A stretch of 38,194 nt of DNA, from contig JAKAWP010000006.1 in the NCBI GenBank assembly GCA_021816955.1, forward strand, positions 1-38,194, written 5' to 3'. The translations under genes and the position numbers were made by a program. This document shows positions 1-38,194 of this stretch, piece after piece (positions within the stretch are counted from its first letter, which is position 1; each line of letters starts with the position of its first letter). The notes beneath the pieces are model-generated. The model saw nothing but the letters and a program-made list of their open reading frames with translations. It made no database searches and was not told the DNA's origin. Origin of the DNA: Thermoplasmata archaeon (GTDB taxonomy: Archaea > Thermoplasmatota > Thermoplasmata > Lutacidiplasmatales > UBA184).

Positions 1-491
1 ACCGTCGGCTCGTCGAGGAAGAGGATCTCCATGTCGTGCATGAACTCGCGCGCGACCTGGACCCGCCGCTTCTGCCCGCCCGAGAGGTCGAACGCGCGCC
101 GGCGGCGAAAGTCGCCGAGACCGAACCGCTGGACCAGCGACTCGCGGCGACGGATCCGCTCGTCCTTCGCGACGCCCCAGAGCACTCCGTAGAGGTCGAG
201 GTTGCCCTCGACGGTCGTGAAGTCGAACGACTCCCCCTGCTGCACGACGCCGATCCGCGAGCGAATCTTGCGGCCGTCGCGTCGGACATCTTGGCCGAGG
301 ACCCGGAGCGTGCCGGCCGTGGGCTGGATCAGGGTGGTCATCGCCTTGATGAGGGTCGACTTTCCCGCCCCGTTCTTCCCGAGGAGGCCGAAGACCTCGC
401 CGCCCCGCACGTCGAAGGTGACCCCGTCGAGCGCGAACCGGCGGCCGTCGTAGCTGTGCCGGACGTCTTCGGCGACGATGACGCTCTCCAT
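1..491 (-). CDS. ABC transporter ATP-binding protein (N-terminal part, truncated by window edge)
   Basis: This is the first ~163 residues of an ABC ATPase that would energise a membrane exporter or importer; the rest lies beyond position 1. The reverse strand from ATG 491 reads MESVIVAEDVRHSYDGRRFA. It contains a Walker A motif (GKNGAGKST) near residue 45, the signature LSGGQKRR near residue 135 and Walker B (ILFLDEPT) at the edge. The order and spacing match drug/ABC-2-type ATPases such as the complete one at 29780-30712. No permease is visible on this side, so substrate and direction are unknown. There is no well-placed promoter box: a GTTAG at ~505 is too close to the ATG, and the AT-rich CATATCAAT at 632-640 would imply a leader of ~120 nt. 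Confidence 0.9.
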   Translation of the reverse strand, partial: MESVIVAEDVRHSYDGRRFALDGVTFDVRGGEVFGLLGKNGAGKSTLIKAMTTLIQPTAGTLRVLGQDVRRDGRKIRSRIGVVQQGESFDFTTVEGNLDLYGVLWGVAKDERIRRRESLVQRFGLGDFRRRRAFDLSGGQKRRVQVAREFMHDMEILFLDEPT

Positions 492-734
492 CCCCGACCG
501 AGGGCGTTAGCCCCGTCCCCCTACGCCCGGGCTCCCTCGAGCGGGCCGGCCGATCGACCGAAGCGCGGGAGAGCACCGGGGCGTCACCTTCCCCGATCGG
601 AGCGAGGTCACGGCGGTCGCACCGGACCTAGCCATATCAATGTTGTCGGCCGCTCACCGTTCGCTGGAGGGAGAAGCTGGCTCGAGAACGAGTCGTCGCG
701 GTCGGCAGCCCCGGATTCCGCGGGGAGCCCCTGC

Positions 735-1898
735 TCAATCCGAATGCGTCTCCGCCGGTCCGGCCGGCCCGGTGGGCTCTGCCGCCCGTTCGGGGCGCGG
801 GAGGCGCACCACGAAGGTCGCTCCGCCGCCCGGGGTCTCTTCGAATCCGATCGTCCCCCCGTGCGCGGTGACCAGGCCGTGGCAGATGGCGAGCCCAAGG
901 CCGGTCCCCTGCCGTTCCCCCTTCGTCGTGAAGAACGGTTCGAAGATTCGCGGCCGGATCTCCGGCGGAATGCCGGGGCCGTCGTCGATCACTCGGAGCT
1001 CGTAGTGGCGGGGTTCGGCCCGGGCGACGACCTGGACGTGGCCACGGCCGCCCAGCGCTTCGCTGGCGTTCAGCACGAGGTTGTTGACGACCTGCCGGAG
1101 CTGATCCGCATTGCCCCAGACCGTCAACGGGCCGGGGGGGAGATCGACCGTGATCTCGATTCCGTCGCCGACCTTCCCCTTCAGGAAGTCGATCGCCGTT
1201 CGGACGACCCCGCGGAGGTCGATGGGCGCGAGCTCGGCGTCGCGGCGCCGGCTGAAGTCGAGGAGCCCGCGGACGATCCGGGCCATCGCTTCGGCCTGTT
1301 CGATCAGCCGGTTCATTCGCTCGTGGAGCTCGCGGTCCGTCGATCGCCGGCGCACGTTCTCCGCGATCAGGAGCACGTTCGCGAGCGGGGTGTTGAGTTC
1401 GTGCGCCACCCCGGCCGCCATCTGGCCGAGCGAGGCGAGGCGGTCGGCGTGGATCGCCTGGCGCTCCCAGATCCGGGCCTCGAGCAGGTCGGCCGCGATC
1501 CCGAGGCAGTAGGCGAGATGCCCCGACTCGTCTCGAACGCCCACGACGGTCAGCCGAACCGGATGCTCGACGCCCGTGCGGCTGCGGTTCACCACCTCGC
1601 CGGTCCAGGTCCCGGTGTTCGGGTCGTTCAGGCTCTCCCAGAGATTCCGGTACGTCTCCCGGGAGGTCTTGCCGCTCGCCACGAGGTGGGCGTTCTGGCC
1701 GATCGCCTGCTCGCGCGAGTAGCCGTAGACCCGCTCGAACGCGGGATTCACGTCGAGGATCGTTCCCCGCGCGTCGGTGATCTCGATCGGGTCCGGCGAA
1801 AAGTCGAAGAGGATCCGAAAGAGCGTGCCCGGATCGACGGCGATCGCCTTCGGGTCCGGCCCCGGTGGCCGGGAAGATGCGCGCGGCGGGGTCGGCAT
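735..1898 (-). CDS. Soluble PAS-domain sensor histidine kinase
   Basis: A 387-residue two-component kinase with no membrane segment, so it should sense a cytoplasmic signal. A PAS domain covers about residues 22-140, followed by a HisKA dimerisation helix with the phospho-acceptor His166 (GVAHELNTPLAN). The HATPase domain has an N box (NNLVLN, 272-277), G1 (DDGPGIP, 305-311), F box (FEPFF, 319-323) and G2 (GTGLGLA, 331-337), so all catalytic motifs are present. It is divergently arranged with a response regulator at 2212, its likely partner (inference from adjacency). ATG 1898 lies about 35 nt after a TCTAAAAGG box (minus strand, 1928-1937). The ligand of the PAS domain cannot be deduced. Confidence 0.93.
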   Translation of the reverse strand: MPTPPRASSRPPGPDPKAIAVDPGTLFRILFDFSPDPIEITDARGTILDVNPAFERVYGYSREQAIGQNAHLVASGKTSRETYRNLWESLNDPNTGTWTGEVVNRSRTGVEHPVRLTVVGVRDESGHLAYCLGIAADLLEARIWERQAIHADRLASLGQMAAGVAHELNTPLANVLLIAENVRRRSTDRELHERMNRLIEQAEAMARIVRGLLDFSRRRDAELAPIDLRGVVRTAIDFLKGKVGDGIEITVDLPPGPLTVWGNADQLRQVVNNLVLNASEALGGRGHVQVVARAEPRHYELRVIDDGPGIPPEIRPRIFEPFFTTKGERQGTGLGLAICHGLVTAHGGTIGFEETPGGGATFVVRLPRPERAAEPTGPAGPAETHSD

Positions 1899-2211
1899 AG
1901 GGGGCTCGACCGGGGATGGCGTTCTCTCCTTTTAGACGATGGGGCGGCGGCCGATGCGGCCGCGTTCCCGCCGGTCGAACGAGGGTTCCGCTTCCCGCCC
2001 CTGTCCCGGTCTCGTTGGAGTGAGGGATTGTCAAGTGCCACGGGCCGCTTCCCGTTCGGCCTGCCGGCCCCGCGCGGGCGGACAAACCGACGCCGATTCC
2101 CGCCGCTTCCCGCCGTCGCTTCGGCCGTCGCTTCGGCCGTCGCGCGTCGGGGGTCCCGTCCGTCGGTCCGGGCCGCAACAGGTTATGGCCCGCGCGCGGA
2201 TGGTCGCCTCG
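1899..2211. promoter_or_regulatory. Divergent control region between kinase and response regulator
   Basis: A 313-bp region without a convincing gene. It holds a TATA-like box for the kinase (1928-1937, minus strand), a 12-bp tandem repeat (2112-2143) and a weak box (GGTTATGG, 2181-2188) about 27 nt before the regulator ATG at 2212. Open frames running through it are arginine/proline-rich and look like GC-driven artefacts. Confidence 0.5.
2112..2143. repeat. Tandem repeat, 12-bp unit, about 2.7 copies
   Basis: The unit GCCGTCGCTTCG occurs at 2112-2123 and 2124-2135, then partially at 2136-2143. Degenerate CGCCGCTTCC-like units precede it. It sits between the divergent kinase and regulator promoters, where direct repeats could bind the regulator; this role is inference. 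Confidence 0.7.
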
Positions 2212-3336
2212 ATGCGGCTGCTCGTCGTGGACGACGACGCGTTGTTCCGGGAGGAGCTCGCGAGCGCGCTCGGCGATCTCGGCCACGACGTCACGGCGGC
2301 CTCCTCCGTCCCGAAGGCGATCGAGGCACTCGAGGCCGAGCCGTTCGATCTCGTCTTCACCGACCTCAAGATGCCTCGTCACGGCGGCGCCGAGCTCCTC
2401 GCCGAGGTCCGGCGCCGGTGGCCCGCGACCGCGGTCATCGTCGTCACGGGGTTCGCGACCGTCGAGACGGCGGTCGAGATGATGAAGCTCGGGGCGTTCG
2501 ACTACATCAGCAAACCGTTCCGCCTCGCCCAGATCGAGGTGGTCCTGAAGCGGTGGGCCGAAGAGCACCGGTTCGTTCAAGGGCTGGCGCCCGAGGAGAA
2601 TCCGGTCCATCTCGCTCGCCGCTGGGCGGACGAAGCGCGAGGTCCGGTCCGGATGTACATCGAGCCGGCTCCGAGCGGTCTGCCGCCGTCAATCGAGGTC
2701 GCCCCGCCCCGGCCGGACGATCTTTCCGCCTGGGCCGCGGACGTCGAAGCGGCCGCCCACGACGCCCCGACCCTGCGGGTCGTTCTCACGGGCCTAGGGG
2801 AGGCGTTCCGGCGCCACCGCCGGGACGATGTCCTCCGGACGATCGAACGGATGGCCCGCGCGCTCGGCGACGGCGGAGCTCTCGCGGTCGGCGTCGACCC
2901 CGGGACGATCACCGCGGACGACGTCCGGGCGTTGAGCGCGACCCTCGCCGCCCCGGGCGGTTCTCGGACCATGGAAGCGCTCGCGGGCCCGATCCGACGA
3001 GCGGTTCTCCGACGGCTTCGCGACGGACCGGCCCGATTCACCGATCTCGTGGAGGCGAGTGGCGTCGACGAGTCTCCGAAGCTCGCCTTCCATCTCCGAC
3101 GGCTCGTCGACGACGGATTGGTCGGCCGCGCAGAGGAGGAGTACCGGCTGACCCCCAAAGGCGTCTCGCTCGTCGCTTGGCTCGACGAGCTGAACGCGAT
3201 CGAGGCGACGAGCTCCTCCGGCCGACGCCTGTTCGTCGTCCGTCCTGGGGCGGCCGAACCGTTCCGAGGGCGACCCCGGAGCGCCGGGTCGCCCCCGGGC
3301 CGCGGGCGTCGCTCAAGCGGAGCGAAACCGGGCTGA
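2212..3336 (+). CDS. Response regulator: receiver, DUF835-like domain, winged helix
   Basis: A 374-residue three-part regulator. Residues 1-115 are a CheY-like receiver with the acidic pocket (VVDDD, 5-9), phospho-acceptor Asp51 (FTDLKMP), Thr79 (VVTG) and Lys101 (SKPF). Residues ~145-250 resemble DUF835, a domain common in Thermoplasmatota and their relatives: an MYIEP start, a VVLTGLGEAF segment and a GVDPGTI segment. Residues ~255-330 look like an ArsR/MarR-type winged helix (VLRRLRDGPARFTDLVEASG, then a YRLTPKG wing), so DNA binding is likely. An Arg/Pro-rich tail follows. In-frame ATGs exist at 2185, 2200 and 2212. I chose 2212 because the receiver begins there and a GGTTATGG box lies 27 nt upstream. 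The divergent kinase is the probable phosphodonor. Confidence 0.85.
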   Translation: MRLLVVDDDALFREELASALGDLGHDVTAASSVPKAIEALEAEPFDLVFTDLKMPRHGGAELLAEVRRRWPATAVIVVTGFATVETAVEMMKLGAFDYISKPFRLAQIEVVLKRWAEEHRFVQGLAPEENPVHLARRWADEARGPVRMYIEPAPSGLPPSIEVAPPRPDDLSAWAADVEAAAHDAPTLRVVLTGLGEAFRRHRRDDVLRTIERMARALGDGGALAVGVDPGTITADDVRALSATLAAPGGSRTMEALAGPIRRAVLRRLRDGPARFTDLVEASGVDESPKLAFHLRRLVDDGLVGRAEEEYRLTPKGVSLVAWLDELNAIEATSSSGRRLFVVRPGAAEPFRGRPRSAGSPPGRGRRSSGAKPG

Positions 3337-3343
3337 ATTATAG
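3336..3343 (+). promoter_or_regulatory. TATA-like box of the VOC gene
   Basis: AATTATAG centred ~25 nt upstream of the GTG start at 3364, immediately after the stop codon of the response regulator. The spacing predicts a leaderless mRNA. Confidence 0.6.
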
Positions 3344-3363
3344 CGGGCCGCCGTTACCCCCTC

Positions 3364-3798
3364 GTGACCCGTCCGATTCGGTTCCTCTACACCGGACTTC
3401 GCGTTCGATCGCTCGAGCGCTCGCTCGCGTTCTACCGCCGCCTCGGATTTCGGGTGGTCGCCCAGGGAACGATCGACCACGGAGGGAAGTGGGTCCACCT
3501 CCGGTTCCCTGGTTCGCACCACCGCCTCGAGCTGAACTACTACCCGCCGAAGAGCCGCTACTACCGGCCGTTCGGTCCCGGCGAGGAGTTCGACCACTTC
3601 GGATTCTACTCGCCCCGGATCGACGATTGGCTTCGTCTCGCCCGACGCGCCGGGGCGAAGCGCGCGCTCGACATCGTCGAGGGGAAGAGCCGGATCGCGT
3701 ACTTCACCGACCCAGACGGCAACTGGCTCGAAGGGTTCGGCCGGTCGGGCGGACGCCGGCGCCGCCGGCCGGTCCGGCGGCGCCCGCGCGCGGCGTGA
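3364..3798 (+). CDS. VOC (glyoxalase/bleomycin-resistance fold) protein
   Basis: A 144-residue single-module VOC protein related to glyoxalase I. It shows two beta-alpha-beta-beta-beta halves: LRVRSLERSLAFYRRLGF at 12-29 and FDHFGFYSPRID at 76-87. Metal-ligand positions of glyoxalase I are matched by Glu56 (LELNYY), His78 (DHFGF) and Glu123 (NWLEGFG). The first ligand, normally His in the first strand, appears to be Tyr9, so lactoylglutathione lyase activity should not be assumed. Residues 128-144 form an Arg-rich tail with no family counterpart that I recognise. The GTG start fits the box at 3336-3343. The substrate is unknown. Confidence 0.82.
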   Translation: MTRPIRFLYTGLRVRSLERSLAFYRRLGFRVVAQGTIDHGGKWVHLRFPGSHHRLELNYYPPKSRYYRPFGPGEEFDHFGFYSPRIDDWLRLARRAGAKRALDIVEGKSRIAYFTDPDGNWLEGFGRSGGRRRRRPVRRRPRAA

Positions 3799-3823
3799 TC
3801 CGGCGCCGCCCCCGGCGGCACCT

Positions 3824-3862
3824 GTTAAGAGGGCGGCGACCCCGTACCGTTCGGTACCGTTC
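3824..3862 (+). promoter_or_regulatory. Promoter box plus 10-bp tandem repeat before trmI
   Basis: GTTAAGA at 3824-3830 is a TATA-like box. GTACCGTTC occurs twice, at 3844-3852 and 3854-3862, one helical turn apart and ending one base before the ATG at 3864. The repeat covers the predicted transcription start, so it could be an operator (inference). Confidence 0.5.
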
Positions 3863-3863
3863 C

Positions 3864-4634
3864 ATGGTCGACCCGCTGCGGGAAGGGGAAGCCGTCGTGC
3901 TGAAGCGCCGCGGGGAACCCGGGCATCTCGCCCGGCTCGCCCGAGGTCCCCAGCCGATCGGAACCGAAGCGGTCGTCGACCTGACGGTCGCGATCGGTCG
4001 GCCGCCCGGGGTCGAGATCGATTGGCTCGGCCACCCGTACCGGGTGCTTCGCCCATCGACCGCCGACCTTCTGCACCGACTGCGACGGGGAGCCCAGATC
4101 GTCACCAGCAAAGACGCGATCCAGCTGCTCTACCTCGCGAACGTCCAGCCGGGCGACCGGGTCCTGGAGGCCGGATCCGGTAGCGGAGCGCTCACGGTCG
4201 TCGTCGCGCGGGCCGTCGGACCGACGGGGCGCGTGGTGAGCTACGACCGACGAGCCGACTTCCTCGGAGTCGCCCAGGAGAACGTCCGCGCCGCCGGGTT
4301 GGACGGCCGAGTCTCGTTTCGCCTCCGGGATGTCGGACGGGACGGGTTCGACGAGCGCGACGCTGACGCCGTGCTGATCGACGTGCCCGAGCCGTGGACG
4401 GTCGTCGAAGCCGCTCGCGATGCCCTCGCGGTCGGCGGCCATCTCGCGACGTACACGCCGACGTACAACCAGCTCGAGCGGACGGTCCGGTCGATGCGCG
4501 ACCACGGGTTTGACGAAGTGCGCGCGTTGGAACTGCTCGAGCGCGCGCTGCACGTCGCGGACGGTGGCACTCGGCCCGAGTTCGACATGCTCGGCCACAC
4601 GGGATTCCTCGCGGCCGGTCGCCGCGTCGACTGA
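3864..4634 (+). CDS. trmI: tRNA (adenine-N1)-methyltransferase, TrmI type
   Basis: A 256-residue class I SAM-dependent methyltransferase that would make m1A in the T-loop of tRNA (m1A58, or m1A57/58 in archaea). The N-terminal beta domain (~1-65) is followed by RRGAQIVTSKDA (74-85), a TrmI-family hallmark. The SAM motif I is LEAGSGSGALT (101-111), the acidic motif is VSYDRR (125-130), and the catalytic-site region is AVLIDVPEPW (169-178). Length agrees with archaeal TrmI. Start is ATG 3864. A 15-nt gap to the next gene suggests co-transcription. The enzyme normally works as a homotetramer in the cytoplasm. Confidence 0.9.
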   Translation: MVDPLREGEAVVLKRRGEPGHLARLARGPQPIGTEAVVDLTVAIGRPPGVEIDWLGHPYRVLRPSTADLLHRLRRGAQIVTSKDAIQLLYLANVQPGDRVLEAGSGSGALTVVVARAVGPTGRVVSYDRRADFLGVAQENVRAAGLDGRVSFRLRDVGRDGFDERDADAVLIDVPEPWTVVEAARDALAVGGHLATYTPTYNQLERTVRSMRDHGFDEVRALELLERALHVADGGTRPEFDMLGHTGFLAAGRRVD

Positions 4635-4649
4635 ACGGAGCGCCGCCCG

Positions 4650-5411
4650 ATGGTCGACGTGGCGTTGTCGGTCGCGAGCGCGGTCGGCGTCCTGCTTTCC
4701 GGAGGATTCGTCCTCTACGAGGTCGGCCGCTTCGCGACGCCGCAGGTCGCCGAAAGCCGGTTCGACGAGCGCCGGGAGATCATCGCCTACACCGTCGGAC
4801 TGTTTGTCGGCATCCCGCTCGCGCTCGTCCTCCTGTTCTACCTCGGCGCTGCGGCCGCGGGAGCGTGGCTCGGCGCGTTCGTCTACCTCGGGCTGTTCCT
4901 CGCCCTGCGGGAGGTCAGTGAGTGGGGACTCCTTCAGACCTGGTACTTCGGCGACGGACCGAGCGGCCCGTTCTATGCCCTCGGATTCCGCTCGGCGATC
5001 GGAGGGATCCTGATCCTCGCGGTGCTCGCCGTGGCGCTCGGGGGACCGGTCCCCGCTCCCGCCCGGCTCGTCGTGATCGCGCTCGAGTCGGCGGCGCTCC
5101 TCGCGCTGGAAGCGATGGGCGCGCTCGTCTCGGTTCCGCGCCGCTACGCGGGAAGCGGCCGTGACTTCTCGATCGTTCGGGCCGTGGTCTTGGGGGGGCT
5201 CGGGTACTTTCTCCTCGCGTTCGGCGCGTCGTCGGATCCGACCGTCGCGACGTTCGCCCTGTTGATTGTCCTCGCGGCGGCGGTCTATTTCTACCGAAGC
5301 CATCGCCGGGTCCTCACCGAGGCTCCCCCGTTGTCGGGCGCGACGGCGCCCCGGGCCCGTCCGGGCCGGTACGACCGGGTCGGCCCGGCCGGTCCGCCCG
5401 GGTCCCGGTAG
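4650..5411 (+). CDS. Polytopic membrane protein of unknown function
   Basis: A 253-residue protein with about seven hydrophobic segments (approximately 4-26, 47-70, 74-92, 108-130, 135-155, 175-192, 197-215). It ends in a polar, Pro/Gly/Arg-rich cytoplasmic tail from ~220. I see no transporter or enzyme signature. A charged loop (RFDERREIIAYTVG) lies between the first two segments and an aromatic stretch (EWGLLQTWYFGDGPSGPFYALG is split by a loop) near residues 90-110. It follows trmI by 15 nt and has no box of its own, so it is probably expressed from the trmI promoter. I do not recognise the family. Confidence 0.75.
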   Translation: MVDVALSVASAVGVLLSGGFVLYEVGRFATPQVAESRFDERREIIAYTVGLFVGIPLALVLLFYLGAAAAGAWLGAFVYLGLFLALREVSEWGLLQTWYFGDGPSGPFYALGFRSAIGGILILAVLAVALGGPVPAPARLVVIALESAALLALEAMGALVSVPRRYAGSGRDFSIVRAVVLGGLGYFLLAFGASSDPTVATFALLIVLAAAVYFYRSHRRVLTEAPPLSGATAPRARPGRYDRVGPAGPPGSR

Positions 5412-5440
5412 CGCTCGACGGCGGTCGGGCGGAGTACCTT

Positions 5441-5447
5441 CATAACG
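5441..5447 (+). promoter_or_regulatory. TATA-like box
   Basis: CATAACG centred ~26 nt upstream of the ATG at 5470; predicts a leaderless transcript. Confidence 0.5.
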
Positions 5448-5469
5448 GACGACGGTTGAGCGCCGTCGG

Positions 5470-5889
5470 ATGCCCCGAAGCACTCCCGCCTTGGTCCGTC
5501 GCTTGAACCACGGACTTCGGGTCTGGCGCGAGCCGCTCTCGGACCTGTTGCTCGCGGTCGGCATCGTCCTCACGCTGCTCGCGATCGGCTACTTCACGCC
5601 GCTCGCGAGCGTCCCGCCGTTCCCGACGATCAACGCGGTGACCGCCCAACCGTCGGCGAACTACAACCTCGTCTTCGCCATCGTCGGACCGATCGTCGTC
5701 ATTCTCGGCGGCTACTTCGTCGGGAGCTTCTACACCGCCCGGGCGCGCTTTGAGCACCTGATGCAGACGCGCAGCAAGGCGGAGTTCGTCCGCCACATCC
5801 CCGAGCTCGAAGAGACGCTCTGGGACCTCACCCCGGCGTACGAACGACGGTACGTGGAGAAGCTCGGCGAGATGCGGATCAAGCGCTGA
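5470..5889 (+). CDS. Small two-helix membrane protein, DUF3198-like
   Basis: A 139-residue protein with two transmembrane helices (about 24-45 and 67-88) joined by a short outside loop, and a ~50-residue charged cytoplasmic tail. The tail begins ARARFEHLMQTRSKAEFVRH and continues with an ELEETLWDLTPAYERRY pattern. It resembles from memory the Thermoplasmata family DUF3198, whose members are short two-helix membrane proteins with a similar tail; no search was possible. Function is unknown. It has its own promoter box, so it is probably a separate transcription unit from the upstream membrane protein. Confidence 0.7.
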   Translation: MPRSTPALVRRLNHGLRVWREPLSDLLLAVGIVLTLLAIGYFTPLASVPPFPTINAVTAQPSANYNLVFAIVGPIVVILGGYFVGSFYTARARFEHLMQTRSKAEFVRHIPELEETLWDLTPAYERRYVEKLGEMRIKR

Positions 5890-5904
5890 CCGCCGGGCGG
5901 TCCG

Positions 5905-5912
5905 TTAAGTAA
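5905..5912 (+). promoter_or_regulatory. TATA-like box
   Basis: TTAAGTAA centred 24 nt upstream of the GTG at 5932. It supports that GTG as the true start rather than the out-of-frame ATG at 5922. Confidence 0.6.
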
Positions 5913-5931
5913 GGTCGCTCGATGGACGGCC

Positions 5932-6846
5932 GTGGCGTCGACGTCCGCCCGGCCGAGCGCTCCCGCCGATTTCCATTTCCGGCGGCTCAGCAAGCCCGAG
6001 GAGTTCCGCCAAGTCGAGGAGGTCCAGCGGCGCGTGTGGAGCGGCGAAGGCGCGCCCGTCGCCCCGGCGCTCCAGCGAGCGGTGCAAGACAACGGCGGGA
6101 TCATTCTCGGGGCGTTCGCCGACATCCACCTCGCCGGCTTCACCTTCGGCTTCCTCGGCTGGGACGGCGAACGCCTCTACCACTACTCCCATCTGACCGC
6201 CGTCCGGCCGGAGTACCAGAACCACGGCCTTGGGCGCCGGCTCAAGCTCGCCCAGCGCGAGGAGGTCATCGCCCAAGGGCTCGAGGAGGTCCGCTGGACG
6301 TTCGACCCGCTCCAGAGCCGCAACGCGCTCCTGAACGTCCGCCGGCTCGGCGCGACCCCTCACCGCTATCTGGTGCACTACTACGGCCAGATGGCCGACG
6401 CGATCAACGCCGGCCACGAAAGCGACCGACTCCTGGTCCGCTGGCGCCTCACCGACCCGGACGTCGTGCGCCGGCTGCAGTCGGGTCCGCCGTCCGCGGC
6501 GGACGACGCCGCGCGCTACTCGCGCTCGTCGCGGATCGTGGAGAGCGAGCTCGGCGACGCCGGCCTCCGGGTGCCCGTCGGCGTGAGCGAGCCGACTGGG
6601 TCGAGTGCGACGCTCGAGATCCCGTACGACATCGGCTCGGTCCGCGAGCACCAGCCCGACTCGGTGCGAACGTGGCGCCACGCCGTGCGCGACGCGTTCC
6701 GCGCCGCGTTCGACCTCGGCTGGGCCGTCGACGACTTCGCGGTCGTCTCGATCGAGCACGAACGTCGGAGCGTCTACTTCCTCTCCCCCGGACCGGGAAC
6801 AACCGCCGACCCGCCTTCCCGATCGGACGCTCCTCCTCCCGCCTGA
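5932..6846 (+). CDS. GNAT-superfamily acyltransferase-like protein (COG3375 type)
   Basis: A 304-residue protein of the GNAT fold. The region 15-165 carries the core: FRRLSKPEEFRQVEEVQRRVW at the start (split by short loops), then YHYSHLTAVRPEYQNHGLGR, where the acetyl-CoA loop (Q/R-x-x-G-x-G/A) is represented by QNHGLGRRLK (about 95-104). The motif EVRWTFDPLQSRNALLN followed by LNVRRLGA is typical of the COG3375 group, whose substrate is unknown and whose bacterial members sometimes sit near menaquinone or osmolyte genes. The C-terminal half (170-285) is the extra domain usual in this group. GTG 5932 is supported by promoter spacing. No neighbour suggests the substrate. Confidence 0.8.
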   Translation: MASTSARPSAPADFHFRRLSKPEEFRQVEEVQRRVWSGEGAPVAPALQRAVQDNGGIILGAFADIHLAGFTFGFLGWDGERLYHYSHLTAVRPEYQNHGLGRRLKLAQREEVIAQGLEEVRWTFDPLQSRNALLNVRRLGATPHRYLVHYYGQMADAINAGHESDRLLVRWRLTDPDVVRRLQSGPPSAADDAARYSRSSRIVESELGDAGLRVPVGVSEPTGSSATLEIPYDIGSVREHQPDSVRTWRHAVRDAFRAAFDLGWAVDDFAVVSIEHERRSVYFLSPGPGTTADPPSRSDAPPPA

Positions 6847-6916
6847 ACCGAAGCCGACGACGATCGACGGTCGTTCACCGCCGCCGTCCCACGGACCGCA
6901 CCGCGGGGGGACCCCT

Positions 6917-6940
6917 ACTTAAGCTCCCCGCTCCTTAACG
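6917..6940 (+). promoter_or_regulatory. Promoter region of the DUF4129-DUF58 operon
   Basis: Two T/A-rich boxes: ACTTAAGCT (6917-6924, about 28 nt before the ATG at 6949) and CCTTAACGG (6934-6940). The first has the right spacing for TBP-driven leaderless initiation. Confidence 0.55.
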
Positions 6941-6948
6941 GACCATCG

Positions 6949-7857
6949 ATGACCGCCGCTCCGCGCCGTGCGCGTCCGCTCGCCCCGCTCGCCGCCGTCG
7001 CGGGCGTCGCCGTCGCGGTCGGCCTCGGGGCAGCACTGATCGCCAGCGCGCCCGGGTCGATCCCGAAGCCGTTCTCGACGGGCACCGGTCTCTTGAGCGC
7101 CTCCGCGCTCACGGTGCTGCTCTTCGCGGCGATCGCGATCGTCGTGGCGATCGTCGTGGTGGCGCTCGTCCAGTCGCGCGGTCCGGCGGCCCCGATCTTC
7201 TCGGGTCCGTTGGTCGTCGGCCTCGTCGTCCTCCTCGCCCTCGCCGCCGGCTTTGTCGTCGCGGCGCACCTCGCGAGCCCCGGGCCGCCGACGCTCGTCG
7301 GCACCGGTCCCGGCCCCGCCAATTCGACGACCAATGGCACCGTTCCGTCGAACGCGACGGCCGGACTCCCGACGGGGCCGTCGGTCGGCCTGTTCGGCTT
7401 GTCGACCCCGGTCTGGATCGTGCTCGTCATCGGCCTGGTCGCCGCGATCGCGATAACGCTCGCGATCGCCCCGTGGGCGTACAGTCGCTACGCCGACCGG
7501 GGCGCCCGCGAGGACGAACCGTCCCCGGACGGGGTCGAGCAGCTGGTGGCGGCGGCCGCGGCCGAGCTGGACGAGGGAACGGGAGATCCCCGGGCGTCGA
7601 TCGTCCGACTGTACCGAGAGCTCCTTCGGCGGGTCGACCCGATCGTCGGCGGAGTCGACTTTGACACCCCCGAGGAGATCCGGCACCGGCATCTGACCCG
7701 GCTCGGGATCCGTCCGACCCACGCCGATCGGCTCACCCGTCTGTTTGAGACCGCGCGCTACTCGACGCAGCCGCTCGGAGCCGAGGACGCCGCGGAAGCG
7801 CGGTCGCTTCTCGAGGAGATCCTCATCGATCTCTCGAGCGCGCGGACGCGTCCGTGA
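6949..7857 (+). CDS. DUF4129-domain membrane protein
   Basis: A 302-residue protein with four transmembrane helices (about 11-33, 50-75, 84-108, 153-175). Between helices 3 and 4 lies an external Gly/Pro/Thr loop with N-glycosylation sequons (NSTTNGT, SNAT). The cytoplasmic domain (~198-298) matches DUF4129: FDTPEEIRHRHL, then LTRLFETARYSTQPLGAEDA with the conserved A-R-Y-S. DUF4129 proteins are often encoded with DUF58 and MoxR genes, and a transglutaminase-like domain is attached in many members but absent here. It heads a run of four genes that overlap or nearly overlap; the next start (GTG 7854) overlaps its stop. A role in envelope maturation or integrity is inferred from this context. 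Confidence 0.85.
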   Translation: MTAAPRRARPLAPLAAVAGVAVAVGLGAALIASAPGSIPKPFSTGTGLLSASALTVLLFAAIAIVVAIVVVALVQSRGPAAPIFSGPLVVGLVVLLALAAGFVVAAHLASPGPPTLVGTGPGPANSTTNGTVPSNATAGLPTGPSVGLFGLSTPVWIVLVIGLVAAIAITLAIAPWAYSRYADRGAREDEPSPDGVEQLVAAAAAELDEGTGDPRASIVRLYRELLRRVDPIVGGVDFDTPEEIRHRHLTRLGIRPTHADRLTRLFETARYSTQPLGAEDAAEARSLLEEILIDLSSARTRP

Positions 7858-8246
7858 CCGCCGTCGGCTACACCCTCGTCGGGTTCTCGGCCGCATCGGC
7901 GGCGCTCGCTGTCTACGCCGGCGGCAACTACGCGGTCGCGATCCCCGCGGCGACGGCGGCGGTCGTCCTCGCCACGGTGAGCATCGCGGGGTTCTGGCGG
8001 CCCGCGGAGTCCCTCGGCCCTCCTCGGCCCGAGCGCCGGGCCGCACGCGCCGCCCCGGTCTCGTTCGGAGCGGGCTACATCGATCGGGAATCGGTCTTGC
8101 TGACCCTCGACCGGCTCGACCGGCTCGCCGGGCACCCCGAGCGCTCGCTCGACGGCCGCGAGCGGGAGCGGCTGCTCCGGGCGAGCCAAGCGGAGTTCAT
8201 CGACCACGTCGCGGGTCGGATCGACGCGCTCGAGGCGACGCCGTGA
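7854..8246 (+). CDS. Small membrane protein of the MoxR-DUF58 cluster
   Basis: A 130-residue protein with two hydrophobic helices at the N-terminus (about 5-23 and 27-47) and a charged cytoplasmic region that ends in predicted helix (RERLLRASQAEFIDHV). GTG 7854 overlaps the preceding TGA (GTGA), and its own stop overlaps the next GTG, so translation is probably coupled. Its position between DUF4129 and DUF58 genes matches the small two-helix protein found in the equivalent haloarchaeal cluster (named DUF7269 there, from memory); sequence similarity was not tested. Function unknown. Confidence 0.75.
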   Translation: MTAVGYTLVGFSAASAALAVYAGGNYAVAIPAATAAVVLATVSIAGFWRPAESLGPPRPERRAARAAPVSFGAGYIDRESVLLTLDRLDRLAGHPERSLDGRERERLLRASQAEFIDHVAGRIDALEATP

Positions 8247-9571
8247 CCGGCCGTCCCGGCGGCGCGACCTCCTCCCGATCCCCGGTGCGCCGCTCGGCCA
8301 CGGGTGTCCGGTGGACGGTTCGGGCGTACGGCTGCTTCGTAGCGGCCGGCGCGCTGCTCGCGGGAGCGGTCGTCCTGCGAACGCCCGTGCCCGCGTTCGC
8401 GGCCGTCGCCTTTCTGACGGCCCCGATCGCCGCGCTCGCGATCCGTCCGGACCGGCCGCCGCGCGCGACGATCACCTGGAACGCCGGGGGGGTCGGGCCG
8501 GTCGTCGCGTTCACGGGACGGATCGATCCCGCCGACGGCGTCGACCCCCGGGACCTCTTCGTCGATCTCGCCCTTCCGGCCAGCCTTCCCGCCGGGCCGC
8601 TGGTCGCGGACGTCGTGGGAGGGGCCGTCGTCTTCGAGCAGACGGCGACCGCTCCCCAACCGATCCTGGCCCGCGTCGAGCCGCCGGTGGTGCAGTGGGT
8701 CGATCCGCTCGGCCTCTCCGCGGCGCCGGTCGAACTCGATACCGAGGCGACCCACGTCGAGCGGTATCCGCCCGAGGTTGTCCGAACCGGCCGGGTCCGT
8801 CTCCATCGGACCATCGGGCGGCCCGGAGAGACCCCGTCGCGCGTGGTCGGGCCGGCCGGCGAGTTCTGGGGCGTCCGGGAGGCGGTCCCGAGCGACCCTC
8901 CGCGGACGATCAACTGGCGGGTCACGGCCCGGTTCGGGCGGCCGTTCTCGAATGAGTTTGCGCTCGAGCGCACCGGGGACGTCGTGATCCTGATCGACAC
9001 CCGGCCGACGTCGTTCGGCCCCGAGGTCGATGCGGCGTTGTTCGGTCTCGCCCAGGCGGCGGCGCTCGGGCTGGCCGACCTGTTCCTGCGGGAGCGCGCC
9101 CGTGTCGGGCTCGCGATCTTCCAAGAATTCCTTCGGGCCGTGCCGCTCTCCACGGACCGGCGGCAGCGCTACCGGATCCGCTCGGCGCTGCTCGAGCCGC
9201 GTCCCGTCGGCGTCTGGGCCCCGAACGAACGGTGCGCGGTCTCGATGCGCCGCTACTTCCCGGGCGGCGTCACGACCGTGCTGGTGAGCCCGCTCGCGAG
9301 CGACGATGCCTCGGGCCTCGTCGTCCATCTGCGCCGACGCGGCTACCCCGTCGTCGTCCTGAGCCCGTCGCCGCTCCCGCTCGTCGCGAGGCCCGACGCG
9401 CGCGACGCGGCCGGCGCGGTCGCGCGTCGGTACGAGCGACTGCTCCGGCGCGCCCGGCTCGGCGACGTCTGGCGGGACGCTCCCGTCATCGATTGGGAGT
9501 CGTACTGGTCGCTCGCCGCGTTCGTCAACTACCTGCGGCGCCCCGAATTCGCGTCCCGGAGGTACGGATGA
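8243..9571 (+). CDS. DUF58 (vWA-like) membrane-anchored protein
   Basis: A 442-residue protein with two N-terminal transmembrane helices (about 28-50 and 52-70), an external or peripheral beta region, and the DUF58 core. The DUF58 hallmark is seen as PPRTINWRVTARFGRPFSNE (about residues 221-240), followed by the start of a von Willebrand factor A-like fold (VVILIDTRPTSFG). DUF58 proteins pair with MoxR AAA+ ATPases, probably as the vWA-type partner that receives or delivers a substrate. The start is GTG 8243, overlapping the previous stop (GTGA); in-frame sequence upstream is Arg-rich and not domain-like. The stop overlaps the next ATG. Confidence 0.88.
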   Translation: MTGRPGGATSSRSPVRRSATGVRWTVRAYGCFVAAGALLAGAVVLRTPVPAFAAVAFLTAPIAALAIRPDRPPRATITWNAGGVGPVVAFTGRIDPADGVDPRDLFVDLALPASLPAGPLVADVVGGAVVFEQTATAPQPILARVEPPVVQWVDPLGLSAAPVELDTEATHVERYPPEVVRTGRVRLHRTIGRPGETPSRVVGPAGEFWGVREAVPSDPPRTINWRVTARFGRPFSNEFALERTGDVVILIDTRPTSFGPEVDAALFGLAQAAALGLADLFLRERARVGLAIFQEFLRAVPLSTDRRQRYRIRSALLEPRPVGVWAPNERCAVSMRRYFPGGVTTVLVSPLASDDASGLVVHLRRRGYPVVVLSPSPLPLVARPDARDAAGAVARRYERLLRRARLGDVWRDAPVIDWESYWSLAAFVNYLRRPEFASRRYG

Positions 9572-10113
9572 CGGACGGCCCGAGGCTTTCCCCTCTGTCG
9601 GAGTTTCTCGGCCGGGTCGTCGCCGCCCCGGTCCTCGCGGCCTACACGGCGATCGTCGTGGCGCTCGCCTCGCTCACGCCATTCCCGCTCGCCGGAACGG
9701 CCGTCGCCGTCACGGCCGCGCTCCTCACCGCGGGCCTGTACGGGCGGCGGGCCTCGGCGAGGCGCCCGTTCGCTCCGGTCCCCGCGTTCGCGTCGCTCGC
9801 GTTCGCCGCCGTCCTCGCGCCCCCAACGTTCCTCGCCGAAGCGCTGAGCGGATTCGCGGCCGTGGTCCTCCTCGTCTGGATGGCGAGCGCCGGGGGCGGC
9901 TGGCGCGGACGACGATCCCGCATCGCCGCCCTCGCGGTGTTTCCCGCGATCGCGGTCCTCCTCGCCCTCGCGGTCGCGGCGATCGTTCCGTCGGGAACGT
10001 CGTTGCTCGGCGTCGGGGCGCTGTTGCTCGCCGGCGCCCTCGGCCTGACCGCGTACGGTCTCGGCCGGTCGACGGGCTCCGGCCCGTCGCCGGCCGGGTC
10101 GGAAACCCTTTAG
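9568..10113 (+). CDS. Membrane protein at the end of the DUF58 operon
   Basis: A 181-residue, highly hydrophobic protein with about six short helices (from ~17 to ~168) and little polar sequence. ATG 9568 overlaps the DUF58 stop (ATGA). A protein of similar size and topology occupies this place in haloarchaeal MoxR-DUF58 clusters (called DUF7519 there, from memory), so it may be the membrane partner of the complex. Its last codons overlap a CCCTTTAGC element (10107-10115) that could be the promoter of an RNA in the following gap. Confidence 0.72.
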   Translation: MTDGPRLSPLSEFLGRVVAAPVLAAYTAIVVALASLTPFPLAGTAVAVTAALLTAGLYGRRASARRPFAPVPAFASLAFAAVLAPPTFLAEALSGFAAVVLLVWMASAGGGWRGRRSRIAALAVFPAIAVLLALAVAAIVPSGTSLLGVGALLLAGALGLTAYGLGRSTGSGPSPAGSETL

Positions 10114-10366
10114 CTCCGCCGCGCTTCGAACGAAGCGGCGCGGCCGAAGGCCACGCTCGGATACCGACGAAGGGTCCCTCCCGACCGCATGCGGACGGGT
10201 CGTCCGCCGGGGATGAATCGAGGACAACCCCGGTGTCCGATAGCCCCGGTCGGGGTCAGACCGCGGAGAGGGCGGAGCCTCCGGTGAGGCGGACTCGTTA
10301 CGGCCGGGGCAGAGCCGCGGGGGCGTCGCTTATACTCGCCGGCTCTTCCCGCGGCCGGAGGCTCCG
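10114..10366 (+). other. 253-bp gap with many potential hairpins (candidate structured RNA or leader)
   Basis: No protein is evident. Visible pairings: GGCC 10142-10145 with 10149-10152; GCGGAC 10191-10196 with GTCCGC 10202-10207; ACCCCG 10227-10232 with CGGGGT 10251-10256; GCCTC 10277-10281 with GAGGC 10286-10290; and a possible closing stem GCGGC 10135-10139 with GCCGC 10314-10318. A TATA-like CCCTTTAGC at 10107-10115 would start a transcript near 10135, at the closing stem. High GC makes chance stems common, so this is only a candidate. It did not match tRNA, SRP RNA or RNase P RNA by eye. Confidence 0.3.
10329..10336 (+). promoter_or_regulatory. TATA-like box of moxR
   Basis: CTTATACT centred 35 nt upstream of the ATG at 10367, leaving a leader of about 10 nt. 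A GGAG sits at about -12 from the ATG, so a short Shine-Dalgarno contact is possible. Confidence 0.55.
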
Positions 10367-11317
10367 ATGGAGGCGTCGGCGGCGCGTTCCGTTCTCGAGC
10401 GGGTGACCGCCGCGGTGCACACCGCCGTCGTCGGGCGCGACGCCGTCCTTCGCGAGATGCTGATCGGGCTCGTCGCCGACGGGCATCTGTTGATCGAAGA
10501 CCTTCCCGGCCTCGGCAAGACGCTGATGGCGAAGTCGTTCGCCCGGGCGCTCGGGCTCAATTTCCAGCGGATCCAGTTCACCGCCGACCTCCTCCCGCAC
10601 GACATCACCGGCGGCGAGGTCCTGGACGCCGACCGACGCTCCCTCGTCTTCCGGCCGGGACCGATCTTCACCCACCTATTGCTCGCCGACGAGATCAACC
10701 GCGCCCCGCCCAAGGTCCAGTCGGCGCTGCTCGAGGCGATGCAGGAGTACCAGGTGACGAGCGAGCGGGCGACGTACCCGCTCGAGCGGCCGTTCCTCGT
10801 GATCGCGACGGAGAACCCGATCGAGCTCGAGGGGACGTACCCGCTCCCCGAGGCGCAGGTCGACCGGTTCCTCCTGCGCCTCTCCGTCGGCTACCCGACC
10901 CCCGAGGAGGAACGGGCGATCGTCGAGCGTCGGCGCGTCCGAGCGCCCGAGGCCGCCGAGGTCCCCGCCGTCACCGACCGGGCGACCTGGCTCGACCTCC
11001 AGCGGTCGGTCGAATCGATCGAGCTCCACCCGTCGCTCGAGGAGTACTTGGTCGCCCTCGTGCGCGCGACGCGGGACGATCCGCGGGTCGACGTCGGCGC
11101 CTCGCCCCGCGGCTCGCTCGCGCTCGCCCGCGTCGCCCGGGCCCGGGCGCTGCTTGAGGGACGATCGTTCGTGCTGCCGGACGACATCAAGGCGCTCGCC
11201 GTCCCGGCGCTCGGCCACCGTCTGATCGTCAAGCCCGAGCCGTGGATCCGAGGGGTCCGCGGCCCCGAGATCGTCCGCTCGGCGCTCGACCGCACCCCGG
11301 TCCCGAAGGTGCCATGA
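10367..11317 (+). CDS. MoxR-family AAA+ ATPase
   Basis: A 316-residue MoxR ATPase, a chaperone-like enzyme that remodels or matures proteins together with vWA/DUF58 partners. Walker A is DLPGLGKT (45-52, Lys51), Walker B is LLLADEIN (104-111, Asp108-Glu109) and sensor 1 is ATENP (147-151). The MoxR insert ELEGTYPLPEAQVDRF follows, with an arginine-bearing lid domain to the C-terminus (SPRGSLALARVARA). Length and start are normal for the family. It follows the DUF4129-DUF58 genes, but a 253-bp gap with its own promoter separates them. The stop overlaps the ATG of the phosphoglycerate dehydrogenase-like gene (ATGA), so the two are probably co-transcribed, although no functional link is obvious. 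Confidence 0.93.
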   Translation: MEASAARSVLERVTAAVHTAVVGRDAVLREMLIGLVADGHLLIEDLPGLGKTLMAKSFARALGLNFQRIQFTADLLPHDITGGEVLDADRRSLVFRPGPIFTHLLLADEINRAPPKVQSALLEAMQEYQVTSERATYPLERPFLVIATENPIELEGTYPLPEAQVDRFLLRLSVGYPTPEEERAIVERRRVRAPEAAEVPAVTDRATWLDLQRSVESIELHPSLEEYLVALVRATRDDPRVDVGASPRGSLALARVARARALLEGRSFVLPDDIKALAVPALGHRLIVKPEPWIRGVRGPEIVRSALDRTPVPKVP

Positions 11318-12309
11318 CCGCGACGCCGCCACTGGGGAATCGGATGTCGGGGCCCCGCGAGGGGGAGATCCCGGTCGTCGTCGTCGCCGACCCGATCGAT
11401 CCGGCCGCGATCGACCGGCTGCGCGCCGGACCGTGCCGACTCGTGGATGCGACCGCGGGCCCGGCCGCGCTCGAGGCCGCGCTCCCCAGCGCGTACGCGG
11501 TGATCGTCCGCAGCCGCACGAAATTGACCCGGGAGCGGATCGCGAGCGCCCCGCGCCTCTCCCTGATCGCCCGCGCGGGCGTCGGCGTCGACAACATCGA
11601 CGTCGCGGCGGCGACCGAGCGACACGTCCGCGTCGTCAATGCGCCCGAAGCGGCGACCACGAGCGTCGCCGAGCTCGCGATCGCGCTCTACCTCAGCCTC
11701 GTCCGCGGCCTCGTGCCCGCCATCGAGGCGACGCGCGCCGGGAATTGGGATCGGACGGTCCGGGGCCGCGAACTCGCCGGGAAGACCGTCGGGTTCGTCG
11801 GCTTCGGCCGGATCGCCCGCGCGATCGCCCAGCGGCTCGAACCGTTCGGGGTCGAACGACTCGCCTACGACCCGTACTGGCCGGCGCCCGTGCCGTCCGT
11901 GCGGCGCGTCGAGTTCGAGACGCTGCTCCGATCGAGCGACATCGTGAGCGTCCACGCCGCGCTGACACCTGAGAACCACCACCTCCTCAACGCGGCGGCG
12001 TTCGCGGCGATGCGCGAATCGAGCTACCTCGTCAACCTCGCCCGGGGAGCGCTCGTCGACGAGGCCGCGCTCATCGCCGCGCTCGACTCCGGGCGGATCG
12101 CGGGCGCGGCCCTGGACGTCTACGAGGTGGAGCCGCCGACGAACGAACGGCTCCTCCGCCACCCGCGCGTGCTGCCGACGCCGCACCTCGGCGCGTCGAC
12201 CATCGAGGGCCAGGCCCGGGCCGGTCGCCTCGTCGTCGACGACGTCCTCAGAGATTTAAGGGGCGAGCCGCTGCACGGCCTCGTGAACCCGACCGCGAGG
12301 CCGGCATGA
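11314..12309 (+). CDS. serA: D-3-phosphoglycerate dehydrogenase-like 2-hydroxyacid dehydrogenase
   Basis: A 331-residue NAD-dependent dehydrogenase of the D-2-hydroxyacid family. The substrate-domain motif RAGVGVDNIDV is at 87-97, the Rossmann nucleotide motif VGFVGFGRIAR is at 159-169, and the catalytic triad is Arg244 (NLARGALVDE), Glu273 (LDVYEVEPP) and His291 (TPHLGAST). It lacks the C-terminal ACT domain of long SerA forms, so serine feedback via ACT is not expected. The following class V aminotransferase overlaps by 4 nt; together they could convert 3-phosphoglycerate to phosphoserine. ATG 11314 overlaps the moxR stop; ATG 11344 is a possible alternative. Glyoxylate/hydroxypyruvate reductase activity cannot be excluded. 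Confidence 0.82.
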   Translation: MTATPPLGNRMSGPREGEIPVVVVADPIDPAAIDRLRAGPCRLVDATAGPAALEAALPSAYAVIVRSRTKLTRERIASAPRLSLIARAGVGVDNIDVAAATERHVRVVNAPEAATTSVAELAIALYLSLVRGLVPAIEATRAGNWDRTVRGRELAGKTVGFVGFGRIARAIAQRLEPFGVERLAYDPYWPAPVPSVRRVEFETLLRSSDIVSVHAALTPENHHLLNAAAFAAMRESSYLVNLARGALVDEAALIAALDSGRIAGAALDVYEVEPPTNERLLRHPRVLPTPHLGASTIEGQARAGRLVVDDVLRDLRGEPLHGLVNPTARPA

Positions 12310-13445
12310 CGTTCGATCCCGAGACCGCCACGTTCCTGATCGCGGGCCCGGTCCGCATCCACCCGCGGGTGCTCCGGGCGATGTCGATGCCGTCGCTCAA
12401 CCACCGGGGCGACTACTTCCACGGGATCGTGGAGGAGATCCGCAGCCTGCTCCCCGTCCTCTTCGGGACCGAGCGGGGCCGCTCGGTCGTCCTCTCGGGG
12501 AGCGGCACCGCCGGCCTCGAGGCGATGTACTCGAGCCTGCTGCCGCGCTCGGGGCGCGTGATCACGCTCGTCAACGGCAACTTCGGCGAGCGGACAGACG
12601 CGCTCGTCCGCCGCTACGCGTCGACGGTCGTCACGCTGAGCGCTCCGTGGGGCCAGGCGCTCCCGTACGACGCGTTGCGCGCCGAGCTCGAGCGCGGCGA
12701 CGTCGGTGCGGTCTGCGTCGTCCACAACGAGACGAGCGTCGGGGTCGCGAACGACCTCGCCCGGATCGCGCCGTGGGTGCGCGCCAGCGGAGCGCTCTTC
12801 TTGGTCGACGGGATCTCGAGCGTCGCGGGGCTCCCGCTCCGCTTGGACGAGTGGGGGGTCGACGCGATCGTCGCCGGGAGCCAGAAGGGGCTCGCGGCCC
12901 CGGCCGGGCTCGCGATCGTCCATCTGTCCGACCGGGCGGTCGAACGGCTCCACCCGGGGGCGTACTACCTCGACCTCGCCGCGCACCTCAAGTCGCTCGA
13001 GAAGAACGACACGCCCTGGACCCCCGCGGTGCCGCTCTTTTTGGCGCTGCGCGAGGCCCTCGTGCTCCTGAAGGAAGAGGGGGTCGCCGCGCGCCTGGAG
13101 CGGACGCATCGGCTCGCCGAGGCGTGCCGGAACGCGATCGAGGCGCTCGGCCTCGAGCTCGTGCCGGCCCGGGCGATCGCTTCCGACACCGTCACGGCGG
13201 TCCACAACCCGCCCGGCCTCGACGACCGCCAGTTCCGAAAGCGGCTCGAACGCGACTACAACGTCCTGGTCCAGGGGGGACAAGGGGCGCTCACGGGGAA
13301 GATCTTCCGGATCGGACATATGGGGATCGCCGACTGGCCCGACCTATTGGTCACGTTCGCGGCGATCGAGCGGATCCTCCAGACGCACGGCCGCCTGAGC
13401 CGCCCCGGCGCCGCGTTGAACGCGGTCGTGGCGCAGATGCCCTAG
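12306..13445 (+). CDS. Class V PLP-dependent aminotransferase (phosphoserine/serine or alanine-glyoxylate type)
   Basis: A 379-residue fold-type I, class V aminotransferase. It starts with the family motif FLIAGPVRIHPRVL. The PLP-phosphate region is LSGSGTAGLEAM (63-74), Asp168 (LVDGISS) should contact the pyridine nitrogen, and Lys194 (GSQKGLAAP) is the Schiff-base lysine. A C-terminal domain contains the GKIFRIGHMG strand. Related archaeal enzymes (Methanocaldococcus MJ0959) act on phosphohydroxypyruvate, so with the upstream dehydrogenase it plausibly makes phosphoserine; alanine-glyoxylate transamination is the alternative. ATG 12306 overlaps the dehydrogenase stop. A serB phosphatase is not in the window. 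Its stop shares a CTAG with the convergent MFS gene. Confidence 0.87.
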   Translation: MTFDPETATFLIAGPVRIHPRVLRAMSMPSLNHRGDYFHGIVEEIRSLLPVLFGTERGRSVVLSGSGTAGLEAMYSSLLPRSGRVITLVNGNFGERTDALVRRYASTVVTLSAPWGQALPYDALRAELERGDVGAVCVVHNETSVGVANDLARIAPWVRASGALFLVDGISSVAGLPLRLDEWGVDAIVAGSQKGLAAPAGLAIVHLSDRAVERLHPGAYYLDLAAHLKSLEKNDTPWTPAVPLFLALREALVLLKEEGVAARLERTHRLAEACRNAIEALGLELVPARAIASDTVTAVHNPPGLDDRQFRKRLERDYNVLVQGGQGALTGKIFRIGHMGIADWPDLLVTFAAIERILQTHGRLSRPGAALNAVVAQMP

Positions 13446-14671
13446 CCGGGCTCGGCTCCGCCCGCGGAGGCTGCGCGGTCGGCGCCTCGGCCCGGGCCGG
13501 CGACCACGAGGCCGACGACTGTCAGCCCGACGAGGACGGCGACGAAGCCGAAGAACGGCCCGGGGCCGAACGCGCCGAGGACGGCGCCCCCGGCCAGCGG
13601 TCCGGCCGACCAGAACAGCGAATTGACGAGCGTAAAGATCCCGAGGAATTGCGCGCGGTGGCCGACGGGGCTCAAGTAGGCGACGTAGGCGAGCATCGCC
13701 GGCGAGAGCAGTGCCTGGCCGAGGATGCGGACCGCATTCGCGGGAGCGAGCCAGTACCAGACCGGCGCGATGGCGAACAGGGCGACGGAGCCGAGCGTGA
13801 TCGCCGTCCCGGTCCAGATCGCGCGCATCGGCCCGGTCCGGTCAACCGAGCGGCCGAGGGCGACCCCGAACAGCGCGCCGACGAGCACGCCCGATAGGGC
13901 GACGAGCGCGACGTCGAACGCGCTCCCTCCGAGCTCGGCCGTGTAGGCGCCGTAGAACCCGGTCAGGGCGCCGGTGCCGAGGGCCCGCAGCGACACGACC
14001 ACCGCGAAGACGATCACGGGTCGGGCGACCGACCAGCTCGGCGAGCGGGTCGAGCGCGGCGCGCGCACGTCGGGCACTCCCCACGCGACCACGGCGATGT
14101 TGAGGAGGACGAGCCCGCCGACGAAGTAGAACAGCGAGGCGAGGCCGAAGAAGAGCGTCACCACGCCCGCGAGGACGAACGCGCTCGCCGAGCCGGCGTA
14201 GCCCGCGGCGGTGAGGAGCCCGTAGCCCGCGCCCCGGGCCCCCGGTCGAGCGAGGTCGGCCACGAGCGCGTTCACCACGGGGCCGCCGAAGGCGAGGGCG
14301 ACGTTCGCGGCGACGAACAGCGCGGCGTCGGCGAGCGGGTCGACGACGAACGGGATCGCTGCGTAGAGGGGAAGGACCGCGACCTCCGCCGCCAGCAAGA
14401 ACCGCTGGCGGTGGCCGGTCCGGTCGGAGAGCCGACCCGCGACGGGGGCGACGAGCGCCCCGGCGATGAAGCCGGCCGAGAGGTAGGCGAGCGCGAGCGG
14501 GAGCGCCGTCGAACGTTCCTCGACGAGGAAGAGCGGGAAGTAGACGAGGAACAGTCCGTTGCGGTTGTTCGAGAGCGCCTGGTAGAGCGCGAGCGGAAGG
14601 AGCGGGAGTCCCCCGGGGCGGGTTCCTTCGGTCGGGGCCGGCGAGGGATCGCCCCCCGGCGTCTCGGCCAC
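13442..14671 (-). CDS. Major facilitator superfamily transporter
   Basis: A 409-residue secondary transporter with about twelve membrane helices in two halves. The loop between helices 2 and 3 carries the MFS motif A (GRLSDRTGHRQRF, about residues 79-91). A similar motif (GRSVDRTGPM) appears in the second half. The central cytoplasmic loop is short (DVRAPRSTRSPSW). A C-terminal polar tail follows the last helix. Substrate is not predictable; the sequence looks like the sugar or drug-efflux MFS groups. The gene converges on the aminotransferase, and both stop codons lie in the shared CTAG at 13442-13445. Confidence 0.88.
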   Translation of the reverse strand: MAETPGGDPSPAPTEGTRPGGLPLLPLALYQALSNNRNGLFLVYFPLFLVEERSTALPLALAYLSAGFIAGALVAPVAGRLSDRTGHRQRFLLAAEVAVLPLYAAIPFVVDPLADAALFVAANVALAFGGPVVNALVADLARPGARGAGYGLLTAAGYAGSASAFVLAGVVTLFFGLASLFYFVGGLVLLNIAVVAWGVPDVRAPRSTRSPSWSVARPVIVFAVVVSLRALGTGALTGFYGAYTAELGGSAFDVALVALSGVLVGALFGVALGRSVDRTGPMRAIWTGTAITLGSVALFAIAPVWYWLAPANAVRILGQALLSPAMLAYVAYLSPVGHRAQFLGIFTLVNSLFWSAGPLAGGAVLGAFGPGPFFGFVAVLVGLTVVGLVVAGPGRGADRAASAGGAEPG

Positions 14672-14691
14672 GTCGCGCCCTCCGTCGTTCG

Positions 14692-15129
14692 CTAGATGTC
14701 GACGATCACCCGGGCGCGGCCGCGCGCGAGGTCGATCTCGAGCGCGTGGCGGGTGATCGCCTTCACTTCGATCTTCGGGCGGTGGCGTCGAGGGTCGAAC
14801 GGCTCCCCCTCGACCGTCGCCCGGATCACCCGGGGCCGACGCCCCGCGCGCTCGACCGTGATCGCCCGGGCGACGACCCCGTCGATCTCCGCGAGCAGCA
14901 ACAGCCGGGTCAGGTAATCGACCACGAGCGCGACCGGGTCATGGCCCGTCGCTCGGATCCGCCGACGCGTTCGCCGACGGACCCGCCGAAGGTCGGTCAT
15001 CAGGGCGAAGAGGCCGAGGCCGAGCGCTTCGAAGAGCGACTCGACGGTCGCGCCCCGCGCCCAGATCCCGACGTCGGCCGTCGTCGGGAAGCTCCCCCAA
15101 CGACGCCGGGCGCGTCGATCGGCCGTCCG
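14692..15129 (-). CDS. Archease (RNA ligase RtcB activator)
   Basis: A ~145-residue archease, the small metal-binding protein that stimulates RtcB, the ligase that joins tRNA exons after intron removal. Family landmarks are present: FPTTADVGIWARG near the N-terminus, LFALMTD, a VDYLTRLLLLAE helix, VEGEPFDPRRH, the KAITRH segment and the terminal VDI. The His of the usual HTAD motif is Thr here. I prefer GTG 15129 over ATG 15150: the only box, palindromic GCTTAAGC at 15157-15164, lies 31 nt from 15129 but about 10 nt from 15150, and other archeases begin close to the motif. rtcB is not in the window. Confidence 0.82.
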   Translation of the reverse strand, partial: RTADRRARRRWGSFPTTADVGIWARGATVESLFEALGLGLFALMTDLRRVRRRTRRRIRATGHDPVALVVDYLTRLLLLAEIDGVVARAITVERAGRRPRVIRATVEGEPFDPRRHRPKIEVKAITRHALEIDLARGRARVIVDI

Positions 15130-15156
15130 CACGACCGGCGCCGACGTCATCACGGA

Positions 15157-15164
15157 GCTTAAGC
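15157..15164. promoter_or_regulatory. Shared palindromic TATA-like box
   Basis: GCTTAAGC is symmetric. Its centre is ~31 nt from the glycosyltransferase ATG (15192, plus strand) and ~31 nt from the archease GTG (15129, minus strand), so it could serve both divergent genes. Confidence 0.5.
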
Positions 15165-15191
15165 GCCGTCGCCGGTGTCTCGCCGCGCTCG

Positions 15192-15959
15192 ATGCAGGCA
15201 TCTCTCATCGTGCCGACGCTGAACGAGGCCGCGTCGGTCGCCCACGTGCTCGGGACGTTCCGCGCCGCCGCCGACCGCGCGAACGCGACGATCTTCGCGC
15301 GCGACCCGATCGACTGGGAGCTCCTCGTCGTCGACGGCGCGTCGACGGACGGCACCGCCGAGCGGGCCGCCGCGGCGGGCGCCCGCGTGATCGTCGAGCC
15401 GAGACGGGGATACGGTCGCGCCTATCGGACCGGCTTCGCGGCCGCGAAGGGCGACGTGATCGCGACGGCCGACGGCGACGCGACGTACCCGGTGGAGACG
15501 ATCCCGTCGCTCGTCCGCCGACTGCTCGACGAGGGACTCGACTTTCTGAGCGGCGACCGGATGGCGTACCTTGACCGTGCGGCGATGACGACCGAGCACC
15601 GGGTCGGCAATGCGATCCTGAACCGGTTCGTTCAGGTGGCGTACCGGCGCTACCTCGAGAGCCTCCCCGGCGGTCGTCTCGCCGACAGCCAGAGCGGTTT
15701 CTGGATCTTCCGCCGGTCGGCGCTCGACCGGCTCACCCTCACGCAGGACGGGATGGCGCTGAGCGAAGAGATCAAGATCGAGGCGCTCGTGCGAGGCCTC
15801 CGGTTTGTCGAAGTGCCGATCCACTACGGCGAGCGATGGGGCCGGCCGAAGCTGTCGAGCTGGCGGGACGGCCTCGAGAACCTCGCCTTCCTCTACCGCA
15901 AGCGACTCGCGCTTGCCCGGGAAGACCGGGCCAGCCCCCGGGCCGACCGGGCCGCTTGA
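15192..15959 (+). CDS. Family 2 glycosyltransferase (dolichyl-phosphate sugar transferase-like)
   Basis: A 255-residue GT-A fold enzyme that would transfer a sugar from a nucleotide-sugar to a lipid phosphate at the membrane face. It starts directly with the family strand SLIVPTLNEAASV (4-16). LLVVDGASTDGTAE (44-57) binds the nucleotide, and TADGDATYP (95-103) carries the DxD metal motif. The acceptor-side segment ADSQSGFWIFRR is near 168-179, and MALSEEIKIE near 193-202. It lacks C-terminal membrane helices, as in soluble or peripheral DPM1-type enzymes. The product may serve archaeal N-glycosylation; this is inference. ATG 15192 is about 31 nt from the palindromic box. Confidence 0.85.
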   Translation: MQASLIVPTLNEAASVAHVLGTFRAAADRANATIFARDPIDWELLVVDGASTDGTAERAAAAGARVIVEPRRGYGRAYRTGFAAAKGDVIATADGDATYPVETIPSLVRRLLDEGLDFLSGDRMAYLDRAAMTTEHRVGNAILNRFVQVAYRRYLESLPGGRLADSQSGFWIFRRSALDRLTLTQDGMALSEEIKIEALVRGLRFVEVPIHYGERWGRPKLSSWRDGLENLAFLYRKRLALAREDRASPRADRAA

Positions 15960-16009
15960 TCGTCGCCCCGCCCCGTCGAACGGCCGGACCGCCCGCTTTG
16001 GCCGCGGGG

Positions 16010-16162
16010 CTACTGGGTCTTGCCGGACCGCTCCTTCGACTTCACCCGAAGGCCGTGATAGCCGCACTTGCGGCACTGCGTCGCGCGGGGGGAATTGCGG
16101 GCCGAGCAGTTCATGCAGATCTTCTTGTTGAGCAACCGCTCGACAGCCTCGGGGAACGGCAT
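16010..16162 (-). CDS. rpl40e: 50S ribosomal protein eL40
   Basis: A 50-residue zinc-binding ribosomal protein of the large subunit. It begins [20 protein letters not shown], matches archaeal eL40 over its whole length, and carries the CxxC pairs CMNC (16-19) and CRKC (30-33) that bind zinc. I chose ATG 16162, not the longer in-frame start at 16216, because family members begin here and a TATA box lies 28 nt upstream. It converges with the glycosyltransferase gene, leaving 50 bp between them. It is divergent from AMMECR1. Confidence 0.93.
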
Positions 16163-16186
16163 CGGGGCGGCCGGACCAACGTCCCC

Positions 16187-16193
16187 TATAAAG
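16187..16193 (-). promoter_or_regulatory. TATA box of eL40 gene
   Basis: Reads CTTTATAG on the minus strand, centred 28 nt before ATG 16162. This is one of the best TATA boxes in the window and predicts a leaderless mRNA for this highly expressed gene. Confidence 0.7.
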
Positions 16194-16277
16194 CGGTGCG
16201 CCGTGCGAACGCCCAAGCCCAGCCCACCGCGATCGTCGGGGAGAAGCCGCTATCGAGGGCTTTCGGTATCCGATGAC

Positions 16278-16955
16278 ATGGCCGTTTCGGACGACCTCGG
16301 AGCGTGGGCGGTGACGGCCGCCCGGCGCGCGATCGAGGCGGCGGTCGGTTCTGCGCCGGACCGTCCCCCGCCCGATCCGGCTGGGGCCGATCAGCCGACG
16401 GGCGTCTTCGTGACGCTCCGGCGGTTCCCGTCGGGCGACCTAAGGGGGTGCATCGGCCTTCCGTACCCGGTCGAGCCGCTCGGCCGGGCCGTTCGGGAGG
16501 CCGCGCACTCGGCGGCGCTCGACGACCCGCGGTTTCCGCCGGTCGAGCGGCCGGAGCTCGGCGAGCTCACGGTCGAGGTCTCGATCCTCTCGCCGCCCGT
16601 CGCGATCGACGGTGACGGCGCGCAGGCGCGCGCGCGGGCGGTCGAGATTGGCCGGGACGGGCTGATCGTCGACGTCGGCGGGCGGTGGGGGCTCTTGCTG
16701 CCGCAGGTCGCCGTCGAACAGGGGTGGACCGCTGCCGAGCTGCTCGACGCCGTCTGCGAGAAGGCCGGCGCGCCCCCGGGCGCCTGGAAGGCGCTGTCGA
16801 CGCGGCTCTGGCGGTTCTCCGCCGACGTCTTTGCCGAGGAGCGACCGGCGGGACCGGTTCGGCGGACGATGGCGCCGCCGCCGTTGGGATCGGCTGGAGA
16901 CGGGCCGCGAAGCGGACCCCGTCGACCTCCCACGAACGGGGCTCGAAGCGCGTGA
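16278..16955 (+). CDS. AMMECR1-domain protein
   Basis: A 225-residue AMMECR1 family protein, conserved in archaea and eukaryotes, of unknown biochemical role. The signature LRGCIG is at about 57-62 (GDLRGCIGLP), then PVERPELGELTVEVSILSPP and the strand GLIVDVGGRWGLLLPQVAVE. The domain ends near residue 192 (FSADVFAEERP). The last ~30 residues are a Pro/Gly/Arg-rich tail with no counterpart I recognise. Start is ATG 16278; a weak box (CGCTATCG, 16248-16255) lies 26 nt upstream. Its 3' 389 bp are antisense to the IleRS gene, which has no stop codon in any frame before 16567. Confidence 0.88.
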   Translation: MAVSDDLGAWAVTAARRAIEAAVGSAPDRPPPDPAGADQPTGVFVTLRRFPSGDLRGCIGLPYPVEPLGRAVREAAHSAALDDPRFPPVERPELGELTVEVSILSPPVAIDGDGAQARARAVEIGRDGLIVDVGGRWGLLLPQVAVEQGWTAAELLDAVCEKAGAPPGAWKALSTRLWRFSADVFAEERPAGPVRRTMAPPPLGSAGDGPRSGPRRPPTNGARSA

Positions 16956-19887
16956 GGGCGGTCGGGGGTCCCTCCCGGGCGTCCGCCGGGCCCGGCCCTT
17001 CGACGATCGTGAGCGGGCGGGCGAGGAGCTCGGCTTCGAACTCGGAGCGGCGGCGGTCGAGCGCGCGGTGGGCGTCGCCGGTCGCCCAGACCGTGAGCTC
17101 GATCTCTTGGCCGAACGACAGGCCGGCCTCCTTGCGGGCCTGTTGAAGCCGCCGCACGATCTCGCGAGCGAGGCCCGCTTCGGCGAGTTCGGGTGTCGGC
17201 GCGCGCGGGAGGGCGGCGATCGGCCGCCCGTCCTCCTCCCGCACGACCCACTGGGCGTCGTCGTGCCGGGCCCGCTCGCTCTCCGGCCGATGGACGACCG
17301 CGCGGACGTTCGCTTCGTCCGCGAGGAGCGTCTCGCCCTCGGGTCCGACGGCCGCCAGCGCGGCGCTCGGCGGGCCGAACAGCACGAGCTCGGAGAGCGG
17401 GATCCGCGACTTGACCCGGGCCGTGGCGCGCAGCGCGTGGGCGATCTCGGCGAGCCGGCGGACCTCGGCGATCCCTTCCTCGACCGTTCGGTCGACCTCG
17501 CCGAAGTCGGCGGGCCACGCCGCGAGGTGGACCGACTCGTCGGCGGTCGGCGTCGCGCGGCCCCGCAGCGAGAGCCGCACCCACTCGGCGGTGAACGGAA
17601 CGAACGGAGCGAGCAGGAGGGCGAGGCGATCGAGCACGAACCCGAGCGTCGCGAACGCCTCGCGTCGGTCGTCGCTCGGCTCGTCCGACCAGAACCGGGG
17701 CCGGGAGCGCCGCAGATACCAGGTCGACAGGTCGTCGACGAACGTCCGCAGGGCCGCGGTCGCCGGTCGCGGATCCCCCCGCTCGAGCGCCGCGTCGACG
17801 CGCGCCGCGGTGCCGCTCAGGCGGGAGAGCAGCCACCGGTCGAGGAGGCGGGACGGAGTCGGACGGGGCGGGTCGCGCTCGAGGCGGAACCCGGCGAGCC
17901 GAGCGGTGTCGAGGTAGAACTGCGTGGCGTGCACCACGGTGAGCAGAAACCGGGTGCCGTGCGTCTGCAAGACCGCCTCGCTGATCCGCATCGGCTCGGT
18001 GAAGTCGATGCTCGCAAACATCCAGCGCGGGACGTCGGCCCCGACCCGGTCCAACAGCGCGTTCGGTTCGAAGCCGCCCGCGCCCTTCGATTTGGAGAGC
18101 TTCCCGCCGGTTTCGTCCAACACGAGTCCCGTGGTGAGGCTGCGTCGGTACGCGGGCCGGTCGAACAGCGCGACGGCGAGGACGAGGAGCGTGTAGAACC
18201 ACCCCCGCGTCTGGTCGAGCCCCTCGGCGACGTAGTCGAGCGGTTGGGTCGGGTCGAACGGCCCCGGTTCGAACGGGTAGTGGTACTGGGCGAACGGCGC
18301 GCTGCCCGAATCGTACCACGTGTCGAGCGTGTACGGCTCTCGGCGGGCGACCGCCCCGCAGGTGGCGCACCGGACCGGCAGGCGGTCGACGTCGACGCGG
18401 TGCGGGTCGAACGACGGGGGGAGCGTCGCGCCCGATCGTTCGGCGAGTTCGGCGAAGCTCCCGATCACGCTGACGTGGCCGGCCGGGCACGTCCAGATCG
18501 GCAGCGGCGTTCCCCAGTAGCGGTTGCGGGAGACGGCCCAGTCCTTGGCCTCCGTGAGGAAGTTGCCGAACCGTCCGTCGCGCAGGTGCGCGGGAATCCA
18601 GTCGACCGTGGCGTTGTGGCGAACGAGACGGTCGGTGAGCTGGCGGGTGCGCACGAACCACGAGTCGATGGCCCGGTACAAAAGCGGCGAGTCGCAGCGC
18701 CAGCAGAACGGGTAGGTGTGCCGGATCGTCTCGGCGCGCCACAGCCGGCCCCGCGCGCGCAGATCGGCCGTCAAGATCGGGTCGGCCTCCTTGAACCGCC
18801 GGCCCGCGACGAGCGGGATCGCGTCCGTGAAGACCCCCCGGCTGTCGAGCGGGTCAAAGGCCCCCACGCCTTCCCGGGTCCCGATCCGAAGGTCGTCGGG
18901 GCCAAAGCTCGGGGCCGTGTGGACGAAGCCGGTCCCTTCCTCGGCGACCACGCTGTCGTCGAGCACGACGCGGAACCGGGGGGGCGTCTCCGGCAAGAAA
19001 CCGAACGGCGGCTCGTAGCGCGCGCCTTCGAGTTCCGACCCCTTGAGGCGGCCGACGATCTCCGCGCCGCCGGGGAAGTAGCGGGGCACCGCGGTCTCGG
19101 CGAGGACGACCTCCCGGCCGTCGGCCTCCCGAACGATGACGTACGTGAAGTCGGCCCGGGCCGCGACGAGCAGGTTCATCGGCAGCGTCCACGGCGTGGT
19201 CGTCCAGACGAGGAGGTCCCGGCCCGGCCCGTGCACGCCCCGAAGCGGAAACCGCACCGTCACCGACGGGTCGGTCGCCTCCCGGTACCCCTGGGCGACC
19301 TCGTGGGAGCTGAGCGGCGTCTCGCACCGCGGGCAGTACGGAAGGACGTAGTGGTCCTTCTCGATCAACCCGCGGTCGTAGAGCGTCTTGACGCTCCACC
19401 AGACGCTCTCGATGTACGGCGCGCTCATCGTGTAGTACGGCCGGTCGTAGTCGAGCCAGAACCCGAGGCGCCGGCTCATCTCCTCGATCCGCTTCGACGC
19501 CCCTTCGACCATCGTCCGGCACGCCGCGCAGAACCGCTCCACGCCGTACTGTTCGATCTCCCGCTTCGACTTGAACCCGAGCTCTTTTTCCACCTGGAGC
19601 TCGACCGGCAGGCCGTGGCAGTCCCAGCCCGCCATCGGCGAGACGATCGAGTAGCCCTTCATCCGACGGTACCGTAGCTGGATGTCCTTCAACGCCCGCT
19701 GGACGACGTGGCCCAGATGCGGCGAGCCGTTCGCGGTGGGGGGCCCTTCCGTGAAGCGGAACGGCGGTCCGCCGGGCCGGCCCGCGAGCGCCCGCGCGAC
19801 GACCCCGGTCTCGTTCCAGTACGCCTCGACCCGCCGTTGGATCTCGCGGAGGGACGGAGGGCCGATCGTCACCCCATCCTCGGTCAT
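16567..19887 (-). CDS. ileS: Isoleucyl-tRNA synthetase with Arg-rich C-terminal extension
   Basis: A 1106-residue class Ia synthetase that charges tRNA-Ile. Class I motifs are present: PTANGSPHLGH (the HIGH box) near residue 50, and GGKLSKSKG (the KMSKS box) near 600. The editing domain is seen as LLVWTTTPWTLPMNL (about 228-242), with GTGFVHTAPSFGPDD later. Zinc-type cysteines occur in YCPRC and RCATCG. The recognisable C-terminal domain ends near residue 1002 (FAARLQPIP). About 105 further residues, roughly 40 of them arginine, are encoded antisense to AMMECR1. ATG 19887 follows a GATAAAG-type box by 33 nt. The tail may simply reflect missing stop codons in GC-rich DNA. Confidence 0.95.
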   Translation of the reverse strand: MTEDGVTIGPPSLREIQRRVEAYWNETGVVARALAGRPGGPPFRFTEGPPTANGSPHLGHVVQRALKDIQLRYRRMKGYSIVSPMAGWDCHGLPVELQVEKELGFKSKREIEQYGVERFCAACRTMVEGASKRIEEMSRRLGFWLDYDRPYYTMSAPYIESVWWSVKTLYDRGLIEKDHYVLPYCPRCETPLSSHEVAQGYREATDPSVTVRFPLRGVHGPGRDLLVWTTTPWTLPMNLLVAARADFTYVIVREADGREVVLAETAVPRYFPGGAEIVGRLKGSELEGARYEPPFGFLPETPPRFRVVLDDSVVAEEGTGFVHTAPSFGPDDLRIGTREGVGAFDPLDSRGVFTDAIPLVAGRRFKEADPILTADLRARGRLWRAETIRHTYPFCWRCDSPLLYRAIDSWFVRTRQLTDRLVRHNATVDWIPAHLRDGRFGNFLTEAKDWAVSRNRYWGTPLPIWTCPAGHVSVIGSFAELAERSGATLPPSFDPHRVDVDRLPVRCATCGAVARREPYTLDTWYDSGSAPFAQYHYPFEPGPFDPTQPLDYVAEGLDQTRGWFYTLLVLAVALFDRPAYRRSLTTGLVLDETGGKLSKSKGAGGFEPNALLDRVGADVPRWMFASIDFTEPMRISEAVLQTHGTRFLLTVVHATQFYLDTARLAGFRLERDPPRPTPSRLLDRWLLSRLSGTAARVDAALERGDPRPATAALRTFVDDLSTWYLRRSRPRFWSDEPSDDRREAFATLGFVLDRLALLLAPFVPFTAEWVRLSLRGRATPTADESVHLAAWPADFGEVDRTVEEGIAEVRRLAEIAHALRATARVKSRIPLSELVLFGPPSAALAAVGPEGETLLADEANVRAVVHRPESERARHDDAQWVVREEDGRPIAALPRAPTPELAEAGLAREIVRRLQQARKEAGLSFGQEIELTVWATGDAHRALDRRRSEFEAELLARPLTIVEGPGPADAREGPPTALTRFEPRSWEVDGVRFAARLQPIPTAAAPSSAEPVPPVAPRQRRRRRTARAASTAPSRRPGARRPSRRRRRAARQRSTPVRRRPAAARAPTARRRRRSARPGQSRPPARAPARRHRRSRRAARGSRPRP

Positions 19888-19916
19888 CGGAGGGAGGCGC
19901 GCACCGTTCGCCGGAA

Positions 19917-19923
19917 GATAAAG
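19917..19923 (-). promoter_or_regulatory. TATA-like box of ileS
   Basis: CTTTATC on the minus strand, about 33 nt before ATG 19887; predicts a leader of only ~8 nt. Confidence 0.55.
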
Positions 19924-20025
19924 AGCGAGGCTCCCGCGACGGCCGGTGGCGATCCGGCGTCCCCGACCCGCTCCGCGGCCGACACTCCCGGTGGGCTCGC
20001 TTCGCGCGTCGGCTTGCCGAGGCGC

Positions 20026-20865
20026 TTACCGGGCGAGGCCGTACGGCCGGGGGCTGATCGACGCCGGGCCGACGATCGCGCTCGAGTCGACCGCGGTGAG
20101 CGTTCCTTCGTAGCGGGCGACCCGGCTGTATGGTCCCAATCGGATCCGTTCGGCCCGCACGAACTCGGCGTCGACCCCCTCCAACTCGACCTCCCCGGCT
20201 TCGATCCGCAAGACGGTGAGCAACGGCGACCGGCCGCCGAGCAGGTCGTCGGCGAGTCGTCGGACCGGCGGAGGAACGACCTTCTCGAGCGGCCGGGGCG
20301 GAAGGCGGATCCGCACCGCCGCCGCGCGGATCGCCTCCGCGCGGGACGGTCGCTCGAGCGTTCCGTCGACCACTTCGGCGTCGACGCGGCCCGCGACGTC
20401 GCATCCGCCCGAAAAGATCACCTGGACCGCTCGGAGGCTCGGCGCGGTGAGCGGACCGCGCCACCGAAGGCGGCCGTCGACCTCGATCGGCCCGCGGACG
20501 ACGACGCGCTCGCCGACTTCGCAGTCGCCCGCGTGGAGCCGGTCGAACGCCCGGAGGGCGCCGTCGACCGTCAGGCGTCCTCGGACGTCGATCGGCCCTT
20601 GGACGTCGAGCGCGCCGTGGGCGGCGAACCGTTCGGCGGTGAGCGAGCCGAGGATCGTCGTCATCGTCCCGACGTCCGCTTCGTCGACCTCGACCGGTCC
20701 GAGGATCTTCGCGACGCCGTCCGAGCGCCAGCGCCGGGCCGTCACGGACGGGCGGACGGCGACGCCCCGATCCCGGACGAATCCCGTGCGGGGTCGCGGC
20801 GGCGACGGGGCCGCGCCGGTCGCGCCGCCGGCGGCCGCCCCCGTCGGGGGCATCGCGGCGCTCAT
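20026..20865 (-). CDS. Bactofilin-like (polymer-forming cytoskeletal) beta-helix protein
   Basis: A 279-residue protein with an N-terminal Pro/Ala-rich linker (~1-35) followed by short repeated strands with a V/I-x-G rhythm. Examples are ILGPVEVDEADVG, HGALDVQGPIDVRGRLTVDG, GDCEVGERVVVRGPIEVDGR and SGGCDVAGRVDAEVVDG. This pattern is typical of the right-handed beta-helix of bactofilins and their archaeal relatives, which polymerise into filaments without nucleotides. After residue ~170 the repeats break and a charged segment intervenes, so the fold is not a single bactofilin domain. ATG 20865 overlaps the stop of the CoA-binding gene (ATGA). Assignment is by repeat pattern only; another beta-helix protein is possible. 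Confidence 0.6.
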   Translation of the reverse strand: MSAAMPPTGAAAGGATGAAPSPPRPRTGFVRDRGVAVRPSVTARRWRSDGVAKILGPVEVDEADVGTMTTILGSLTAERFAAHGALDVQGPIDVRGRLTVDGALRAFDRLHAGDCEVGERVVVRGPIEVDGRLRWRGPLTAPSLRAVQVIFSGGCDVAGRVDAEVVDGTLERPSRAEAIRAAAVRIRLPPRPLEKVVPPPVRRLADDLLGGRSPLLTVLRIEAGEVELEGVDAEFVRAERIRLGPYSRVARYEGTLTAVDSSAIVGPASISPRPYGLAR

Positions 20866-21305
20866 CGCCCGCCGGTCGCTCCGGGCCGGACCGGCGCCAC
20901 CCGAAGGCGGCGGTGCTGCTGCATGATACAGAGGTTCTCGACCACGAGGCGGCCGGCGGCGCGCGCGCGCTCGGCCGCCTCGGGGTGCGCGACGCCGAGT
21001 TGCATCCAGACGGCGCGCACTTCAGGCCGCGCGATCGCCTCCTCGACGATCGGCGGTACCTGATCGCTGCGTCGGAAGATATCGACGATATCGATCCGGA
21101 CGTCGGCGGGGATCGCGGTCACGGAGGGGTACGACCGTTCGCCGAGCACCTCCCTAAGCAGGGGATTTACCGGGACGATCCGATAGCCGACGCCTTGGAG
21201 GTACCGCGCGACCTCGTTCGAGTCGCGCTCGGGCTTGTCGGAGAGCCCGACGACGGCGATCGTCCGGGCCTCCTCTAGTAGGCGTCGCATCTCGAGGTCG
21301 TCCAT
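20862..21305 (-). CDS. CoA-binding (YccU-type) Rossmann protein
   Basis: A 147-residue CoA-binding domain protein. The first strand and glycine loop are IAVVGLSDKPERDSNEV (16-32). RIVPVNPLLREVLGER is the second strand with the conserved N-P. DIVDIFRRSDQVPP and VRAVWMQLGVAHPEA complete the family pattern, and VVENLCIMQQHR is close to the canonical end (V-x-x-R-C-x-x-x-x-H). Members bind CoA in vitro; cellular function is unknown. ATG 21305 has a GTTACATG-type box 26 nt upstream. It is followed by the overlapping bactofilin-like gene. Confidence 0.85.
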   Translation of the reverse strand: MDDLEMRRLLEEARTIAVVGLSDKPERDSNEVARYLQGVGYRIVPVNPLLREVLGERSYPSVTAIPADVRIDIVDIFRRSDQVPPIVEEAIARPEVRAVWMQLGVAHPEAAERARAAGRLVVENLCIMQQHRRLRVAPVRPGATGGR

Positions 21306-21327
21306 CGGCGCGCGCCGACAACGCCCC

Positions 21328-21335
21328 GTTACATG
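21328..21335 (-). promoter_or_regulatory. TATA-like box
   Basis: CATGTAAC on the minus strand, 26 nt before ATG 21305 and overlapping the stop codon of the CPBP protease gene. Confidence 0.45.
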
Positions 21336-22180
21336 AGCGTGGCGGGCGCGGGCGGAAAGCCGCCTTCCGTCCGTCGGGGAGGGAGGAACGGCCGGCCGGA
21401 CCCCGCGAGACCGACCGCGATCGCGACCCCCGCGACGATCGGCAGGTAGTGGGCAGCGAGGGCCGCGGACCCGGAGAGCAGGCTCAGGAACGCGGCCGCG
21501 TCGAGCGCGCCGTGGAGGACGATCACGACGACGAGGTTTCCGCCGCTCATCTCGACGGTCGCCGCGAAGGCGAACCCGACCGCGAAGAGGGACGGAGCGA
21601 TCGCGATGACAGCGAGGCCGTAGGTCTCGGCGTAGTACAGATGGACGCCCGCGAACAGCGCGCTCGAGCCGGCGGCGGCCGCGACCCACGAACCGCCCGG
21701 ACGGACGGCGAGCTGGTAGATGAACCCGCGGAAGATCGTCTCTTCGAACGCCGCGGCGACGAACGAGAACCCGATGAAGAACAGCGGGTTGCCTTCGGCC
21801 GCGACGAGGACCGGGTTCGGCCGGCTCAAAAGCGCCAACGCCGCGGGATCGAACGCGGCGAGGAGCGCGACGGCCGCGATGGTCGCCCCCAGCGCCAGGA
21901 TCGAAAAGACGCCGTAGTACGCCAACCCCCACACCGCGGCCCGGGGCGTGCGGCGCGCGAACGCGCCGAGCGGACGCGCACCGAAGAGGGCGAGCCAAGC
22001 GGCCAACGGGATCCCGTAGACGACCCCGACGTCCCCGAGGAGCGACCCGTAGACGAGATCGGCCGCCGGCACCGACGACGGGACGACGTACTGGGAGACG
22101 ATCGCTCCGACGGTGATCGCAAGCCCCAGCGCGAACCGGGCCGCCCACCGGGTCTCACCGGTCGGCGCTCGTTTCCGCAT
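21329..22180 (-). CDS. CPBP-family (CAAX/Abi-like) intramembrane metalloprotease
   Basis: A 283-residue membrane protein with about eight helices and the CPBP active-site motifs. EETIFRG contains Glu146-Glu147 and Arg151. SALFAGVH ends in His180, and VVIVLHGALDA contains His223. In related type II CAAX proteases the glutamates and histidines form a metal or catalytic site within the bilayer. Archaeal members have no established substrate; maturation of prenylated or bacteriocin-like peptides is known for other members. ATG 22180 overlaps the Pcc1 gene by 26 nt, so the two are probably translated together. Confidence 0.88.
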   Translation of the reverse strand: MRKRAPTGETRWAARFALGLAITVGAIVSQYVVPSSVPAADLVYGSLLGDVGVVYGIPLAAWLALFGARPLGAFARRTPRAAVWGLAYYGVFSILALGATIAAVALLAAFDPAALALLSRPNPVLVAAEGNPLFFIGFSFVAAAFEETIFRGFIYQLAVRPGGSWVAAAAGSSALFAGVHLYYAETYGLAVIAIAPSLFAVGFAFAATVEMSGGNLVVVIVLHGALDAAAFLSLLSGSAALAAHYLPIVAGVAIAVGLAGSGRPFLPPRRTEGGFPPAPATLM

Positions 22181-22427
22181 CCGATCCCGACGAGGGGGCG
22201 CGGCGCTCGGCGCTGCGGCCGATCCCGGTGGCGTTCTCGGCGGCCGCGAGGCACGCAAGGAGGTCGTCGGCGGTCGCGCGGACGCTGCGGGCGGTCGGCC
22301 CCGTCAGCGTGAAGGCGACCTCGCTCCCGTTCACGACCGCCCGGACGAACGACGGCCGGTCCGCCTCCAGCGCCCGGACCAATCGCGCCGCGATCTCGGG
22401 CGTCGCGTAGGTGCGCCGCACGGTCAC
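22155..22427 (-). CDS. pcc1: KEOPS complex subunit Pcc1
   Basis: A 90-residue Pcc1 protein, the dimerisation subunit of the KEOPS complex that makes the t6A modification of ANN-decoding tRNAs. The family pattern is clear: ATPEIAARLVRALEADRPSF, a VVNGSEVAFTLTGPTARSVR beta-strand pair, and the helix ATADDLLACLAAAENA. The last ~20 residues are a polar tail that overlaps the CPBP start. GTG 22427 is the likely start; a second GTG is six bases further. It lies 11 nt after the DUF1028 stop, in the same direction, so it is probably part of that transcript. Other KEOPS genes (kae1, bud32, cgi121) are not in the window. Confidence 0.82.
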   Translation of the reverse strand: MTVRRTYATPEIAARLVRALEADRPSFVRAVVNGSEVAFTLTGPTARSVRATADDLLACLAAAENATGIGRSAERRAPSSGSDAETSADR

Positions 22428-22438
22428 GGTGACCGGCG

Positions 22439-23431
22439 CTACGGGTTCCGCCGGGGACGCTTCGGCGTCGCCGATCGCTCGCCTCCCGTCGGCGGAGCGC
22501 CGGGCCCTCGATCGAGAGCGCCCGGCACGACCGGCTGGGTGCGGCTACGGCGCGCCGACTCCTCGCGGGCCCGGTCGGCCAGGTACTCCACGATCGACGG
22601 CCAGACGCGATCGTCCGACCGTTGCTTGTTCTCGAAGTTGTGTTCGCTCACGAACCGTTCGAACGCCGTCCGGCTCGCGTCGTCCCATTGGCCCGTGAGC
22701 CGACCGGTGTAGTAGCCGAGCACAGCGAGATCGTGCTGGAGCCGAGCGGCGACCTCGCCCGTGAGCGGGAGCAGCGTGGCCGGATCTTCCCGGTCGAGCA
22801 TCGTCAGGTCGTACAGCCGGAAGACCCGGCGCAGCTCCTCGATCGGCGACGGGTGGTCGTCGACGCGGATGTCGACCCAGCGGTCGCTCCCTTCGTCGTA
22901 GCCGCCCTTCTCTCGGACGATCAGCATCGCGGCCGACTGCATCCCGCGCCGGTCGCCGCCCTCCCGTTGGCCCGCGGTCAATGCCGCGAGCAGCCGTTCC
23001 GGCAGATCGCCCGGGGTCGACTCGTACGCCCGGGCCATCGCCCGGATGACCTCGGCCCCGAAGAGGATGTTCCCTTGGCAGGCGTAGCCGTCGCCCGTCA
23101 CGTGCCCAGCCCAGTCAAGGCACTTCGCACCCGTGAACGCGGCCGACCGTCCCTCCCGGTCGACGACGCCGAGCTGGCGTTCGTCGCAGCGCGGGTCGCT
23201 TTCGGTCAGGCGCTGAACGACCTCGGCCGCGGAGACGCCGTCCCGGAGCAGCCGAAGACCGTCCGGTCCGTAGCGGACGTTCGCGTACGCTTGGGTCGCG
23301 ATCGCCCCGACCCCCGCCTCCGCCCACGGAACAACGGAGCCGACCGCGATGAATTTCGACTGGACCGCCACGCCCCACGCGGCCCGCTCGCGGTCGTACG
23401 CGACGATCGAAAACGTTCCGAACCGCACCAT
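22439..23431 (-). CDS. DUF1028 family protein with C-terminal peptidoglycan-binding-like domain
   Basis: A 330-residue protein. Residues 1-205 are DUF1028, which has an Ntn-hydrolase-like fold: FGTFSIVAYDRERAAWGVAV, then SKFIAVGSVVPWAEAGVGA, TQAYANVRYGPDGL, GYACQGN, and a final strand VDIRVDDHPSPIEELRR. Residues ~210-285 fit the extra C-terminal domain of many DUF1028 proteins that resembles peptidoglycan-binding modules. No signal peptide is seen, so binding to cell wall is not implied. The last ~40 residues are a disordered Arg/Pro-rich tail. ATG 23431 has a GATTAAGC box 26 nt upstream, and the gene heads a run with pcc1 and the CPBP protease. Confidence 0.85.
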   Translation of the reverse strand: MVRFGTFSIVAYDRERAAWGVAVQSKFIAVGSVVPWAEAGVGAIATQAYANVRYGPDGLRLLRDGVSAAEVVQRLTESDPRCDERQLGVVDREGRSAAFTGAKCLDWAGHVTGDGYACQGNILFGAEVIRAMARAYESTPGDLPERLLAALTAGQREGGDRRGMQSAAMLIVREKGGYDEGSDRWVDIRVDDHPSPIEELRRVFRLYDLTMLDREDPATLLPLTGEVAARLQHDLAVLGYYTGRLTGQWDDASRTAFERFVSEHNFENKQRSDDRVWPSIVEYLADRAREESARRSRTQPVVPGALDRGPGAPPTGGERSATPKRPRRNP

Positions 23432-23453
23432 CGGCTCGCCAGTTCGCTCGGAG

Positions 23454-23461
23454 GATTAAGC
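23454..23461 (-). promoter_or_regulatory. TATA-like box of the DUF1028-pcc1-CPBP run
   Basis: GCTTAATC on the minus strand, 26 nt before ATG 23431. It abuts the stop codon of the upstream small gene. Confidence 0.55.
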
Positions 23462-23823
23462 TATCGTGGCGGCGCGTTCCCGTCGGCGCGGCGGACGATC
23501 TTGCCGAGGAGCGCCTCGAGGGCCGGCTCGGCCCGTTCGCGGTCCCCGGCCGCGAGTCGCCGGTGCGCGTCGGCGAGCTCGTCCCGCAGGGCGCTCGCGT
23601 CCTCCCCGCGCGATTCGATCAGGCGAATTAGCCGCCCCGCGAGGATCAGACGGTTCGCGGTCCGGTCCTCCTCGCCCCGGGGCGGACCGTGGTCGGGGGA
23701 GCTCGGCCGGTACCCGACGAGCCCCCGCGGCCAATCTCGCACCTCGCCCTCTCCGCGCCGCACGTCGCGACGGGTCGGGCGCCGCTTCCGCCCGTTCCGC
23801 CCGCCGTCAGCCGGCGCCGGCAT
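23461..23823 (-). CDS. Small basic hypothetical protein
   Basis: A 120-residue protein that I do not recognise. The first ~55 residues are polar, Arg/Gly/Pro-rich and probably disordered. Residues ~56-110 read as two amphipathic helices (NRLILAGRLIRLIESRGE, then ALRDELADAHRRLAAG, then ALEALLGKIV), which suggests a helical hairpin. It overlaps the preceding gene by 17 nt in another frame and is probably co-transcribed with it. The helical half has normal protein-like composition, which supports its being real. Confidence 0.55.
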   Translation of the reverse strand: MPAPADGGRNGRKRRPTRRDVRRGEGEVRDWPRGLVGYRPSSPDHGPPRGEEDRTANRLILAGRLIRLIESRGEDASALRDELADAHRRLAAGDRERAEPALEALLGKIVRRADGNAPPR

Positions 23824-24448
23824 CGGCCTCGGCCGCAGGGGGAGCGGCGGGCGCGCGCGTCGCCGCTCCCTTCGGCGGGGGGAGTTCGGCCCGCACGTAC
23901 TGCCAGATCCGGTCGACCCCCTCCGAATAGAACGTCGGGTCGACCCCGTCCCCGGAGAGGCCGGCCTCGGCCGTCGCGATCGGTCCGGTGAGCGCGTCGG
24001 TCGAATGGCCTTTCGACTTCAGCCAGTCGAGCGTGGCGCGGGCGAGCGCGAGCTGGAGCTCCGCCTCGCGTCGGGCCTTGCGCGCCGCCCGCTCCTCGGG
24101 GGAGAGGGCGTGGTCGGGGTCCCAGCTCGGGGGCTGCGGGGCCGGGATCGCGACCCGGAGCGAGCGGAACGGCTCGGGGAGCGTCGGCCAGCGCGGCTCA
24201 TGGAACCGGACGCTCAGCTGGTCGAGCGCGCTCTCGGCCGCCACCCAGTCGCCCCGTTCGAACGCCGCCTCCGCTCGTTCGAACGGGACGAGGAGATCCG
24301 GATGGGGAGCCCCCTTCCAGAGGTCGAGGTGGAGGGCGACGCGCGCGGGCGCGAGCCGGCGGAGCAGGCGCGCCCGCGGCTCGTCGGGCGCCGGCGGTGT
24401 CGGGGCGGTCGGGCTCCTCTCGGGGGGCTTGTTCGGCGCGCCGGGCAT
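23807..24448 (-). CDS. Hypothetical protein, largely helical
   Basis: A 213-residue protein with no recognised family. After a Pro-rich N-terminus (1-25), residues 26-90 include RLAPARVALHLDLWKG and FERAEAAFERGDWVAAESALDQLS, a helix-turn-helix pattern reminiscent of a TPR-like repeat. Residues ~118-145 form a charged helix (EERAARKARREAELQLALA), and ~146-190 another globular stretch (TLDWLKSKGHSTDALTGPIA). It ends in an Ala/Pro-rich tail. The ATG is 20 nt after the stop of the geranylgeranyl reductase gene, and an 18-bp inverted repeat lies in that junction. Function unknown. Confidence 0.65.
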   Translation of the reverse strand: MPGAPNKPPERSPTAPTPPAPDEPRARLLRRLAPARVALHLDLWKGAPHPDLLVPFERAEAAFERGDWVAAESALDQLSVRFHEPRWPTLPEPFRSLRVAIPAPQPPSWDPDHALSPEERAARKARREAELQLALARATLDWLKSKGHSTDALTGPIATAEAGLSGDGVDPTFYSEGVDRIWQYVRAELPPPKGAATRAPAAPPAAEADAGAG

Positions 24449-24462
24449 CGCTGCCGTCCGCC

Positions 24463-24480
24463 GCGTTCCTACAGGAACGC
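24463..24480. repeat. 18-bp inverted repeat at the reductase stop codon
   Basis: GCGTTCCT (24463-24470) and AGGAACGC (24473-24480) are perfect inverted copies separated by AC. It contains the reductase stop codon and lies ~15 nt before the next ATG (24448). Its core CCTGTAGG on the minus strand is also about 23 nt from that ATG. It may be an operator or a 3'-end hairpin. Confidence 0.65.
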
Positions 24481-25659
24481 TTCGAACTCCTTCGTCACTT
24501 CGGGATACTTCGCGTGGACCGCCTTCAGGATGTTGTGGACGCTCAGCTTTTCGAGCTTAAGGCCGCTCAAGGCGTCGATGATCTTGTCGAACGTGGCATC
24601 GGAGAGCGTGACGAGCTTCTCCTTCGCGAGCCAGTTGCGGTAGAGCTTCTCCTCAAGCTTCGCCCGCCAGCCTTTCTCGTAGGCGCTCAGGACCGACTCC
24701 GAGGCGTCGCCGATCTCGACCGCGTGGGCAGCGACCTCCCCGCAGATCTTCCCGGCGATGCAGCCGTTCGCGATCCCGCCGCCGGTGAGCGGGTCGATCA
24801 TCCGCGCGGCGTCGCCGACGAGCATCAGGCCGTCCATGACGGTCCGCGCGAGCGGCTTCGAGATCGAAACGCCCCCGCCGACCATGTCGATCTTCTTGCC
24901 CTTCGCGTAGGCGGGGTGCTTGTCGATCCAGCGGTCGAGGTAGTTCTTCGCCTCCGCCATCGTGCGGATCTGCGAGACCTGCACGCCGATCCCGACGTTG
25001 GCGAGCCGGTCACCCTTCGGGAAGACCCAGACGTAGCCGCCCGGCGCGACCTGGCCCAGGTAGAAATCGCAGTAGCGGACATCCGAGTCGACGTTCGTCA
25101 TGCGGTACTGAAGGCAGGTGTCCATGTCCCGAAGCTGGAGGTTCGTGGGCAGACCCGCCCACCGGCCGACCTGGCTCTCGAAGCCGTCGGCGCCGACGGT
25201 CACCTTCGCCCGGATGTCGAACGTCTCCCCGAACTGCTTGACGCGGGCGCCGACGACCCGGCCGTTCTCCTTGAGGATGCCGGTCGCCGCGGTCTTGAGC
25301 TCGATCTCGGCCCCCGCGTTCGCCGCGTCGATCGCGAGCTGCTTGTCGAACCCGTCCCGCTCGACCACATAGCCGACCTCGTTGCCGGCGTGCTTTTCGT
25401 TGATCTCGAAGACCGTCTCGTTCGGGGAGAAGATCCGCGCGCCCTCGACCTCGACGTTGACCCAGCGGCCGGGGGTGATGCCGACGTCGCGGAGCCACTC
25501 CTTGCTCATCCCCTCGCCGCAGCGCACCGGGCTTCCGATCTCCTGCCGCTTCTCGATCATCAGGACCTCGGCGCCGTGCTTCGCCGCCCACTTCGCGGTC
25601 ATGCTGCCCGCCGGCCCCGCCCCGATGACGAGCACGTCCGTCGTTCGATCCCCGGGCAT
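24469..25659 (-). CDS. Digeranylgeranylglycerophospholipid reductase family (geranylgeranyl reductase)
   Basis: A 396-residue flavoprotein that would hydrogenate the double bonds of archaeal isoprenoid lipids. The FAD dinucleotide motif is VLVIGAGPAGS (9-19), the RCGEGMSKEWL segment is family-typical, and the second FAD motif is MLVGDAARMIDPLTGGGIANG (split around 286-306). PxGYxWVFPKG (about 215-225) matches the substrate-pocket motif. The C-terminus contains helices seen in archaeal GGRs. I chose ATG 25659, not GTG 25677, because GGAGGT lies about 7 nt upstream, the clearest Shine-Dalgarno site in the window. The ferredoxin gene directly precedes it. A comparable GGR-ferredoxin pair works together in Methanosarcina acetivorans. 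Confidence 0.92.
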   Translation of the reverse strand: MPGDRTTDVLVIGAGPAGSMTAKWAAKHGAEVLMIEKRQEIGSPVRCGEGMSKEWLRDVGITPGRWVNVEVEGARIFSPNETVFEINEKHAGNEVGYVVERDGFDKQLAIDAANAGAEIELKTAATGILKENGRVVGARVKQFGETFDIRAKVTVGADGFESQVGRWAGLPTNLQLRDMDTCLQYRMTNVDSDVRYCDFYLGQVAPGGYVWVFPKGDRLANVGIGVQVSQIRTMAEAKNYLDRWIDKHPAYAKGKKIDMVGGGVSISKPLARTVMDGLMLVGDAARMIDPLTGGGIANGCIAGKICGEVAAHAVEIGDASESVLSAYEKGWRAKLEEKLYRNWLAKEKLVTLSDATFDKIIDALSGLKLEKLSVHNILKAVHAKYPEVTKEFEAFL

Positions 25660-25666
25660 CGTTTGA

Positions 25667-25672
25667 CCTCCG
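25667..25672 (-). promoter_or_regulatory. Strong Shine-Dalgarno site for the internal reductase gene
   Basis: GGAGGT on the minus strand, about 7 nt before ATG 25659. It decides that start and contrasts with the leaderless first genes of operons in this window. Confidence 0.7.
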
Positions 25673-25677
25673 GACAC

Positions 25678-25875
25678 TCAGCCGATCTCGATCGCCCCGA
25701 CAGGGCACGCCTTCACGCAGATCTCGCAGCGGGTGCAGACCTTCTCGTCGAAGGTGATCCGCGTCTCATCGAGGTAGATGCAGTTGAGCGGACAGATGCC
25801 GACGCACGCGCCGCAATAGATGCACAGCTGGCCGCTCGATTCGATGTGCAGGCTGCGCTTCGACAAGGAAGCCAT
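25678..25875 (-). CDS. Two-cluster [4Fe-4S] ferredoxin
   Basis: A 65-residue dicluster ferredoxin, probably the electron donor for the reductase encoded 18 nt downstream. Cluster motifs are CIYCGACVGICPLNC (about 18-32) and CTRCEICVKACPVG (about 47-60), each C-x2-C-x2-C-x3-C followed by Pro. The short N-terminus (MASLSKRSLHIESS) precedes the first motif without a signal peptide, so it is cytoplasmic. ATG 25875 is 35 nt after a CTTAACGG-type box (25907-25914), leaving a leader of ~10 nt. The in-frame sequence upstream of the ATG is Arg/Pro-rich and not part of the protein. Confidence 0.92.
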   Translation of the reverse strand: MASLSKRSLHIESSGQLCIYCGACVGICPLNCIYLDETRITFDEKVCTRCEICVKACPVGAIEIG

Positions 25876-25906
25876 CGACGTGACGAACCGACGGTGGTCG
25901 GAGGCT

Positions 25907-25914
25907 CTTAACGG
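25907..25914 (-). promoter_or_regulatory. TATA-like box of the ferredoxin-reductase operon
   Basis: CCGTTAAG on the minus strand, centred ~35 nt before ATG 25875. Confidence 0.55.
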
Positions 25915-26009
25915 TATCGAGGGACCGGCGGCGTCCCGAGCCCCCCCCCACGAGTTTCCGGCCGGCGGACGACCGCCGGCGTTCAAAGCGCGGGACGAGC
26001 GGGGGTCGT

Positions 26010-27005
26010 TCACGCCTGGGCGGCGCCTTCCGCTCGGCTCTCCTCGATCCGGCGGAGCACGCTGAGCGCCTCGACCGTCGCCCACCGGCTCGGCTCGCCC
26101 GGCGGCTCGAGCCGGAAGACCCAGACCGGCGACCGCCGAAAGACGTAGCCGCCCCGGTGAGGATCGAGGTCCGGGTGGTCGGCGTCGATCGCCCACCGCC
26201 CGTCGGGCCGTCGCCGGTCCCGAAGCCACCGGAGCGCCGGAGCGAGCCGCGGGTCGGCGCCGTACCCGAGCCGGGTGAGGATCTTGAGCCCGACCAAGAG
26301 GTCGTAGTAATAGTGGTTCGGATAGTGGATTCGAAACCACGGAGGGTACCGTACCTTCCCCTCGCGCATCAACCGACGCGCGAGGTAGAACTCCGCTCCC
26401 CGTTCGATCGCCCGCTGGATCCGTCCGCTCCGTTCGTCGGCCGGTAGCTCGGCGAGCGCGGCCAGCCCCTCCCAGCCATCGAGCGTCCCGGTGCGGGAGC
26501 GGAAGCAGTGCCAACCGCCGTCGGACTTCTGCGTTCGGACGATCCAATCGATCGCGCGCCGGGTCGCGGGGTGGTCGGCGTAACCGAAGCGGAGGAGGGA
26601 CCGGGCGGCGTTCCCCGTGAGACAGATCTCGCTGTCGCGGCCCCCGAGCGCATCGCCCCCTCGACGCGACCAGCGATCGAGGAGCAACCGGGCGAGCCGA
26701 CGGATCCGGGCGTCGCGCCGGGTCATGCCGAGGTCCGAGAGGACGATCATCCGCCAGTTCGTGGCGAGGTACTTCGGCCGGTAGAGGTCGCCGGCGGTCG
26801 ACCCGACCGTCCCCCAATGGCCGTCCGGGAACTGCTGGTCGAGAATCCCCGCCGCCCAGCCGACCTTCCCGATGAGCGCCCTGGCCGCGCGGGCGCGGGG
26901 GTCCGTCGCGGCGACCCCCTCGACCTCCGTCCAGTACCGATAGCGGACGGACGGGTCCGACCCGGGCCCGATGAGCCAGTTCCGAACGGACGGAGCGATG
27001 CGCAC
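26010..27005 (-). CDS. Alpha/alpha-toroid protein (prenyltransferase/squalene-cyclase repeat family)
   Basis: A 331-residue protein with repeated helix pairs punctuated by Q-W-type turns: FPDGHWGTVG (near 60), QKSDGGWHCF (near 165) and RRPDGRWAID (near 275). These are hallmarks of the alpha-toroid fold shared by terpene cyclases and prenyltransferase beta subunits. I see neither the DxDD protonation motif of squalene-hopene cyclases nor a zinc triad of protein prenyltransferases, so it may bind rather than convert an isoprenoid. The NHYYYDLLVGLKILTRLGY region is conserved-looking and may line the cavity. GTG 27005 is chosen because a TACTTTAG box lies 26 nt upstream; no ATG fits. It sits next to lipid-reduction genes, which suggests but does not prove a lipid role. 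Confidence 0.75.
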   Translation of the reverse strand: MRIAPSVRNWLIGPGSDPSVRYRYWTEVEGVAATDPRARAARALIGKVGWAAGILDQQFPDGHWGTVGSTAGDLYRPKYLATNWRMIVLSDLGMTRRDARIRRLARLLLDRWSRRGGDALGGRDSEICLTGNAARSLLRFGYADHPATRRAIDWIVRTQKSDGGWHCFRSRTGTLDGWEGLAALAELPADERSGRIQRAIERGAEFYLARRLMREGKVRYPPWFRIHYPNHYYYDLLVGLKILTRLGYGADPRLAPALRWLRDRRRPDGRWAIDADHPDLDPHRGGYVFRRSPVWVFRLEPPGEPSRWATVEALSVLRRIEESRAEGAAQA

Positions 27006-27026
27006 GCGGCGCGGAACGCGGCCGCC

Positions 27027-27034
27027 TACTTTAG
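27027..27034 (-). promoter_or_regulatory. TATA-like box
   Basis: CTAAAGTA on the minus strand, 26 nt before GTG 27005; it decides that start. Confidence 0.55.
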
Positions 27035-27138
27035 GAGAGCCGCGCCGAGAATCGCTCTGCCGGCCCGACAACCGGATTGGCCGCCCCGTCGCGCCGTCGC
27101 CGCCCGCTCGACCCCGAAGCGCCGGGCGCGGCGGCCGG

Positions 27139-28104
27139 TCAACCGTGGGGCTCGGGCGGCCGGTCGCTCCGACCGTGCTCGGCAAGGAACCGCTCCGCGT
27201 CGAGCGCCGCCATGCAGCCCAAGCCGGCCGCGCTCACGGCCTGGCGGTAGCGGTGGTCGTGGACGTCGCCGGCGGCGAAGACGCCGTCGATGTTGGTTCG
27301 GGTCACGTCGTGGGTGACGAGGTACCCCTTCTCGTCGAGCTCGAGGATCCCCCGGAACAGCTCGGTGGCCGGATCGTGGCCGATCGCGACGAAGACCCCG
27401 CCGACCGGGAGGACGCGCTCGTCGCCCGTGCGGGCATGACGGAGCCGCACGCCCTCGACGTGATCGGTTCCGAGGATTTCGGCCACCTCCTGCTCGAGCT
27501 CGAAGCGGATCTTCGGATGGGCGCGGGCCCGTTCCTGCATGATCCGGCTGGCTCGCAGCTCCGAGCGGCGGTGCACGATCGTCACGCGCGTCGCGAAGTT
27601 CGTGAGAAAGAGCGCCTCCTCCATGGCGGAATCGCCGCCGCCGACCACCGCGAGCTCGCGTCCTTTGAAGAAGAACCCGTCGCACGTCGCGCACGCGGAG
27701 ACGCCGTGGCCCCGGAGCCGCTCCTCGGACGGGAGGCCGAGCCAGCGGGCGCTCGCGCCCGTCGCGATGATCACCGCGTCCGCTCGGACCCGCTCGTCCG
27801 GCCCCGCCTCGAGAACGAACGGCCGGTGCGAGAAGTCGACCTTCGTCACGTTCACGTCCCAGAACTCGGTGCCGAACCGGGCCGCTTGGCGGCGCATCCG
27901 GTCGACGAGCTCCGGCCCTTGGATCCCCTCGGGAAAGCCGGGGTAGTTCTCCACGTCCGTCGTGATGAGCAATTGACCGCCCGCCGGCACGCCGCTCAAG
28001 ACGAGCGGCTTCAGCTCCGCCCGGGCGGCGTAGAGCGCCGCCGTGAGGCCCGCGGGACCGCTCCCGAGAATCGCCAGCCGGACCTCGCGCGTCGGCTTCG
28101 CCAC
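27139..28104 (-). CDS. trxB: Thioredoxin reductase
   Basis: A 321-residue low-molecular-weight thioredoxin reductase that passes electrons from NAD(P)H via FAD to thioredoxin or glutaredoxin-like proteins. The FAD motif is [11 protein letters not shown] (10-20), with [20 protein letters not shown] (42-61). The redox-active disulfide is Cys138-Ala-Thr-Cys141 in SACATCDG. The pyridine-nucleotide motif is [12 protein letters not shown], and the final FAD motif is [13 protein letters not shown] 28104 was chosen because a CCTAAAAG-type box lies 26 nt upstream and the FAD strand begins shortly after; no ATG is suitable. The cofactor preference (NADH or NADPH) cannot be told by eye. Confidence 0.93.
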
Positions 28105-28125
28105 GACCGGTCCACCGTGCGCGGG

Positions 28126-28133
28126 CCTAAAAG
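28126..28133 (-). promoter_or_regulatory. TATA-like box of trxB
   Basis: CTTTTAGG on the minus strand, 26 nt before GTG 28104, located just before the stop codon of the flavin reductase gene. Confidence 0.6.
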
Positions 28134-28141
28134 CGATACCG

Positions 28142-28663
28142 CTAGGTCGACGGGGCGTCGGGAAGTTGGAGGCGCCCGTCGGGCTCATAGGTGGCATAGC
28201 CCCGGTGGTAGAAGACGAGCGGAGGAGCGTCGACGCCGAGGTCGATCCGTTCGACTTCGCCAATGAGGAGCCGGTGGTCGTAGCGCGCGAGCTCCTCCAC
28301 CAGCCGGCAGTCGAGCGTGGCGAGCGCCCCGTCCAATAGCGGGGGGCCGTCGCCCGAGCGGTGCGTGCGCACCCCTTGGAACTTTTCATTCCCCGGGACG
28401 GAGCGTGCGAACCGCTCGCTGAGCTCGCGCTGACGGGCCCCGAGGAGATTCAGCGCGAACCGGCGGCTGGACCGGAGCACGGGAATGGTGTCGACGGTTT
28501 CGCCGAGACTGACGACGACCGTGGGGGGGTCGAGGGAGAGGGAGAAGAACGCGTTCACCGTGAGACCCGAGTCCCGGCCCGCGTGCGAGGCGGTGAGCAC
28601 GCAGACGCCGGTCGGCCAGCGGGCCATGACCCGGCGGAATTCCGCGCGGTCGACGGGCGTCAC
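28142..28663 (-). CDS. Flavin reductase-like FMN-binding protein
   Basis: A 173-residue protein of the flavin reductase-like split-barrel family. It begins with [17 protein letters not shown], continues with [22 protein letters not shown] (the flavin-binding strand and loop), and has [19 protein letters not shown], all typical of HpaC-type reductases that supply reduced flavin. The C-terminal region [16 protein letters not shown] completes the barrel. GTG 28663 begins one base after the stop of the ABC-2 permease, so it is the third gene of that operon. A monooxygenase partner is not visible. Confidence 0.87.
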
Positions 28664-28664
28664 G

Positions 28665-29783
28665 TCACTCGTCCCTCCAGCGGAAGGCGATGACCGCGAG
28701 GGCGAAGAAGACGACGCTGATCGCGAGCGTGATGGCGAGGTCGACCCAGGCGCGCCCGAGGTTGCCGAACAGCATCACCTGGTTCATCCCGTCGATGACG
28801 TAGTAGAGCGGGAGGAGCTTCGCGAACAGTTGGAGCCCCGCGGGGAACTGGCTCACGGGGAAGAACGTTCCGGCGAGGAACATCATCGGGAAGGTGATGA
28901 GGTTCCCGATCACCGAGGCGCTCTCGGGCGTCTTCGCCGCGCTTCCGGCGAGCATCCCGAGCGAGACGAACAGGAACGGCCCGACCACCAAGAACGGCAC
29001 GAGCGTCCAAGAGACGGTGACGTTCGCGCCGAACGTCCCGATCCCGATCCCGAGCATGATCGCCATGCTGATGAACGTCAGCAAGACGTACCAGACGACC
29101 CGGCTCGTCAGCCACTCCGCGCGCGTGAGCGGCGTGAGCGACAGCTGCCGGAACAGCCCCTCCTTCCGATACGAGCTCGTGATCTCGACCATCGAGAACA
29201 TCGGGCTCGTCAGGATCGAAAAGCCGATCAAGCCGGGGACGAGGTAGTCGATGTAGGTGAAGTACGGCTGGCCGACGTTCTCGTTCGCGACCTGGATCAC
29301 GTCGCAGCGGTGGCCGGGCGGACACGGACGATTGAACGCGTTCACGACGGAGGCGATGACCCCGAGGGCCGGGCCCGACTGGGACGTCGCGCTCGGGTTC
29401 GAGTAGATCTGGAGCGTCGTCGTCCGGTTGGCGGTATAATTCGCTTGGAACCCGGCGGGGATGACGAGCCCGACCGCGTAGCCGTTCTGGCCGAGGTAGG
29501 TGGAGAGGTTGCCGACGGAAGGGCTGACGAGCTGGACGGTCGTGACGTTGGTCGAGTTGAGGGCCGCGAGGAACTCCTGGCTCAGGGCGGAGTAGTGACC
29601 GTTCGTCACGTCCTCGTTGATCGTGTAGACGGTCACCTTGGCCGACGACGCCGCGCCGAAGATGAACACGAACAAGAGGATCAAGATCAGCGGGAAGACC
29701 AGGCTGAAGAACAGCGCGACCGGGCTGCGCAGGTAGGTGCGGGCCGTCACCTTGAGGTCGGCGACGACGCGACGGGGTCTCAC
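28665..29783 (-). CDS. ABC-2 type transporter permease
   Basis: A 372-residue permease of the ABC-2 exporter family. One transmembrane helix near residues 20-44 is followed by an external domain of ~150 residues, rich in Asn/Thr/Ser with several N-x-S/T sequons. Then come about five helices with the ABC-2 signature region (GLFRQLSLTPLTRAEWLTSR) and a final TM near the C-terminus. GTG 29783 overlaps the ATPase stop (GTGA); in-frame residues before it are Arg-rich and not part of the protein. The topology is that of exporters for drugs, lipids or polysaccharide; the substrate is unknown. It would form the transporter with the ATPase. Confidence 0.88.
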   Translation of the reverse strand: MRPRRVVADLKVTARTYLRSPVALFFSLVFPLILILLFVFIFGAASSAKVTVYTINEDVTNGHYSALSQEFLAALNSTNVTTVQLVSPSVGNLSTYLGQNGYAVGLVIPAGFQANYTANRTTTLQIYSNPSATSQSGPALGVIASVVNAFNRPCPPGHRCDVIQVANENVGQPYFTYIDYLVPGLIGFSILTSPMFSMVEITSSYRKEGLFRQLSLTPLTRAEWLTSRVVWYVLLTFISMAIMLGIGIGTFGANVTVSWTLVPFLVVGPFLFVSLGMLAGSAAKTPESASVIGNLITFPMMFLAGTFFPVSQFPAGLQLFAKLLPLYYVIDGMNQVMLFGNLGRAWVDLAITLAISVVFFALAVIAFRWRDE

Positions 29784-30712
29784 GTCCGCGCCTCCGTCTT
29801 GAGGACCCCGTTGTCCATCCGGCCGACGAGGTGGACGAAGACGTCTTCCAGGGTATCGCGCTCGATCGTGAATCGCCCCCACGGCTCGCCGCTCTCGTGG
29901 ACCGCCTTCAGGATCTTCATCGCCTCGTTCTTCGACGTGAGCGGGATCACCAGCCGATCCCCGTCCGCTCGCCCGTCGATGCCGAGTGTCCGCCGCAGCC
30001 AGCCGCCGAGCGTCGGCGCCTCCTCGAAGACGAGCCGCTCGGCTTGGCCGCGCGTGCGGATGATCTCGGCCGGCGAGCCCGCGGCGACGATCCGGCCGTG
30101 GTTGATGATCGCGACGTGGTCGCTCAGCAGCTCCGCCTCTTCCAGGTAGTGGGTCGTGAGGAACACGGTCCGCCCGCCGGCGCGAAGCCGTCGGATCACA
30201 TCCCAGATCGCGCGGCGCGCCTGCGGGTCGAGGCCGGTCGTCGGCTCATCCAAGAAGCAGATGTCCGGGTTGTTGACGAGGGCCAAGGCGAGGCCGAGCT
30301 TCTGCTTCTGGCCGCCGGAAAGGGTGTCGAACCGGGCGTCGGCCTTCTCCTCGAGATTCACCTCGCGCAACAGCTCGCCGGGGTCGACCTTCACCCCGAA
30401 GAGGCTCGCGTAGTACTCGATCCCTTCGCGGGCGGTGATCTTCTCGAAGAACCGGAAATCCTGGGGGATCACCCCGATCCGCCGGTGCAGCGCCCGCCCT
30501 TCGCTCCACGGGTCGAAGCCGAGCACCCGCACGGTGCCGGACGAACGGGCCCGCAGCCCCTCCAAGATCTCCGTCGTGGTCGTCTTTCCGGCGCCGTTCG
30601 GGCCGAGGAACGAGAAGACCGTACCCGCCGGAACCTCGAACGAGATGCCGTCGACGGCCGAGAGAGGACCGTATCGCTTGACGAGCTGGTCGACCTCGAT
30701 CGCCGCGGCCAT
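29780..30712 (-). CDS. ABC-2 exporter ATP-binding protein
   Basis: A 310-residue ABC ATPase. Walker A is GPNGAGKT (37-44), Q-loop PQDFRFF (83-89), signature LSGGQKQK (131-138), Walker B CFLDEP (152-157) and the switch histidine TTHYLEEAE near 188. The ~80-residue C-terminal extension (RLVFEEAPTLGGWLRR to the end) is typical of drug and multidrug ATPases of the DrrA class. ATG 30712 has an ATTAGAAAA-like box 28 nt upstream and heads the operon ATPase-permease-flavin reductase. The permease GTG overlaps its stop codon. Confidence 0.93.
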   Translation of the reverse strand: MAAAIEVDQLVKRYGPLSAVDGISFEVPAGTVFSFLGPNGAGKTTTTEILEGLRARSSGTVRVLGFDPWSEGRALHRRIGVIPQDFRFFEKITAREGIEYYASLFGVKVDPGELLREVNLEEKADARFDTLSGGQKQKLGLALALVNNPDICFLDEPTTGLDPQARRAIWDVIRRLRAGGRTVFLTTHYLEEAELLSDHVAIINHGRIVAAGSPAEIIRTRGQAERLVFEEAPTLGGWLRRTLGIDGRADGDRLVIPLTSKNEAMKILKAVHESGEPWGRFTIERDTLEDVFVHLVGRMDNGVLKTEART

Positions 30713-30735
30713 GACAAGTCGAGTGGTCGTCCACC

Positions 30736-30744
30736 ATTAGAAAA
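30736..30744 (-). promoter_or_regulatory. TATA-like box of the ABC-2 operon
   Basis: TTTTCTAAT on the minus strand, about 28 nt before ATG 30712; predicts a nearly leaderless mRNA. Confidence 0.6.
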
Positions 30745-30828
30745 CAGTTCCGGTCCCACCTATCGCGTCTCTGGAGGCGGAGCCGCCCGGATTTGTCGCG
30801 CACGTCGCGGCCGGTCCGGAACCGAGCG

Positions 30829-31068
30829 TCAACCCCCTCGCGGCTCGACCGGAACGACTCCGCAAGGCTCTCCGGAGCCGTCGGGGCCGACCTCCGACAC
30901 GCTCGTCCCGACGGGGAACGGTCCGTAGTCGAATGTCCCGGCTCCGGGCCACTCACGGGGCGCGTTCTCCGCTTCCCCTGATGTCGGTCGCGGGGTCTCG
31001 AGCGCTTCGGCTCGGAGGTCGTCCGGGCCCGGATTTCTCTCGATGCCGACCGCTTGCGCGACTCGCAA
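30829..31068 (-). CDS. Possible small acidic protein (79 aa), TTG start
   Basis: This lies in the 418-bp gap between the ABC ATPase (30712) and the MetF-like gene (31131). The frame gives 79 residues rich in Glu, Gly and Pro (for example GTFDYGPFPVGTSVSEVG). Chance antisense frames in this GC-rich DNA are usually Arg-rich, so this acidic composition mildly favours a real gene. TTG 31068 is 25 nt from the GCTCTTATCG box (31089-31097), which also serves the divergent MetF-like gene. No family is recognised, the TTG start is weak evidence, and no Shine-Dalgarno site is present. The rest of the gap shows nothing else I can identify. Confidence 0.3.
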   Translation of the reverse strand: MRVAQAVGIERNPGPDDLRAEALETPRPTSGEAENAPREWPGAGTFDYGPFPVGTSVSEVGPDGSGEPCGVVPVEPRGG

Positions 31069-31088
31069 GAGACGGTTCGCGACGAAAG

Positions 31089-31097
31089 CTCTTATCG
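31089..31097. promoter_or_regulatory. TATA-like box upstream of the MetF-like gene
   Basis: GCTCTTATC is 38 nt before ATG 31131 (plus strand). On the minus strand GATAAGAGC is 25 nt before the TTG at 31068, so it may be bidirectional. Confidence 0.5.
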
Positions 31098-31130
31098 ACC
31101 GTTCGTTCGAGCGGGTCGGGCAATTCGAGC

Positions 31131-32081
31131 ATGGGCCGCTCGTTCGACGAAGCGCTGTCCGACCGTCCGCTCTTCTTCGAGCCGGTCCCTCCGCCGGCTC
31201 GAACGAATCCGGCGCGCGCGCAGGAGCAGTTCGCGGCGCTGCGCGACCTGCTGGCGGCCCTCCCGCGCATCGACGCCGTGAACGTGCCCGAACTCGCGGA
31301 AGAGAACCACGACGGCCGCCCGCGGTACCGAACCGAGGACCCGCGGCTGTTCGCCCGGCGGATCCGCGAGGCGACGGGACGCGAGGTGCTCGTCAACAAG
31401 ATCGTCGCGCACCTCGCGGGCGCCGCGGCGATGGAGGAGTGGGCGCGCGCGACGGTCGACGCGGGGGTCCGTCGAGCGGTGCTGGTGGGCGGCTCCAGCC
31501 GGTACATCCCTTACCCGGGTCCGTCCGTCACCGAGGCGAACCGGATCGCCGGACCGATCTTCGGGGCCGCGGGCGGTTCCGTCGGCAACATCGCCATCCC
31601 CCAGCGCGAGAACGAAGCGCACCGGATGCTTCTCAAGACCCGCAGCGGCGCCCGATTCTTCACGACGCAGATCGTCTTCGATCCGCAGCAGACCATCGCG
31701 ATGCTGGCCGAGTACGGGCGCCTCTGCCGTCAGGCGTCGCTTCCCCCCGCGTCGGTCCTGGTCAGTCTCGCCCCGATCGCCGACGAAGGCGACGCGGAGT
31801 TCGTCCGCTGGCTCGGCGCCGACATTCCGGACGCCGTCGAGCGAGAGCTGTTGAACGGCGACGAGTCGTCGATCGGCCGCCGAAGCGCCGCGCATGCCCT
31901 GTCGGTCTGGACGGCGATCCGCGACGCCCCGTCGCTCCGACCGCTCGGCCGTCGCGTCGGCCTCAACGTCGAGCAGATCACGACGCGCCACCTCGCCACC
32001 GCTCGCGCGATGATCGAGCTTTTGCTCCCCGAGATTGAGGGGTCGGACCGCGGATCGGCGGCCCCGGATCCCGTCGCTTAG
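31131..32081 (+). CDS. Methylenetetrahydrofolate reductase-like (MetF/TIM-barrel) protein
   Basis: A 316-residue protein that resembles the MTHFR TIM barrel, which reduces methylene-tetrahydrofolate (or the archaeal methanopterin analogue) to the methyl form. It begins FFEPVPPPARTNPARAQEQF, then has DAVNVPELAEENH, where MTHFRs show substrate and FAD residues. REVLVNKIVAHLAG and GVRRAVLVGGSSRYIPYPG follow the barrel. GNIAIPQRENEAHRMLLK and GARFFTTQIVFDPQQT resemble the MetF FAD and product-release strands. I see no clear NADH-site motif, so the enzyme could use another donor. ATG 31131 is supported by the box. The stop lies 4 nt into the convergent PiT gene. Confidence 0.68.
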   Translation: MGRSFDEALSDRPLFFEPVPPPARTNPARAQEQFAALRDLLAALPRIDAVNVPELAEENHDGRPRYRTEDPRLFARRIREATGREVLVNKIVAHLAGAAAMEEWARATVDAGVRRAVLVGGSSRYIPYPGPSVTEANRIAGPIFGAAGGSVGNIAIPQRENEAHRMLLKTRSGARFFTTQIVFDPQQTIAMLAEYGRLCRQASLPPASVLVSLAPIADEGDAEFVRWLGADIPDAVERELLNGDESSIGRRSAAHALSVWTAIRDAPSLRPLGRRVGLNVEQITTRHLATARAMIELLLPEIEGSDRGSAAPDPVA

Positions 32082-33049
32082 CCGAGGCCGATCGATCGGG
32101 CGCCGATCGAGAGGGCCGTCGACAGACCGAGGGCGACCAGGGGGCCGGCCCCCCATTCGAAGAAGATCTCGCGGAGCAGCGTCCAGCGCACCGAGCGTCC
32201 CCCCACCTTCAACCCGACCCCGATCAGCGCCCCGTTCATCGCTTGGTTCATCGACGAGTAGAAGCCGAGGGAGACGAGAAGCAGGAGCCACGCCGACTGG
32301 GCCAGCTGGGCGCTCACCGCCATTGGTCGGTCGAGGTCGACGATGCCGAACGCGACCCGGTCGACGAGATAGCGGCCGAAGCAGAGGGCGCCCAGCGCGA
32401 GCCCGAGCCCCCCAATCAACGCGGCGAAGACCGCCCCGCTGACGCCCGCCATGACAAACGCGCCGGTCGAATTCGAGACGTCGTTGGCCCCGACGGCGAA
32501 CGCGGTCGCTAAGCCGAGCGCGAGGAAGGTCGCGCGCCCGGCCGCGCTGTGGGAGGCGAAGGGGACAGCCGTCGGACGCAGCCGGTGCAAAAGGTGCACG
32601 AGGCCGTAGGCGAGCGCCCCCGATACGACCGGGGTGATGATCCAGAGGCCGAAGAGGGCGAGGACGACGCGCCAGTCGACCGGCGTCCCGACGGCAAACG
32701 CCGAGCCGATGGCCGAAGCGATGACCACGAGCGTCGTCGAAACGGGCAGGCGCCGGACGAGAAACAAGGTCGCGATCAGGGTGCTCGAACCGAGGAGCGC
32801 GAGCGCGACGCCGATCGGCACCGGCTCGCCCAGAAAGATGTGGTGGCCGACGGTCCGCTCCACCGAATCCCCGGCCAACGCGGCGCCGGCGAAGAGAAAC
32901 GGCATCATCAACCAGATCGCCCACCGACGGGAAACCGACCCGGAGGCGACGGCCATCCCCATGCAGGCGCCGCTGTAGAGCGCGCCGAGGGCGAACGCGA
33001 AGAGAAACCCGCAGACGATGAGCAGGATCGCGGGGATCGAATCGGTCAC
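32078..33049 (-). CDS. PiT-family inorganic phosphate transporter with one degenerate half
   Basis: A ~323-residue membrane protein of the PiT family, with about ten helices. Two inverted halves each normally carry a G-A-N-D-V-A-N-like motif for phosphate and cation. The second half keeps it (VGANDVSNSTGAFV). In the first half the aligned segment reads LGALYSGACMGMAVASG, so the Asn, Asp and second Asn are replaced by Leu, Tyr and Ala. The rest of both halves aligns normally (ASGSVSRR and VERTVGHHI). I prefer GTG 33049; TTG 33061 is the only longer alternative, and no promoter box is clear. It follows the ACT-domain gene in the same direction, 75 nt downstream, so it may share its transcript. 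Confidence 0.85.
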   Translation of the reverse strand: MTDSIPAILLIVCGFLFAFALGALYSGACMGMAVASGSVSRRWAIWLMMPFLFAGAALAGDSVERTVGHHIFLGEPVPIGVALALLGSSTLIATLFLVRRLPVSTTLVVIASAIGSAFAVGTPVDWRVVLALFGLWIITPVVSGALAYGLVHLLHRLRPTAVPFASHSAAGRATFLALGLATAFAVGANDVSNSTGAFVMAGVSGAVFAALIGGLGLALGALCFGRYLVDRVAFGIVDLDRPMAVSAQLAQSAWLLLLVSLGFYSSMNQAMNGALIGVGLKVGGRSVRWTLLREIFFEWGAGPLVALGLSTALSIGARSIGLG

Positions 33050-33124
33050 GGGCCGAATCAACGAGGCGAGGGACGAAGTCGGCCACCCGGGAACGACCGG
33101 GGGACCGACGCCGCGGCCGGGAGG

Positions 33125-33775
33125 CTATCCGAGCGCCTTCGTGACGGTCGCGATCGCGGGGGTAAGGTCATCGCCTCGCAGGATGAAGATCGTGTCCGTG
33201 TAGCACGACATCGCTTGAACGATATTTATTCCTCCGCTCGCGAGGATGCCCGCGAGGTAGCTCAACAAGCCCGGCGTCTCCTCGACGCTCTCGGGGCTCG
33301 TGACGGTCAGCTCGGCGAGTCCTTTGTGGACGGCGATCGTCTGGGACTCCCGCAGGCGCTTCGTCAACCGGCCCACCGACTCCTCGTCCACGATGATCAC
33401 GGTCCCCTGGGAGACCTGGATCAGTCGGCAGAGGGCGTTCTCGTCCAGAAGCTCCTCCACCACGTCCCCGAGCGCCTGCAGCACGTCGAGCCCTTGGACG
33501 ACGGTCAAGGTCGCCACCCGCGTCCGGGTCTCGATCCGGCTCTTGCGGAGGATCCGGTGGATGCCCTCCTCGCGCGCCGAACCCCGGCTCCGCCGGGGGT
33601 ACCGGCGGCAGGCGGCGATCACGGCGGAGAGCTGGCGGATCTCGAGCTCGGCCGCGATGCGCCGGGCGACGGCCGCGTGGTTCGCGATTCCGAGCCGAAG
33701 CGCATCGGCGACGGCCGGGTGCGCGTCGACGTAGTCGCGTACCTGCCGCGCGATCGACCGATGCCCGTCGGTCAT
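33125..33775 (-). CDS. ACT-domain amino-acid regulator (COG2150-like)
   Basis: A 216-residue protein with a C-terminal ACT domain (~150-216): AELTVTSPESVEETPGLLSYLAGILASGGIN (split here by loops), then VQAMSCYTDTIFILRGDD. The middle region (~80-140) has the strand-helix pattern TLTVVQGLDVLQAL, and the N-terminus is helical and basic (residues 1-75: ARQVRDYVDAHPAVADAL, ARRIAAELEIRQ). This resembles predicted archaeal regulators of amino-acid metabolism (COG2150). It is divergent from argG across a 96-bp AT-rich region, so regulation of the arginine operon in response to an amino acid is plausible. ATG 33775 is 31 nt from the CATATTATG box (33801-33810). Confidence 0.75.
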   Translation of the reverse strand: MTDGHRSIARQVRDYVDAHPAVADALRLGIANHAAVARRIAAELEIRQLSAVIAACRRYPRRSRGSAREEGIHRILRKSRIETRTRVATLTVVQGLDVLQALGDVVEELLDENALCRLIQVSQGTVIIVDEESVGRLTKRLRESQTIAVHKGLAELTVTSPESVEETPGLLSYLAGILASGGINIVQAMSCYTDTIFILRGDDLTPAIATVTKALG

Positions 33776-33871
33776 ATTTGTTCTAAATCAAACACATCTG
33801 GCATATTATGTTCGCGCAAGGCCACACGGTACAAATACGCCGGCGAGTATCTCCGCGCGAGACCACCGCGA
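33776..33871. promoter_or_regulatory. AT-rich divergent control region (ACT regulator / argG)
   Basis: This is the most AT-rich stretch in the window. It holds GCATATTATG (33801-33810), placed 31 nt from the ACT-gene ATG, and TACAAATACG (33830-33839), placed 37 nt from the argG ATG. The inverted repeat TTTG-N8-CAAA (33777-33792) overlaps the predicted start of the ACT transcript and could be an operator. Confidence 0.6.
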
Positions 33872-35134
33872 ATGAGTTCGACTGTCGTCCTCGCCTACTC
33901 CGGAGGTCTCGATACCACGGTCGCGATCCCGTGGCTCAAGGAGCACGGCCACGAGGTCGTCGCCGTCACGGTCGATGTCGGGCAACCCGGCGATCTCGAC
34001 ACGATCCGGGCGCGGGCGCTCGCCGCCGGTGCGAAGAGCGCCTATCTGGTCGACGCGAAGGCCGAGTTCGCGGATCAGTTCATCGCCCGGGCGCTGAAGG
34101 CGAACGCCCTCTACGAAGGGATCTATCCGCTCGCGACCGCCCTCGCGCGGCCCCTGATCGGCCGCCACTTGGTCGACGTCGCCCGGCGGGTCGGGGCCCA
34201 GAAGATCGCCCACGGATGCACCGGCAAGGGCAACGATCAGGTCCGATTCGATGTCTGCGCCGCGAGCCTCGCGCCCGACCTCGAAGTGATCGCCCCCGCG
34301 CGGGTCTGGAAGATGACCCGGGACGAGGAGGTCGCCTATGCCGCGGCCCACCGCCTCCCGATATCGGTCGGCGTCCGTTCGCCGTTCTCGTTCGACGAGA
34401 ACCTCTGGGGGCGATCCGCGGAGTGCGGGGTGCTCGAAGACCCGTGGGTCGAGCCGCCGGAGGAGGCGTTCGGATGGACCCGGCCGCCCGAAGCGGCGCC
34501 GGACCGCGCCCAGACCGTGACGGTCGGCTTCGAAGAGGGGCGGCCGGTCTCGCTGGACGGAGCGGACGACTCGCTCGAAGCGATCGTGCGCACGGTGAAC
34601 CGGATCGCGGGAATGCACGGCGTCGGCCGAATCGACCATCTCGAGAGCCGCGTCGTCGGCATCAAGTCGCGGGAGGTCTACGAGAGCCCGGCCGCGGTCA
34701 CCCTCATCGGCGCCCACCGGGCGCTCGAAGCGATGGTCCTCCCTCGGGACCTGTTGGCGACGAAGCAGCAACTCGAGCACCGGTACGCCGAGTTGATCTA
34801 CGATGGGCTGTGGTACACGCCGCTCCGCGAGGCGATCGATGCGTTTGTCGAAAGCACCCAGGCCCGCGTATCGGGTGAAGTCGTCGTCAAATTCTTCAAA
34901 GGATCCGCGCGGGTGATCGGCCGCCGGAGCCCGAACTCGCTCTATCGGCACGACCTCGCAACGTACTCCCACGGCGATCGATTCCGGGCCGAGATGGCGG
35001 AGGGGTTCATCTACGTCTGGGGACTTCCCGCCCGCACCTGGGCGGGCATCGACGCGACCGCATCGTCCCCCGCTGTTCCCGCCGCGCCGAAATCGTCTGG
35101 GGCCCGCCCGCGCGCGACGCCCGAGACCCCATGA
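33872..35134 (+). CDS. argG: Argininosuccinate synthase
   Basis: A 420-residue ligase that joins citrulline and aspartate using ATP. The N-type ATP-pyrophosphatase motif is LAYSGGLDTTVA (7-18). Later motifs include EGIYPLATALARPLIG (citrulline contacts), AHGCTGKGNDQVRFD (109-123 region), the SPFSFDENLWGRS stretch and RIDHLESRVVGIKSREVYE. The last ~25 residues are an Ala/Pro-rich extension. ATG 33872 is the first ATG of the family N-terminus (MSSTVVLAYSGG). The stop overlaps argH (ATGA). It leads the arginine operon. Confidence 0.95.
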   Translation: MSSTVVLAYSGGLDTTVAIPWLKEHGHEVVAVTVDVGQPGDLDTIRARALAAGAKSAYLVDAKAEFADQFIARALKANALYEGIYPLATALARPLIGRHLVDVARRVGAQKIAHGCTGKGNDQVRFDVCAASLAPDLEVIAPARVWKMTRDEEVAYAAAHRLPISVGVRSPFSFDENLWGRSAECGVLEDPWVEPPEEAFGWTRPPEAAPDRAQTVTVGFEEGRPVSLDGADDSLEAIVRTVNRIAGMHGVGRIDHLESRVVGIKSREVYESPAAVTLIGAHRALEAMVLPRDLLATKQQLEHRYAELIYDGLWYTPLREAIDAFVESTQARVSGEVVVKFFKGSARVIGRRSPNSLYRHDLATYSHGDRFRAEMAEGFIYVWGLPARTWAGIDATASSPAVPAAPKSSGARPRATPETP

Positions 35135-36522
35135 GCGGGTCGGAGCCGATGCCCGTTCCCTCCGCGGCCGATCCCCCGCGCTACGTGCGGACGCCGACGA
35201 TCCGGTTCCTCGCGTCGATCGACGTCGACCGCGCGCTCGCGCGGGCCGACCTCGCGGGGTCGATCGCTCACGCCGAGATGCTCGAACGCGTCGGCCTCCT
35301 GACGGCCGACGAACGCGCCGCGATCGTCGGCGGGCTTCGGTCGATCGGCCGGGAGATCGCCGAGGGGACGTTTGCGTGGGAGCCCGACCTCGAAGATGTC
35401 CACACGAACATCGAGGTCGCGCTGACCCGCCGCATCGGCCCGATCGGGGGCAAGCTCCATACCGCCCGCAGCCGCAACGACCAGATCGCCCTCGACGAGC
35501 GCCTCTACCTGCGGGCCGCGGTCCGGGATCTCGCGGGGGCGCTGCTTCGGATCGAGGAGATCCTGCTGCGCCGCTCGGTGGAGGAAGCCCGCACCGCCTT
35601 TGCGGGGTACACCCACCTCCAGCGCGCCCAGCCGATCACGCTCGGCCACCACCTGCTCGCGCACTTCTGGCGGCTCGACCGGGACTTGGACCGCCTCTAC
35701 GCGACCGCCCGTCGCGCCAACGTCTCTCCGCTCGGCGCCGGGGCGCTCGCGGGCTCGACCCTCCCGATCGACCCGACCGGCCCGGCCGCGCGCCTCGGAT
35801 TCGACCGCCCGTTCGAGAACTCGGTCGACGCGGTCAGCGACCGGGACCCGTTCGCCGAGCTGGTGTTCGACCTCGCATTGCTCGCGGTCCACCTCTCCTC
35901 GATCGGGGAGGAGCTCGTGCTGTGGAGCTCGGCCGAGTTCGGATTCATCCGCCCGACGCCGGTCCTCGGGGGCGGCTCGAGCTTGATGCCGCAGAAGCAA
36001 AACCCCGATGTGCCCGAACTCGTCCGGGCGCGCGCCGCGCGCGTCGTCGGCGACTTGGTCGCCTTGCTCACGATGCTCAAGGGGCTTCCGCTCGCCTACG
36101 ACCGGGACCTCCAGGAAGACAAAGGCCCGACGTTCCGCGCGGTCGCGACCACGCTCGAGACGCTCGGCGCGCTCGCCGCGGTCTTGGACGGGATCGAGTT
36201 CGACCGGGAGCGGATCCGGGCGGCCGCCCGCGACCCGCAGCTGCTCGCCACCGACGCGGCCGAGGCGCTCGTCACCCGGGGCGTGCCGTTCCGCCGCGCG
36301 CACGAAGCCGTCGGGTCGGGAACGGCCGAGGTGGACCCGGCCGGTCGAGCGCCGATCCCCGTCGAACCGTTTGCGCGTCGGAGCTCGCCCGGGGCCCCCG
36401 GGGCGATCGACGCGCAGATCGCGCTCGCCCGGACGCGCCTCGCGTCCCGGGCCGAATCGCTCTCCTCGATCGCGCGCCTCGTGGCCGCGGTCGATGAGCT
36501 CGTGGAGGAGAAGGGAACATGA
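35131..36522 (+). CDS. argH: Argininosuccinate lyase
   Basis: A 463-residue member of the fumarase/aspartase superfamily that splits argininosuccinate into arginine and fumarate. Conserved regions include LEDVHTNIEVALTRRIG (about 88-104), KLHTARSRNDQIALDERL (with the HTARSRND motif), YTHLQRAQPITLGHHLL, and the superfamily signature GSSLMPQKQNPDVPELVR (288-305). This signature loop carries the catalytic serine. A C-terminal ~50-residue segment contains the usual helical end (VTRGVPFRRAHEAVG). ATG 35131 overlaps the argG stop. The stop overlaps lysW. Confidence 0.95.
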   Translation: MSGSEPMPVPSAADPPRYVRTPTIRFLASIDVDRALARADLAGSIAHAEMLERVGLLTADERAAIVGGLRSIGREIAEGTFAWEPDLEDVHTNIEVALTRRIGPIGGKLHTARSRNDQIALDERLYLRAAVRDLAGALLRIEEILLRRSVEEARTAFAGYTHLQRAQPITLGHHLLAHFWRLDRDLDRLYATARRANVSPLGAGALAGSTLPIDPTGPAARLGFDRPFENSVDAVSDRDPFAELVFDLALLAVHLSSIGEELVLWSSAEFGFIRPTPVLGGGSSLMPQKQNPDVPELVRARAARVVGDLVALLTMLKGLPLAYDRDLQEDKGPTFRAVATTLETLGALAAVLDGIEFDRERIRAAARDPQLLATDAAEALVTRGVPFRRAHEAVGSGTAEVDPAGRAPIPVEPFARRSSPGAPGAIDAQIALARTRLASRAESLSSIARLVAAVDELVEEKGT

Positions 36523-36680
36523 CCCAGTGCCCAACGTGCGATGCCGTGGTGCAGCCGAACGCGATGATGGTCGGGGAGATCTTCACCTGCCCGGACTGCG
36601 GGTCCGAGCTCGAGGTGTTGGGAACGGCTCCGTTCACGATCCAACCCGCCCCGAAGGAAGCCGAGGACTGGGGTGAGTAG
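36519..36680 (+). CDS. lysW: Amino-group carrier protein LysW/ArgW
   Basis: A 53-residue carrier that holds the growing amino-acid precursor by an isopeptide bond to its C-terminal glutamate during lysine or arginine synthesis. It has a zinc ribbon with CxxC pairs (CPTC at 4-7 and CPDC at 24-27) and ends exactly in EDWGE, the hallmark C-terminus. ATG 36519 overlaps the argH stop, and the last codons overlap the GTG of the next gene by 8 nt. The position between argH and the ligase gene indicates arginine synthesis by the LysW/ArgX route. Confidence 0.95.
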   Translation: MTQCPTCDAVVQPNAMMVGEIFTCPDCGSELEVLGTAPFTIQPAPKEAEDWGE

Positions 36681-37524
36681 CGCCGACCGGCTCGGTCTGT
36701 TCTACACCATCGTCCGGCCCGAGGAGCGGGCGATCGTCCAAGCCGCGGAGCGCCGTGGCGTGCCGCTCGAGCGGTTGAGCGACGACGCCCTCGCTTTCGG
36801 CCTCGAGCCGCCCGACTGGCCGGTCGACGTGGTACTGAACCGCTCGGTGAGCCACACGCGGGCCGTCTACGCCGCCCGGTTCTTCGAATCGTACGGCCTC
36901 CCCTGCGTGAACCCGGCCGCGGTGCTCGAGCGCGCCGGCGACAAGGTCGTCGCCTCCCTGGCGCTCGCCCGGGCCGGCGTGCCGACGCCCAAGACCGTCG
37001 TCGCCCTCACCGAAGAGGCGGCGTGGAAAGCTCTCGAGGCGGTCGGCTACCCGGCCGTGCTGAAGCCGCCGATCGGCTCGTGGGGCCGGCTGATGGCGAA
37101 GGTCGACAACCCCGAGGCGGCCGAGCAGATCCTCGAGCACAAAGGCGCGCTCGGCTCGCCGATCCACTCGGTGTTCTACGTGCAGGAGTTCGTCCCGAAG
37201 CCGGACCGCGACCTCCGCGTCTTGCTCGTCGGCGACCGAATCGTCGGCGCGATGGCGCGGCGGTCGGCGTCGTGGCGGACGAACGCCGCCCGCGGAGCGA
37301 CCGTCGAGCCGTGGCCGGTCGACGACGGTCTCGCCCGGCTCGCGCGCGACGCCGCCCGGGCGATGGGCGGGGGCGTGCTCGCGGTCGACGTGATGGAGTC
37401 GCCCCGGGGCCGGCTCGTGCACGAGGTGAATCCGACCCCGGAGTTCAAGGCGCTCCAAGGTACCACGGACGTCGACATCGCCGACCTGATCGTCGAGCAC
37501 GCGCTCGAGCGAGGCGCCCGATGA
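36673..37524 (+). CDS. lysX: LysW-glutamate or LysW-aminoadipate ligase (ArgX/LysX)
   Basis: A 283-residue RimK-type ATP-grasp ligase that would attach glutamate (ArgX) or 2-aminoadipate (LysX) to the C-terminus of LysW. The ATP-grasp region shows PAVLKPPIGSWGRLMAKV (about 130-147), the strand VFYVQEFVPKPDRDLRV, and the metal-binding EVNPTPEFKALQG near 255-267. These match LysX/ArgX family motifs. GTG 36673 overlaps lysW by 8 nt. Because argG, argH and argC-like genes surround it, ArgX is the likelier activity, but some archaea use one ligase for both pathways. Residues that separate the two cannot be judged by eye. Confidence 0.88.
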   Translation: MSSADRLGLFYTIVRPEERAIVQAAERRGVPLERLSDDALAFGLEPPDWPVDVVLNRSVSHTRAVYAARFFESYGLPCVNPAAVLERAGDKVVASLALARAGVPTPKTVVALTEEAAWKALEAVGYPAVLKPPIGSWGRLMAKVDNPEAAEQILEHKGALGSPIHSVFYVQEFVPKPDRDLRVLLVGDRIVGAMARRSASWRTNAARGATVEPWPVDDGLARLARDAARAMGGGVLAVDVMESPRGRLVHEVNPTPEFKALQGTTDVDIADLIVEHALERGAR

Positions 37525-38194
37525 CCGTACAGGCGACGATCCTCGGCGGGTCGGGGTACGCCGCGGGCGAGCTGGTGCGGCTGCTGCTCGGTCACCCGGA
37601 CGTCGAGGTCGCCCAGGTCGTCTCGCGCTCGATGGCGGGCCGCGCTCTCACGAAGGCCCACCCGAACCTCCGCAAGCGGACGACCCTGTCGTTCGTCGCG
37701 CCCGAGGCCCGCCGCCCGACCGATGTCGTCTTTGTGGCGACCCCCCACGGCGAGGCCCACCCGATCGTGCCCGGGCTCTTGGCCGAAGGCAGCCTGGTCA
37801 TCGACCTGTCGGCCGACCACCGCCTGCGCAACCCGGCCGAATATCCTCGGTACTACGGCTTCGAGCATCCCCGGCCAGACCTGCTCGGCCAGGCCGCCTA
37901 CGGGCTCCCCGAGCTCTACCGGACCGAGATCCGGCGGGCCCGTCTGATCGCGACGCCGGGGTGCATGGCGACCGCCGCGATCCTCGCGCTCCACCCGCTC
38001 ACGAAGGCGGGGCTGATCGCGCCGGGCCGGCCGGTCATCGTGACCGCCCTGAGCGGCTCGTCGGCGAGCGGGCGCGAGGCGGGCACCGCGGGCCTCCACG
38101 CCGAGCGGAGCGGCGTGATGCGATTGTACGCGCCGGCGGGGCATCGGCACACCGCCGAGATCGAGCAGGCGACCGGGCTGACCGTCGCCCTGAG
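37521..38194 (+). CDS. argC: LysW-gamma-glutamyl/aminoadipyl-phosphate reductase (ArgC/LysY), C-terminus missing
   Basis: The first ~224 residues of an NADP-dependent semialdehyde dehydrogenase that reduces the LysW-bound acyl phosphate. The NADP motif is ATILGGSGYAAGELVRLL (5-22). VVFVATPHGEAHPIV is family-typical. The catalytic cysteine is in ATPGCMATAAIL (about 148-159), and the DLSADHRL motif is near 94-101. ATG 37521 overlaps the ligase stop (ATGA). The gene continues beyond 38194. In this operon it most likely serves arginine, with possible dual use in lysine synthesis. Confidence 0.92.
   Translation, partial: MTVQATILGGSGYAAGELVRLLLGHPDVEVAQVVSRSMAGRALTKAHPNLRKRTTLSFVAPEARRPTDVVFVATPHGEAHPIVPGLLAEGSLVIDLSADHRLRNPAEYPRYYGFEHPRPDLLGQAAYGLPELYRTEIRRARLIATPGCMATAAILALHPLTKAGLIAPGRPVIVTALSGSSASGREAGTAGLHAERSGVMRLYAPAGHRHTAEIEQATGLTVAL

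Follow-up and report, generated by a model that had tools for sequence, protein, structure and literature searches.

A conserved PiT-fold subfamily predicted to pair one classical half-site with one non-classical His-Tyr half-site

PiT proteins, known as SLC20 in humans, carry two mirrored signature motifs. Each signature aspartate is said, in the study of the transporter TmPiT, to help bind a driving cation. The whole stretch of archaeal DNA analysed here (the window, 38,194 nucleotides from a member of the Thermoplasmata) encodes a protein of this kind that has the aspartate in its second motif only. The locus therefore raises the question of whether such a gene encodes (i) a carrier in decay, (ii) a phosphate carrier whose coupling has changed, or (iii) a carrier of something else.

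The product of the gene (Table 1) matches the Pfam family PF01384 (PHO4) with an E-value of 2e-35 and 122.9 bits, far over the gathering cut-off of 33.7, which together with the predicted fold upholds its original identification as a PiT protein. The open reading frame had been placed at 32078-33049. The gene is correctly located, and the start at 33049 is an in-frame, internal GTG four codons into a frame that opens with TTG at 33061, either start codon being possible. The GC content at the three codon positions (0.66/0.52/0.91) fits a coding frame, and this is the one PHO4 gene found in its own genome (1.42 Mb, 93.5% complete).

Table 1. Positions in the window of the transporter gene, its motifs and its upstream neighbour.
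Feature	Coordinates	Strand	Basis
PHO4/PiT-fold transporter, 327 aa	32078..33061	-	Pfam PF01384, AF2 model, VIA-align to 6L85
First-repeat motif G26-A-L-Y-S-G-A-C-M-G35, aligned with GANDVANSMA (G19-A28) of TmPiT	32957..32986	-	ungapped profile alignment
Repeat-1 P106-V-S-T-T-L111 at the PiT P-x-S-T-T-H position, with the four residues that follow	32717..32746	-	alignment
Second-repeat motif G191-A-N-D-V-S-N197, intact	32471..32491	-	alignment
Repeat-2 Y268-S-S270-M-N272-Q273 (PiT P-x-S-T-T-H position)	32243..32260	-	alignment
DUF7523 + ACT protein, upstream neighbour	33125..33775	-	Pfam; neighbour in 3/33 same-genus loci

The reference structure is 6L85, that of TmPiT, the Na-dependent phosphate transporter of Thermotoga maritima; residue numbering follows the subfamily profile aligned to it, gap-free at both motifs. 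The two homologous repeats of the PiT superfamily are present in the window protein and both align to 6L85. In the second, N257, D258 and N261 of TmPiT correspond to N193, D194 and N197, all kept, and the C-terminal phosphate signature with its aspartate reads GANDVSN, as originally predicted. In the first, N21 is replaced by L28 (His in relatives), D22 by Y29 and N25 by A32, and the N-terminal signature with its aspartate is absent from GALYSGAC. The original prediction was thus right that the two asparagines and the aspartate are not there, and misleading in calling them lost: the segment holds G-A-H-Y-x-G-A-C-M-G, near-invariant in the genus and recurring in a distant family, and the tree described below is unrooted. 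At the P-x-S-T-T-H positions, S108 and T109 are kept in the P-V-S-T-T-L of repeat 1, where Gln111 of the relatives is Leu in the window; the repeat-2 hairpin keeps its serine, with the first threonine replaced by a hydrophobic residue and the second by asparagine.

An AlphaFold2 model of the window protein, built from a 66-row alignment, reaches a pLDDT of 92.2 and a pTM of 0.91. The sole Foldseek matches with an E-value under 0.001 are the two 6L85 chains, and VIA-align superposes the model on 6L85 with a Z-score of 40.7 and an rmsd of 1.9 over 313 residues at 24% identity, the next entry scoring 5.8. The prediction and superposition put forward as a check thus give a PiT fold, in a comparison made at the level of the fold and not of ligand positions, and the whole fold is predicted, flanking helices included, as had been claimed. 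In the model, which was made for the window protein only, a helix break falls at residue 29, within the changed motif. The likeness to TmPiT extends to the whole fold, the second GANDVxN and the serine at both hairpins, whereas the first motif (G-A-L/H-Y-x-G-A in the window and its relatives), the change of the repeat-2 S-T-T-H to S-M-N-Q and a chain shorter by about 75 residues set the window protein apart. On sequence and model together, the protein is a complete member of the PiT fold in which one half-site is classical and the other, though conserved, is not.

The relatives define a subfamily, named HY here from G-[AS]-H-Y-x-G-A. PHO4 matches occur in 32 of the 61 genomes of the same genus (the window's own included, and many of them incomplete), which fits an accessory gene. 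One copy (from G059) is a fragment that ends short of the first-motif region and is left out of the motif counts; the change is present in all 31 others, which match G[AS]xY[STA]GAxxG as GAHYTGACMG (27 copies), GAHYAGACMG (two), GAHYTGACVG (one) and GALYSGACMG (the window), and repeat 2 retains G[AG]NDV[AS]N in every one of the 31. Four of the 77 genomes of f19, a distant family within the class to which the genus belongs, encode, in four genera, proteins with GSHYSGAVMG and GSNDVS[NS] (E <= 1e-26) that likewise keep the second aspartate; the three f19 rows in the alignment are 24-26% identical to the window protein. The scatter of the four loci over genera suggests horizontal transfer. Across 22 HY rows, Tyr29, Ala32, Asn193, Asp194, Ser108, Ser270, Asn272 and Gln273 are each present in 22, Asn197 in 21 and His28 in 21, the exception at position 28 being the leucine of the window; His28 is shared with PitA, and certain other branches have N272 or Q273. 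The motif difference is a subfamily trait, common to all sampled members, rather than a lesion in one gene. Outside the two families, one scan of genome contigs gave two distant relatives, neither of them HY; no HY protein was found in viral contigs, nor on plasmids among the four matches inspected (L096, L097, L098 and L131) out of searches giving 29 and 3 records. A literature search at the level of titles and the beginnings of abstracts recognised no HY-type PiT.

The idea that a single genome holds a pseudogene or has recently lost the motif is rejected, given the presence of the change in 31 of 31 copies and the selection acting on three pairs of relatives. The dN/dS values (NG86) of these three close pairs, 0.069/0.404, 0.088/0.761 and 0.093/0.653 (ratio 0.12-0.17), point to purifying selection in those relatives; the comparison of the window gene with L024 (0.54/0.68) is too diverged to use, the window copy having no close relative. 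Among the 18 genus rows, the longest end branch (0.98) is that of the window copy, which has leucine at positions 28 and 111 against the His and Gln of the remaining 21 HY rows; for these reasons its function may have drifted more than theirs. The same features, along with the lack of a PHO4 match in 29 of the 61 genomes, many of them incomplete, are what could be said for a decaying paralogue that has no transport function and whose motif went through drift. Such decay is very improbable: the frame is intact with a coding GC pattern, the close pairs of relatives are constrained, the motif is retained across about 25% identity, and the gene is the sole PHO4 gene found in its genome.

What the changed half-site means for the substrate can be approached through human PiT2, in which D28, D506, S113 and S593 are reported as critical for phosphate transport, and also E55, H502 and E575, the first of these through E70 of PiT1 as well (PMC3126765). 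With residues matched through conserved neighbours rather than by alignment to the human protein, HY rows keep the equivalents of S113, D506 and S593 among these seven; the equivalents of H502 and E575 are M/V/L and Q. The E55, H502 and E575 positions vary in other prokaryotic rows too, which leaves D28 as the only clean HY difference. Because D28 is critical in PiT2, a tyrosine at its position may imply that the carrier no longer takes phosphate. Escherichia coli PitA, a metal phosphate:H+ symporter, resembles HY in having a histidine at the first asparagine position (GFHD against the GAHY of HY relatives) and a serine at both hairpins, but it keeps the first aspartate and stands on a separate branch.

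One reading of these differences is that the conserved His-Tyr pair and the Asn-Gln of the repeat-2 S-M-N-Q would form a new binding site, and that HY would carry another anion or a small metabolite. Polar residues absent from classical PiT proteins are indeed kept (Y29, N272 and Q273 in 22 of 22 rows, H28 in 21 of 22), and amino-acid biosynthesis genes lie nearby in a share of the loci. Against this, the gene neighbourhood is not conserved and the Ser/Asp features of oxyanion carriers remain, and a carrier of some other solute is rather unlikely.

A second alternative is a sulfate permease, or one for thiosulfate or sulfite, in which the missing first aspartate would make a sulfur oxyanion the substrate in place of phosphate. 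Its model is CysP, the known sulfate member of the PHO4 superfamily. The window protein shares with CysP the superfamily, the short form and the absence of the first aspartate, and typical HY members (L053, for example) also share the M-G-x-x-Y-x-x-G-A positions after the motif. The only NCBIfam model matched by the 32 aligned members, and it is matched by all 32, is the sulfate permease model SulfPermCysPBac (NF053884), an observation that counts against phosphate, though the score of the window protein (94.5 bits) is far under the cut-off of 400, which none of the 389 genomes searched exceeds. The CysP of Bacillus velezensis (L131), in a cysH-cysP-sat-cysC operon, has GASGAAA and GMNNVAN, and in B. 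subtilis CysP both signature aspartates are replaced, according to PMC5840216. The replacements characteristic of CysP are Gly and Asn; the window protein has Tyr at the first position and retains Asp at the second, as do all 22 HY rows. Nor does the window protein belong to a sulfur operon or any sulfate-assimilation context, its neighbours being the DUF7523-ACT protein and a protein weakly like methylenetetrahydrofolate reductase. Membership of CysP itself is rejected on the score and on the intact second motif.

A tyrosine at the N-half aspartate is not without precedent. The Thermodesulfovibrio protein THEYE_A1808, which groups with CysP, has it too, and this lends the sulfate reading some support; in the group to which it belongs, apparently Bi, the C-half Asp is said to be replaced by Asn, whereas HY keeps Asp there, and the combination of an N-half Tyr with an intact C-half is not described in the part of that paper available to us (PMC5840216). 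Among more distant PiT relatives in haloarchaea, some lie beside YeeE/YedE sulfur genes, which also favours sulfur compounds as substrates: on two haloarchaeal plasmids (L097 and L098), PiT-like genes directly follow genes for YeeE/YedE and MBL-fold proteins, that of L097 being near TusA/DsrE as well. Both are annotated as inorganic phosphate transporters, are without either signature aspartate and are possibly misannotated carriers of sulfur compounds.

The genomes argue in the other direction. At about 93% completeness, neither ATP sulfurylase nor PAPS reductase was found in the window's own genome or in the near relative G013. An ATP sulfurylase match is present in 46 of the 61 same-genus genomes, and it does not co-occur with PHO4 (25 of the 32 genomes with PHO4 against 21 of the 29 without, Fisher p 0.77, in a test that ignores descent and incompleteness). 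No sulfur gene was recognised adjoining an HY gene among the neighbours that could be labelled, which were only some of them. Taken with the low model score and the retained second aspartate, these points make a sulfur-oxyanion permease unlikely, and more so than a carrier of another solute.

The relationship of HY to these carriers was placed on a tree of 54 rows selected among the loci available, built without the four motif blocks and left unrooted. The 18 genus rows and the four f19 rows form one branch with a support of 95/89, which answers positively the question raised at the outset of whether the variant forms a clade. The first aspartate is present in all 15 canonical (nine) and PitA-type (six) rows, 13 of which have the second (seven of nine and six of six), and neither is present in the 17 CysP, CysP-like, haloarchaeal and other-branch rows. 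Absence of the first with retention of the second is confined to the HY branch, 22 of the 54 rows, which were chosen and do not give frequencies in nature. A missing first aspartate is in itself not rare: it is absent too from CysP and from several further branches of the superfamily. At a minimum, the unrooted tree requires two changes of the first aspartate and four of the second, and with only two needed the HY branch may never have had the first. The CysP-like rows stand on a branch of their own (99/96). HY joins them in the best tree with a support of 60/28, and a grouping of HY with the canonical and PitA rows is not rejected (p-AU 0.21).

The surroundings of the gene give little guidance. 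As originally noted, an ACT-domain gene lies upstream and no PhoU gene is adjacent; the upstream protein matches DUF7523 with 29.8 bits (cut-off 27) and ACT_7 with 26.8, just under its cut-off of 27, and PhoU is encoded on another contig. This neighbour is confined to the window and its two nearest relatives, G013 and G019, three of 33 same-genus loci, several of which have short upstream flanks, and so it says little about function; an ACT regulator as functional partner is unsupported beyond these three loci. Elsewhere the HY gene stands beside genes for an M20 peptidase, a pirin or a protein that has no Pfam match, and the neighbourhood is not conserved. On the opposite strand, a convergent gene (30933-32081) overlaps the end of the transporter gene by four bases and encodes a protein with a weak likeness to methylenetetrahydrofolate reductase (PF19345, 19 bits, cut-off 27); its relatives (cluster c11) lie near the transporter in G013, G019 and L100. 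In nine same-genus loci the gene upstream of HY belongs to another cluster (c2, for example L056:6007-8310), whose protein has a helix-turn-helix and looks transposase-like by eye, the one member scanned having no Pfam match. The amino-acid biosynthesis genes near HY include, in the window, those for argininosuccinate synthase and lyase, and elsewhere the M20 peptidase, which is perhaps of the ArgE/LysK type.

Contig 69 of the window's own genome holds a Pst-type locus, in which Pfam recognises two permeases with a binding protein and an ATPase, along with a pair of PhoU-domain proteins; its PstA match falls short of the TIGR00974 cut-off, with 181 bits against 193. Across the genus, PstA over the cut-off is found in 22 of the 32 genomes with PHO4 against eight of the 29 without (p 0.002), a difference that ignores descent and may reflect clade membership. 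In three genomes (L123, L124 and L125, from G042, G011 and G029), genes for ATP sulfurylase and an APS-kinase-like protein lie within a few kb of PstS and a fused PstC/PstA, an unusual pairing of sulfate activation with a phosphate-type ABC transporter, labelled from search matches and a reading of the frames.

Changed coupling or a changed substrate, as first proposed, is plausible for HY from its residues. The account that we favour, with confidence a little short of even, is that HY is a PiT-fold carrier whose oxyanion is most likely phosphate, whose cation coupling is altered and whose part is accessory to that of Pst. Such a carrier would be without one of the two cation sites, or would have that site changed. 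Since each signature aspartate reportedly helps bind a driving cation and HY has one, transport would use fewer coupled ions, or else protons. A tetrahedral oxyanion would be the substrate; phosphate, free or metal-bound, is put first because HY, in contrast to CysP, retains the second aspartate together with the two serines, and because genes of sulfate assimilation were not found in the genome. The protein would then serve as an accessory, low-affinity route beside the Pst-type system of the cell. A stricter version can be offered only tentatively: a one-sided PiT, with a classical and a His-Tyr half-site, that would run on half the coupled cations or on protons and possibly carry a new substrate.

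HY is clearly delimited, yet departs only modestly from a carrier family already known. It might be a functional halfway form between the phosphate PiT proteins, which have both aspartates, and CysP-like sulfate carriers, which have neither, and its members warn that annotations as 'inorganic phosphate transporter' within the PiT family may be wrong. From a conserved subfamily in which a single motif is intact, one would learn whether the half-sites of a PiT carrier are separable and how many ions are needed, and also how the phosphate and sulfate carriers of the family are related.
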